Source: a virus. From it: a DNA stretch of 36,601 nt. The notes below the pieces were generated by a model, which saw nothing but the letters and a program-made list of their open reading frames with translations, was not told the origin of the DNA and did no database searches. The translations under genes and the position numbers were made by a program. The stretch is taken from the IMG/VR virus record IMGVR_UViG_3300029954_000046, positions 1-36,601 of that record; one strand, written 5' to 3'. Positions 1 to 36,601 of the stretch are shown here, in pieces (positions within the stretch are counted from its first letter, which is position 1; each line of letters starts with the position of its first letter).

Positions 1-192
1 CCTCTGCAAGAATGGAACTGAGTATTCCTGATTGACATCCCTGAGGCTACGGGACTAACGATCAGATCCTGTATTTTTATATACAACAGGGATGGTGACT
101 GGAAAATAGTCAGAAAAAGAGGGGCATTCCTACTTTATCTATTATTGACCTCACCGATACTGATACATGTTTTAGGTTAAACTTCATTCATT
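1..192. other. Non-coding leader of the plus-strand gene pair
   Basis: No gene is seen here. Positions 68-90 form a nested imperfect palindrome: CCTGT at 68-72 faces ACAGG at 86-90, and TGTAT at 70-74 faces ATACA at 81-85, around an AT-rich centre. It could be an operator for the plus-strand pair starting at 193. TTGACA occurs at 32-37 and TTGACC at 145-150, but neither has a convincing -10 hexamer at 16-18 bp. The transcription start therefore cannot be placed. Confidence 0.35.
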
Positions 193-480
193 ATGACGAT
201 ATTCTATGCAACATCCTTAGTGGCAAACGATAGCGAGCTCGAAACTGCCGTCACAGGCAATTTCGATGAGCATGATCGTTACCGCATTCAAAATGGTCGC
301 GGTTGGCTTATTAAATATCCTGGCACAGCTGTTGAATTATCGAATTTTCTAGGCATCACAGGGCAACAAGAAGATCAGCCTGCAGCAGTAAAGTCAGCCA
401 TGGTCCTAGCAGTCACAACATATTATGGACGTGGCCCTACCGATATGTGGGAATGGATTAAGACACGGTTCGACAAATGA
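193..480 (+). CDS. Conserved-looking small protein, first gene of a plus-strand pair
   Basis: This 95-residue protein has no signal peptide or membrane segment. It contains an RIQNGRGWLIKYPGT stretch near residues 31-45 and a C-terminal YYGRGPTDMWEWIKTRF stretch rich in aromatic residues. It looks like a compact soluble protein, and I do not recognise a function. Its stop codon overlaps the next start (ATGA at 477-480), so the two genes are almost certainly co-translated. There is no good Shine-Dalgarno sequence before the ATG at 193. The gene runs opposite to the whole phage late module, so it is either host DNA next to a prophage end or a phage-carried accessory (moron) gene. Confidence 0.7.
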   Translation: MTIFYATSLVANDSELETAVTGNFDEHDRYRIQNGRGWLIKYPGTAVELSNFLGITGQQEDQPAAVKSAMVLAVTTYYGRGPTDMWEWIKTRFDK

Positions 481-971
481 GCCCCAAGTCATCGAAAAAT
501 ACTGCTGCCGCGTCACCTCAAGAGGATTCGGCCCCAGCATCTCTTCCCCAATCGACTCCATCGAGGATTGGTTATGGGCATCCGGAATACAATTTCGTCC
601 AGAGTGTTATGGAGATGCAGAAGTCCATCGGCGACGTAAATGTCAATCTTGAACGAGCCATTGGTCAAGTCAATGCATCTGTCACGTCCATAAAGGTCGC
701 CGTAGATCAGTTGACAAAAACCGTAGACAGCACCAAGGCAAAAGTTGACGAATTGGTCCGCTGGAGGGCCTATATTCTTGGTGCCTGCGCCACAGTTGGG
801 GTAATTTTCGGGCTATTATTGTTAGCTGGCAAGGGCCTATCTGATTATATTTCAATAAAAGCCCCAACTTCATCCTCATCGACAGTTGGTGCGTCCGATA
901 CTCCACCCTCAACTCCAGCGGCAAAGGTGGATGCAAAGTCTACCAACGGCACGTCTGCATCCCCGAGGTAA
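477..971 (+). CDS. Membrane-anchored coiled-coil protein, second gene of the pair
   Basis: The protein has 164 residues. Residues 1-30 are a polar, Ser/Pro-rich tail. About 40-95 form a heptad-like helix (VNVNLERAIGQVNASV, then IKVAVDQLTKTVDSTKAKVDEL), consistent with a coiled coil. About 99-118 (YILGACATVGVIFGLLLLAG) is a single strong transmembrane segment. The C-terminus is Ser/Thr/Pro/Ala-rich and low-complexity. No catalytic motif is visible. It is coupled to the preceding gene by an ATGA overlap, which suggests the two proteins act together, perhaps as a small cytosolic factor and a membrane partner. A superinfection-exclusion or defence role is only an inference. A simple host operon is equally possible. 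Confidence 0.7.
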   Translation: MSPKSSKNTAAASPQEDSAPASLPQSTPSRIGYGHPEYNFVQSVMEMQKSIGDVNVNLERAIGQVNASVTSIKVAVDQLTKTVDSTKAKVDELVRWRAYILGACATVGVIFGLLLLAGKGLSDYISIKAPTSSSSTVGASDTPPSTPAAKVDAKSTNGTSASPR

Positions 972-1250
972 CAAATCTTCCGTTTCGAACGACCATAAAA
1001 TGTGAATTATTTGTTCTGCTTTTAGATTCAATCCTTTCTGGCTTCTGATGCCATCATGTGCAGCACACGATTGTCTTGGCTATACAAAAACCGGCGTAAA
1101 CGGGCTCTAAATTTGATGTGGTAACGACTCAAATGTCAGAAAATTAATGCCCCAGATTCGTTTAATTTTCTTAAATGAAGGCCTGATCCGCCTTGAAAAT
1201 ATAGCTAGCACACTGGAAATTTGGCTATTCACGCTTGCGCTCGACCAACT
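972..1250. other. Gap between plus-strand operon and phage left end, with inverted repeat
   Basis: No gene or tRNA is seen. A perfect 10-bp inverted repeat, AGAAAATTAA at 1138-1147 and TTAATTTTCT at 1162-1171, is separated by 14 bp. It lies where the plus-strand operon and the minus-strand phage genes converge. It could be a weak bidirectional terminator, an operator or part of a junction. The stem is AT-only apart from one G:C pair, so a strong terminator is unlikely. Confidence 0.4.
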
Positions 1251-1531
1251 TCAGCTTGCCACCGGCAATTGCCCCCAGTCCGTCGTATAGTGCGGCGTGA
1301 TATTTTCAATTCGAGCAGCCCATCTGCCCGCTCCAGCGGCAGCATCTTCCATTTTCTGAATCAGCGACTTAATAGCGCCGTCCATTTCTGCTGAAAGTAC
1401 CCGGTCTCCGGTATCGGCAGCATTGCCGCCGCTGGAGCTACCGGCTTCAACTGATCTGGCAGTGCCCTCGCAGATTGCGCAGCTGGCGAGCAGCACAGAT
1501 CTTACGAGAATTGCGAAGAGAACTTTTTCAT
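1251..1531 (-). pseudogene. Decayed duplicate of the Rz/Rz1 spanin cassette
   Basis: Two overlapping frames each resemble the intact spanin pair at 2513-3130. The frame ending at 1251 encodes CAICEGTARSVEAGSSSGG, matching SAICGGIARSANTGSSSGG in the Rz C-terminus. It has no ATG; only a GTG at 1496 is in frame. The frame starting with ATG at 1531 reads MKKFSSQFS and then stops. It resumes after the stop as LPDQLKPVAPAAAMLPIPETG, matching LPDRPTPVAPAAAMAPIPEAG of Rz1. The signal-peptide-like hydrophobic stretch ending LLASC lies in the Rz frame rather than the Rz1 frame, so at least one indel separates the pieces. The best reading is an inactivated second spanin cassette, missing the Rz transmembrane half. 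A short recoded lipoprotein cannot be excluded. Confidence 0.7.
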
Positions 1532-1588
1532 ATTATTGACTTTCGAAATTTTGTGAATTTCGGACTACAGCCATGTCCGATGCGCATG

Positions 1589-1611
1589 AAAAAGCCCCCG
1601 AAGGGGCTCTT
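1589..1611 (-). terminator. Rho-independent terminator after the collar fibre gene
   Basis: On the minus strand, AGCCCC, a TTCG tetraloop and GGGGCT are followed by five T residues (stem arms 1593-1598 and 1603-1608). It lies just past the stop codon at 1625. It probably ends the long late transcript that carries the lysis genes. Confidence 0.9.
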
Positions 1612-1624
1612 AAGCAGATGACGA

Positions 1625-2386
1625 TCAATACTTGATGATTTTCCGCATGCGCACGCCAGCGGCCAGATTGGCCGCACCGCCGGTTGCTGTCGTCCCCCAG
1701 TCACCACTACCTCCGGCCGGCATACCCGCTCCTGGTGCCGTCGCGCTGTACAAATTCTGTCCCCAGTTGTGGGCGTGCGAGATCACCTGGCCGACCGACG
1801 CCGTACCGACATTCGAACCATTCGATTGCAAGGTTGCGTAATCCACAGCGAACCAGGGAAGGCCAAAAGTGGTGCTGCCATCCCCCGCGCCCCAGGTTGT
1901 GCCAATCGCCGCGAATAACGCTGCATAAGTCGTCCGGGAGACATTCGTTTGCGTAGTAGGACAAGCGAGATAACCGGCGGGTACGGTATTGGATGCCCAA
2001 TCGACCACAGTACCAGGCAAGACAGCACTGGCGATTGGCGCAAATTGCGCAGTTGCCTGTCCCAGTTGCATCGCTTGGTTGCTCTGCGTGGCAGCGCCAA
2101 CCTGCTGAGCTCCACCAGCGCAATCAATCAAGACCCAGCACAGCGCGCCGGAATTGAGTAGCGAGCCGACATACGAAACCAATGTCGCGACTCCATTGCT
2201 GACAATTTCGCCTCCTTGCATTTGTTGGCCGCCAAGGCCAAAAATAGGGGCAGCAGCGAGACCATCTGGCGCAAAGGTTGATGCACCTGTATTGGTACTG
2301 GAAACCAGAAATTGTTGCACGACGCCGTTAGTGGTCGGCAATGCCGTCATCGGTACCGGATTGGCAATTGTGTATGCAGTTGTCAT
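1625..2386 (-). CDS. Short tail-collar (receptor-binding) fibre protein
   Basis: This 253-residue protein ends with a phage tail-collar domain. It has AGYLACPTTQTNVSRTTYAAL, then GDGSTTFGLPWF, an SHAH motif and an AANLAAGVRMRKIIKY end. The C-terminal half is clearly paralogous to residues 488-666 of the large fibre at 26646-28646, but without the 65-residue insertion found there. The ATG at 2386 is preceded by a GAGA-type ribosome site; a TTG 45 bp upstream is less likely. The gene sits after the lysis genes instead of with the other fibres. It may be a side fibre, an alternative host-range tip or a baseplate collar protein, probably trimeric and on the virion surface. Confidence 0.75.
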   Translation of the reverse strand: MTTAYTIANPVPMTALPTTNGVVQQFLVSSTNTGASTFAPDGLAAAPIFGLGGQQMQGGEIVSNGVATLVSYVGSLLNSGALCWVLIDCAGGAQQVGAATQSNQAMQLGQATAQFAPIASAVLPGTVVDWASNTVPAGYLACPTTQTNVSRTTYAALFAAIGTTWGAGDGSTTFGLPWFAVDYATLQSNGSNVGTASVGQVISHAHNWGQNLYSATAPGAGMPAGGSGDWGTTATGGAANLAAGVRMRKIIKY

Positions 2387-2512
2387 ATTTTCTCTATTAA
2401 ATTTGATAATGATTTTATTTTTTCCTACCAATTATCTCCGGGTTGGCGAGTCCCTTACAGACATACCTGACTACCCTCCTTCATAAAGGATCTATTTCTA
2501 CTTACCACTAAA

Positions 2513-3130
2513 TCAATGCCCTGGTGCCATCCCATTATTTTGAATGAACGCCTGCGCCGCACGGCCGGTGGCAAGCGCCTCTTCTGTTTTCAGTTTGAGC
2601 GCGTCAATATCTCGTCCAATGTCTTCACGAACCAACCGGCTTCCGGGATCGGTGCCATTGCCGCCGCTGGAGCTACCGGTGTTGGCCGATCTGGCAATGC
2701 CACCACAGATTGCGGAGCCGACGCGCAGGAGCTGAGCAGAAGCAATATCAGCATGGACTTTGGCAATTTCTTCATCATGAACCTTCTGGATATTAATTGA
2801 ATTAATCGATTGTTTGGCAGCCGTAGCGCGGTTGTCTTCACGGCGCAAGTCAATTGCAGCATCGTCCGCCTCAATGCGCGCCGCAGTTTCTTTGTCCCAC
2901 TTGGCTTGCACTGAACTTGCGCCAAGACTTCGCTCATGCAGTCCGAATACCAAGATCAGTGCCGAGCAGATCAAAACTTCCCAACACCAACTTGGCACAA
3001 GCTTGAACATGCCCAGCACAGCGGCAGGGCCGAGCGCCACCAGTACAGCAATACCGACCGCCAACACCGTTGCGCCACCACCAAGCAGCGCCCAGTGCCC
3101 GGATATTAATTTCAAGATTAACGAAATCAT
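2513..3130 (-). CDS. Rz: i-spanin, Rz-like inner-membrane lysis protein
   Basis: The protein has 205 residues. The N-terminus is strongly hydrophobic (about residues 10-40 and 48-66), giving one or two membrane segments where Rz usually has one. A charged helix follows (about 75-130: AKWDKETAARIEADDAAIDLRR and onward), as expected for the periplasmic coiled coil of an i-spanin. The C-terminal third is Gly/Ser-rich. The identification rests on position (last lysis gene, after endolysin and holin candidates) and on the nested Rz1 lipoprotein in another frame. With Rz1 it should fuse inner and outer membranes at the end of lysis. It is longer than the classical Rz of about 150 residues. A decayed copy lies at 1251-1531. 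Confidence 0.8.
   Translation of the reverse strand: MISLILKLISGHWALLGGGATVLAVGIAVLVALGPAAVLGMFKLVPSWCWEVLICSALILVFGLHERSLGASSVQAKWDKETAARIEADDAAIDLRREDNRATAAKQSINSINIQKVHDEEIAKVHADIASAQLLRVGSAICGGIARSANTGSSSGGNGTDPGSRLVREDIGRDIDALKLKTEEALATGRAAQAFIQNNGMAPGH
2590..2775 (-). CDS. Rz1: o-spanin, Rz1-like outer-membrane lipoprotein nested in Rz
   Basis: This 61-residue protein lies wholly inside Rz in another frame. It begins MKKLPKSMLILLLLSSC, a classic lipoprotein signal with lipobox LSSC. A short Pro/Ala-rich mature part follows (LPDRPTPVAPAAAMAPIPEAG), typical of Rz1. An AGAAGG Shine-Dalgarno sequence lies 6 nt before the ATG at 2775; the adjacent ATG at 2778 is spaced too closely. After lipidation and export it should sit in the outer membrane and bind Rz through its C-terminus. 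The fully embedded arrangement is known from lambda-like phages in related form. Confidence 0.85.
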   Translation of the reverse strand: MKKLPKSMLILLLLSSCASAPQSVVALPDRPTPVAPAAAMAPIPEAGWFVKTLDEILTRSN

Positions 3131-3139
3131 CGCGAGCCC

Positions 3140-3349
3140 CTATTTCCCGAATTTGGCAGATAGGCCCAGTCCCGTCAGCAGCGCTGCCGCGCCGATGCCA
3201 TAGGCTTGCATGTCAAACGTCTTGCCGGCGGCAACACTGTAGATTTCCAAGCCAAAGCCAATCATCACGGCCAGAGCTGACCAGAAATAGGCTGGCTCCA
3301 ATGTGACGCCGTCATCGCCAGTGATCAATTCGAACAATTTCTTAAGCAT
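3140..3349 (-). CDS. Putative holin (two membrane segments)
   Basis: The 69-residue protein starts MLKKLFELITGDDG. It has two hydrophobic segments, about residues 20-36 (YFWSALAVMIGFGLEIY) and 44-64 (MQAYGIGAAALLTGLGLSAKF), and ends in a basic FGK. Its size, topology and place between endolysin and Rz fit a class II-like holin. The ATG at 3349 overlaps the endolysin stop as TAATG, so the two are translationally coupled; an ATG 36 bp upstream would lie deep inside the endolysin gene. The upstream membrane protein at 3987-4307 could instead be the holin, with this one as antiholin. Confidence 0.65.
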   Translation of the reverse strand: MLKKLFELITGDDGVTLEPAYFWSALAVMIGFGLEIYSVAAGKTFDMQAYGIGAAALLTGLGLSAKFGK

Positions 3350-3987
3350 TATTTGACTCCCAAAACGGTTTTCGCTTTTACCCAAAGTGCACGACGCTCA
3401 TCCTTACCGGCCATCGCCGGTCCGTTGATTGCTCGCGTGATCGCATCAATATTGCCGAGATCAGCCAGTGCATTGCAGCCATTCGTTTGCCAGAACATGG
3501 CCGCACACGCCGCGCCCCACTCCGGCAACTCAACAGCTTCCGGATGCGCAGCAAAGTCCGGAACATCTGTACCATGCAGCTTGCGTAGCCGATCTCGCGC
3601 ATTGGCATAATTCAGCAGTCCGGTGAGCTGGATCGGCCCCCTGCCACGATAATTCCATCCGTCACCTGACGACTCTGGGCCATTCCCGTTGCGCAGCGCA
3701 TAGACGTGGTTTGCGATTTGCTCAGGTTTTCTGGCATATTGCTGCGCGGTTTCTGCCGTAAACCGCTTCCCAAAGTTATCCAACAGTCCGGCGGCGCTGT
3801 AATTCAAATTTTCCACAACAGCGGAAAGCCCTGCACTTTCATGGCCAATCTGAGCCAAGAATGCTGCCTGTCGTGCAGGCGTATTTATATCAAAATCAAG
3901 CATTGCATCAGTCAACGCATCAGCCCATTTAGTGGAGTCCGCCAACTTGGCTCCTGTGGCGGTAGCAATCTGTGCTGGCGTAAGCAT
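3349..3987 (-). CDS. Endolysin, GH19 chitinase-like muramidase
   Basis: The 212-residue protein has the glycoside hydrolase 19 pattern seen in many phage endolysins: AQIGHESAGL with the presumed catalytic Glu50, and the signature NYRGRGPIQLTG near 112-123. There is no signal peptide, so it needs a holin to reach the peptidoglycan, where it should cut the glycan strand. I place the start at ATG 3987, which overlaps the stop of the preceding gene by one base (TGATG) and has GGGGGGAG just upstream. An in-frame ATG at 4029 would add 14 residues inside the upstream gene. It is the first enzyme of the lysis block, followed by the putative holin and spanins. Confidence 0.9.
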   Translation of the reverse strand: MLTPAQIATATGAKLADSTKWADALTDAMLDFDINTPARQAAFLAQIGHESAGLSAVVENLNYSAAGLLDNFGKRFTAETAQQYARKPEQIANHVYALRNGNGPESSGDGWNYRGRGPIQLTGLLNYANARDRLRKLHGTDVPDFAAHPEAVELPEWGAACAAMFWQTNGCNALADLGNIDAITRAINGPAMAGKDERRALWVKAKTVLGVK

Positions 3988-4307
3988 CACTCCCCCCACT
4001 TCGGTGGCTTCCCATGAAAGATGGCCCAAATAGCGCCACCAAGCAGGACAAATGGATAAATAAATGTCACCAACTTCCTCACATTCCTACCGAGCCAAGA
4101 GAACGCTGCAGCTCCAGTCTTAGCGCCACTGAAGATGGTGACCAACTCTGCTGTTGATGCGATGTTTGCCTTCGTCAGTTCGGTATTCGCAGCCAGGGCC
4201 TCATGCAGCTTAAGAAACTCGTCACGCCCCTCTTGAAATTGAGCGATGGTGAATTCGCGAAACTGTTGCTCCGTCATTACAATGATTTTTTCGTCAATAC
4301 GATCCAT
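3987..4307 (-). CDS. Single-pass membrane protein of the lysis block, possible holin or antiholin
   Basis: The protein has 106 residues. The N-terminal 75 are soluble and helical (MTEQQFREFTIAQFQEGRDEF and onward), with a possible short amphipathic helix. One transmembrane segment lies at about 79-98 (LVTFIYPFVLLGGAIWAIFH), followed by a short tail HGKPPKWGE. Small phage proteins with this layout are common next to endolysins. The start overlaps the stop of the upstream gene (TAATG at 4307) and its own stop overlaps the endolysin start. Position suggests a role in lysis timing, but no specific holin family is recognised. Confidence 0.65.
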   Translation of the reverse strand: MDRIDEKIIVMTEQQFREFTIAQFQEGRDEFLKLHEALAANTELTKANIASTAELVTIFSGAKTGAAAFSWLGRNVRKLVTFIYPFVLLGGAIWAIFHGKPPKWGE

Positions 4308-4942
4308 TACGCGGCCACCTTCCCATGCAATGCTTCCAACTCATCTGGCGAATACACAAAACCTTTTTTGCGTGGGAACGCTTGAAATCCCCAAACGGGA
4401 GCAGAGTTTTCGTGAGCCCCATGCTGGGGACCGCGATGAAACTTTTTATTCAGTGGCAACATGTTCGGCCAGCTATCTACAAAGGTTTCTGGATTTTCGG
4501 GGTCAAATTTCACCCAGTCGAATCCTCTTGCTTTTGAGATCTGAATAATCATCCAGATTAAAGACTGCTCGACTGGATAAAGTTCATCGGTCGGTTGATC
4601 TGTGACCAAGTCAAGTACAGGCAAGTGCGTGATCAGACCGAGGGCAATGCCATGGACCACATGCCAGTCAACACCATCTGACCATGCCCATTCGCAAAAG
4701 ATATGGTGATACTCGATGTCAGTCAGTTGACCGCTAATGCAGCACCGCGTCTCATGCGACTTTTCATCCTTCTTCATATGCCGAAACGTCGATGATTCTG
4801 TACGCGGCGATGGATGATTCGGGTAAAAGACGCTTTCATGGAGAGTGGATTTGAACGCATGCTCTTGCGCTATTCCCTCATCGAAAACTACCAGCTCGAT
4901 ATCATTTTTTTCCATCTTGACCATTTCCTTTTCCACGTTCAT
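4307..4942 (-). CDS. HNH-like protein of unknown role
   Basis: The 211-residue protein contains CCISGQLTDIEYHHIF at about 67-82 and NMLPLNKKFHRGPQHGAHE at about 160-178. The order Cys-Cys, His-His, Asn, His, His resembles an HNH nuclease fold, with a long insertion (85-158) between the two halves. The match is by eye only. Catalytic competence is uncertain because the zinc-binding Cys pairs of classical HNH proteins are incomplete. The start ATG overlaps the stop of the chaperone-extension frame (ATGA); other ATGs lie 18 and 27 bp inside. Many phages carry an HNH protein near terminase, but this one lies between tail chaperone and lysis genes. It could serve in packaging or recombination, or be a degenerate homing enzyme. 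Confidence 0.6.
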   Translation of the reverse strand: MNVEKEMVKMEKNDIELVVFDEGIAQEHAFKSTLHESVFYPNHPSPRTESSTFRHMKKDEKSHETRCCISGQLTDIEYHHIFCEWAWSDGVDWHVVHGIALGLITHLPVLDLVTDQPTDELYPVEQSLIWMIIQISKARGFDWVKFDPENPETFVDSWPNMLPLNKKFHRGPQHGAHENSAPVWGFQAFPRKKGFVYSPDELEALHGKVAA

Positions 4943-5271
4943 CGTCGCGATTTTCCGATTGCATGTAACGACTTAATAACGCCATCCAAGCGTTCGATAA
5001 CAGCAACCTGCAATTTAGTTTCAGCATCCTTTCCTTTTTTCCAATCAGTAAATGCCTTGGAATTGAAGTAGTCGGAGACACTGGAAGGCGTCATTTTTAA
5101 TGCCGCTTCGTAACTTTGATTGCAGTATATGGAGGCCTCAACAGCTAGCTCATTGAGCCTTTCCGAATACTGCTGCCGCGCCCTCGGAAATAAGGGAAGC
5201 AAAGGGAAATCGGGCCGGCGGTAAGTCCGGCCCTCCTTCCAACTTGGTCGATAAGAACACGATTCCCTCAT
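4939..5271 (-). CDS. Extension frame of a probable frameshifted tail-assembly chaperone
   Basis: This open frame overlaps the 3' end of the 257-residue gene at 5150-5923 by about 120 bp. Only the part after the overlap looks protein-like: SERLNELAVEASIY, then SYEAALKMTPSSVSDYF, then a charged helix ending KSRR. The first 40 residues encoded inside the upstream gene look random. The only other internal ATG, at 5094, has no ribosome site. This is the arrangement of lambda G/GT-type tail chaperones, where a minority of ribosomes shift frame to make a longer protein. A +1 or -2 shift is needed here. A fusion through Ala249 would have about 328 residues. Independent initiation at ATG 5271 is less likely but not excluded. 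Confidence 0.6.
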   Translation of the reverse strand: MRESCSYRPSWKEGRTYRRPDFPLLPLFPRARQQYSERLNELAVEASIYCNQSYEAALKMTPSSVSDYFNSKAFTDWKKGKDAETKLQVAVIERLDGVIKSLHAIGKSRR

Positions 5272-5923
5272 CGCTAAACGTCAACGAAAGCAGATGATCC
5301 AACTGAGGAAGTGTGTCGAGGAAGTTGAAAAGCAATGAGATAAAGATGCGATCAGGAAATGCCATGAATATGGCGAGGCGTGCCTCCATCCAGTCGTCAA
5401 ACTCAGAATCACTCACCAGCAACGGTGAGGGCACGCTTTCACTGGGTCGCGACAATGTCGCAGCCATCGCACCAACTCGCCATCCGTTGCGCCCCTTCAG
5501 CTTGATACGATCCCCAAGCATTAACCGCTCAATGGCCTCAGCATCCGCGCCGAGCAACGGGCGCATATTCCAAGTGTCGCCAGCTAAGTCGCAAACGTGA
5601 ACGCTATCTTTCGCATAGTCAGCCCCTTGGCGAATGTAGTCACTGAAGTTTAGGTCACCAACGGAGAAATTCGGATCATCATCGATGTTGGCCAGGTAAT
5701 GTGCCATCACCATGGCGCGCTCCAGAACTGTCCACGCCCTCACGTCAACGATCTGCCCCGTTCTTGGCTGAGGATCAGCAATAACAATCAGCTTCAATGC
5801 TTCGGTTGTACCGGCCTCTTGCTGGGCTGCCGGTAAGTTACATAGTCGAATAGCATCGCCAATACTCATCTCACGCAATTGAGCATTGAGACGACGGGTG
5901 CGAAATGGAGTGAAGGTTTTCAT
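5150..5923 (-). CDS. Probable tail-assembly chaperone, short form
   Basis: The 257-residue soluble protein starts MKTFTPFRTRRLNAQLREMSI. Its C-terminal part (FMAFPDRIFISLLFNFLDTL) is hydrophobic and helical. There is no catalytic motif. It lies after the tail tube and tube-associated genes, and its end overlaps a second open frame that lacks its own start signal. This is the typical layout of a tail-assembly chaperone made in short and frameshifted forms to hold the tape measure protein. The tape measure gene is about 25 kb away, not immediately downstream, which is unusual. A 9-bp inverted repeat (5927-5951) lies just before the ATG, and there is no clear Shine-Dalgarno sequence. Confidence 0.6.
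   Translation of the reverse strand: MKTFTPFRTRRLNAQLREMSIGDAIRLCNLPAAQQEAGTTEALKLIVIADPQPRTGQIVDVRAWTVLERAMVMAHYLANIDDDPNFSVGDLNFSDYIRQGADYAKDSVHVCDLAGDTWNMRPLLGADAEAIERLMLGDRIKLKGRNGWRVGAMAATLSRPSESVPSPLLVSDSEFDDWMEARLAIFMAFPDRIFISLLFNFLDTLPQLDHLLSLTFSDEGIVFLSTKLEGGPDLPPARFPFASLISEGAAAVFGKAQ
5175..5206 (-). other. Candidate +1/-2 frameshift sites
   Basis: Two sites could bring ribosomes from the 257-residue frame into the extension frame. At 5175-5182 the message reads GGCGCGGC, and a tRNA on the in-frame GCG codon (5179-5177) can re-pair perfectly with the GCG two bases upstream, a -2 shift. At 5204-5206, CCC is followed by T, a context that allows a +1 slip. Both +1 and -2 shifts are known in tail-chaperone genes of other phages. 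Which site is used, if any, cannot be told from sequence. Confidence 0.4.
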
Positions 5924-5926
5924 CGA

Positions 5927-5951
5927 TAGGCATCATGAGAATTGATGCCTA
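5927..5951 (-). promoter_or_regulatory. Perfect hairpin directly before the chaperone start codon
   Basis: TAGGCATCA (5927-5935) and TGATGCCTA (5943-5951) are perfect complements around a 7-base loop. In the transcript the hairpin ends 3 bases before the ATG at 5923 and covers the place where a ribosome-binding site should be. It lacks a U tract, so it is not a terminator. It could repress or tune translation or bind a protein. Confidence 0.55.
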
Positions 5952-5987
5952 GATGGTATGAGTCAAGGGCAGCCAGAAACGGCCGCC

Positions 5988-5995
5988 TTTCCGAT
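5988..5995 (-). promoter_or_regulatory. Weak copy of the phage TTTCCGA motif
   Basis: TTTCCGAT (plus-strand reading) lies about 65 bp before the ATG at 5923, in the only gap of this stretch. It shares the core of the 19-bp motif found before the capsid and fibre genes. On its own it is too short to be significant. Confidence 0.25.
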
Positions 5996-6807
5996 CAAGT
6001 CAGTTGTGTGAAATTATCGAATTGGGTGAATGTCATATGCAGCTCTTGCAGCCCGTCATCCCTGCGAGACAGATCGGTTTCGATACTGACTGGCTTCATG
6101 ACGAATTCATCGTAATACGCACTGCTGGCACCAGCCACATCGTCTTCAATGAAGCCGTGAGTCACCCTGATCCGCAACAGGTATGTGATCGGCAATCCCA
6201 CAATCCCTCCCGGCATTACCATCAAGGCTGCCTTTTTACGAAACCAGTTTTTCAAACTACCGCTTTCATCGTCAAGGGTGGTGATCCGCATTTCCACCAA
6301 CTCGCGGCCATCCAAGTTACTAAAGGCAGCCCCGCCGATATGCTGAGTCGTGTGGTTTAGTTGAACCGGCGAATAGCTAACTTCTGTGGCGAACAGATTG
6401 AAATCAAAATTCTGCCAGTTCAAAAATGGTACTGCCATGCTGGCCACGTTGGCCAACGTATCGGTACTGAACAAGCTGCCAGCAGAAAACCCGCCGGCTA
6501 GATCTTTAGCATCTCCAATTAGCGAACCAATCGACTCAAAAGGTAGGTTCAATGGTGTGACGTTGGCGACACTTACAAAGAACAGGTTTTTGCGAGAGTA
6601 CTCAGTGGCCGCCGATTTACTAAAGATCTGCTTTGCTCGCGCCAGGGATACCCCACCCATTAACTTGATTGGCGTTTGACCACTCAGCACGTTGGAAATA
6701 CTAGGGATATCAGCAATAGCACCAGCTAACAAGTTAGCACCTACCGCGCTGACAACCGGGGATAATTGCTGTCCAATCGAATTGGCTATGTTGTCGAATA
6801 AGCTCAT
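5995..6807 (-). CDS. Tail tube-associated or tube-initiator-like structural protein
   Basis: The 270-residue protein starts at ATG 6807, which overlaps the upstream stop as TAATG. The N-terminus is hydrophobic and Ala/Gly-rich (SPVVSAVGANLLAGAIADI), like baseplate proteins that start the tail tube. The C-terminal half is beta-rich, with FVMKPVSIETDLSRRDDGLQE resembling the strand pattern of tube-fold proteins. It lies between a structural protein and the chaperone. A tube-initiator (gp48/gp54-like) or tube-fold baseplate role is inferred from these features. No clear family signature was found. Confidence 0.55.
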   Translation of the reverse strand: MSLFDNIANSIGQQLSPVVSAVGANLLAGAIADIPSISNVLSGQTPIKLMGGVSLARAKQIFSKSAATEYSRKNLFFVSVANVTPLNLPFESIGSLIGDAKDLAGGFSAGSLFSTDTLANVASMAVPFLNWQNFDFNLFATEVSYSPVQLNHTTQHIGGAAFSNLDGRELVEMRITTLDDESGSLKNWFRKKAALMVMPGGIVGLPITYLLRIRVTHGFIEDDVAGASSAYYDEFVMKPVSIETDLSRRDDGLQELHMTFTQFDNFTQLT

Positions 6808-7361
6808 TAGACAGACCAAATTGGCTCAACAAAAGCTCGCTTAGGCATATCCTCTTCGAGCTGTTTAATGTCACCATCGACTTCTGCCACAGATCGACCG
6901 TACACCTCCAGTCCGAGCGCGCGCGATGCCTCCAAGTGTGTGGCGTTCTCGCGCTCAACGTACAGTAGAAACAGCGGGCGGATTAATGCCAACTCCGAGA
7001 GAGTTAGATCAACATCAGTCGTAATCACGTATCCCGTATCAACCGGTGAATTTCCGAGAGTGAAATCCGGAGTAATTACCGGCAAGCCAAGACTGCGAGA
7101 CGTTGAGTAATTGATTGCCGTACTACCGACCTGCTGCACCCACATGTAAAAATCCCTGCTACTGGAATCAGCAACAGGAAATGGTGGATGAGGTGACGGT
7201 GCGGGCGGCGCGGCCAGTAGCGGCGGCAAATTAACCAGCTCAGCGTATCCGCAGTAATACCGCAAAGCTTGCAAAAGGTACTTCGTCGCTGTAGGCGCAT
7301 CTATCACCACGCCGGCAGGCGAATTGCTCATGTAGTCGGCAATAACTTCAGACAACAGCAA
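6807..7361 (-). CDS. Virion structural protein, TTG start
   Basis: The 184-residue protein is read from TTG at 7361, with AGGAG 6 nt upstream. No ATG is available until residue 11, so the rare start is well supported. It has a proline-rich patch at about 46-62 (PPLLAAPPAPSPHPPFP) that may be a flexible linker. The C-terminal helical region (LFLLYVERENATHLEASRALGL) is followed by acidic residues. It is co-translated with the next gene. It lies among tail genes and is probably a connector, head-completion or baseplate protein; the exact role is unknown. Confidence 0.6.
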   Translation of the reverse strand: MLLSEVIADYMSNSPAGVVIDAPTATKYLLQALRYYCGYAELVNLPPLLAAPPAPSPHPPFPVADSSSRDFYMWVQQVGSTAINYSTSRSLGLPVITPDFTLGNSPVDTGYVITTDVDLTLSELALIRPLFLLYVERENATHLEASRALGLEVYGRSVAEVDGDIKQLEEDMPKRAFVEPIWSV

Positions 7362-7375
7362 GACTAGCTCCTATT

Positions 7376-7393
7376 CCCTGGAATTACCCAGGG
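7376..7393 (-). promoter_or_regulatory. Short hairpin after the tube gene
   Basis: CCCTGG (7376-7381) and CCAGGG (7388-7393) flank a 6-base loop between the tube stop codon and the AGGAG site of the next gene. There is no U tract. It may protect the tube message from 3' decay or separate translation of the two genes. Confidence 0.4.
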
Positions 7394-7402
7394 CCTGATT
7401 GA

Positions 7403-7879
7403 TTACTGATTGTCGCCAAAATAGTGGAAATGCAGCTGGCCAGTGAGGTTCAGAAGTGAGCTGCGGTTTTCCCAGTCGCGCTCCGCTGGATCGATCACAA
7501 GGAAGCACCTATAGATCGGGCACACGCGGGTATTGTTGTCTGGCGTCCCCTCGTAGACATGGGCGTCGAAGGTACCACCTGTCGTCAACAGAGATAGCAA
7601 CATATTATTCACTTTGCCATCAACAGTTTCCATCAGAGTGACAGAACCGCTCATATGCGTCTTTACCTGCTGCGGCTGAAAGCGCGCCTGGCCCAGCGGC
7701 ATAGGAATTTCAATTTCGCCTCCTGGCGACAGCACTGGCCACGGGAACGACTTGATCAAAAGCGACATGCTCTCATAGCCGACGATTTCAAACGTCGCAT
7801 CCGAGGCCACTGCCTTATCTCCCAGGGCAGTCGTATTATCAAACGCCGACTTCAGATAGGCATTGGTGGAAATAGTCAT
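7403..7879 (-). CDS. Tail tube protein candidate
   Basis: The 158-residue protein is rich in beta strands. It includes YESMSLLIKSFPWPVLSPGGEIEIPMP at about residues 35-61, a QQVKTHMSGSVTLME stretch, and a C-terminal NLTGQLHFHYFG strand. Size and composition fit a myophage tube subunit, and it lies a few genes downstream of the sheath in the same operon. The start ATG overlaps the stop of the preceding gene (ATGA). Hexamers of this protein should form the inner tube around the tape measure. A tube-fold baseplate protein is the alternative. Confidence 0.65.
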   Translation of the reverse strand: MTISTNAYLKSAFDNTTALGDKAVASDATFEIVGYESMSLLIKSFPWPVLSPGGEIEIPMPLGQARFQPQQVKTHMSGSVTLMETVDGKVNNMLLSLLTTGGTFDAHVYEGTPDNNTRVCPIYRCFLVIDPAERDWENRSSLLNLTGQLHFHYFGDNQ

Positions 7880-8691
7880 AGCAAAGAACCTTTACTCAAA
7901 ATATTGGATACATCGGTCGCATCGAGAGCCGTTAGCGTAGATAGTGATATTTGCACAGAGCGATAGATCGGAAGTCCAGTTATTCCTAAATGACCATCGA
8001 GAGAATTGGAGATATGCTCGATCACCATCGGCGAGTACATATTATTCGCGTATTTGAAACAAACTAACTGGGGCGCAACTGAAGGAAACATTTGAGACAT
8101 CATTGCAGCAACTCCCTTTGGAGCAGCTTCAATAGCATTGGCCAATACACTATCTGCTGCAAGCTTCTGTGGCAGAGCCCATTTAAGAAGCTGCGCATAT
8201 GGTTGCATAACCTCCGAATCAGGATCGCTAATGGCTCGAAAGTGCAGCGTCATCGAAAGTTTTGCCGGTGGCATCCCGGAAAAAACTTGCCTCGAATTAA
8301 GTCGTGTCATACCGGTTTTCCCGGTTAGGTCAACAGCTACCTTGGCGATGTCTTTAGATAGGCTTTCAACTATGCCAATGTTGCCAGCAAGTGCGCCAAG
8401 CGCGTTAGCTATAGGGCCAATTTGCCCGGATTGCAGCAGCGCCATCAACGTTGGCGCTTTACTTTCTGGTCCACTTTGTTCAAAAGGACTTTGCCAGTTC
8501 AAGGACATTTCTAAATTCACATCAGTTACTGGGCAAACGATAGCTGGGCTGTTCTGCATTTCATTGTTGGCAACGACATCCCATGCCGTCAAGCGGCCAA
8601 GTAGATGCGAAGAAATTCCCCCCCATTGGGGAGGGGTTCCGCCAAGCGTGTCTAGTAAGCCACTGGCAACACCAATTGGATTGACGGGCAT
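7876..8691 (-). CDS. Tail structural protein of unknown role
   Basis: The 271-residue protein has a Gly-rich N-terminus (NPIGVASGLLDTLGG), a mid-part with a hydrophobic helix (IGPIANALGALAGNIGIV) and a C-terminal beta region with YSPMVIEHISNSLDGHLGITGLPIYRSVQISLSTL. The C-terminal pattern (an I/V-rich strand after a Gly-rich turn) resembles tube-fold proteins such as the neighbour at 5995-6807. There is no enzyme motif. It is coupled to the tube gene by ATGA. It is probably a tail or baseplate component; no family name can be given. Confidence 0.5.
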   Translation of the reverse strand: MPVNPIGVASGLLDTLGGTPPQWGGISSHLLGRLTAWDVVANNEMQNSPAIVCPVTDVNLEMSLNWQSPFEQSGPESKAPTLMALLQSGQIGPIANALGALAGNIGIVESLSKDIAKVAVDLTGKTGMTRLNSRQVFSGMPPAKLSMTLHFRAISDPDSEVMQPYAQLLKWALPQKLAADSVLANAIEAAPKGVAAMMSQMFPSVAPQLVCFKYANNMYSPMVIEHISNSLDGHLGITGLPIYRSVQISLSTLTALDATDVSNILSKGSLL

Positions 8692-8696
8692 AGTGG

Positions 8697-9566
8697 TTAC
8701 TTCTTCCCAAATAGACGTGAGCGCACCTTATCCGACTTCAGGCGACGCATCTGGGCACGCGCAGAATGCGACTTCTTTTGCATCTTGCGAATGGCCAATT
8801 TTTGCTTTGCCGATAGACGGACGCGCCCGGACAAACGCTTTTTGATGCGCACCTTCTTGCCATTACGAATTGCGTTGACCATAGTGGCATCAAGCAAGGC
8901 ATCAGGGTCAACCTCGTCATCGTCGTCATCATCAAAAGCATGACTGTCGATGTCGTCCGCGATTCCATCGGCATCGCTAGGCAGTTTATTGGCAAGCAGC
9001 TCCTGTACGCGAGCTGCGGCATCCACATCCAGATCGTTCAGAAGCGCGGAAATGTCTTCTTCCGACACGCCCTTGTCCGCCAAATAATCGCCAGCAGATT
9101 CCATAGCTGTCGCAATCAGATCGGATTCATCCTCGTTGATGTCTCCGTTAAAGTCTGGATCAGCGATACCAATCAACATAGCCTGCAAGCGATCAGCAAG
9201 ACTTTCGCCGTCATCCAGATCGTCATCCGCAGTTTCAGCCCATTGATGCATTGCTCCGGCCACACTGAGGTCTAGATCTGCATCAGTGTAGTCGGCAGCG
9301 GCATCGCTACCAGGATCAACGACAGCGCCGGCCGCATCGTCAAGTGCCGGGTCTTTCTGCGCATCACTGATGATGGCAGGAGTTTTGTCTTTATTCAGAT
9401 CCGATGAAATGCCGCCAGTGGTTCCGGCAAGTTGATCACTCAAAGGATCTGCCCCTGGGTCGGTTTTTCTGCCACTGGCGTCGTCTAACAATCCCTGACT
9501 GTTTGTGGCTCGTTGAGCCTTTTTAATTTGGTCGAAATACGCCCCTGCTGGGTGTGCGTTATACAT
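8697..9566 (-). CDS. Acidic protein with EF-hand-like loop and basic tail
   Basis: The 289-residue protein has an unusual charge layout. Residues 30-225 are very acidic, with runs of Asp including DDDDDD at 212-217. Residues 236-289 are very basic (KKVRIKKRLSGRVRLSAKQK and onward). Residues 136-147, DPDFNGDINEDE, match the canonical EF-hand loop D-x-D-x-N-G-x-I-x-x-x-E and lie between two predicted helices. A weaker second loop, DLDVDAAARVQE, starts near 178. AAGGAT lies 7-8 nt before the ATG at 9566. It lies between sheath and tube genes. It could be a scaffold, a DNA-associated internal virion protein or a calcium-dependent assembly factor. Confidence 0.65.
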   Translation of the reverse strand: MYNAHPAGAYFDQIKKAQRATNSQGLLDDASGRKTDPGADPLSDQLAGTTGGISSDLNKDKTPAIISDAQKDPALDDAAGAVVDPGSDAAADYTDADLDLSVAGAMHQWAETADDDLDDGESLADRLQAMLIGIADPDFNGDINEDESDLIATAMESAGDYLADKGVSEEDISALLNDLDVDAAARVQELLANKLPSDADGIADDIDSHAFDDDDDDEVDPDALLDATMVNAIRNGKKVRIKKRLSGRVRLSAKQKLAIRKMQKKSHSARAQMRRLKSDKVRSRLFGKK

Positions 9567-9580
9567 ATCTTAAATCCTTA

Positions 9581-11206
9581 TCAGCGAGATACAGTCTGTT
9601 GAACGTAAATTGCGCGAGCAGTGCCGTCGTAGTGAACCCAGTAGTTCACGTCCATGCGATCAAACGGCCGTTGGGCGTTAGCCGCTACCGTCCAGGTATT
9701 TGACAAATTGCCAGTGATGAAATTACTGGCGGTGGTCCAATCAGCGGCATCTGTAGCTGCGAATAAGTCTTTCAGAAACTTACTCATTCGCTTGATTGCG
9801 GTGGCCATAGGCAACTGCACGCACTGCTGCGCATACAACGTCACCATGTCATCAACACTCGTCGCCATTTCAGTGACGTTGATAAGTTTTGTGCCGCCAG
9901 TGGTATTTGCCCCTGTCAGAGAGTCAAAGAATACGTACTTTGAACTGCTGTTGTAGCGAACGAAGATCACCGGATTGATGCGAGCATCAGCCAACGCGCT
10001 CATCTCTGGATCGGTTGGCGTATAGGTCTGCGTGATGCTGGTACGTGACAATGGGAACGACGAGCCCGCAACCGGGTAGTTCTTCGGCGCGAGACCATTG
10101 CCGTCAGTTCTAGCATTGCGTGCGCAGCGCATCGCCACGTTGTCGCAACTTGTTCCCCAAGTGAATTTCCCACCGTTTAGTGGGTCTGTACTTGTCAGTG
10201 GTGCCCAATAGCACTGCGAATAGCGGGTGCTGATCGAGAGGCTATTGACGAATGTAATTGCCGCAGCAGGAGACAATGAGCCAGGAACATCCCACACCGT
10301 TTGTACGTTGATGGCATCGCCCATCGCGATCATCTGCGACAATAGAACCGGGCTCTGCGAACCGCCACTCATCAGGTAGCCAAATGGTTTGGAGGAATAT
10401 CGTAGGCGCGTCAATGCATTTGCATAGTCAGTGCTGGCATAGATCGTTCCACCTTCAGTGAAATAGTTCAAATTCGCTGTATTCCACAACTGATTACCAT
10501 TCACATCCAGTCCGTAAAATGCTGTGCCCGCAGGAACGGTGGTAAAACTTGCACCAACCTGCACCACTACCGATCCCGTCAAGGCAGACACGACATTGGG
10601 CAGGTAATTCGATACGCCGTATTCATCAACACTCGATGGAAGCAGCGAGCCCGTGAAGTCATAGCCGCTCAAAACAAGGCCAGTCTGATTGTCGATCAAT
10701 TGCAGTCGCACCATATTGGTGGCAGCGGCCACGCCACTGACAAGATTCTGAACCGCGCCAAGTTGAATGGTTACGCCATCGTTATGGCATTCCAAATGTT
10801 GAACCAGGAGGCCATAAGCAGTCGCAGGTACAGCGGCAGATACAGTCCAACTACCAATCGGAACCGGCGCAGTTGTGAGCGAGAACACCATGTAGCTATT
10901 GACTGCGGCCGCAGGCACCAAGCGGCTAATTACACCTTGAACAGCGCCGTTATTCAACGCGTTGTAAACATGCGTATAGCACTCATTCAGTGCGCTGATC
11001 TGAATTGAGGAGTTCGGACCTAGCTTTGCCGCCAAAGTGCTTGGATCAACATAGAACGACTTATCGATGCGACCACGTTGAAACCGACCAACTGTCGCAA
11101 AAATTTGATCGATATTACTGGCGGCCAAGCCGCTAGAACTATCGTCAATAACTTCGTTCAATTGGACGCCGGACTGACTGCCGAGCGAGCGAGTAAATGC
11201 GGTCAT
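9581..11206 (-). CDS. Tail sheath protein
   Basis: The 541-residue protein has the size and beta-rich composition of a contractile sheath subunit. Recognisable parts are an N-terminal LNEVIDDSSSGL strand, a central variable region (about 90-250), YTHVYNALNNG and an AMATSVDDMVTLYAQQC helix. It ends with NYWVHYDGTARAIYVQQTVSR, like the C-terminal strand that links neighbouring sheath subunits. It lies after the head genes and before the tube candidate, as in most myophages. The start overlaps the preceding stop (ATGA). On infection it should contract and drive the tube through the cell envelope. Confidence 0.75.
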   Translation of the reverse strand: MTAFTRSLGSQSGVQLNEVIDDSSSGLAASNIDQIFATVGRFQRGRIDKSFYVDPSTLAAKLGPNSSIQISALNECYTHVYNALNNGAVQGVISRLVPAAAVNSYMVFSLTTAPVPIGSWTVSAAVPATAYGLLVQHLECHNDGVTIQLGAVQNLVSGVAAATNMVRLQLIDNQTGLVLSGYDFTGSLLPSSVDEYGVSNYLPNVVSALTGSVVVQVGASFTTVPAGTAFYGLDVNGNQLWNTANLNYFTEGGTIYASTDYANALTRLRYSSKPFGYLMSGGSQSPVLLSQMIAMGDAINVQTVWDVPGSLSPAAAITFVNSLSISTRYSQCYWAPLTSTDPLNGGKFTWGTSCDNVAMRCARNARTDGNGLAPKNYPVAGSSFPLSRTSITQTYTPTDPEMSALADARINPVIFVRYNSSSKYVFFDSLTGANTTGGTKLINVTEMATSVDDMVTLYAQQCVQLPMATAIKRMSKFLKDLFAATDAADWTTASNFITGNLSNTWTVAANAQRPFDRMDVNYWVHYDGTARAIYVQQTVSR

Positions 11207-11592
11207 GCGCTACTCCCAGTATCTTTGGATGCAGTGAATGCTGGCACCATCGACACGGAAATCATCACTTCAGTGTCGTGCAGCATGCCGAATGAGTGCC
11301 CGCTGAAAAATAATTCAGCGATCTGCGACGGTTCATTGATGCGGGCGCTTCCGGTATCACCAGCTTTGATGATTTCGCCGTGAAGAAATGGAAAAACCAG
11401 AGGCAGCCCCGCCTTATTACTGATAGCGATATCGAACGGATAGGATGCGCCCGCAACGAATGCAGCCAGCTTCTCCGAAACCTGAGCTTCGCTGTCCGCG
11501 CCTCCTAACTCGATATCGGGTGCAGCCAACGCCACCGAAACCTGAGCTCCGCTGTCCGCGCTGCTCTGCGTGCTTTTTTGATTACTTGCCAT
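11203..11592 (-). CDS. Small head- or tail-associated protein with tandem repeat
   Basis: The 129-residue protein starts at ATG 11592, with AAAGGGA 8-9 nt upstream; an ATG two codons earlier is too close to that site. Residues 11-45 contain a near-perfect 20-residue repeat: SADSGAQVSVALAA, then GGADSEAQVSEKLAAF. The rest is a beta-rich domain (YPFDIAISNKAGLPLVFPF, then a C-terminal EVMISVSMVPAF strand). It overlaps the start of the sheath gene and the end of the acidic-tail gene. It may be a head decoration or completion protein, but no family is recognised. Confidence 0.6.
   Translation of the reverse strand: MASNQKSTQSSADSGAQVSVALAAPDIELGGADSEAQVSEKLAAFVAGASYPFDIAISNKAGLPLVFPFLHGEIIKAGDTGSARINEPSQIAELFFSGHSFGMLHDTEVMISVSMVPAFTASKDTGSSA
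11460..11561 (-). repeat. 60-bp tandem repeat within a coding region
   Basis: Two units about 42 bp long and 60 bp apart (11460-11501 and 11520-11561) share the core ccgaaacctgagct followed by cgctgtccgcgc. They encode the AQVS-containing repeat near the N-terminus of the 129-residue protein. The high DNA identity suggests a recent duplication and possible length variation. Confidence 0.8.
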
Positions 11593-12079
11593 TTGCATTT
11601 CCCTTTGTCACGATTACTTTTCGACCGTTTACCTTGGCTGTAGTCGTAGCATCCGGCTCGATTTTTTGTTTCGTGGCATCGCCGACTTCTTCAGTCAGCG
11701 AATTTTGTTGGTTCGTGAGGTCTTCAACTTCATCTTCAGGCAGCTGTTCTTGCTGATTCGTAAAGTCTTCTCTCTCGCCTTCGTCCAGTTGATCCTGCCC
11801 GGCGTTTGGATCTTCATCATGAACAACAAAAGCCCCTTCCATACCGTGCAAAAGACCGATCTGGTTCGCGCTACGGCACCACTTATGCAGGAGCATCGCG
11901 CTTCCAAATTCAACCTTTACGACACTGTCGTATGGCAAGTGAATTCCACCGAACGTTTGCTTATCTGGCGTCTGGTTTTGCAGCCAGACAATCAGGGAAT
12001 CCGCTTTTAAGGCGGAAAGTCCTTCATTCAAAGCGGCCTCCCCGATCAGGGAAGGCGCGCCCAACTTGAGCTGCGCCAT
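11582..12079 (-). CDS. Small head-associated protein with acidic repeat tail
   Basis: The protein has 165 residues from ATG 12079, which has AAGGGA 5-6 nt upstream. Residues 1-85 form a compact domain (LIVWLQNQTPDKQTFGGIHLPYDSVVKVEFG). About 90-140 are acidic and contain an imperfect repeat, EDFTNQQEQLPEDEV then EDLTNQQNSLTEEV. The C-terminus is basic (KVNGRKVIVTKGNANGK). It lies directly downstream of the capsid gene, where decoration or head-completion genes usually sit. Its stop lies inside the first codons of the next gene, so they are coupled. The exact role is unknown. Confidence 0.6.
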   Translation of the reverse strand: MAQLKLGAPSLIGEAALNEGLSALKADSLIVWLQNQTPDKQTFGGIHLPYDSVVKVEFGSAMLLHKWCRSANQIGLLHGMEGAFVVHDEDPNAGQDQLDEGEREDFTNQQEQLPEDEVEDLTNQQNSLTEEVGDATKQKIEPDATTTAKVNGRKVIVTKGNANGK

Positions 12080-12092
12080 ATATCCCTTTCGG

Positions 12093-13784
12093 TTAGAACA
12101 TGTTGATGACGTTAATAACGGCCACACCCTTGCTCGATGGCTGATGCGGATTCACCGAAGTAAAATTCCGCGCATAGAAGCCAGCACCAGAGCGGAAGTC
12201 ATCATTTACCGCCAGAGGGATGTAAGTCGGGGGCACAGCATCGCCCAATACAAAGGGGCAACGCGCAACTTGAGTCGAGCGCCCAATCGCAAGGATTTGG
12301 GCTGTACCTGCCGCAGCGTTTTCAACGGCGCGCGGGTTGTAGTACACCTCATATCGGCCGAAAAGCGTTCCCAGGCGGTAGATGCCTGGTCGAGCTACCA
12401 GGCCGGAAGGCTCAAACAACTCCTGTGGCATTGAAAGCAACTGCGCCTGCACAACCCTGCCAACATACAAATGCGTGATGCCGTGGTCCATCGTGTCTTC
12501 GGCCATTTGCTGATCGGATTGACCCAAGACAGCCTGGAAGTCTTGCCACATCATGGCGCGCGTCTTATGCGCAACCTGAGTCTGGAACTCCATATCCCAG
12601 GTGCGCGAATTGCTAGACGCCAGAGGAATAGCTTTACGCAGGACGTTGTAGTGACGCTCCATGGCGAACTGATTACGCACAGCAATCAGCGCTTCCGAAG
12701 CCATATCCAGGCCCAGTTCATTGGCATATTGGGTCTTGGCGTCGATGGTTTCTCGAACGCGTGCGCGCCATGGCGTGGCGTACAGATTGAAGGTAGCCGC
12801 CTGAGTGATCACCTCTGGAGAAAGGCTTGGCGCATTTTCGAAGTCGATGAAGCCTTCGGCGGCGACAATCGTACCAACCGGCAATGCAGTATTAAACGCA
12901 ATTGCCACCACGCCTGTGGCAGGCGCAACCGTGCCGGTCATGCTGTACTGAACTCCGCCAAGAGTCACATAGCCAGTAATCTGACTGGTAGACGAGCTGG
13001 ATGGTGCATTGGCACTCTCCATGCCGCAAGGGAATCCATTGACGTAGACCAATGTACGACCACGCAGCACTGCGACAGGGGTATTGCCGCCAGTGATGCC
13101 GGAAATCTGGCCGGCAAAGTTGGTTTGATCCGTGCTCGCCAGTGTCACAAGGCGTTCGGCAGAAATGAATGGCTGCCCGACATTCACGCCATCCATGATG
13201 TCGTTTTGGTTGTAGCCACCAAATGTTGTGCCTGCCAAATGGCTAACAATGGCAAGGCGCGCCCAGTTGGAGCCAATATCGGCAGGAAGATAAGTAGCCG
13301 CAGGGAATGCCTCAGCGATTGCACTGGTAATAGCAACCACCACGCGATTCGGCTGAGTACCCAATGGGTCGGAATGCTCGGTGTTGCCAACGCCGTCAAG
13401 CATCCGGCCGTCGCCCTGCTTTTTGTTAACTTCTTTTCGGTCGGTTGCGGCCACCAAGCCTTGTTGCAAGGCGGCCTCAATTACGTCAGCCGTCGGAATC
13501 GAGCCATGTTCGCGCTCATACACGCCCATGCCGATCAGTACGGAGTCAAGAACACGTTCGCGATTTTTGTCGTCCAATTGGTTGATAATATCCTCCACCG
13601 CTTTCGGCAGGGATCGGCCAGCACTGTTGCCGGCCTCTTTTAACGCAGAAGCGCTAAGACCAACAACAACCGAGTCCAATGCGGACTCCGTTCCGGTTTG
13701 GCGTTGAGCCTCACCGTACAGCGAGTCGAAGAACGACTCAATTTTTTCAGCGCCGCTTTGCGGCTGGTAAATTGCACGGGGCAT
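12093..13784 (-). CDS. Major capsid protein
   Basis: The 563-residue protein starts MPRAIYQPQSGAEK at ATG 13784, with AGGA 7-8 nt upstream. A longer frame back to 13928 would run through a terminator and is rejected. The first 125 residues are helical and charged and may be a scaffold-like region trimmed by the prohead protease. The rest has capsid-like features: YATPWRARVRETIDAKTQYANEL, WDMEFQTQVAHKTRAMMWQDF, and a C-terminal RYEVYYNPRAVENAAAGTAQILAIGRS with P-domain-like spacing. A beta-rich segment in the middle (about 225-330) may be an insertion. It opens a transcription unit with its own candidate promoter and is followed by two small genes and the sheath gene. Confidence 0.8.
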   Translation of the reverse strand: MPRAIYQPQSGAEKIESFFDSLYGEAQRQTGTESALDSVVVGLSASALKEAGNSAGRSLPKAVEDIINQLDDKNRERVLDSVLIGMGVYEREHGSIPTADVIEAALQQGLVAATDRKEVNKKQGDGRMLDGVGNTEHSDPLGTQPNRVVVAITSAIAEAFPAATYLPADIGSNWARLAIVSHLAGTTFGGYNQNDIMDGVNVGQPFISAERLVTLASTDQTNFAGQISGITGGNTPVAVLRGRTLVYVNGFPCGMESANAPSSSSTSQITGYVTLGGVQYSMTGTVAPATGVVAIAFNTALPVGTIVAAEGFIDFENAPSLSPEVITQAATFNLYATPWRARVRETIDAKTQYANELGLDMASEALIAVRNQFAMERHYNVLRKAIPLASSNSRTWDMEFQTQVAHKTRAMMWQDFQAVLGQSDQQMAEDTMDHGITHLYVGRVVQAQLLSMPQELFEPSGLVARPGIYRLGTLFGRYEVYYNPRAVENAAAGTAQILAIGRSTQVARCPFVLGDAVPPTYIPLAVNDDFRSGAGFYARNFTSVNPHQPSSKGVAVINVINMF

Positions 13785-13870
13785 GTTTCTCGTCCTATAT
13801 AGAGTTGGTGTTGTCACACCCACGTGGGGCTTTTTGACCAGTCCATAGTAAGAGCCGTGCAAGTACCTAT

Positions 13871-13889
13871 TTTTTGGCACTTTCCGAAA
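13871..13889 (-). promoter_or_regulatory. 19-bp motif before the capsid gene, candidate late promoter
   Basis: Plus-strand reading TTTTTGGCACTTTCCGAAA. It matches the motif at 28709-28727 at 18 of 19 positions. It lies just downstream (in transcription) of the terminator at 13902-13925 and about 85 bp before the capsid ATG. This is the right place for a promoter or an activator site. It does not look like a sigma-70 or sigma-54 promoter. Confidence 0.6.
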
Positions 13890-13901
13890 CCGAAGAAGCA
13901 T

Positions 13902-13925
13902 AAAAAACCCGGCGATTGGCCGGGT
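13902..13925 (-). terminator. Rho-independent terminator after the 1013-residue gene
   Basis: On the minus strand, ACCCGGC and GCCGGGT pair around a CAATC loop and run into six T residues. It follows the stop of the polyvalent protein at 13950 and insulates it from the capsid gene. Confidence 0.9.
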
Positions 13926-13949
13926 CATATATCACTGAGAAATCTTGTT

Positions 13950-16900
13950 TTAGTCTGCCGCCGCCCCGAATATCGAATCGAGAAGCGGCTTGTTTGATGC
14001 GGCCTTTTCAAACACCTTTTCTTCTCGAATGGCTGCGAATAGATTATCCATGGCGGCATTAATCCGTTCGCGTTCTTCACCCTCTGGGAATGGTTTGTCA
14101 AAAGAATTACTCAACAAATTGAAATAATGCTTGTTATCCGCCATCACGCTAAGGTAGTCATTTTGGCGATCCATTGCTGACAATTTATCCTCAACGTACC
14201 CTTGGAATGCGCGGGCAGCAAGCTCCTCGATCTCGGACCAGTATTTCCCAATTTCACCGCTATCCAGCTTGACGGCCTCCGCTTTGAAATTTGAAGTCTT
14301 TGGTCCAGTCGGTAAGCCGACACAATAGATTCCTGACTCCGTTGGCGCGATCAAATCTGCGTCATGATAGTAGGCCACCGCCAGCAATCGCCATGTGTAC
14401 CAGTTCTTCTTCATCTTTTTTGATGAACTATATTTCTCAAAGTATGCATCCACTACCAAGACGGCGGCAGCAGCACTGCCAGCTTTTTTAATTTCGGCGG
14501 CGATCCCGGTTGTTCGATCAACGATATTGCGTTTCGCCATCCCAATATCAGCATCACTGTAGGAATGTACTTGCCGAATCCTCTGGCCCCCATCGAGCAA
14601 GGCTGCTTGCAGTTCAATGACAGCTTGCTTAATCACGCCATCAGGCAAGAGTTCTGGCTTGGCTGTGACGAAATCCCCCTTGCGACCCGTGACCTTCTCA
14701 TTAACAAGCTCATGGAGAACATTATCGAAGGCATGAAATACTTCGTGGCCAAGGCAGCCGCCACCGCCCATCTTGGTAATATTGACAACTCTATGTGTCG
14801 GCTCATAGTGAGCACGTGCAGCCCCCTTCCCCCCGGTTCCGCGCGCTCCAAATGCCAACCCAATACGACCACCAAGCCCAAGGTGTTGCATTTCGACGCC
14901 TAACACATCTGCCAGATCAGCCATTGCACCAGCCGTCTGCTCTACGTGAAATTTTGCGCTCATCGGATCTTTTAGCACCCAGTTTCCTGACTGAACTGCA
15001 CTCAGGCCGATAGCTTGTTCTAGCGCCTTAGTTCCACTTACGGCAATTTCTCGACCGCCTTTCCTGACAAATTGATCTGCGACTTTCAGTTGAAAATTAA
15101 CCTCTTGTTGAGTGGCTGTCTTGGGTTGTTTTGCACGAGTCTTATCAGCCCAGCTCCAGTCTGCGACTCTTCCATTTTTCGCATTGGCTACATGCCCGGC
15201 AAAGCTATCACTCCCCATGGAGCGGCGATAATTCAGCATTTTGAAGAAGCGCTCCCCGAACGTTAGCCATGATCTGGTTGTCTGACTTTCTGTGAGATTG
15301 CGCAATTTTGATACTCTTGAGATTACTTCTCTGGCCTCACGATTTTCAGATTGTCCAGTGCGTAATTTATCCAATTCTGGATTTGAGTCTCGTCTCCAGT
15401 TCGAAAGTTCAGAGAAATGCGTATCAGCCGACTGTTTAGCCGCGATCAATTCGGCCTCCTGCTCAACCGCAGTCCACTTCCGTCTTTTACGACTCTCGAT
15501 TTCGTATTCCAGTGACACGACCCTACGGCGCGCCTCCTCTGCGCGGTCGTAAACTTCCCCAGATTCCTGCTCCAGCTCTAGGCGTCTTTTTTGCAGTTTT
15601 GTCGCCTCAACCATTAATGCGGCGTATGCGTCGGCTTCATCAGCATTCAACGTTGTCCCGGATAGCTCATCTCGGATTTCACTTATAGTGTCCATTACCG
15701 CTTCAGCGGTAAATTTATCTTCCAAGCGATCACGAATTGCCTCAAGCCCTATCGCATAGTCTTTTCGAACTTGAGGGGTGCTGGCAGTCGGCTCAGGACC
15801 AATTGATGTGTAAATTTTATCAATCAAAAATCCGGCCGCAGGCTCCATTCCTCCGTCCTGAAGAGCCTGCCAATCGGTCTTACCAAATAGGTTTGACTTG
15901 GTAATCAGGTCGGCTGCTTCACGGGGATTTTGCTCGATTGCATCAAAATCGATGGCTGTCGTGCGCACACGTTGCCCTGTTTTACGCGCTTGAAAGATGG
16001 TACTCGCGGCGCGCTCCTTGCGACTGTCGGCAATGTAGCCCGTATCCTTGTAACGATAGTTCGGGCTGCTGGGATCGTCAGACAACTCACCTTCACCATC
16101 ATTTGAAATCTCGTTGATGTCTTCTACGTCGGTCAGCCGGCGAACTATGGCAGCTACAGCGGCCGCAGCCTTGATACGACCCATAACTTCAGCAGCCTCT
16201 TTCAATGCTGATACTGCGCTGGCAAGCTGGCCAGATAGCTTAATTCGCTCCAGAGGCTCGATTGAGTCCAGGGTTGCCATCACCCCGCCGGAAGGGGCAT
16301 TACCACTCGCAGCTTGCATGCCTGGATCACTATTGATTACACTTGAGCTTGGGCCGTTCGGGCGCAATACCAGGCTTTTGGGGTCCAACACCATCGACTC
16401 GCCATCGAATTGCGCTGAGAAAGTAGCCTCATCCTCTTGTTCAAGTGTTGGATGTGCACCACTTCCGGCCGCGCCGTCGATAGGTGTTCCGGTCGAATTT
16501 GCGCTATTATCAATTCGCGAGGCGGATTCAGGAACTTTCAGTGAGTCCAAGCTGGCATGGCTGTCTGAAGTCCCCATGCCCCTCGCTCCTTCTAAGAAAT
16601 TCCCTCGGTCATCATCGTAGCTAGTAACAATCCAGGTTTTCTCAGTTCCATCCCAATCTAGTCGAATCACAACAACCTTTGCAGGAACGTCATCCGTTGC
16701 GATATAAACCCGCTTCAACCCCTGCTTGTCGTGGATAACTCGACCTGTCCGCAATACTTCAGGTATGCGCTCAACAAAAGCCATGCCACGACGGTGGATG
16801 ATATGGGCAAGACCAAGATGCTCGTTCCCGTAGACGAACCCGATTTCCCCTAGCTCTGGGTGCCGATATGCATCAGGCACTTCACCACTCTTTTCTGCTA

Positions 16901-16991
16901 GCAATTTCCCAATGGCTTTTTCTGGCTTGTTGGAATAACCATGAAAAATCGGTCCAAATCCATCGATTGAGTCAAGCAAATTTTCCTGCAT
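13950..16991 (-). CDS. Polyvalent protein: PBECR-like nuclease, LPD5-like and zincin-like (LPD1) regions
   Basis: The protein has 1013 residues. About 45-127 (GEIGFVYG, LAHIIHRRG with H63 and H66, K105, WIVTSYDDD) resembles the PBECR family of phage RNase/toxin domains. About 308-400 (NYRYKDTGYIADSRKE, then ITKSNLFGKTDWQAL) resembles LPD5. About 440-530 is a charged coiled coil. About 690-985 resembles LPD1: AHYEPTHRVVNITKMGGGG leads to H749-E750-V-F-H753, an HExxH zinc motif, with a possible third ligand at E920/E922 before ARAF. Such proteins are usually packaged and injected to disarm host defences. LDS(I/L) recurs at both ends and in the first quarter. It is followed by a strong terminator. 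Domain names are from pattern recognition only. Confidence 0.75.
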   Translation of the reverse strand: MQENLLDSIDGFGPIFHGYSNKPEKAIGKLLAEKSGEVPDAYRHPELGEIGFVYGNEHLGLAHIIHRRGMAFVERIPEVLRTGRVIHDKQGLKRVYIATDDVPAKVVVIRLDWDGTEKTWIVTSYDDDRGNFLEGARGMGTSDSHASLDSLKVPESASRIDNSANSTGTPIDGAAGSGAHPTLEQEDEATFSAQFDGESMVLDPKSLVLRPNGPSSSVINSDPGMQAASGNAPSGGVMATLDSIEPLERIKLSGQLASAVSALKEAAEVMGRIKAAAAVAAIVRRLTDVEDINEISNDGEGELSDDPSSPNYRYKDTGYIADSRKERAASTIFQARKTGQRVRTTAIDFDAIEQNPREAADLITKSNLFGKTDWQALQDGGMEPAAGFLIDKIYTSIGPEPTASTPQVRKDYAIGLEAIRDRLEDKFTAEAVMDTISEIRDELSGTTLNADEADAYAALMVEATKLQKRRLELEQESGEVYDRAEEARRRVVSLEYEIESRKRRKWTAVEQEAELIAAKQSADTHFSELSNWRRDSNPELDKLRTGQSENREAREVISRVSKLRNLTESQTTRSWLTFGERFFKMLNYRRSMGSDSFAGHVANAKNGRVADWSWADKTRAKQPKTATQQEVNFQLKVADQFVRKGGREIAVSGTKALEQAIGLSAVQSGNWVLKDPMSAKFHVEQTAGAMADLADVLGVEMQHLGLGGRIGLAFGARGTGGKGAARAHYEPTHRVVNITKMGGGGCLGHEVFHAFDNVLHELVNEKVTGRKGDFVTAKPELLPDGVIKQAVIELQAALLDGGQRIRQVHSYSDADIGMAKRNIVDRTTGIAAEIKKAGSAAAAVLVVDAYFEKYSSSKKMKKNWYTWRLLAVAYYHDADLIAPTESGIYCVGLPTGPKTSNFKAEAVKLDSGEIGKYWSEIEELAARAFQGYVEDKLSAMDRQNDYLSVMADNKHYFNLLSNSFDKPFPEGEERERINAAMDNLFAAIREEKVFEKAASNKPLLDSIFGAAAD

Positions 16992-17057
16992 GTCTATTTC
17001 CCTATCGTATTTATCTCGTCAATCGTAAGGGTTGATAGTCATGCAAAATTAATAGGG

Positions 17058-17064
17058 TTTCCGG
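17058..17064 (-). promoter_or_regulatory. Weak relative of the phage TTTCCGA motif
   Basis: TTTCCGG (plus-strand reading) lies directly downstream of the terminator at 17065-17091 and about 67 bp before the ATG at 16991. The arrangement copies that before the capsid gene, but only the core matches. Confidence 0.3.
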
Positions 17065-17091
17065 CAAAGAAAAGGCCCACCGAAGTGAGCC
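17065..17091 (-). terminator. Rho-independent terminator after the 931-residue gene
   Basis: On the minus strand, GGCTCAC, a TTCG tetraloop and GTGGGCC (one G:U pair) are followed by TTTTCTTT. It lies in the gap between the two large polyvalent genes and gives each its own transcript end. Confidence 0.85.
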
Positions 17092-17174
17092 AATTGCGAC
17101 ACATAAAATATAGGTCAACGCGGTTATTCATCCGCGATGGAGACTATGACCACCTCCTATCGTTGTTGAATCTC

Positions 17175-19970
17175 TTATGCCAGCGCGCTTCTTGCCTGTT
17201 CCACCATATAAGCGGAATAGGCCTCTGCTGCGCCATTGAATAACCCCATCATGTCGGCATCGCCTTGGTAGTCGTCATGAATTCTGGTCAGTTGCTCCGC
17301 CAGCGCCAGGTCCATCATGTCGGCGCTGTTATCAATCACTGATTTCAGATAGGCCATATCGCTTTCACGCTGCGCAGAGCTTCCATCGCCTCCCTCATCC
17401 TGCTTCACTGGGTCGGAATCGGCGATAGCCTGTTGTTTCGCAAGCTGAGCATCCATTGACGGCACGGCTGGATCTGCGCCAGGCTCAGGCTCCTCCGGCT
17501 CGGCGGCCGGAGATAGCGGCTCACCTGTCACCATTGGTGCCGGCGACACGGCGGGTGGCTGGTCAGGCGCTGCCGGCGCATTCGGGTCATCGTTTTCTCC
17601 AGCCAGGTTGATTTTCGGCCCATCGATATGCGCAGGTATGCCAGGATCAATATCTGCCTTCATAATGTTGGTGTCCGGCTGACCGCTGGAAATGTCGGAA
17701 TCTTCGGAAATCGGATCGACAGCGGCATCCGGCGCAGCCTCAATAGGCTTAGCAAGCTCACCCAGCGTAATTTCCAGCCCTGTAGCCTCAGTAAATGCCA
17801 GGGCCAAGCCATCAGCACCGATGCCATCCATAGTGGCAACCTCGTTCAAGGTCACGCCGCGTTTCTTGTAGCAGCGCAGATCGTATTCATCATTGCTCAG
17901 TATGATTTGCACCAGATTGATGCCAGACTTAGCACCACGTGGTAGAGCGAATTGCAGACCGCCTTCCGGCAGGAATACAAACTGTTTGGCTCCAGTCATC
18001 GCAGCAAATTTATTGCCGCCAAGTTGCTGGGCAATAGTCTTGGCAATGGCCTTAGCATCCTCACTGGACAGACCGCTTTGAGTAGGCTCATCTTCAGTCA
18101 CTTCGTCCTTCGCATCGCCTTCCGCTGGTGCTTGTAGTGGTAAATCCCCGCTTTCTTGGGATTGAGTTCCGGCATGCTGCTGCTGTTGCACCACAGGCCC
18201 CTCAGTAAGAACATTGATTTGAGAGGCAATAAAATCGGCGTGCTTGCTCATGTCATTCGGTACCTTGCCGGCGGGCGGCGAAAAACCCTGGCCAAGCTTA
18301 GATACGTTCACCTGGAAATTGCAATTGGTGATGTTGTATTTGCTGGCGCTGATGCCGGTATCCACTGAAAATGTGTACACATCACCGTCACCACCTTCCT
18401 TGATCAGCTTGCCATATTGCTCGCCTGCCCAGCCCAAATTACGCAGAGCGTTTCTCACTTCGATAATGCGGACTTGCATCAAGTGATCGCAAACATCCTG
18501 ATTTCCGTCATCGGCAGAAAATGCCGCATAACTGCCATAGCTAGCAATGTCTTTGATATCGTACTTCGGCGCGCCGAGCTCAATCAGCACCGCCTCTTCT
18601 TCTGCTGGCAATGTACTGACCGGCATGGTCGAGACAGTTTCACCTAGCGGAACGCCGCCATTTTCCTCGGCTGCTGATGGTGCGGCCGGACCAGATACGA
18701 ATCGCGCCGGAGGCGTAATGCTTGTGGCCATAGATGCTTTTACGGCAAGCTGAGCCTTATGGTCTGCAACCTGTTGGGCGAGACTAGCTACTTCAGATTG
18801 CAATGTGCTAAGGCTTGCGACCTTTGCTTCGGCGGTCTTCTTGAGCACTTCAATTGAACTTAGGCGTTCATCGCGATCTGCATTTATTTTGGCAAATCGC
18901 GCCGAATTTCGCGCCGCTACAGTCATGATGCGCCGGGAGATAATGCGCGGGTTTAGTTCCTGCCCATTCTCCTTTGCAACAAGAATCGTCACATCCTTCT
19001 TATTGAGCATCCAGCGCCAGGAGATTAACTCGTCCGACTGCTGAACCTTGCTCGGGCTACTGCCTGCGCTGTGAAAGTAGACAGTTATGGACTGGCCATC
19101 TGTTAGCGCAAATAGCACCACCACATTGATTTCGCCACGGATTCTAAGTGGCTTGGATACCGACATGGCATCAACAGTTGGACCGCTACCCGAAGTCTGC
19201 TGTAACACACGCTGGAGCTGCTGCATTTTGCGCTGAAGCTGACCATATTGAACAACCAAGGCATCCAAAACCAACTCAGCATCCGCATCAGCCTCAATAT
19301 CAGGCATTGTGATAGGGTCCAGGATTAAACCTTCAGGGTCGGTTTGTCGCAATTTATATAGTAAGTCGGACATATCCATGCCCATGGGTGCGGGGGCAGC
19401 TTCAGTGCCAGCCCATTGGATTGAATCCATAATGAGGGTTCCATTGGTTGGTAAGCCGGCCAGGGTGAACGGCTTTGTGGTGTCGCAATTCTTTAGCCAG
19501 TATTTGAACTGGCCGATGGAGCAAGAGACAACGCTGCCCATGCCCTTCCAGTCCTTGCTATAGCTGTCTTTGTAGCCTTGGATAGCGTCGGCGCGGCAGC
19601 TAAATCCGATCATTACCTTGGCCTCATCGAATAGGCCGGTAGCTGGATTGAGCTGGTTGACAACATGCGTCTGGTCTGACTCGGGCCAAGGCCCAATAAA
19701 TACGTCTATCGCATCACCGTCTGCGCCAACCGTGCCAGAAATTTCACCGTAGTGATGCGCCATGCGGGTGCGCCACGCTGTGCCATCACTATCCACACCT
19801 TCACGGTAGCTATTGCGCGGATTCTCAATGACAATTAATAGGCCATGCAGGCGAACGCGTCCCTTGAGGTAGCGCCCAGCGGCTAACTGCCCATCGGTTG
19901 GTTCAATATATCCATTCAGGCCCAGCGCCCCATCATGGGCAGCGGACTCAACACGCGCGAAATCATCCAT
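17175..19970 (-). CDS. Polyvalent protein with pyrophosphatase-like domain
   Basis: The protein has 931 residues. About 36-160 resembles the InPase domain of phage and plasmid polyvalent proteins: GTVGADGDAIDVFIGP carries D84, D86 and D89 in the pyrophosphatase metal-binding pattern, though the usual Glu/Pro is Ala87. About 275-360 (ISWRWMLNKKDVTILVA, RRIMTVAARNSARF) may be a DarA-type region. A coiled coil follows (about 365-412). About 635-740 (IAQQLGGNKFAAMTGAKQF, IILSNDEYDLRCYKKRG) is a segment common in phage/plasmid polyproteins. The C-terminal 200 residues are acidic and Pro-rich, then helical. The ATG at 19970 lacks a ribosome site; an out-of-frame ATG at 19978 with AAGG opens a 20-codon peptide that may couple translation. 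It is probably packaged and injected. Confidence 0.7.
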   Translation of the reverse strand: MDDFARVESAAHDGALGLNGYIEPTDGQLAAGRYLKGRVRLHGLLIVIENPRNSYREGVDSDGTAWRTRMAHHYGEISGTVGADGDAIDVFIGPWPESDQTHVVNQLNPATGLFDEAKVMIGFSCRADAIQGYKDSYSKDWKGMGSVVSCSIGQFKYWLKNCDTTKPFTLAGLPTNGTLIMDSIQWAGTEAAPAPMGMDMSDLLYKLRQTDPEGLILDPITMPDIEADADAELVLDALVVQYGQLQRKMQQLQRVLQQTSGSGPTVDAMSVSKPLRIRGEINVVVLFALTDGQSITVYFHSAGSSPSKVQQSDELISWRWMLNKKDVTILVAKENGQELNPRIISRRIMTVAARNSARFAKINADRDERLSSIEVLKKTAEAKVASLSTLQSEVASLAQQVADHKAQLAVKASMATSITPPARFVSGPAAPSAAEENGGVPLGETVSTMPVSTLPAEEEAVLIELGAPKYDIKDIASYGSYAAFSADDGNQDVCDHLMQVRIIEVRNALRNLGWAGEQYGKLIKEGGDGDVYTFSVDTGISASKYNITNCNFQVNVSKLGQGFSPPAGKVPNDMSKHADFIASQINVLTEGPVVQQQQHAGTQSQESGDLPLQAPAEGDAKDEVTEDEPTQSGLSSEDAKAIAKTIAQQLGGNKFAAMTGAKQFVFLPEGGLQFALPRGAKSGINLVQIILSNDEYDLRCYKKRGVTLNEVATMDGIGADGLALAFTEATGLEITLGELAKPIEAAPDAAVDPISEDSDISSGQPDTNIMKADIDPGIPAHIDGPKINLAGENDDPNAPAAPDQPPAVSPAPMVTGEPLSPAAEPEEPEPGADPAVPSMDAQLAKQQAIADSDPVKQDEGGDGSSAQRESDMAYLKSVIDNSADMMDLALAEQLTRIHDDYQGDADMMGLFNGAAEAYSAYMVEQARSALA

Positions 19971-20012
19971 GTGGTCATGTTATTGCCTTGCTTAGGAGGT
20001 GATAAGTTGCGG

Positions 20013-20022
20013 TTTCCGATAG
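20013..20022 (-). promoter_or_regulatory. TTTCCGATAG motif before the 931-residue gene
   Basis: TTTCCGATAG (plus-strand reading) is identical to the 10 bases at 36361-36370 and shares the core of the 19-bp motif at 13871 and 28709. It lies about 43 bp before the ATG at 19970, in a 226-bp gap that also contains DnaA boxes. It is a candidate phage promoter or activator site. Confidence 0.45.
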
Positions 20023-20114
20023 GACTGATGCAGCCCAGTAGGCAACTGAGAATAGATTTTGATCAAGCAAACTTATTGCTTAAATATCAGTGACATAGAT
20101 AAATAACAGCCAGG

Positions 20115-20149
20115 TTATCCACAAGTCTTTCCACATAAACTGTGGATAA
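20115..20149. promoter_or_regulatory. Pair of consensus DnaA boxes in inverted orientation
   Basis: TTATCCACA at 20115-20123 and TGTGGATAA at 20141-20149 are both perfect DnaA 9-mers facing each other across 17 bp. A looser CTTTCCACA lies between them at 20127-20135. The left flank (20060-20110) is AT-rich and carries a 6-bp inverted repeat (AAGCAA and TTGCTT). This could be part of a replication origin, a DnaA-controlled promoter region or a titration site. The same bases can also fold as a long hairpin. Confidence 0.6.
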
Positions 20150-20196
20150 GTTTTAACTCCAAACGACGACTTTTCTCTTGCACTCAGTAAATTTTC

Positions 20197-20646
20197 TTAG
20201 ACTGAAAATCCATTGATGTCATCCCAGATGTCGGCCACGGCATTATTTGTTTCAAAACTGTCTGCATAGCGGACAGCCGCCAATACCGACATCTGCTCAT
20301 TGGTAATGTCCGGGGATATTTCATAGCTCTGGCCTGCTTCACCGATAGAACGCACTTGAATTTTGTTCTCGGGGTCAAACCTGCTCAACTCAGGAGAAAA
20401 CGTCAGCATTCCCTGCGCCTTGCGAGCGAAGAAATGAGGGATTGACGTGGTTATCTGCTGGCCGGTAAGCAATAAGTCCCGATCCTGAAGGTTCATATTG
20501 GTGACCAAGGCAATATCATCCCGCAGACGAACAGATGAGTATGCCGGCGCTTTCAGTATGGATAAGATGCCTGTCTTCTCATCGTAATGAGCCAGAGTAG
20601 TAGCGTTCTTGACGCCGAATCCACCAATATTGACTTGAATTAGCAT
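20197..20646 (-). CDS. Hypothetical protein next to the polyvalent genes
   Basis: The 149-residue protein starts MLIQVNIGGFGVKN, is beta-rich at its N-terminus and has a helical C-terminal part (MSVLAAVRYADSFETNNAV). No catalytic motif, signal peptide or membrane segment is visible. It follows the 284-residue gene by 2 bp, so they are co-transcribed. It ends at the gap with DnaA boxes. Its place suggests that it is another packaged or polyvalent-associated protein, but this is inference only. Confidence 0.6.
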   Translation of the reverse strand: MLIQVNIGGFGVKNATTLAHYDEKTGILSILKAPAYSSVRLRDDIALVTNMNLQDRDLLLTGQQITTSIPHFFARKAQGMLTFSPELSRFDPENKIQVRSIGEAGQSYEISPDITNEQMSVLAAVRYADSFETNNAVADIWDDINGFSV

Positions 20647-20648
20647 GG

Positions 20649-21503
20649 TCAGTAATACAAGCTCACGCGCAATTGGTCATTATCTGCAAGGTCATCACCC
20701 TGTGGATAGTTGATACCAGTGAACGGTTTGAGCGATGCATCTGCCTCTTTCTCATTCGCGGCGATTGCGCGGTCGGCCTCAGACTGAACCGGCTCACGCG
20801 CGATGACATTGTATTTTCCTGCGCTCTCGGCTTGAGCCTGTGCGTCCTCAGACTTCTCATCAACAGTATTCGCGGGAACTGGGCTACCGCCGTCATTGCG
20901 CTGCTGCTGATCGGCATCTGCCACCTCATTATCACGCTCAACCAATACCTTACTTTCAACGTGGTCGCCTTGATCAGGGGTAAAGAAATTTGGGTCGGCT
21001 TGATAAGCATCATCAAGCAATGGAAGAGTATCAAGCTCACTCTTAAGCTCGTCACGTTTCATCTTCACTTCAGTGATCTGCTTATCTAGCTCAGCATGCT
21101 TCTGCTGCAACAAGATTTCCATTTTTGGAACTGGGGTACGAATGGATGCTGGCAATTGCACTTTCTGACGAGTCAATTGCTGTTGAAAGCGCTGACGGCC
21201 GCTATCCATTGCCTTGACGATTTCAGCAATCGCTTCATCTTCACTTTCCTGAGCTCGAACTGGAAGCGATTTCCCGTTCAGCTTGACCGCGAATATGTCA
21301 CCGGTCGTTGTAACGAGCAGTTCGACAACCTGGCCATCTGCAAATGTGCATTTAATTGGGCGATAGCTAACGCCCGAAGTGCGCCTAGCGCCGCCGGTTG
21401 CATCTGCCTCAATTTCGTCTTCGCCGTGCTGAGCGAATTTTTGCTTCAAATACTTCTCAGCAGTACCGTTATCCAGCGAATTAAAAGCTAGCTCTTGTGT
21501 CAT
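20649..21503 (-). CDS. Possible DarA N-terminal-like protein
   Basis: The protein has 284 residues. About 45-125 (GVSYRPIKCTFADGQVVELLVTT, IFAVKLNGKSLPV, AIAEIVKAMDSGRQRFQQQL) resembles the N-terminal domain of DarA-type 'defence against restriction' proteins that are carried in virions. About 128-162 is a charged coiled coil (KMEILLQQKHAELDKQITEV). The C-terminal 120 residues are acidic and low-complexity, ending in RVSLYY. There is no enzyme motif. It lies between the spike protein and the large polyvalent proteins, which supports a packaged role. The family match is a recollection and needs a profile search. Confidence 0.5.
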   Translation of the reverse strand: MTQELAFNSLDNGTAEKYLKQKFAQHGEDEIEADATGGARRTSGVSYRPIKCTFADGQVVELLVTTTGDIFAVKLNGKSLPVRAQESEDEAIAEIVKAMDSGRQRFQQQLTRQKVQLPASIRTPVPKMEILLQQKHAELDKQITEVKMKRDELKSELDTLPLLDDAYQADPNFFTPDQGDHVESKVLVERDNEVADADQQQRNDGGSPVPANTVDEKSEDAQAQAESAGKYNVIAREPVQSEADRAIAANEKEADASLKPFTGINYPQGDDLADNDQLRVSLYY

Positions 21504-21512
21504 GTTAAGTCC

Positions 21513-22136
21513 TTAAATCACATCCGATGTCGGAGTCCCCGGCGCTTCTGATGTGTGCCGATGTGAATCATCAATATTCTTGCCGTTGGCCGTTACTGAG
21601 CCTTCAAACGCCGTATTACCGTTAATGGTCATTGCCGCGCCGCCTCCCTCACCTCCAGATCCCTCCATTCCCGATTCAAAGGTGAAGGCCCCCTTGGATG
21701 TGAGCGTTCCATCAACCACTACATTTCCAGTAATCTCGGTATCCGTTGCCTGTATCGTAGCTTTTCCATCAACCAGAGTAACCACAGTTCCCCCAACCGT
21801 CAGTGTCATTTCCGATCCGGCGACAAGCTCCAATACCTGCGCTGCAATAGCTGCAATATTCGCATGCTGCCATTTACGCCATCCGTTGGCGTTTCCGGAT
21901 TGTGGTGCGCGCCACCCTGTTACAAGTGGGTACCGTGGGTCGCCACCAATGAAATCAACCCAAACAGGAATGCCTTCATTAATCTGGATTTCGGTGAAAT
22001 TGTAGTCGTCCCCAATGGAGTAACAAATTTGTGCCTCGGGCAGCAAGGCCGCGCCATCGGTCAGCCCAGGAATACTCACACGTACTGTGCGCCGCTGATC
22101 ATCATACGAAGCAATAAATGCTGGGCACGGACTCAT
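21513..22136 (-). CDS. Baseplate spike protein, gpV/gp45-like
   Basis: The protein has 207 residues. About 8-75 is an OB-fold-like domain (RRTVRVSIPGLTDG, INEGIPVWVDFIGGDPRYPLVTGW). About 105-190 is made of short repeated beta strands (TLTVGGTVVTLVDGKATIQ, NVVVDGTLTSKG) as in a triple beta-helix, interrupted by a Gly-rich patch at 156-167. The end carries H192-R-H194 (SHRHTSEAPGTP), matching the HxH iron-binding tip of P2 gpV-like spikes. It should form the trimeric membrane-piercing point below the tail tube. The start overlaps the hub gene stop (ATGA). Confidence 0.85.
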   Translation of the reverse strand: MSPCPAFIASYDDQRRTVRVSIPGLTDGAALLPEAQICYSIGDDYNFTEIQINEGIPVWVDFIGGDPRYPLVTGWRAPQSGNANGWRKWQHANIAAIAAQVLELVAGSEMTLTVGGTVVTLVDGKATIQATDTEITGNVVVDGTLTSKGAFTFESGMEGSGGEGGGAAMTINGNTAFEGSVTANGKNIDDSHRHTSEAPGTPTSDVI

Positions 22137-23023
22137 GTACTAAGCACTCCAGCGTAAATAGTCGAATCCGACATGGTTTTACCGCCATCTTGTCGAAAGT
22201 CATTGACGACCGTAATGATGGCGTGATTGATGCTGCCAACTGTGATTAAATCGCCGGCAGAAAGATCCGAAGCTAAAGAGGAAGGTATTTTCTTCCTTTG
22301 CACAAGAACTCTGGAGAGATTCCAAAGCGTGCGCTGATCCTGCCATGGAACAAACGACACCGCACGCACGTCATTGAGATTCCCGCCAACAAACTGTCCG
22401 GCGTCACTGATGGTGTAGAAAGACGGAATCTCATGCCGCTCCATAAATTCACTGTTTTGGCCGGTATCAGTGTCTGCCATTGCTGCCACTGGCGTTTGAT
22501 TAAATAGCTCTGTCAGCCGCGTAATCATCAACTGACCATTTTTCACGACAAGACAACCGCACTCCTCCTGCAACGCGCGTGCAAGCTCAAAGCTTGGAAT
22601 TTGTCCCTTGAGGCATGAGAACCGCGCCACGGGAAAATCATTGCCAATTTGCGCCGTTGCTCCGCAGGCTCGGAAAGCCTGCCCGAAGGTAGCCCCCTCC
22701 ATAATCACGGCATTCGGACGGCGGTAACCTATCTGCACACAGCTAGCCAGATAGGCGTAGGCAGTCATCGCCGCCATCTGCCGGCTTCCTTGAACAAACG
22801 CAGAGGCCTGGTGTTTCACCACTTTGATAATTTGATATTCCAGATTCTCGCGGCCAGTCCAAAAGCTTGCGCCCTCGATCAGCTTGGCATCGAGTCCATC
22901 AGCGATCTGCACCGACAATTCCACGGTGCGAGGAACCGGCGCAAGATCAGAGCGCTGCACCAGCCTTATAATTAGGTCGCCGCGCAGCATCTGCTGCTGA
23001 TTGGCTGCGAGAAATACGTTCAC
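22133..23023 (-). CDS. Baseplate hub-like protein, GTG start
   Basis: The 296-residue protein is read from GTG 23023, which overlaps the preceding stop as GTGA. It contains RTVELSVQIADGLDAKLIEGASFWTG near 33-58, FGQAFRACGATAQIG and SFELARALQEECGCLVVKNGQLMI around 135-165, and an alternating beta C-terminus. The middle motif, a helix followed by 'CLVVKNGQLMI', is typical of gpD/gp27-type hub proteins that evaluate an early operator-like domain. Its place directly before the spike gene supports a hub role, joining tube and spike. The family call is moderate. Confidence 0.65.
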   Translation of the reverse strand: MNVFLAANQQQMLRGDLIIRLVQRSDLAPVPRTVELSVQIADGLDAKLIEGASFWTGRENLEYQIIKVVKHQASAFVQGSRQMAAMTAYAYLASCVQIGYRRPNAVIMEGATFGQAFRACGATAQIGNDFPVARFSCLKGQIPSFELARALQEECGCLVVKNGQLMITRLTELFNQTPVAAMADTDTGQNSEFMERHEIPSFYTISDAGQFVGGNLNDVRAVSFVPWQDQRTLWNLSRVLVQRKKIPSSLASDLSAGDLITVGSINHAIITVVNDFRQDGGKTMSDSTIYAGVLST

Positions 23024-23766
23024 TGCAATGGCACCACTGGGTTGATCGGCGCGACGACACCGGAAATATTAATACCACCAATCACTGGATAGCCAGGAGG
23101 CACATTCGTTGTTCCGTCGTTGGCCTCTCCTGGAGCTGGCGCATCGAGAAACGGAAAGGTTGCATTCAGCTGGATATCACCAGCCAGCACAGTAAGATTT
23201 GGCTCACCCGTCGCCACCGAAAGCCACGATACTTGAGGACTATCGACCATAACCGGCATCGGAAGCTGATACTGACCCCACGTGAAATTAGCAGTAAAGC
23301 GTCGATTGCCGATGGCCCCGATAAACAGCGACAACTGCGCAGCCAATGCCTTAGCTGTCGGCTCATCCGATGCAAAGATGGCTGCCTGAGTTCGGACTTC
23401 GCCCATCGACTGACGATACCCATACACGCTGGCATTGGGATCATCCACTAGCGCTACCATTTGACGGTCTCCGACCTGGTGGCCGAACGCTTCCGCTACA
23501 GGCACCCACTCTTTAGCCATAGCGATCAAAACGATTGGAAAAAGCGAATTTGCACCGGTCAGTCCCATACTTGCCTTGCGGTATAACTCCAGCATTTTTT
23601 CCGCATCGTCAAGCATTCGTCCTGGCACGTACATAATCGAACGACTAATGCCTCTCGCCACGAACTCATCGAGAGAAGGCGTGCTGGCATACAGTCCAGA
23701 ATACCAATTGGTCATGTATTTAGAGAGCGCCATCTTTACCGGCATCAGCATGCCGTCTTTACTCAT
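23020..23766 (-). CDS. Baseplate or tail protein of unknown role
   Basis: The 248-residue protein starts at ATG 23766, overlapping the preceding stop (ATGA). The N-terminal two-thirds is helical (MLDDAEKMLELYRKASMG, ALAAQLSLFIGAIGNRRF). The C-terminal third is beta-rich with a Pro/Gly-rich end (GGINISGVVAPINPVVPLQ). No enzyme or membrane motif is clear. It sits just before the hub and spike genes, so it is probably a baseplate or tail-completion protein. I do not recognise the family. Confidence 0.55.
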   Translation of the reverse strand: MSKDGMLMPVKMALSKYMTNWYSGLYASTPSLDEFVARGISRSIMYVPGRMLDDAEKMLELYRKASMGLTGANSLFPIVLIAMAKEWVPVAEAFGHQVGDRQMVALVDDPNASVYGYRQSMGEVRTQAAIFASDEPTAKALAAQLSLFIGAIGNRRFTANFTWGQYQLPMPVMVDSPQVSWLSVATGEPNLTVLAGDIQLNATFPFLDAPAPGEANDGTTNVPPGYPVIGGINISGVVAPINPVVPLQ

Positions 23767-24017
23767 TGCGAAACCTTATCATCTGGAATTATTGCGTCAT
23801 CGCCAGCAGACGCCGGCATGAGGGCCAAATTACAATGGTTTGGCTGGCACCAATCGAGAAAACGACACAGCACACAACCCCAACGTTTTCCTGCATTGCG
23901 CGCCTTCGCGGACCTACTGCTGATTGTTTCTTCCGGGCTTCCAAAAAGTACAATCGAATTGGTCGCTAAATCCAACAGGATCAATATATTGATCAAGTAA
24001 CGCTTCAGCGCGTTCAT
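23763..24017 (-). CDS. Small Cys/Trp-rich protein, possible metal-binding knuckle
   Basis: The 84-residue protein starts MNALKRYLINILILLDLATN at ATG 24017, overlapping the upstream stop as ATGA. A hydrophobic N-terminal helix is followed by RWGCVLCRFLDWCQPNHC. The CxxC and CxxxxC pairs could bind zinc. Small proteins with a KRYLIN start and an ETISSRxAKAR-RWGCVLC core are, as I recall, common in phages and bacterial genomes under assorted names. No firm function can be given. It lies between the fibre-assembly gene and a baseplate gene. Confidence 0.65.
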   Translation of the reverse strand: MNALKRYLINILILLDLATNSIVLFGSPEETISSRSAKARNAGKRWGCVLCRFLDWCQPNHCNLALMPASAGDDAIIPDDKVSQ

Positions 24018-24529
24018 GGATAAACCCAAACAATTGCCTGCGCATCAGCAGCAGTAGCGCCATCCTGGGTGGCCAATGCGTTGATACTCGCCTCCAGTGC
24101 CTGCTTCTTCGCCATGCAAGCAAGGATAGATACCTTCCCATCTTGCCCAACCTGTTGAATTTGAGCGGCCGTATGTAGAACGTAGGCCCATTCACCAGCC
24201 GCACTCTCGCACCAAAAGGGAGTAGTCCAAGTTGCAGAGATTCCAGGCATCACTGAATCAAGCACTGAAGCCGTAAGGTTCTGCTGATCTTTTGTTTTTG
24301 CAGGATATGAATACGCCTCCCCTAGTGCAGACGATGTAAATCCCGCGTAAATCGTAGCTTGGCAATCAGCATCAATTTCAGCTATTTGTGCGGCAATTGC
24401 GGTAGTTAAATCAGGTAGTGGCGGCCAAGGTGTTGGAATTTGATCTTGATACACCTCTCCTGCTAAAAGATCATCCGCAGAATCAACTGCGCGCAAGCTT
24501 GGCGCAGTTGTGTTGATTGCATATCCCAT
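24014..24529 (-). CDS. Tail fibre assembly protein, DUF4376-like
   Basis: The 171-residue protein has a Pro-rich N-terminal part (IPTPWPPLPDLT) and then a helical region: CQATIYAGFTSSALGEAYSYPAKTKDQQNL, WTTPFWCESAAGEW, and LACMAKKQALEASINAL. This order (helix with SSALG, K-x-x-D-Q-x-N, W-x-x-x-x-G-x-W) is the DUF4376 pattern of fibre-associated and fibre-assembly proteins. It follows three fibre genes and probably helps to fold or attach them. Residue 1 is the ATG at 24529. Confidence 0.7.
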   Translation of the reverse strand: MGYAINTTAPSLRAVDSADDLLAGEVYQDQIPTPWPPLPDLTTAIAAQIAEIDADCQATIYAGFTSSALGEAYSYPAKTKDQQNLTASVLDSVMPGISATWTTPFWCESAAGEWAYVLHTAAQIQQVGQDGKVSILACMAKKQALEASINALATQDGATAADAQAIVWVYP

Positions 24530-24537
24530 ATCAGCCC

Positions 24538-25521
24538 TTATAAATTATCTGTCCATCCCGCACATACGAGCACGCCATTACTTGAATCTGAATTGGCATA
24601 ATATATATTTGCGCTTTCCAAAATCATTGAATTACGCATTGTGATTGGCGCTAACCCATATGAAGATATGCAGACAGCCATGGGCGGCGTATTTGCTACT
24701 GAGGTAGCATTTCCATATGAATTATTTGGCGCGCAAATTGCATGTGCGCTTGTATTTCCCGTCTTCATTACTAAGTCAATTTCAGTTGCAGTTGGAGGAA
24801 CAAATGAACTCACTGAAACTGCTAAGTATGTAGGGGTATCTGGGGCACCGACTGCTCCGGACGACATCAGTGGAAGTGCCGCCACATTTGATCCAACCAT
24901 ACAGATATACTGATTCTTTCGACCAGTTTTTAATGTGTACAGTAAAATTTTGTTTGCATCAGTACGCGCAGCGCCGACCCATGCATACATCGTGTACCCT
25001 GCTGGTAAATTTGGAGCAACAGCAGAGAGAGAAAATACCTTACTAACCCCAAGCGCAATGCCCCAAATGATGTATTCGTAGTACCACGTAGAAGCCGCGA
25101 CCACCCCCGTATCTAACCCGCCCGCACCAGAATTATTGATGCTTGCCGAGGCATTCACATTTTGAAGTAGATTTGCATTTCCATACGCATCTGCAACAAC
25201 CAAAGTATTGGCAGTTGTAATACGGGTATTCAGAGGGAAGATCGTCAAAGCCACGCCAGATGCAGACGCTGTGGCCGCCGCTGATAAGGTCAGCGCGGCC
25301 CCCGCGACACCACTCAAATACGTTCCAGCAGGAATGCCAGAACCGGTGATGTACGCGCCATTTGCAACGTATCCAGCGGTTACACTTGCCGCCGTAATTG
25401 CCGTAGTTGAAGAAGTGGTTCCTGTCAGAGAAATTGGCGATGCTGCCACATTCTTTAAACCCGTCGCAATGCCAGGAACCATTGGCACCATTCCACTCGC
25501 ACGCTGCGCTGCTTTTGTCAT
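24538..25521 (-). CDS. Tail fibre-type protein with mobile beta module
   Basis: The 327-residue protein is rich in Ser, Thr, Ala, Gly and Asn, as are phage adhesins. Residues 33-96 (including GSGIPAGTYLSGVAGAALTLS) match the module inserted in the collar domain of the 666-residue fibre (about 515-579 there). Beta-rich stretches with aromatic residues follow (WYYEYIIWGIALG, YTMYAWVGAARTD), a pattern common in carbohydrate-binding fibre tips. AAGGTAAGAAT lies before the ATG. It probably sits on the virion surface and contributes to receptor choice. Confidence 0.65.
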   Translation of the reverse strand: MTKAAQRASGMVPMVPGIATGLKNVAASPISLTGTTSSTTAITAASVTAGYVANGAYITGSGIPAGTYLSGVAGAALTLSAAATASASGVALTIFPLNTRITTANTLVVADAYGNANLLQNVNASASINNSGAGGLDTGVVAASTWYYEYIIWGIALGVSKVFSLSAVAPNLPAGYTMYAWVGAARTDANKILLYTLKTGRKNQYICMVGSNVAALPLMSSGAVGAPDTPTYLAVSVSSFVPPTATEIDLVMKTGNTSAHAICAPNNSYGNATSVANTPPMAVCISSYGLAPITMRNSMILESANIYYANSDSSNGVLVCAGWTDNL

Positions 25522-25530
25522 ATTCTTACC

Positions 25531-26565
25531 TTAAATTCCGGCGTCAACTGAAGTCGTTACGTAATATCCACCACCACTTACTGCCGCCCCTGCGGTTGAT
25601 GAAACCATGAGATTCGACGTATCAACAAAAATCGAAGACGCAGCGCTCCAAGATGCAGAGTTACCTACTGCCGATACGGTTAATGAGCCAGGAGTTGGAG
25701 CAATCCTCTTTGGTACCTTGAACGTTGCCAACGCAGCATAAGAAGTGCTCGCAGATGTATTGCCACAGAATAAAGCTCGGACGTTTGGCTCAAAATGTCG
25801 CTGGCAAAGCACCAATTCCAAGCCAATAGGTAAAAGCTCATATGGGGAACAAGCCCCCCCATTCTCAAGCTGAACGCCTGTTACATATAACGTAGCGCCA
25901 GCAGTACCAACGATATTTACTGAACCTGCAACGCTAGTGAAATTTCCCGTAGACCAAGCACCAGCAACCCCCTGGAAATTCGCGCCAGCACCAAGATTAA
26001 GTTGAAGTTGTAGGCCGCCAGCAGCTCCGCTCAATACCCATGCTCCACCGATATCACCAGGAATATTGCTGATATTTATGGTTGTCCATGTGTTCGCAGT
26101 CGGAACAATGAAAGTAAACGGGTAGCTTCTTGTACCAGCCATATTCGTAATGGCACCAGAAAACGTTCCAGTCAGGGAGGAATAAATCTGAAATTGAAGC
26201 GATACACCCTGCGCTTTCGCGGTTCCCCACGCCCACCCAGCAATGTTATTCGCCTCAATAGGATGTGCCAACGTAAATTGATCAGATGCAGTAACGGCAT
26301 AGGCCGCTGCGGTCGTTATCCCAAAATATGACTGAAAACCATTTGGCGGCGCTACACTCCCGGCATTTTGCTGAGCAGTAAGCTTGCTAGCCTGCGTCAT
26401 GTTCAGCTTCCACATATCGATGGTATAGCCGGAAGAAGCTAGCGTGATTGCCGCGCCTGAAAGGCGCTGATCAATTTTCATATCACCGTTGATCAACTTA
26501 TTACGGAAGGCCGATTGAACCAAATCAGCGGCATCCATTTGCGCAAGTTGTAGTGTCTGAGTCAT
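25531..26565 (-). CDS. Tail fibre protein with carbohydrate-binding-like domain
   Basis: The 344-residue protein starts MTQTLQLAQMDAADLVQSAF, then RNKLINGDMKIDQRLSG with YTIDMWK. This is the well-known 'RN.LINGdm.i.QR...YtiD.W' start of a phage fibre and adhesin family. The middle is a beta-sandwich-like region (TWTTINISNIPGDIGGAW, LYVTGVQLENG) of the kind that binds glycans. The end (SPYELLPIGLELVLCQRHFEP) is the family's typical finish of that domain, followed by about 90 variable residues. It is probably a receptor-binding protein. Confidence 0.75.
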   Translation of the reverse strand: MTQTLQLAQMDAADLVQSAFRNKLINGDMKIDQRLSGAAITLASSGYTIDMWKLNMTQASKLTAQQNAGSVAPPNGFQSYFGITTAAAYAVTASDQFTLAHPIEANNIAGWAWGTAKAQGVSLQFQIYSSLTGTFSGAITNMAGTRSYPFTFIVPTANTWTTINISNIPGDIGGAWVLSGAAGGLQLQLNLGAGANFQGVAGAWSTGNFTSVAGSVNIVGTAGATLYVTGVQLENGGACSPYELLPIGLELVLCQRHFEPNVRALFCGNTSASTSYAALATFKVPKRIAPTPGSLTVSAVGNSASWSAASSIFVDTSNLMVSSTAGAAVSGGGYYVTTSVDAGI

Positions 26566-26645
26566 TTAAAATCTTCAAATTAAAATCAATCAAAGCATGG
26601 ACAACAACGATTTCTACTAACTCCGTTGTCATTAGCTAAATAGAA
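26566..26645. other. Gap between two fibre genes
   Basis: No gene is seen. A 6-bp inverted repeat (ACAACG near 26600 and CGTTGT near 26626) lacks a U tract. Nothing else stands out. Confidence 0.3.
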
Positions 26646-28646
26646 TTAGTACTTTACGAATCGGTTGACGAACACACCGGCTGCCAAGTTGGCACTCCCT
26701 CCGGTAAGCGATGTCTGGTATCCAGTGCCGGTCGAAATTGCGAAACTCGAACCGCCACCCGTATAAATCGTTTGACCACCAAGTTGATGTTGATGAGAGA
26801 TGACTGAACCGACAGACTGTGAGCCCAAATTTGCACTGGATTGCAAACTAGCATAGTTCGCTGGGAACCATGGCATGCCGAATGTTGTACTTCCATCTCC
26901 AACCCCCCAGGGCGCAACAACGATTGCAGCTCCAGTGCCAACAGCGGTCGTTGCCAGAGAAATCGTCAACGTTCCACTGCCGATAGCTGTGATCGTCGCT
27001 CCCGCAGGAATTCCCGGGCCGCTAATCGGATACCCAACTGCCATATTGACAGTCGAACCGACAGCTGAGATCGACGTGGCCCCACTCGCGTATGTCCCAA
27101 CCGTCTGAATAGTCAATGCAGCGAAAAGGTTTGGGTACGTTGCACGCGAAATATTCGTCTGTGCTGTTGGGCATGCCAAATATCCAGCCGGTGCTGCTAT
27201 TGCGGCAGATTCCAATATTGTTCCAGGAGGCATTGCAACCGCATCAACGTATTCTTTTGTTGCAGCACCAAGAGCAACGGTCGGATCTGCTGCCAAGATC
27301 AATGGACCGAGCAGTGTTCCTCCAGTGAAAGGTAACGCATTGGCCACTGCATATGGCTTGTAACTCGCAACTTGCAACAGATCACTTGCATTGATGAGAG
27401 TCGGATTGGTGAAATAAATCGTCGCGCCGTCAGTTGCCGTATAGTCCGTCAAAGACAAGTCGCTGCCATTGATTCGAACATCAATCATGCCGGGCGTATA
27501 GTTCCAAGGGATTGATGCCTGACCAGCAGTCAAGGTCGCTTCAGCCACTGTGCGAAAGCTAGTCGCATTAGCTACGTTAAAGGCTGACCACGACACGATA
27601 CGAATTGACTCGCCGCCATTAAAGGTGCCAATCGGAAATTGAACAGTCGCACCATCCGCTGCGGTGTAATCGGCGTATGAGAGATCTCGCCCCTGAGAGA
27701 AGACATCAACCAATCCCTGCGTATACGATGCTGGCAACGATAATATGGCAGTCTTATTCGTTGCGGCCTGAGCTGCACTAATCGTATACTCAGTTACAGT
27801 TCGGGCTGCACTTCCTCCGGCCCCGCCAGAAATCTGGAAGGCTGCGCCATTGATTCCATCGTAGAAAAGCTCGTAAAGAGCGTACTGAGTGATGTCACCA
27901 GGATTCAGTAATGTGGTACCTGTTTTAGTAACAGCTTGAGCTGCTAAAAGGGTTCCACTTGGAAGCAATACCTGCGCGGTCACAGTACCGCTAGTATTGG
28001 TAAAAGCTGCTTTGAATACGAATCGCTGCCCACCTCCGTATTGAGTCACAGCCGTCTGAGTTGCTGGAAGCGCCAAAATCAGATTATTAGCAGTTCCGCC
28101 AGCAAGCCCGCACCAAACATTCTTCTCCGCATCAATCATGTCAGCGATTAGCTGATATTGCGGATGCGCATTGCTTGCGACTTCATGTCCTGTCAGCGCC
28201 GTCAAAAATGCAGACTGACCACCATCAACTTGAACAGTGACGGAGCCAGCAGGCAACTGACTGAAGTAAAGATCATTGAATAAAACGAAATTAACACCAG
28301 GCGTCTTGTAGCCCAGCGGGCTATTGGTACCGCCGCCGGCAGACCAAACCGCGAAAAGCGTTGTTCCTGCCCAGAACGCAACTTCATAAATTGCGCAGTT
28401 TGAAGTGTTGTCAGACCATACTGCGGACATCCGAATTTGATTTGGATTGACCAATGCGCCAGCACCAATCGTAATGGATGCAACTTGATTGACCAGCGCT
28501 GATTGCGCAAGGTTAGTAGGTGCGTAGTTACCCGTACCAAAAGAGATGGCGGTAATTGACAGCTGCAAGCCATTGTTTGCAGCACTGACCGCTGCGGCCT
28601 GCCCCGCCGTGGTAATCGTCGGGTTAAAAATAATCGGTGTCGTCAT
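26646..28646 (-). CDS. Major tail fibre protein with collar domain
   Basis: The protein has 666 residues. About 1-150 resembles the P2 gpH/DUF3751 fibre base (ITTAGQAAAVSAANNGLQLSITAISFG, AIYEVAFW). About 284-358 and 364-436 are two copies of a beta module, each with a (G)xxDVxxxGxDLSxxDYTAxDGAT core. Residues 438-470 (FTGGTLLGPLILAADPT and ATKEYVD) form a common fibre linker. The collar domain starts at about 488 (AGYLACPTAQTNISRATYP) and is split by a 65-residue insertion (515-579) shared with the protein at 24538-25521. It ends SANLAAGVFVNRFVKY. The gene opens a unit preceded by the 19-bp motif at 28709-28727. It attaches to the baseplate and binds the receptor. Confidence 0.85.
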   Translation of the reverse strand: MTTPIIFNPTITTAGQAAAVSAANNGLQLSITAISFGTGNYAPTNLAQSALVNQVASITIGAGALVNPNQIRMSAVWSDNTSNCAIYEVAFWAGTTLFAVWSAGGGTNSPLGYKTPGVNFVLFNDLYFSQLPAGSVTVQVDGGQSAFLTALTGHEVASNAHPQYQLIADMIDAEKNVWCGLAGGTANNLILALPATQTAVTQYGGGQRFVFKAAFTNTSGTVTAQVLLPSGTLLAAQAVTKTGTTLLNPGDITQYALYELFYDGINGAAFQISGGAGGSAARTVTEYTISAAQAATNKTAILSLPASYTQGLVDVFSQGRDLSYADYTAADGATVQFPIGTFNGGESIRIVSWSAFNVANATSFRTVAEATLTAGQASIPWNYTPGMIDVRINGSDLSLTDYTATDGATIYFTNPTLINASDLLQVASYKPYAVANALPFTGGTLLGPLILAADPTVALGAATKEYVDAVAMPPGTILESAAIAAPAGYLACPTAQTNISRATYPNLFAALTIQTVGTYASGATSISAVGSTVNMAVGYPISGPGIPAGATITAIGSGTLTISLATTAVGTGAAIVVAPWGVGDGSTTFGMPWFPANYASLQSSANLGSQSVGSVISHQHQLGGQTIYTGGGSSFAISTGTGYQTSLTGGSANLAAGVFVNRFVKY
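26910..27104 (-). repeat. Beta module inserted in the collar domain of the major fibre
   Basis: This stretch encodes residues 515-579 of the major fibre. The protein pattern PISGPGIPAGATITAIGSGTLTIS matches YITGSGIPAGTYLSGVAGAALTLS encoded at 25234-25425. The paralogous collar protein at 1625-2386 lacks it, so this looks like a cut-and-paste domain inserted between FAAL and WGxGDGSTTFG. Confidence 0.7.
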
Positions 28647-28708
28647 TCGCGTGCCATAAGGCCGGGTTAGCTGATGACACCGATTCTATGGAGCGAAACA
28701 CCCCTCTC

Positions 28709-28727
28709 TTTTTGGTACTTTCCGAAA
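28709..28727 (-). promoter_or_regulatory. 19-bp motif before the major fibre gene, candidate late promoter
   Basis: Plus-strand reading TTTTTGGTACTTTCCGAAA. It differs from 13871-13889 at one base only. It lies about 63 bp before the fibre ATG (28646) and just past the stop of the preceding baseplate gene. No terminator is evident between them. Confidence 0.6.
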
Positions 28728-28731
28728 TGCG

Positions 28732-29433
28732 TTAGCGCTGCCCGGCGAGATATGCAACGTTTGCCGCCCCCATATACAGAGGAGACATTCTTATCGACTC
28801 ACTTCCCATTGGAACGCCGGGAGCAGCGTTACTCACTGTGCGGACAATTTGGCATGCCGTCATCACAGTCGCTGTTCCAGTCTCTGTGGCCATACTTGCC
28901 TTGACGCGCAATTCTAGAACGAATCGTGCGGCCAAAGTAGTGCGAAGCGATGTGAGAATCTGCACAGGCACATTCGCCGTCGTCGTCAGATCGACCCGAA
29001 CACGACTTGTTCGCCAATAACTTGCCGGATTGTAGCCATAGTCAGCCATGTCATTGGTCGTGGCTAGGCTTGTTGGGTATGGGGCAGAGGTCTTCTGCCA
29101 CAGCTGATCAATTGTGAAGTTATTTGGGTATAGCGTTTGCAAATACAGTCGTGCAAAGTGCAGCCCACGCCGTGGGTTGCGATATCGCCACGCCTTGAAC
29201 ACATACATCTGATCGGTATCGTTGTCTGTGTTGATGATCGTCAAACCATCTTGCTGAATGAACTTTTTCACCAAGTCGGCCGTGCCAAGATACGGCGCGC
29301 CATAGACGTTAATTGCATCCGCAGATGCCTTCAGGTTGTTAGTGTACAAATCAACCGTAAGTTGCTTCAGGTCAGACTCAAGCGAATTATTCGCCCAGCT
29401 GTTCTGAAGCGGAACCAATCCACTCGTCGTCAT
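28732..29433 (-). CDS. Baseplate protein, gpI-like position
   Basis: The 233-residue protein starts at ATG 29433, which overlaps the preceding stop (ATGA) and has GGAGG 9 nt upstream; a GTG three codons earlier is too close to that site. It contains WRYRNPRRGLHFARLYLQTLYPN and DQLWQKTSAPYP in the middle and a beta-rich C-terminus (VPVQILTSLRTTLAARFVLELRV). Its place between the gpJ-like protein and the fibres is where P2 gpI-type wedge proteins lie, but sequence similarity to gpI is not evident. It is a structural component that probably connects fibres to baseplate. Confidence 0.6.
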   Translation of the reverse strand: MTTSGLVPLQNSWANNSLESDLKQLTVDLYTNNLKASADAINVYGAPYLGTADLVKKFIQQDGLTIINTDNDTDQMYVFKAWRYRNPRRGLHFARLYLQTLYPNNFTIDQLWQKTSAPYPTSLATTNDMADYGYNPASYWRTSRVRVDLTTTANVPVQILTSLRTTLAARFVLELRVKASMATETGTATVMTACQIVRTVSNAAPGVPMGSESIRMSPLYMGAANVAYLAGQR

Positions 29434-30866
29434 TGTGCCCACCCTCCATTCTGGAAGGTGGCCTGGGTAACCGTAATGGTCAAGCTGGTCAAGTCAACAT
29501 ACCGCCACTGCTCCGGCAGCAGGGTTGCAGTAGGGCTTGCAATGGTGACCTGAAAGTCTGCATAGGTTGCCTGCAATGCAGGCACATTGTTGTAAAGAAG
29601 ATTCCACACATCTTTATACAAAGGCATGCTCTGTCCGCGCTGAGCGAAAGCTGAGGTTGGCCCGTAATTCTTTGTGATTAACTGACTGATTTCACTTTCA
29701 ACAGCCGAAAAGTCGTAACTGGAAGATACTTGCGCGGCGACTGTTAGTGGAATAAAAACAGGGGTGACAGCTTTAAATATCGGCGTATATGAGTCATCTG
29801 CTGCTGCGATCAATGCAGAAATCTGACTTTGCAGCGTTGCCGTAGTTACACCTGATTGTTGGGCTGCGATGAACAAACAATTTATGTTATTCACACTAGC
29901 GCCACGAACCGACTCTTCCACTGCCTCATTCCAGACGCTCAAGAACTGAAATGCACCAAGATTTCTCCTCAGTAGGAAATCGAAATTTCCTAGATAAACA
30001 GCGTTTGTATCATAGATCGATGGAAAACTGCACACAGACCGAAGCGTGGCGGTATCCATTGGCGCTGAGCCAGCTGTCAAGATCGATGACAAAGAAAACG
30101 TCGCGCTTCGCTCTGTCGATGTGTAAGTGTATTGCAAGGCAAACGGCGATCCTACAGTCAGGGCCAGCGGCCCTCCCATTGTGCTCTGGTACGTTACCGT
30201 GAACACGTCGCCAGCAACAGGCTGGTAACCAGCGACACCAGAAACGCCGAGGGTGATATTCAACGCGCCGGTCTCATCACCTTCAATATGGTAACTGTAG
30301 GCACCGACTGCCACATTCACAAAATCCGGCGCGTATGCGTATGTGTTTCCGTTCGCGTCCACCATTGATATTCCGGCGAGGTATTGTCCCGCCGGCATTG
30401 CTGGAATAGCTATCTGATAAAACGGAACGGATGCAGAGCACGTATTCGTAAAGCTAACCACCGAATACTGCGTCACGTTGATCACGCCAGTTCCGCCCGC
30501 TGCAATGGTCGCACCGGTATCAACTATGTAGGGATTCCCCACTGCGTCATAAATGGTTCGACCGGTCAAGATAGGCAATGCATTGACAGTATCTGCATTG
30601 ACTACCGACACCTGAGCCCGCGATGAGTACCCCCATGGAATCACTCCCTTGATAGAAGCATCAGCTAGTACAGTGATATCACGGGACTTAGTAAATGGCT
30701 CCATTGCGGCTGTATCAATCTCAGCCGAAAGCATCGCGAACATTGTTGCAATCGCATCGAGCTGAGACAGTAAGCGCGGATCTTGCGCTTGATAAAACTG
30801 CGCCGCCGTAGGGTAATTGGTAATTGAATTGGCGATAGCCGCCTGAAAATCAGATTTGAGTAGCAT
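29430..30866 (-). CDS. Baseplate wedge protein, gpJ/gp6-like
   Basis: The 478-residue protein follows the gp25-like gene, as gpJ follows gpW in P2-type phages. The N-terminus (FYQAQDPRLLSQLDAIATMFAMLSAEIDTAAMEPFTKSRDITVLADASIKG) is the helix and loop that begin baseplate J proteins. The core is beta-rich (VINVTQYSVVSFTNTCSA). The last third (FKAVTPVFIPLTVAAQVSSSYDFSAVESEISQLI, then FAQRGQSMPLYKDVWNLLYNNVPAL) matches the usual C-terminal layout. It should form the ring that links the tube end to the fibres. Confidence 0.75.
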   Translation of the reverse strand: MLLKSDFQAAIANSITNYPTAAQFYQAQDPRLLSQLDAIATMFAMLSAEIDTAAMEPFTKSRDITVLADASIKGVIPWGYSSRAQVSVVNADTVNALPILTGRTIYDAVGNPYIVDTGATIAAGGTGVINVTQYSVVSFTNTCSASVPFYQIAIPAMPAGQYLAGISMVDANGNTYAYAPDFVNVAVGAYSYHIEGDETGALNITLGVSGVAGYQPVAGDVFTVTYQSTMGGPLALTVGSPFALQYTYTSTERSATFSLSSILTAGSAPMDTATLRSVCSFPSIYDTNAVYLGNFDFLLRRNLGAFQFLSVWNEAVEESVRGASVNNINCLFIAAQQSGVTTATLQSQISALIAAADDSYTPIFKAVTPVFIPLTVAAQVSSSYDFSAVESEISQLITKNYGPTSAFAQRGQSMPLYKDVWNLLYNNVPALQATYADFQVTIASPTATLLPEQWRYVDLTSLTITVTQATFQNGGWAQ

Positions 30867-30869
30867 CGG

Positions 30870-31196
30870 TTAGCTCGTAGTGTTGCCAATATTGCCTATT
30901 GCCATATTTGATCCAGCAACTGAAATTACCAAAGTTTGCTGGTCAATAGTTCCCGCCTTAGTTTGCATGTACAGAGAGACGGAGCCATCTGGAAGTGCAC
31001 TTAGGATCGGTACGTCAGATACAATTTTGTCGATCACCGCATCACTGTTTATCACTGCGCTCGACGGGTTTTGTAAAAGCTGCTTAATATCAACCCCGTA
31101 ATCCGATCCTAAATATCCATTAGGCGGGGTGTTCAGATTGTGCGTAACCATGCCCATCAAATCGTTTGCAGTGATGACATTATCCGTTGCACTCAT
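30870..31196 (-). CDS. Baseplate wedge protein, gpW/gp25-like
   Basis: The 108-residue protein contains GYLGSDYGVDIKQLLQNPSS (residues 27-46) and a following helix AVIDKIVSDVPIL, then a C-terminal strand TLVISVAGSN. The size and the GSDYG-D-I-x-x-x-L-x-x-P motif fit the gp25-like wedge family. The start overlaps the tape measure stop (ATGA) and the gene sits directly before the gpJ-like gene, as expected. It helps nucleate sheath assembly on the baseplate. Confidence 0.7.
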   Translation of the reverse strand: MSATDNVITANDLMGMVTHNLNTPPNGYLGSDYGVDIKQLLQNPSSAVINSDAVIDKIVSDVPILSALPDGSVSLYMQTKAGTIDQQTLVISVAGSNMAIGNIGNTTS

Positions 31197-33568
31197 GCTC
31201 GTCCTCCCATGTAGTTACCCATACCACCAGTGGCTATCTGAGCGATTGCTCGATCATGCATATTCTGTCCAGCCTCTGCTGGCGCAGGCACAACTGTCAC
31301 AGAACGCCCATCTCCACCGCTAGACGCAAGCGGCGACGCGACTGATGGTGGTTGTGCAATCGTTATCCCAGCAGCGACCGGTGTAGTATTGCTAGATGGA
31401 ATCTGTGGTGGCTGCGGAGATGCCGCACTTGCCAAATTTGGTAGTGCTGATCCATAAGCGCCTGCCAATGACACTAAATCATTCTTTTCATTCGTTGCAC
31501 GGGCGCGAGTGCTCTCTCGCACATCTGATGACGATTTCTTAAAAAGCTTTTCGTTATTTGCAGTTTTATAGTCTTGAATTGCCGCAACAATGTCTGAATC
31601 AGACATATTGGCGATGTTTTTTCCACTCAGTGCTTGCTGAATGACACTTGATCTACCTCCAAATTGAACAGAAGTAGACCAAATGGCATCCTGCACCGCT
31701 GCGCCACGATCAGATAGATCGATGCCAGCTTTTTTAAGCTTGGCCATTTGCGGATCGAAATGCGAAGACTTGATGAAATCGTGCTGAGCTGCGCCGAATT
31801 CAGGATCTTGTGCTGCTATTTGCTTCCACTTCGCATTGAAGTCTGCGCTGCCAGGAGTTAGCCCCTCGAATTCCTTGCCATATTTTGAAGATTTCAGAAA
31901 ATCCTGCACAGTCCCCATTTTTGAAGAAAGCTGGTAGGTACCATAGGACATGCCGCCATGATCACCCTTGCCAGTAGATATCGTTCCAGCACCACGACCA
32001 CCTGATTCGAATTTCTTCGAAGTCTGTCCCAGAACCCAATCTTTGGTGCTTTGGTAGGCTTTCGATACGACTTCCTTCGCATCTTGATAAGTCTCCTTGC
32101 TCGCCTTACTTACAACGTCGGCAGCTTTCTTTGCAGCATCAGTTGCAACTTCGAAGGTATCTTTCGCCACTTTGATTGTTGGAGATGACGCTGCCGTGAC
32201 AGTATTTACGACATCCTTTGCTTTTCCTATAACGTTCTCAGCTATATCCTTTGCCTTATCGACATAGGGTGCAGCGGCATTTTTCAGTGCATCCCATCCT
32301 TTTGAAATCAGATCTGTGACATCAGTCCAAGCTTTGACAATTTGGTCTCCAATACCCTTCCAGTCAACGTCTGCAAGTTTCTTACCTACAGCCTCTCCAA
32401 CCCAGTTACCAAGGGCCGCACCGCCCATGGTTCCCAGGGGTCCAATGAGTGGGTCAAGTAACGTGCCAAGTGCGCCACCAACAACGCCACCCACTGCACC
32501 GCCAACAGAGCCAAAGTTCTTTTTTGTCTTCTGCTCACGTGTCAGCGATTCATCGTTTTCTGTCTGATAAATTTCACCGCCGGCCAGTAATGCCGCCAGT
32601 GGACCTCCGAATTTCAAGACCTTACCCATGCGCCCCATTTTCGACATGCTTTTCCATCCGTCGAAACGCCCACCACCTCCTCCAATGCCACCACCTTTCC
32701 CGCCAAAGCCAAACAACTTTGGGATGAGGCCGAGAACTGCTCCCGCAAGCTTCCCTGGCAGCCCAAGTAACGATGCCGCAAAGGACGCTAACATTGTGAG
32801 AATGCCAGCACCACCTCTGCCGCCCCTGGATTCCTCGCGCTTATTGATATCACGCAGCTCACCCCAAATTCTGCGATACCACGGTACATTTCCCTTTTCC
32901 AATCCGACCAGTTTCTCTCCCAAGCCAAACACTGGAGCAACCAAGCCAATCACTTCTCTAGATGCAGCCACAGTAGGATCGAGTCCCTCGGTTAGATGCC
33001 CAGCCACCCCGACGACACCCTTAGTCACATCCTTGGTGTTGTTGTAGTACGATTTAGCTCGACCATCATCATCTTTTCCAAACTTACCTCGCGACACGCC
33101 CGAACTTCCAAGATCGGAAGGACTTAACGAGCCATTGGCGATGGCCTCTTTCTCGGAAGAAGTAAGAAAGCGACCGCCCGGCCCGCGCAGTTGCGCAGAA
33201 ACATCTCTTTTTTTGCGCGAAGGGGTCGCAGCATTCACCGCCGCAACGGCGATATTTGCCATCGCCTGCATTTCGCGTTTATTACTGCTGGATGGGGATG
33301 CTGCCTTAACGAACTGCCCACGGTCATTCCTTTGCGGAAGAACTGCTGGGCCGCTACGCTTTGCCTTGAACACGGCAGAATTTGATGCCTGCTGCCCCGT
33401 CTGATGCGTCTTTACAATAGCGGCCTGACGCGAAATTGCCTGGCGTATTGCGGCTGTATCATTGCGGATATCCTGCCACAATGCTATTGACCTTGCGAAC
33501 TCGCTTGTACCAATTGAAATCGGCGTGCCAGTGAGAAAACCATGTTCATCTGACTTGAGAGTAGCCAT
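31193..33568 (-). CDS. Tail tape measure protein with lysozyme-like domain
   Basis: The protein has 791 residues. About 20-55 is helical. LRGPGGRFL- and RNDRGQFVK-type linkers lie at 79-87 and 127-135. About 255-300 and 350-400 are hydrophobic and Gly-rich (SLLGLPGKLAGAVLGLIPK, GGAVGGVVGGALGTLL), as in segments that enter the host membrane. About 405-510 is a long Ala/Lys helix. About 519-695 (FESGGRGAGTISTG, GGMSYGTYQLSS, FNAKWKQIAAQDPE, AQHDFIKSSHFDP) is a lysozyme-like domain found in phage tail proteins; E521 is the likely acid. The length would give a tail of roughly 120 nm if the usual ruler applies. It should set tail length and cut peptidoglycan during entry. Confidence 0.8.
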   Translation of the reverse strand: MATLKSDEHGFLTGTPISIGTSEFARSIALWQDIRNDTAAIRQAISRQAAIVKTHQTGQQASNSAVFKAKRSGPAVLPQRNDRGQFVKAASPSSSNKREMQAMANIAVAAVNAATPSRKKRDVSAQLRGPGGRFLTSSEKEAIANGSLSPSDLGSSGVSRGKFGKDDDGRAKSYYNNTKDVTKGVVGVAGHLTEGLDPTVAASREVIGLVAPVFGLGEKLVGLEKGNVPWYRRIWGELRDINKREESRGGRGGAGILTMLASFAASLLGLPGKLAGAVLGLIPKLFGFGGKGGGIGGGGGRFDGWKSMSKMGRMGKVLKFGGPLAALLAGGEIYQTENDESLTREQKTKKNFGSVGGAVGGVVGGALGTLLDPLIGPLGTMGGAALGNWVGEAVGKKLADVDWKGIGDQIVKAWTDVTDLISKGWDALKNAAAPYVDKAKDIAENVIGKAKDVVNTVTAASSPTIKVAKDTFEVATDAAKKAADVVSKASKETYQDAKEVVSKAYQSTKDWVLGQTSKKFESGGRGAGTISTGKGDHGGMSYGTYQLSSKMGTVQDFLKSSKYGKEFEGLTPGSADFNAKWKQIAAQDPEFGAAQHDFIKSSHFDPQMAKLKKAGIDLSDRGAAVQDAIWSTSVQFGGRSSVIQQALSGKNIANMSDSDIVAAIQDYKTANNEKLFKKSSSDVRESTRARATNEKNDLVSLAGAYGSALPNLASAASPQPPQIPSSNTTPVAAGITIAQPPSVASPLASSGGDGRSVTVVPAPAEAGQNMHDRAIAQIATGGMGNYMGGRA

Positions 33569-33571
33569 GGT

Positions 33572-34429
33572 TTACTTTCGGCCAACGTTGAACATGCGAG
33601 AAATTAAGCCTCGTCCAGCCGAATCGGCCTTGCGCTCTTCCGATTCTGGTTCGGCGTCGGTCTCCACCAGGGATAAAGACAGAAAGCGGTCCGCGCCAGC
33701 AAGGCGACCCGCATCGCCCAAATGAATGGCGGCAGGAGCTATCGAGTCAAACGATCTTTCTCGTTTTCCACAACCACTGGCAAGCATCGAAAGCATTTCT
33801 TCATTCTCCTCGTGCAATTGATGTAGCACCACGGCCTGTTGCTCGTACTCACCTTGCAGACGGTCATACATTTGATTCACTGCATCAAACATTTGCATAC
33901 ACTCAGCGCTGTCCAACAGCGCAAAATTCCGCTCGCCATTTACGCTGTCTAGAGCCACCTCATAGCCGCGATTGGTCGAGTAGTTTGGCTCCAGGACGTA
34001 ATCGAAGCCATAGAAGGCGAACGGCATCGAAATATCTCCGCAACGCTTGGAGTCGATAGCGGAGCTGAAGCCGCCGGCTTTCGATTTAAATAGGCGCTCT
34101 GCGAGCTTTCCAGAGGGCGTATCAAGAAATTCTGATTCGTGCTCTATCGTACCGTCAGCCTTAGCGCGCAGCAGCGTGGTGCGGATAGCCGGCTCAAGTG
34201 CTACTTGTTTGCCATCCACGATGCCACCCTCAGTTGGATTCATGCCGAATTTGACGCGTGGCCAGTGGCCGTAATAGCCGATCATGTCCCCCTTTTTCAC
34301 ACGCTCTTGTATTTCTCCGCCATTGATCAAGCGTGCCAGAGCGGGGTTATCCAAGTTACGGTCAACGCCACGGAAACGACGGCCGCGATCATTCACGTTG
34401 TAGGTAATGACGCCTGTAGAGCTTCCCAT
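33572..34429 (-). CDS. Prohead protease
   Basis: The 285-residue protein resembles prohead maturation proteases. It has GYYGHWPRVKFGMNP near 51-65, a likely catalytic His in TIEHESEFLDTPSGK (H97) and a likely catalytic Ser in AGGFSSAID (S122 or S123). This His-Ser order is that of the herpesvirus-like prohead protease fold. About 190-220 is a coiled coil (QGEYEQQAVVLHQLHEENEEMLS), perhaps for scaffold binding. The Ser/Glu-rich C-terminus may be self-cleaved. It lies directly after portal; no separate scaffold gene follows. It should trim capsid and internal proteins before DNA packaging. Confidence 0.75.
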   Translation of the reverse strand: MGSSTGVITYNVNDRGRRFRGVDRNLDNPALARLINGGEIQERVKKGDMIGYYGHWPRVKFGMNPTEGGIVDGKQVALEPAIRTTLLRAKADGTIEHESEFLDTPSGKLAERLFKSKAGGFSSAIDSKRCGDISMPFAFYGFDYVLEPNYSTNRGYEVALDSVNGERNFALLDSAECMQMFDAVNQMYDRLQGEYEQQAVVLHQLHEENEEMLSMLASGCGKRERSFDSIAPAAIHLGDAGRLAGADRFLSLSLVETDAEPESEERKADSAGRGLISRMFNVGRK

Positions 34430-34434
34430 CTTAT

Positions 34435-36021
34435 TTATTCCTCATCATTTTCATGGTCCATCAACGCCTTATTTCCCCAACCGCCGTTCTGGTCATCATC
34501 TGAACCTGATGCAGAAGATCTTGCTTGCTCAATTCCATCTGCATAGAGGTCTGCCGTATCGTTATCAAGAGCCATAGAGTTCGCCAGAAAATGTTGATTC
34601 ATTTTCTTTTTCATACCTAAGTTCTTCAGCTGCTCAAGCACGCCAAGCGTAGCCAAGGCTGCGTTATTGGCCGTTTCTCTGGTGTGTTGCTGTTCAGATT
34701 CGAGCGCACTGATAGATCCATAGAAGTTGACCTTATACGGCCTACTGCCTGGATCAAACACATATCCGTACTTGTTTAGCGTGTGAATATCCACGATCCA
34801 GTGAAAGAAATCCGTCAGCGCCCCTCGAATGATGCGGCTACGTTCCGCCGCTTGCGCTGAGACACGAAAGAAGCCCCCGTCCCCCAAACCACCAGACAAC
34901 TGATCCGCAAAGCCAAGCATCGTCAGATCGATTCCCAGCGCGCCGGCCAACATCCGTGCGTGCAGGAAAATATCTTCAGTTGAATAGTTACCATTGCCGC
35001 CCTCGCCTCCGCGCAAGCTGCTGACACTGGTTACCTGCTTTTCGGCGTTGGTGGGCATGACGTGCCAGAATCTCTCCAGCACTGGCTTGCCGGCCTTCAC
35101 CGCCTCCTCAGTCCGCTTCTTGGAACTGGTCAGCATGTTTTTGATGCCGCTCATGGTCTTTTTGCGCTGATCTTCCGTCATGCCGTCCATGTTGACGCCA
35201 AGCAGATTTTCATCAATGGATGACATTACACGCTGACCGACAACACCTTGTAAGGCGAAGCTCATGTTGTCGTAAGGCTCTTCGGCAGAATCCAGGAAGG
35301 AGCCACCCACCAGAGACGGCATGATCGGCAACTGGTCAATGTCATCCTCTTTCAATGCGATCCGTGCGGCCTTCTCTAGCACGCGCATTTGCGCTGTGTA
35401 CAGCATGCGAGGCATTTTCATCCGCGCCATCTGCTTGACGGTCAGACGTTCATTGAATCTCTCGCCAGTAGAGACGACAAAACCAACCGTGCTATTCGCC
35501 TGCTCATACGGTTGAACCAGCGGTGGAAATACCAGCTCATCGGTGTACACATCAACTACACCAACACCTGGCTTGCTGTACACGCGGCCGTATGCATCAC
35601 CAAACTCGGCAGCTTTAAACGCGACTGGGGCCGCAATGCGATTGAAGATCGGCCCTAGCGACCGCTGCAACTCCTCCACGATGGCGTTCATCTTGGTACC
35701 GGCCTTACCATTAGTATCGGCGCTAGGCTCGATAAATACGACATCGCCGGTAGTCTCATGTCCGCCAAGCGCCTGGGTTACATGCAGGCGCAATGCGCTG
35801 GCAATAATGGCGTCACCAGCCATGTAATGCCATTTTTCATAAATCTGGAATCGGGACCGCGCATATCGCTTGCCCGTCCCAAGCATCATGGAGACGGTTA
35901 CACCATCCCAGGCATAGTCGTATTCGTGGATTTGTTTGCTTTTGTCGTTGGTCTTCTCCCAACTTGCCGCCGTCTGCGTGGCCCTCTCAAAGAGACCTTG
36001 CTTCTTGTTAGGAGCGACCAT
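34435..36021 (-). CDS. Portal protein
   Basis: The protein has 528 residues. About 36-80 (YDYAWDGVTVSMMLGTGKRYARSRFQIYEKWHYMAGD, then IIASALRLHVTQALGGHETTGDVVFIEP) is the N-terminal wing pattern of a portal family seen in large phages. YGRVYSKPGVGVVDVY and a following LVFPP lie near 145-170. SSLRGGEGGNGNYSTEDIFLHARMLAGALGIDLTMLGFADQLSGGLGDG (about 322-370) is the conserved portal segment with GGLGDG. The C-terminus is acidic. The ATG at 36021 has GGAAG 6-7 nt upstream and overlaps the membrane-protein gene by 14 bp. Twelve copies should form the DNA gate at one capsid vertex. Confidence 0.8.
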   Translation of the reverse strand: MVAPNKKQGLFERATQTAASWEKTNDKSKQIHEYDYAWDGVTVSMMLGTGKRYARSRFQIYEKWHYMAGDAIIASALRLHVTQALGGHETTGDVVFIEPSADTNGKAGTKMNAIVEELQRSLGPIFNRIAAPVAFKAAEFGDAYGRVYSKPGVGVVDVYTDELVFPPLVQPYEQANSTVGFVVSTGERFNERLTVKQMARMKMPRMLYTAQMRVLEKAARIALKEDDIDQLPIMPSLVGGSFLDSAEEPYDNMSFALQGVVGQRVMSSIDENLLGVNMDGMTEDQRKKTMSGIKNMLTSSKKRTEEAVKAGKPVLERFWHVMPTNAEKQVTSVSSLRGGEGGNGNYSTEDIFLHARMLAGALGIDLTMLGFADQLSGGLGDGGFFRVSAQAAERSRIIRGALTDFFHWIVDIHTLNKYGYVFDPGSRPYKVNFYGSISALESEQQHTRETANNAALATLGVLEQLKNLGMKKKMNQHFLANSMALDNDTADLYADGIEQARSSASGSDDDQNGGWGNKALMDHENDEE

Positions 36022-36298
36022 TGCTTACTTCCTTGCTTATTCCGGCATCTTTACTTTTGGCCTCAGCACAATAGAATGACCACCACATCAAGAACAATAT
36101 TGAAGCGGAGACTGGCGCAACAAATGGCCACAAGAAGCTACCGGCGCAGCCAAATTTGAGAATTATCGCCTGGCAATCTGCAAGGGCGAAGTCCAATCTA
36201 TTGTCATAGCGAAGCATCAGCGCGCACCAGCCGACGACGACCAGAAACCACACTGGCACGCCGATCAAATACGCGAGTAGTAAATTTGCCGTCATCAT
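36008..36298 (-). CDS. Small membrane protein before portal
   Basis: The 96-residue protein has two hydrophobic segments, about residues 6-27 (LLLAYLIGVPVWFLVVVGWCAL) and 50-74 (CAGSFLWPFVAPVSASILFLMWWSF), and a charged C-terminus. It starts at ATG 36298 (a second ATG follows directly) and is the first gene after the leader with hairpin and candidate promoter. No family is recognised. It may be a holin-like, superinfection-exclusion or assembly-related membrane protein. Confidence 0.6.
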   Translation of the reverse strand: MMTANLLLAYLIGVPVWFLVVVGWCALMLRYDNRLDFALADCQAIILKFGCAGSFLWPFVAPVSASILFLMWWSFYCAEAKSKDAGISKEVSNGRS

Positions 36299-36503
36299 TG
36301 CCTATCCGTGAATATCCGCAGACAAGCATATGTCTGCGGAATGCAGTGGCACGGCGATACTTTCCGATAGCTAGGAAGCTCCACCAATACTGATGCGGAG
36401 GAAAAAAAGCCCGCGAGTGCGGGCGCCGGCTAGCGAGCGCGGGAAGTGGTAAAAACAACAGCAGAAGGGCGACGCAGAGGATGAAGGCGGCAAGTCTGTG
36501 CAT
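36204..36503 (-). CDS. Possible small exported protein overlapping a terminator
   Basis: An ATG at 36503 has AAGGAG 4 nt upstream and opens MHRLAAFILCVALLLLFLPLPALA, a near-ideal signal peptide with an ALA cleavage site. The frame runs on for 99 codons, but the strong terminator at 36402-36424 falls inside it, just after the signal peptide. Downstream it overlaps the leader hairpin and the next gene in another frame. The start region looks real, the rest does not. It could be a truncated gene whose 3' end was lost, or a short gene whose message ends without a stop. Confidence 0.3.
   Translation of the reverse strand: MHRLAAFILCVALLLLFLPLPALASRRPHSRAFFPPHQYWWSFLAIGKYRRATAFRRHMLVCGYSRIGNDDGKFTTRVFDRRASVVSGRRRLVRADASL
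36315..36340 (-). promoter_or_regulatory. Perfect 10-bp hairpin in the leader of the portal operon
   Basis: TCCGCAGACA (36315-36324) and TGTCTGCGGA (36331-36340) are exact complements around a 6-base loop. The hairpin lies between the candidate promoter motif (36359-36370) and the first start codon (36298). With no U tract it is not a terminator; it may be an operator or a stabilising 5' structure. Confidence 0.6.
36359..36370 (-). promoter_or_regulatory. TACTTTCCGATAG motif, candidate promoter of the portal operon
   Basis: TACTTTCCGA (plus-strand reading, 36359-36368) is shared with the motif before the fibre gene; TTTCCGATAG (36361-36370) equals the one before the 931-residue gene. It lies just downstream of the terminator at 36402-36424 and about 60 bp before the first ATG. 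Confidence 0.5.
36402..36424 (-). terminator. Rho-independent terminator upstream of the portal operon
   Basis: On the minus strand, GCCCGC and GCGGGC pair around ACTC and run into seven T residues. It should end transcripts coming from genes to the right of the window. Confidence 0.9.
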
Positions 36504-36530
36504 GATGCTCCTTGATCAAAGTGAGCCACA

Positions 36531-36583
36531 TTTTCCGATGTTCTAGCTGGCACCAGACCTCAAATCCGGCGCTATTTCCGAAA
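36531..36583 (-). promoter_or_regulatory. Two more TTTCCGA motifs at the right edge
   Basis: TTTTCCGATG at 36531-36540 and TTTCCGAAA at 36575-36583 (plus-strand reading) share the core of the phage motif. They lie in the gap before the possible small gene at 36503. Two copies 40 bp apart suggest a regulated region, though each is short. Confidence 0.35.
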
Positions 36584-36601
36584 GGATTTAGCATGACAGA
36601 A

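Follow-up and report, generated by a model that had tools for sequence, protein, structure and literature searches.

The question raised by this locus is whether a 7.5-kb block of four genes, taken in an earlier note for an anti-defence cassette inserted between spike and capsid genes, is a foreign insert or a resident operon, and how its pyrophosphatase-type (InPase) domain would act. The window, the whole stretch of DNA analysed, is a single virus record (IMGVR_UViG_3300029954_000046; 36,601 bp), and the genes outside the block are head and tail genes of P1 type. Homology identifies the block as a dar operon of P1 type, though a divergent one. Its products are probably packaged in the phage head, where the prohead protease Pro would free an InPase domain fused to the DarA-like protein, and then ejected along with the DNA.

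Gene block and gene order

All four genes lie on the minus strand and carry the families named for them: an hdf-like gene (284 aa; 20649..21503), x149 (149 aa; 20197..20646), a darA-like gene (931 aa; 17175..19970) and a ddrB-like gene (1013 aa; 13950..16991). The same strand encodes the major capsid protein (gp23; 12093..13928; phrog_1014, 1e-128) and Pro (285 aa; 33572..34429; P1 Pro match, 1.4e-19). The 284-aa protein, suspected earlier of carrying a DarA-type domain, matches DarA_N (Pfam, E 4e-15), the Hdf-like PHROG phrog_1620 (9e-33) and P1 Hdf (9ukm_H, 7.6e-9). It is composed of an Hdf core (aa 12-159) and a C-terminal extension absent from other Hdfs, and its gene stands upstream of darA with x149 intervening. 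The x149 product, the small protein described as lying between the 931- and 284-residue proteins, matches an unnamed PHROG (phrog_4179, 4e-23) and has a predicted RNase H-like fold (AF2 pLDDT 95). Its homologues are usually encoded elsewhere in relatives, and tblastn against phage records gave no match. Identification as DdrA was rejected (no match); a resemblance to terminase nuclease domains in the fold search came with a high rmsd and was not read as indicating function.

Each of the two large genes had been credited with its own terminator and promoter. Terminator-like hairpins do follow darA (17074..17091, minus strand) and the ddrB-like gene (13906..13926, minus strand). The separate promoters are unsupported, since neither gap yielded anything resembling a sigma-70 promoter on the minus strand; P1-style late promoters (AAGTNACTT boxes) were not recognised in the gaps.

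Of the 119 DarA-core proteins, 68 have a spike gene no more than 5 kb upstream of their darA gene, and because spike-hdf-darA is a usual order in relatives, the block is not regarded as a foreign insert. The hdf/darA core is kept across relatives, cargo domains differ strongly among them, and x149 and the cargo move separately; among the relatives compared, none was seen to lack the entire block at an otherwise intact site. As judged by this comparison, the unit is a core with exchangeable cargo rather than one inserted piece. Horizontal insertion of the whole 7.5 kb as an anti-defence cassette, a reading that can draw on the protection of P1 by its Dar proteins against type I restriction and on the cargo variation between relatives, is very improbable in view of the common gene order and the retained core. 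The term anti-defence cassette also fits only part of the block: the homology to P1 dar stands, but two of the four genes, hdf and darA, encode homologues of the capsid-lining, head-morphogenesis proteins of P1. The description of the products as polyvalent-type proteins holds, with InPase, DarA_N, PBECR1, LPD1 and metallopeptidase domains all present, and because this link is real the genes are not simply invariant morphogenesis genes unconnected with polyvalent families.

The DarA-like protein and its InPase domain

The 931-aa protein is laid out as an InPase domain, a capsid-binding DarA core, linkers and a C-terminal module. It carries DarA_N at residues 234-356 (Pfam, E 6.3e-33), a domain overlooked in the earlier note. 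The DarA core (aa 237-417; 18720..19262, minus strand) comprises a helix (236-259), a beta domain and a long capsid-binding-type helix (341-415) in the AF2 prediction, which was run on an alignment without one row from a phage record. A low-confidence linker (170-235) precedes the helix beginning at 236. The core profile matches P1 DarA (9ukm_I) with E 1.8e-74, the fold search agrees, and P1 DarA as phmmer query finds the 931-aa protein with 1e-16. The NCBIfam DarA equivalog scores 69 bits over residues 284-412 only, missing its cut-off of 350 bits; the protein is therefore a DarA core homologue and not a full-length orthologue.

The InPase domain (aa 20-177; 19440..19913, minus strand) matches the Pfam family over residues 27-160 (E 2.1e-48), a span that includes D84, D86 and D89, the residues from which a pyrophosphatase-like fold had been proposed. 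The profile checks suggested for InPase and DarA_N are thus both significant in Pfam. Catalytic-type residues are E49, R56, Y74, D84, D86, D89, D115, E116 and K118, and across 77 domains the active-site residues show 96-100% conservation. Soluble pyrophosphatases were matched both by fold and by profile, the latter matches being individually weak (E about 0.01). With an OB-fold and conserved acidic metal ligands including DxDxxD, the domain is, on sequence grounds, a type-I pyrophosphatase domain with an intact active site. Most likely it would either hydrolyse a phosphoanhydride of nucleotide type (serving as defence signal or as inhibitor) or clear pyrophosphate; the substrate may be other than pyrophosphate.

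InPase is N-terminal to the DarA core in 75 of 119 proteins, C-terminal in 11 and absent in 33. With this distribution the core resembles a carrier that is anchored to the capsid and can exchange its cargo. These counts also bear on the view that InPase acts mainly in assembly or as a non-enzymatic fold module, an enlarged version of the cleaved, scaffold-like N-terminus of P1 DarA. The domain does occupy the place of the removed residues 1-69 of P1 DarA, and losing P1 DarA/Hdf shifts head size; however, its catalytic residues are conserved, its absence or C-terminal position in so many DarA-core proteins does not suit such a role, and related InPase domains are found on other carriers, the Pa193 portal among them, so that this view is rather improbable.

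Predicted cleavage by the prohead protease

The protease motif [LMF][DE]|[SAG] was derived from the Edman-mapped cleavage site of the P1 capsid protein gp23 (MLE|SVAAEM); at the aligned position, relatives have LD|G or LD|S. The equivalent in the window major capsid protein is D178|G179 (numbering of the listed ORF). Window Pro contains four matches (aa 161, 173, 182 and 228). The motif is enriched in the major capsid protein (36 versus 1.7), Pro (31 versus 1.6) and DarA proteins (118 versus 33), and also in homologues of window 8697 and 5150, families without known processing, all motif and residue counts being drawn from related and hence not independent sequences. Tail sheath, tube and spike show no enrichment.

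In the DarA-like protein the predicted Pro site is D236|A237 (LVLD|ALVV; 19260..19265, minus strand). In the homologue alignment the residue before the cut is Asp or Glu in 117 of 117 sequences and the one after it Ala in 115, and the site aligns with E68|A69 of P1 DarA, whose cryo-EM model (9ukm) begins at residue 70, beside 68|69. A loss of about 9 kDa from the N-terminus of P1 DarA is reported and ascribed to Pro; Edman sequencing of the mature protein gave no clear signal. A second conserved Pro-type site, D218|P219 (LILD|PITM; 19314..19319, minus strand), corresponds to LD|SV or LD|AV in most relatives, and the proline at P1' may weaken it here.

The InPase domain, being fused to the DarA anchor, would enter the prohead, where the DarA core and Hdf would bind the inner capsid wall. 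Cleavage by Pro at D236|A237 would then leave an enzyme of ~26 kDa free in the head and ~74 kDa of DarA on the wall, and upon infection the enzymes would reach the cell at once. Alternatively, InPase would remain covalently on capsid-bound DarA and be ejected as one polyvalent protein, the Asp-Ala pair being uncut; the pair could be a structural feature, as the Asp stands at a predicted helix start, where N-cap Asp is common, and in the 11 proteins with C-terminal InPase a D236-type cut would not free the domain. The replacement of Asp by Glu jointly in the major capsid protein, Pro and DarA of P1 and D6, and the loss of mass from P1 DarA, argue against this alternative, which is considered unlikely.

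Release by Pro may extend to the ddrB-like product, which carries PBECR1, NM, metallopeptidase and LPD1 regions. The RNase-like PBECR1 domain (aa 41-129, with His63 and Thr123; 16605..16871, minus strand; Pfam 7.6e-10), homologues of which are present in other block genes, is separated by a predicted Pro-type site, D242|S243 (MATLD|SIEPLE; 16263..16268, minus strand), from the NM module (aa 244-286; 16134..16262, minus strand). Further motif matches lie at aa 7, 149 and 1005. Such sites would divide RNase-like PBECR1 from the metallopeptidase, whose zinc-peptidase motif HEVFH (aa 749-753; 14733..14747, minus strand) is kept in 14 of 14 homologues. The closest homologue is in an equivalent position in a related locus (L003, 15731-18286). 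Like P1 DdrB, the protein has a C-terminal metallopeptidase (HExxH) encoded downstream of darA; since it lacks the ddrB-ParB domain of P1 DdrB (Pfam) and phmmer gave no match between the two, it is named DdrB-like. A 76-kDa form of P1 DdrB has been reported, and its origin by the Pro motif was rejected because a cut at the sole match (residue 441) would not produce a fragment of that size.

The DarA-like protein ends in a three-helix C-terminal module, CM (aa 864-930; 17181..17381, minus strand; AF2 pLDDT about 95), hits to which lie at most 13 aa from the C-terminus in 110 of 111 cases. NM was found in 55 ORFs, every one of which shares the strand of darA and lies at or past the darA end; the specificity of both modules rests on loci chosen for DarA, the CM alignment being too variable for a collection-wide scan. 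Homology of CM or NM to the P1 DarA C-terminus, P1 DdrA or the capsid-targeting N-terminus of P1 DarB was rejected, their profiles scoring no better against P1 Dar proteins than reversed controls. Both of these terminal modules are undescribed and may act as signals for docking. Tentatively, P1-like phages could possess a general platform in which DarA and Hdf form the carrier, the CM tail recruits cargo through the matching NM on the product of the next gene, and Pro, with a specificity co-varying across its substrates, cuts the cargo away from the signals within the head, the enzymes then being injected in free form. CM and NM would then be new packaging or docking modules.

Comparison with known systems

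The P1 Dar system (Hdf, DarA, DdrA and DdrB; NC_005856; cryo-EM 9ukm) shares with the window the order hdf-darA-(small gene)-ddrB, homologous DarA core and Hdf, the conserved protease-site column and a metallopeptidase in DdrB. In contrast to P1, the window has InPase fused to DarA, the CM and NM modules, PBECR1 but no ddrB-ParB in the DdrB-like protein, and x149 between hdf and darA. No ddrA counterpart was found in the window, and darB and ulx are not in the 36,601-bp fragment. In P1 the operon shields the phage DNA from type I restriction, and DarA and Hdf form a lining on the inside of the capsid, from which they exit together with the DNA; by analogy, the window block may have an anti-defence role.

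The 'internal head protein' of Xanthomonas phage Rb1 (PQ569993), with 40% identity over aa 4-526, also combines InPase and a DarA core and is encoded downstream of spike and then an hdf-like gene; unlike the window protein it has 1221 aa and other cargo, and is followed by DarB-like and Ulx-like genes. Polyvalent proteins (PMC5512222) are large virion-linked proteins with InPase, DarA-N, PBECR, LPD1 and metallopeptidase domains, and the window likewise joins InPase to DarA_N, and PBECR1 to metallopeptidase and LPD1, amid head and tail genes. Self-processing by the metallopeptidase was proposed for them by Iyer et al. 2017 (PMC5512222), whereas in the window a predicted prohead-protease site lies between cargo and anchor. 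The present reading would join two separate bodies of work, these computationally defined families and the P1 head structure of 2026, in one testable scheme of a capsid-anchored carrier with exchangeable enzymes freed by the maturation protease. For P1-like phages it offers a specific rule for protease sites; it also predicts the P1 DarA cut position, names short modules that may bring proteins into phage heads, and makes the substrate of a virion pyrophosphatase a tractable question. The portal protein gp19 of Pa193 (9b41) bears a C-terminal InPase (E 8e-33) and lacks density for residues 529-765; here the carrier is the portal and not DarA. T4 internal proteins with their capsid-targeting sequence, and the N-terminal signal of P1 DarB (PMC9024508), are functionally alike as packaged effectors delivered with the DNA, whereas CM and NM, without detectable homology to P1 Dar proteins, are candidates for such a targeting role.

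Gene order and kinship with P1 head proteins

The window (36,601 bp) constitutes one virus record, and its P1-like gene set lies entirely on the minus strand. The set comprises portal, Pro (prohead protease), Sit-, PmgA-, BplA- and gp16-like genes (Sit, PmgA and gp16 being named from gene order shared with P1), together with tail fibre, baseplate/spike, major capsid protein (MCP), sheath, tube and PmgG-like genes. The spike gene is followed by an hdf-like gene (284 aa, 20649-21503), the x149 gene (149 aa, 20197-20646), the 931-aa gene (17175-19970), the 1013-aa gene (13950-16991) and the capsid gene. The 931-aa protein contains a type-I pyrophosphatase domain (InPase) at residues 27-160 (E 2.1e-48) and DarA_N at residues 234-356 (E 6.3e-33). 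Pfam revealed PBECR1 and LPD1 in the 1013-aa protein, and its zinc-peptidase motif, HEVFH, at residue 749 is conserved in all 14 homologues; by position and peptidase this protein is DdrB-like.

When nine DarA cores, including that of P1 DarA itself, were combined into a profile and searched against the PDB, P1 DarA was retrieved (9ukm_I, E 1.8e-74); an independent single-sequence match joined P1 DarA to the 931-aa protein (E 1e-16). The best fold matches of the AlphaFold model of this protein were 9ukm_I and 9vz0_I, followed by about 30 soluble pyrophosphatase chains. P1 Hdf is matched by the 284-aa protein (7.6e-9). The P1 capsid is lined by 55 DarA-Hdf pairs, which are lost along with the DNA (PMC12810830).

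Several other features were recorded. The window Hdf has a C-terminal extension of ~120 aa (20649-21030), beginning near an LLD|DA sequence and without counterpart in the other Hdfs aligned. The confidently predicted fold of x149 is similar, with a high rmsd, to the RNase H-like nuclease domains of terminases; its homologue in relatives lies downstream of pro, or near darA on the opposite strand. An HNH endonuclease-like gene (4307-4942; phrog_8048, 1e-23) lies amid structural genes. The listed capsid-gene start (13928) overlaps a terminator hairpin, and comparison with one relative (L003) suggests a true translation start near Met49 (13784). Matches in metagenome-assembled genomes labelled Subtercola and Alistipes (L109, L122) are probably misbinned proteobacterial phage contigs.

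Pro-type sites

The cut site of P1 gp23, the MCP, is MLE|SVAAEM by Edman degradation (PMC9024508). The aligned position reads MLD|GVGN in the window, MFE|SVAQ in D6, and SLD|SANS, HLD|SASS and similar in other relatives. The motif [LMF]D[SG][VA] greatly exceeds shuffled expectation in MCP (36 vs 1.7) and Pro itself (31 vs 1.6). DarA proteins are enriched in it as well (118 vs 33; 77 vs 21 once InPase, core and CM are set aside), whereas tail sheath, tube and spike are not. Homologues of two structural genes (8697-9566 and 5150-5923) are also enriched, and may be further protease substrates.

The DarA site is D236|A237 in the window, with Asp or Glu before the predicted cut in 117 of 117 sequences and Ala after it in 115 of 117. 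In the AlphaFold model a low-confidence linker (~170-235) precedes a helix whose first residue is 236. In P1 DarA the aligned site reads DLLE68|AISS, the sole match to the broader motif in that protein, and site 68|69 adjoins the first modelled residue, 70; density in P1 lacks DarA residues 1-69 (PMC12810830). P1 and D6 have Glu at the site in all three proteins, MCP, Pro and DarA; other sequences nearly always carry Asp there. The Hdf of the window, P1 and D6 has no Pro-type motif match, which accords with P1 Hdf being reported as unprocessed (PMC12810830). The most economical interpretation is that Pro releases InPase by cleavage.

Cargo and modules around the DarA core

Scanning recovered 80 viral loci (of 213 relatives), and bacterial genomes supplied another 47. 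Considered here are 119 distinct DarA-core proteins of at least 300 aa, the complete ones spanning ~410-2061 aa and some cut short at contig edges. Their constant part is the core. InPase lies N-terminal to it in 75, C-terminal in 11 and is lacking in 33, and Hdf is encoded within 2 kb upstream in 73. Among 39 sampled proteins, further domains included LPD3 (12), ddrB-ParB (4), PBECR1 (2), and MutS_I, LPD1, PBECR3 and a lectin-like fold (one each). PBECR1 belongs to the DdrB-like gene in the window, forms part of DarA in L015 and L054, and has a gene of its own in L083 and L120. One 2061-aa protein (L044, 8926-15111) combines the core with PBECR3, LPD3 and MutS domain I (1.5e-18), a mismatch-repair-type domain and possible virion cargo.

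Two modules were named here. CM, a helical module of ~55 aa, was matched in 87 ORFs with the DarA core and 24 others; all but one of these 111 matches end no more than 13 aa short of the C-terminus. NM, of ~43 aa, occurs in 55 ORFs, mostly near the N-terminus; in the 1013-aa protein it occupies residues 244-286, after PBECR1. All 24 non-core CM and all 55 NM matches are on the darA strand and start at or after the darA end, except that a few start codons overlap its 3' end (by as much as ~500 bp in a single frame-disrupted case). Neither module was found among 1,629 same-strand ORFs upstream of darA, a set including spurious ORFs. NM occurs in genes following darA in 31 of 73 cases where darA bears CM versus 2 of 26 otherwise (Fisher p 0.0013, inflated by relatedness). 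Of 44 cases, 29 have a looser Pro-type site in the 22 aa that precede NM (2.5 expected), and the stricter motif is enriched both in NM proteins (33 vs 12) and in those with CM (13 vs 2.5). Profile comparison detected neither module in P1, nor had they Pfam matches in the window proteins. We hypothesize a role in docking or packaging. In residues 739-1001 of L068 8389-11394, CM is internal, with LD|S-type sites and another domain after it, a layout that a polyprotein would predict.

Function and comparison with known systems

The catalytic-type residues of InPase are 96-100% conserved among 77 unique domains, and the intact site and structural match make it likely that the predicted enzyme is active. 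Bulk pyrophosphate removal by ~55-100 copies would offer little gain over the host enzyme, and for this reason we tend to favour a specific nucleotide substrate or a local effect. That copy number is the one given for DarA per P1 virion (PMC12810830). Nucleotide signals or the clearing of pyrophosphate were proposed by Iyer et al. (PMC5512222).

In the literature outside subscription journals, and in the text rather than the architecture figures of Iyer et al., no report was found of the Pro-site rule with its Asp/Glu co-variation, of CM and NM, or of the InPase-DarA arrangement with an intervening protease site. Earlier publications describe both the Dar system (the P1 packaged proteins) and the families to which the domains belong. 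By analogy with P1, an anti-defence use of the window block is plausible. The P1 order is lydA-lydB-hdf-darA-ddrA-ddrB, and P1 DdrB has a ddrB-ParB domain, whereas the 1013-aa protein of the window lacks it.
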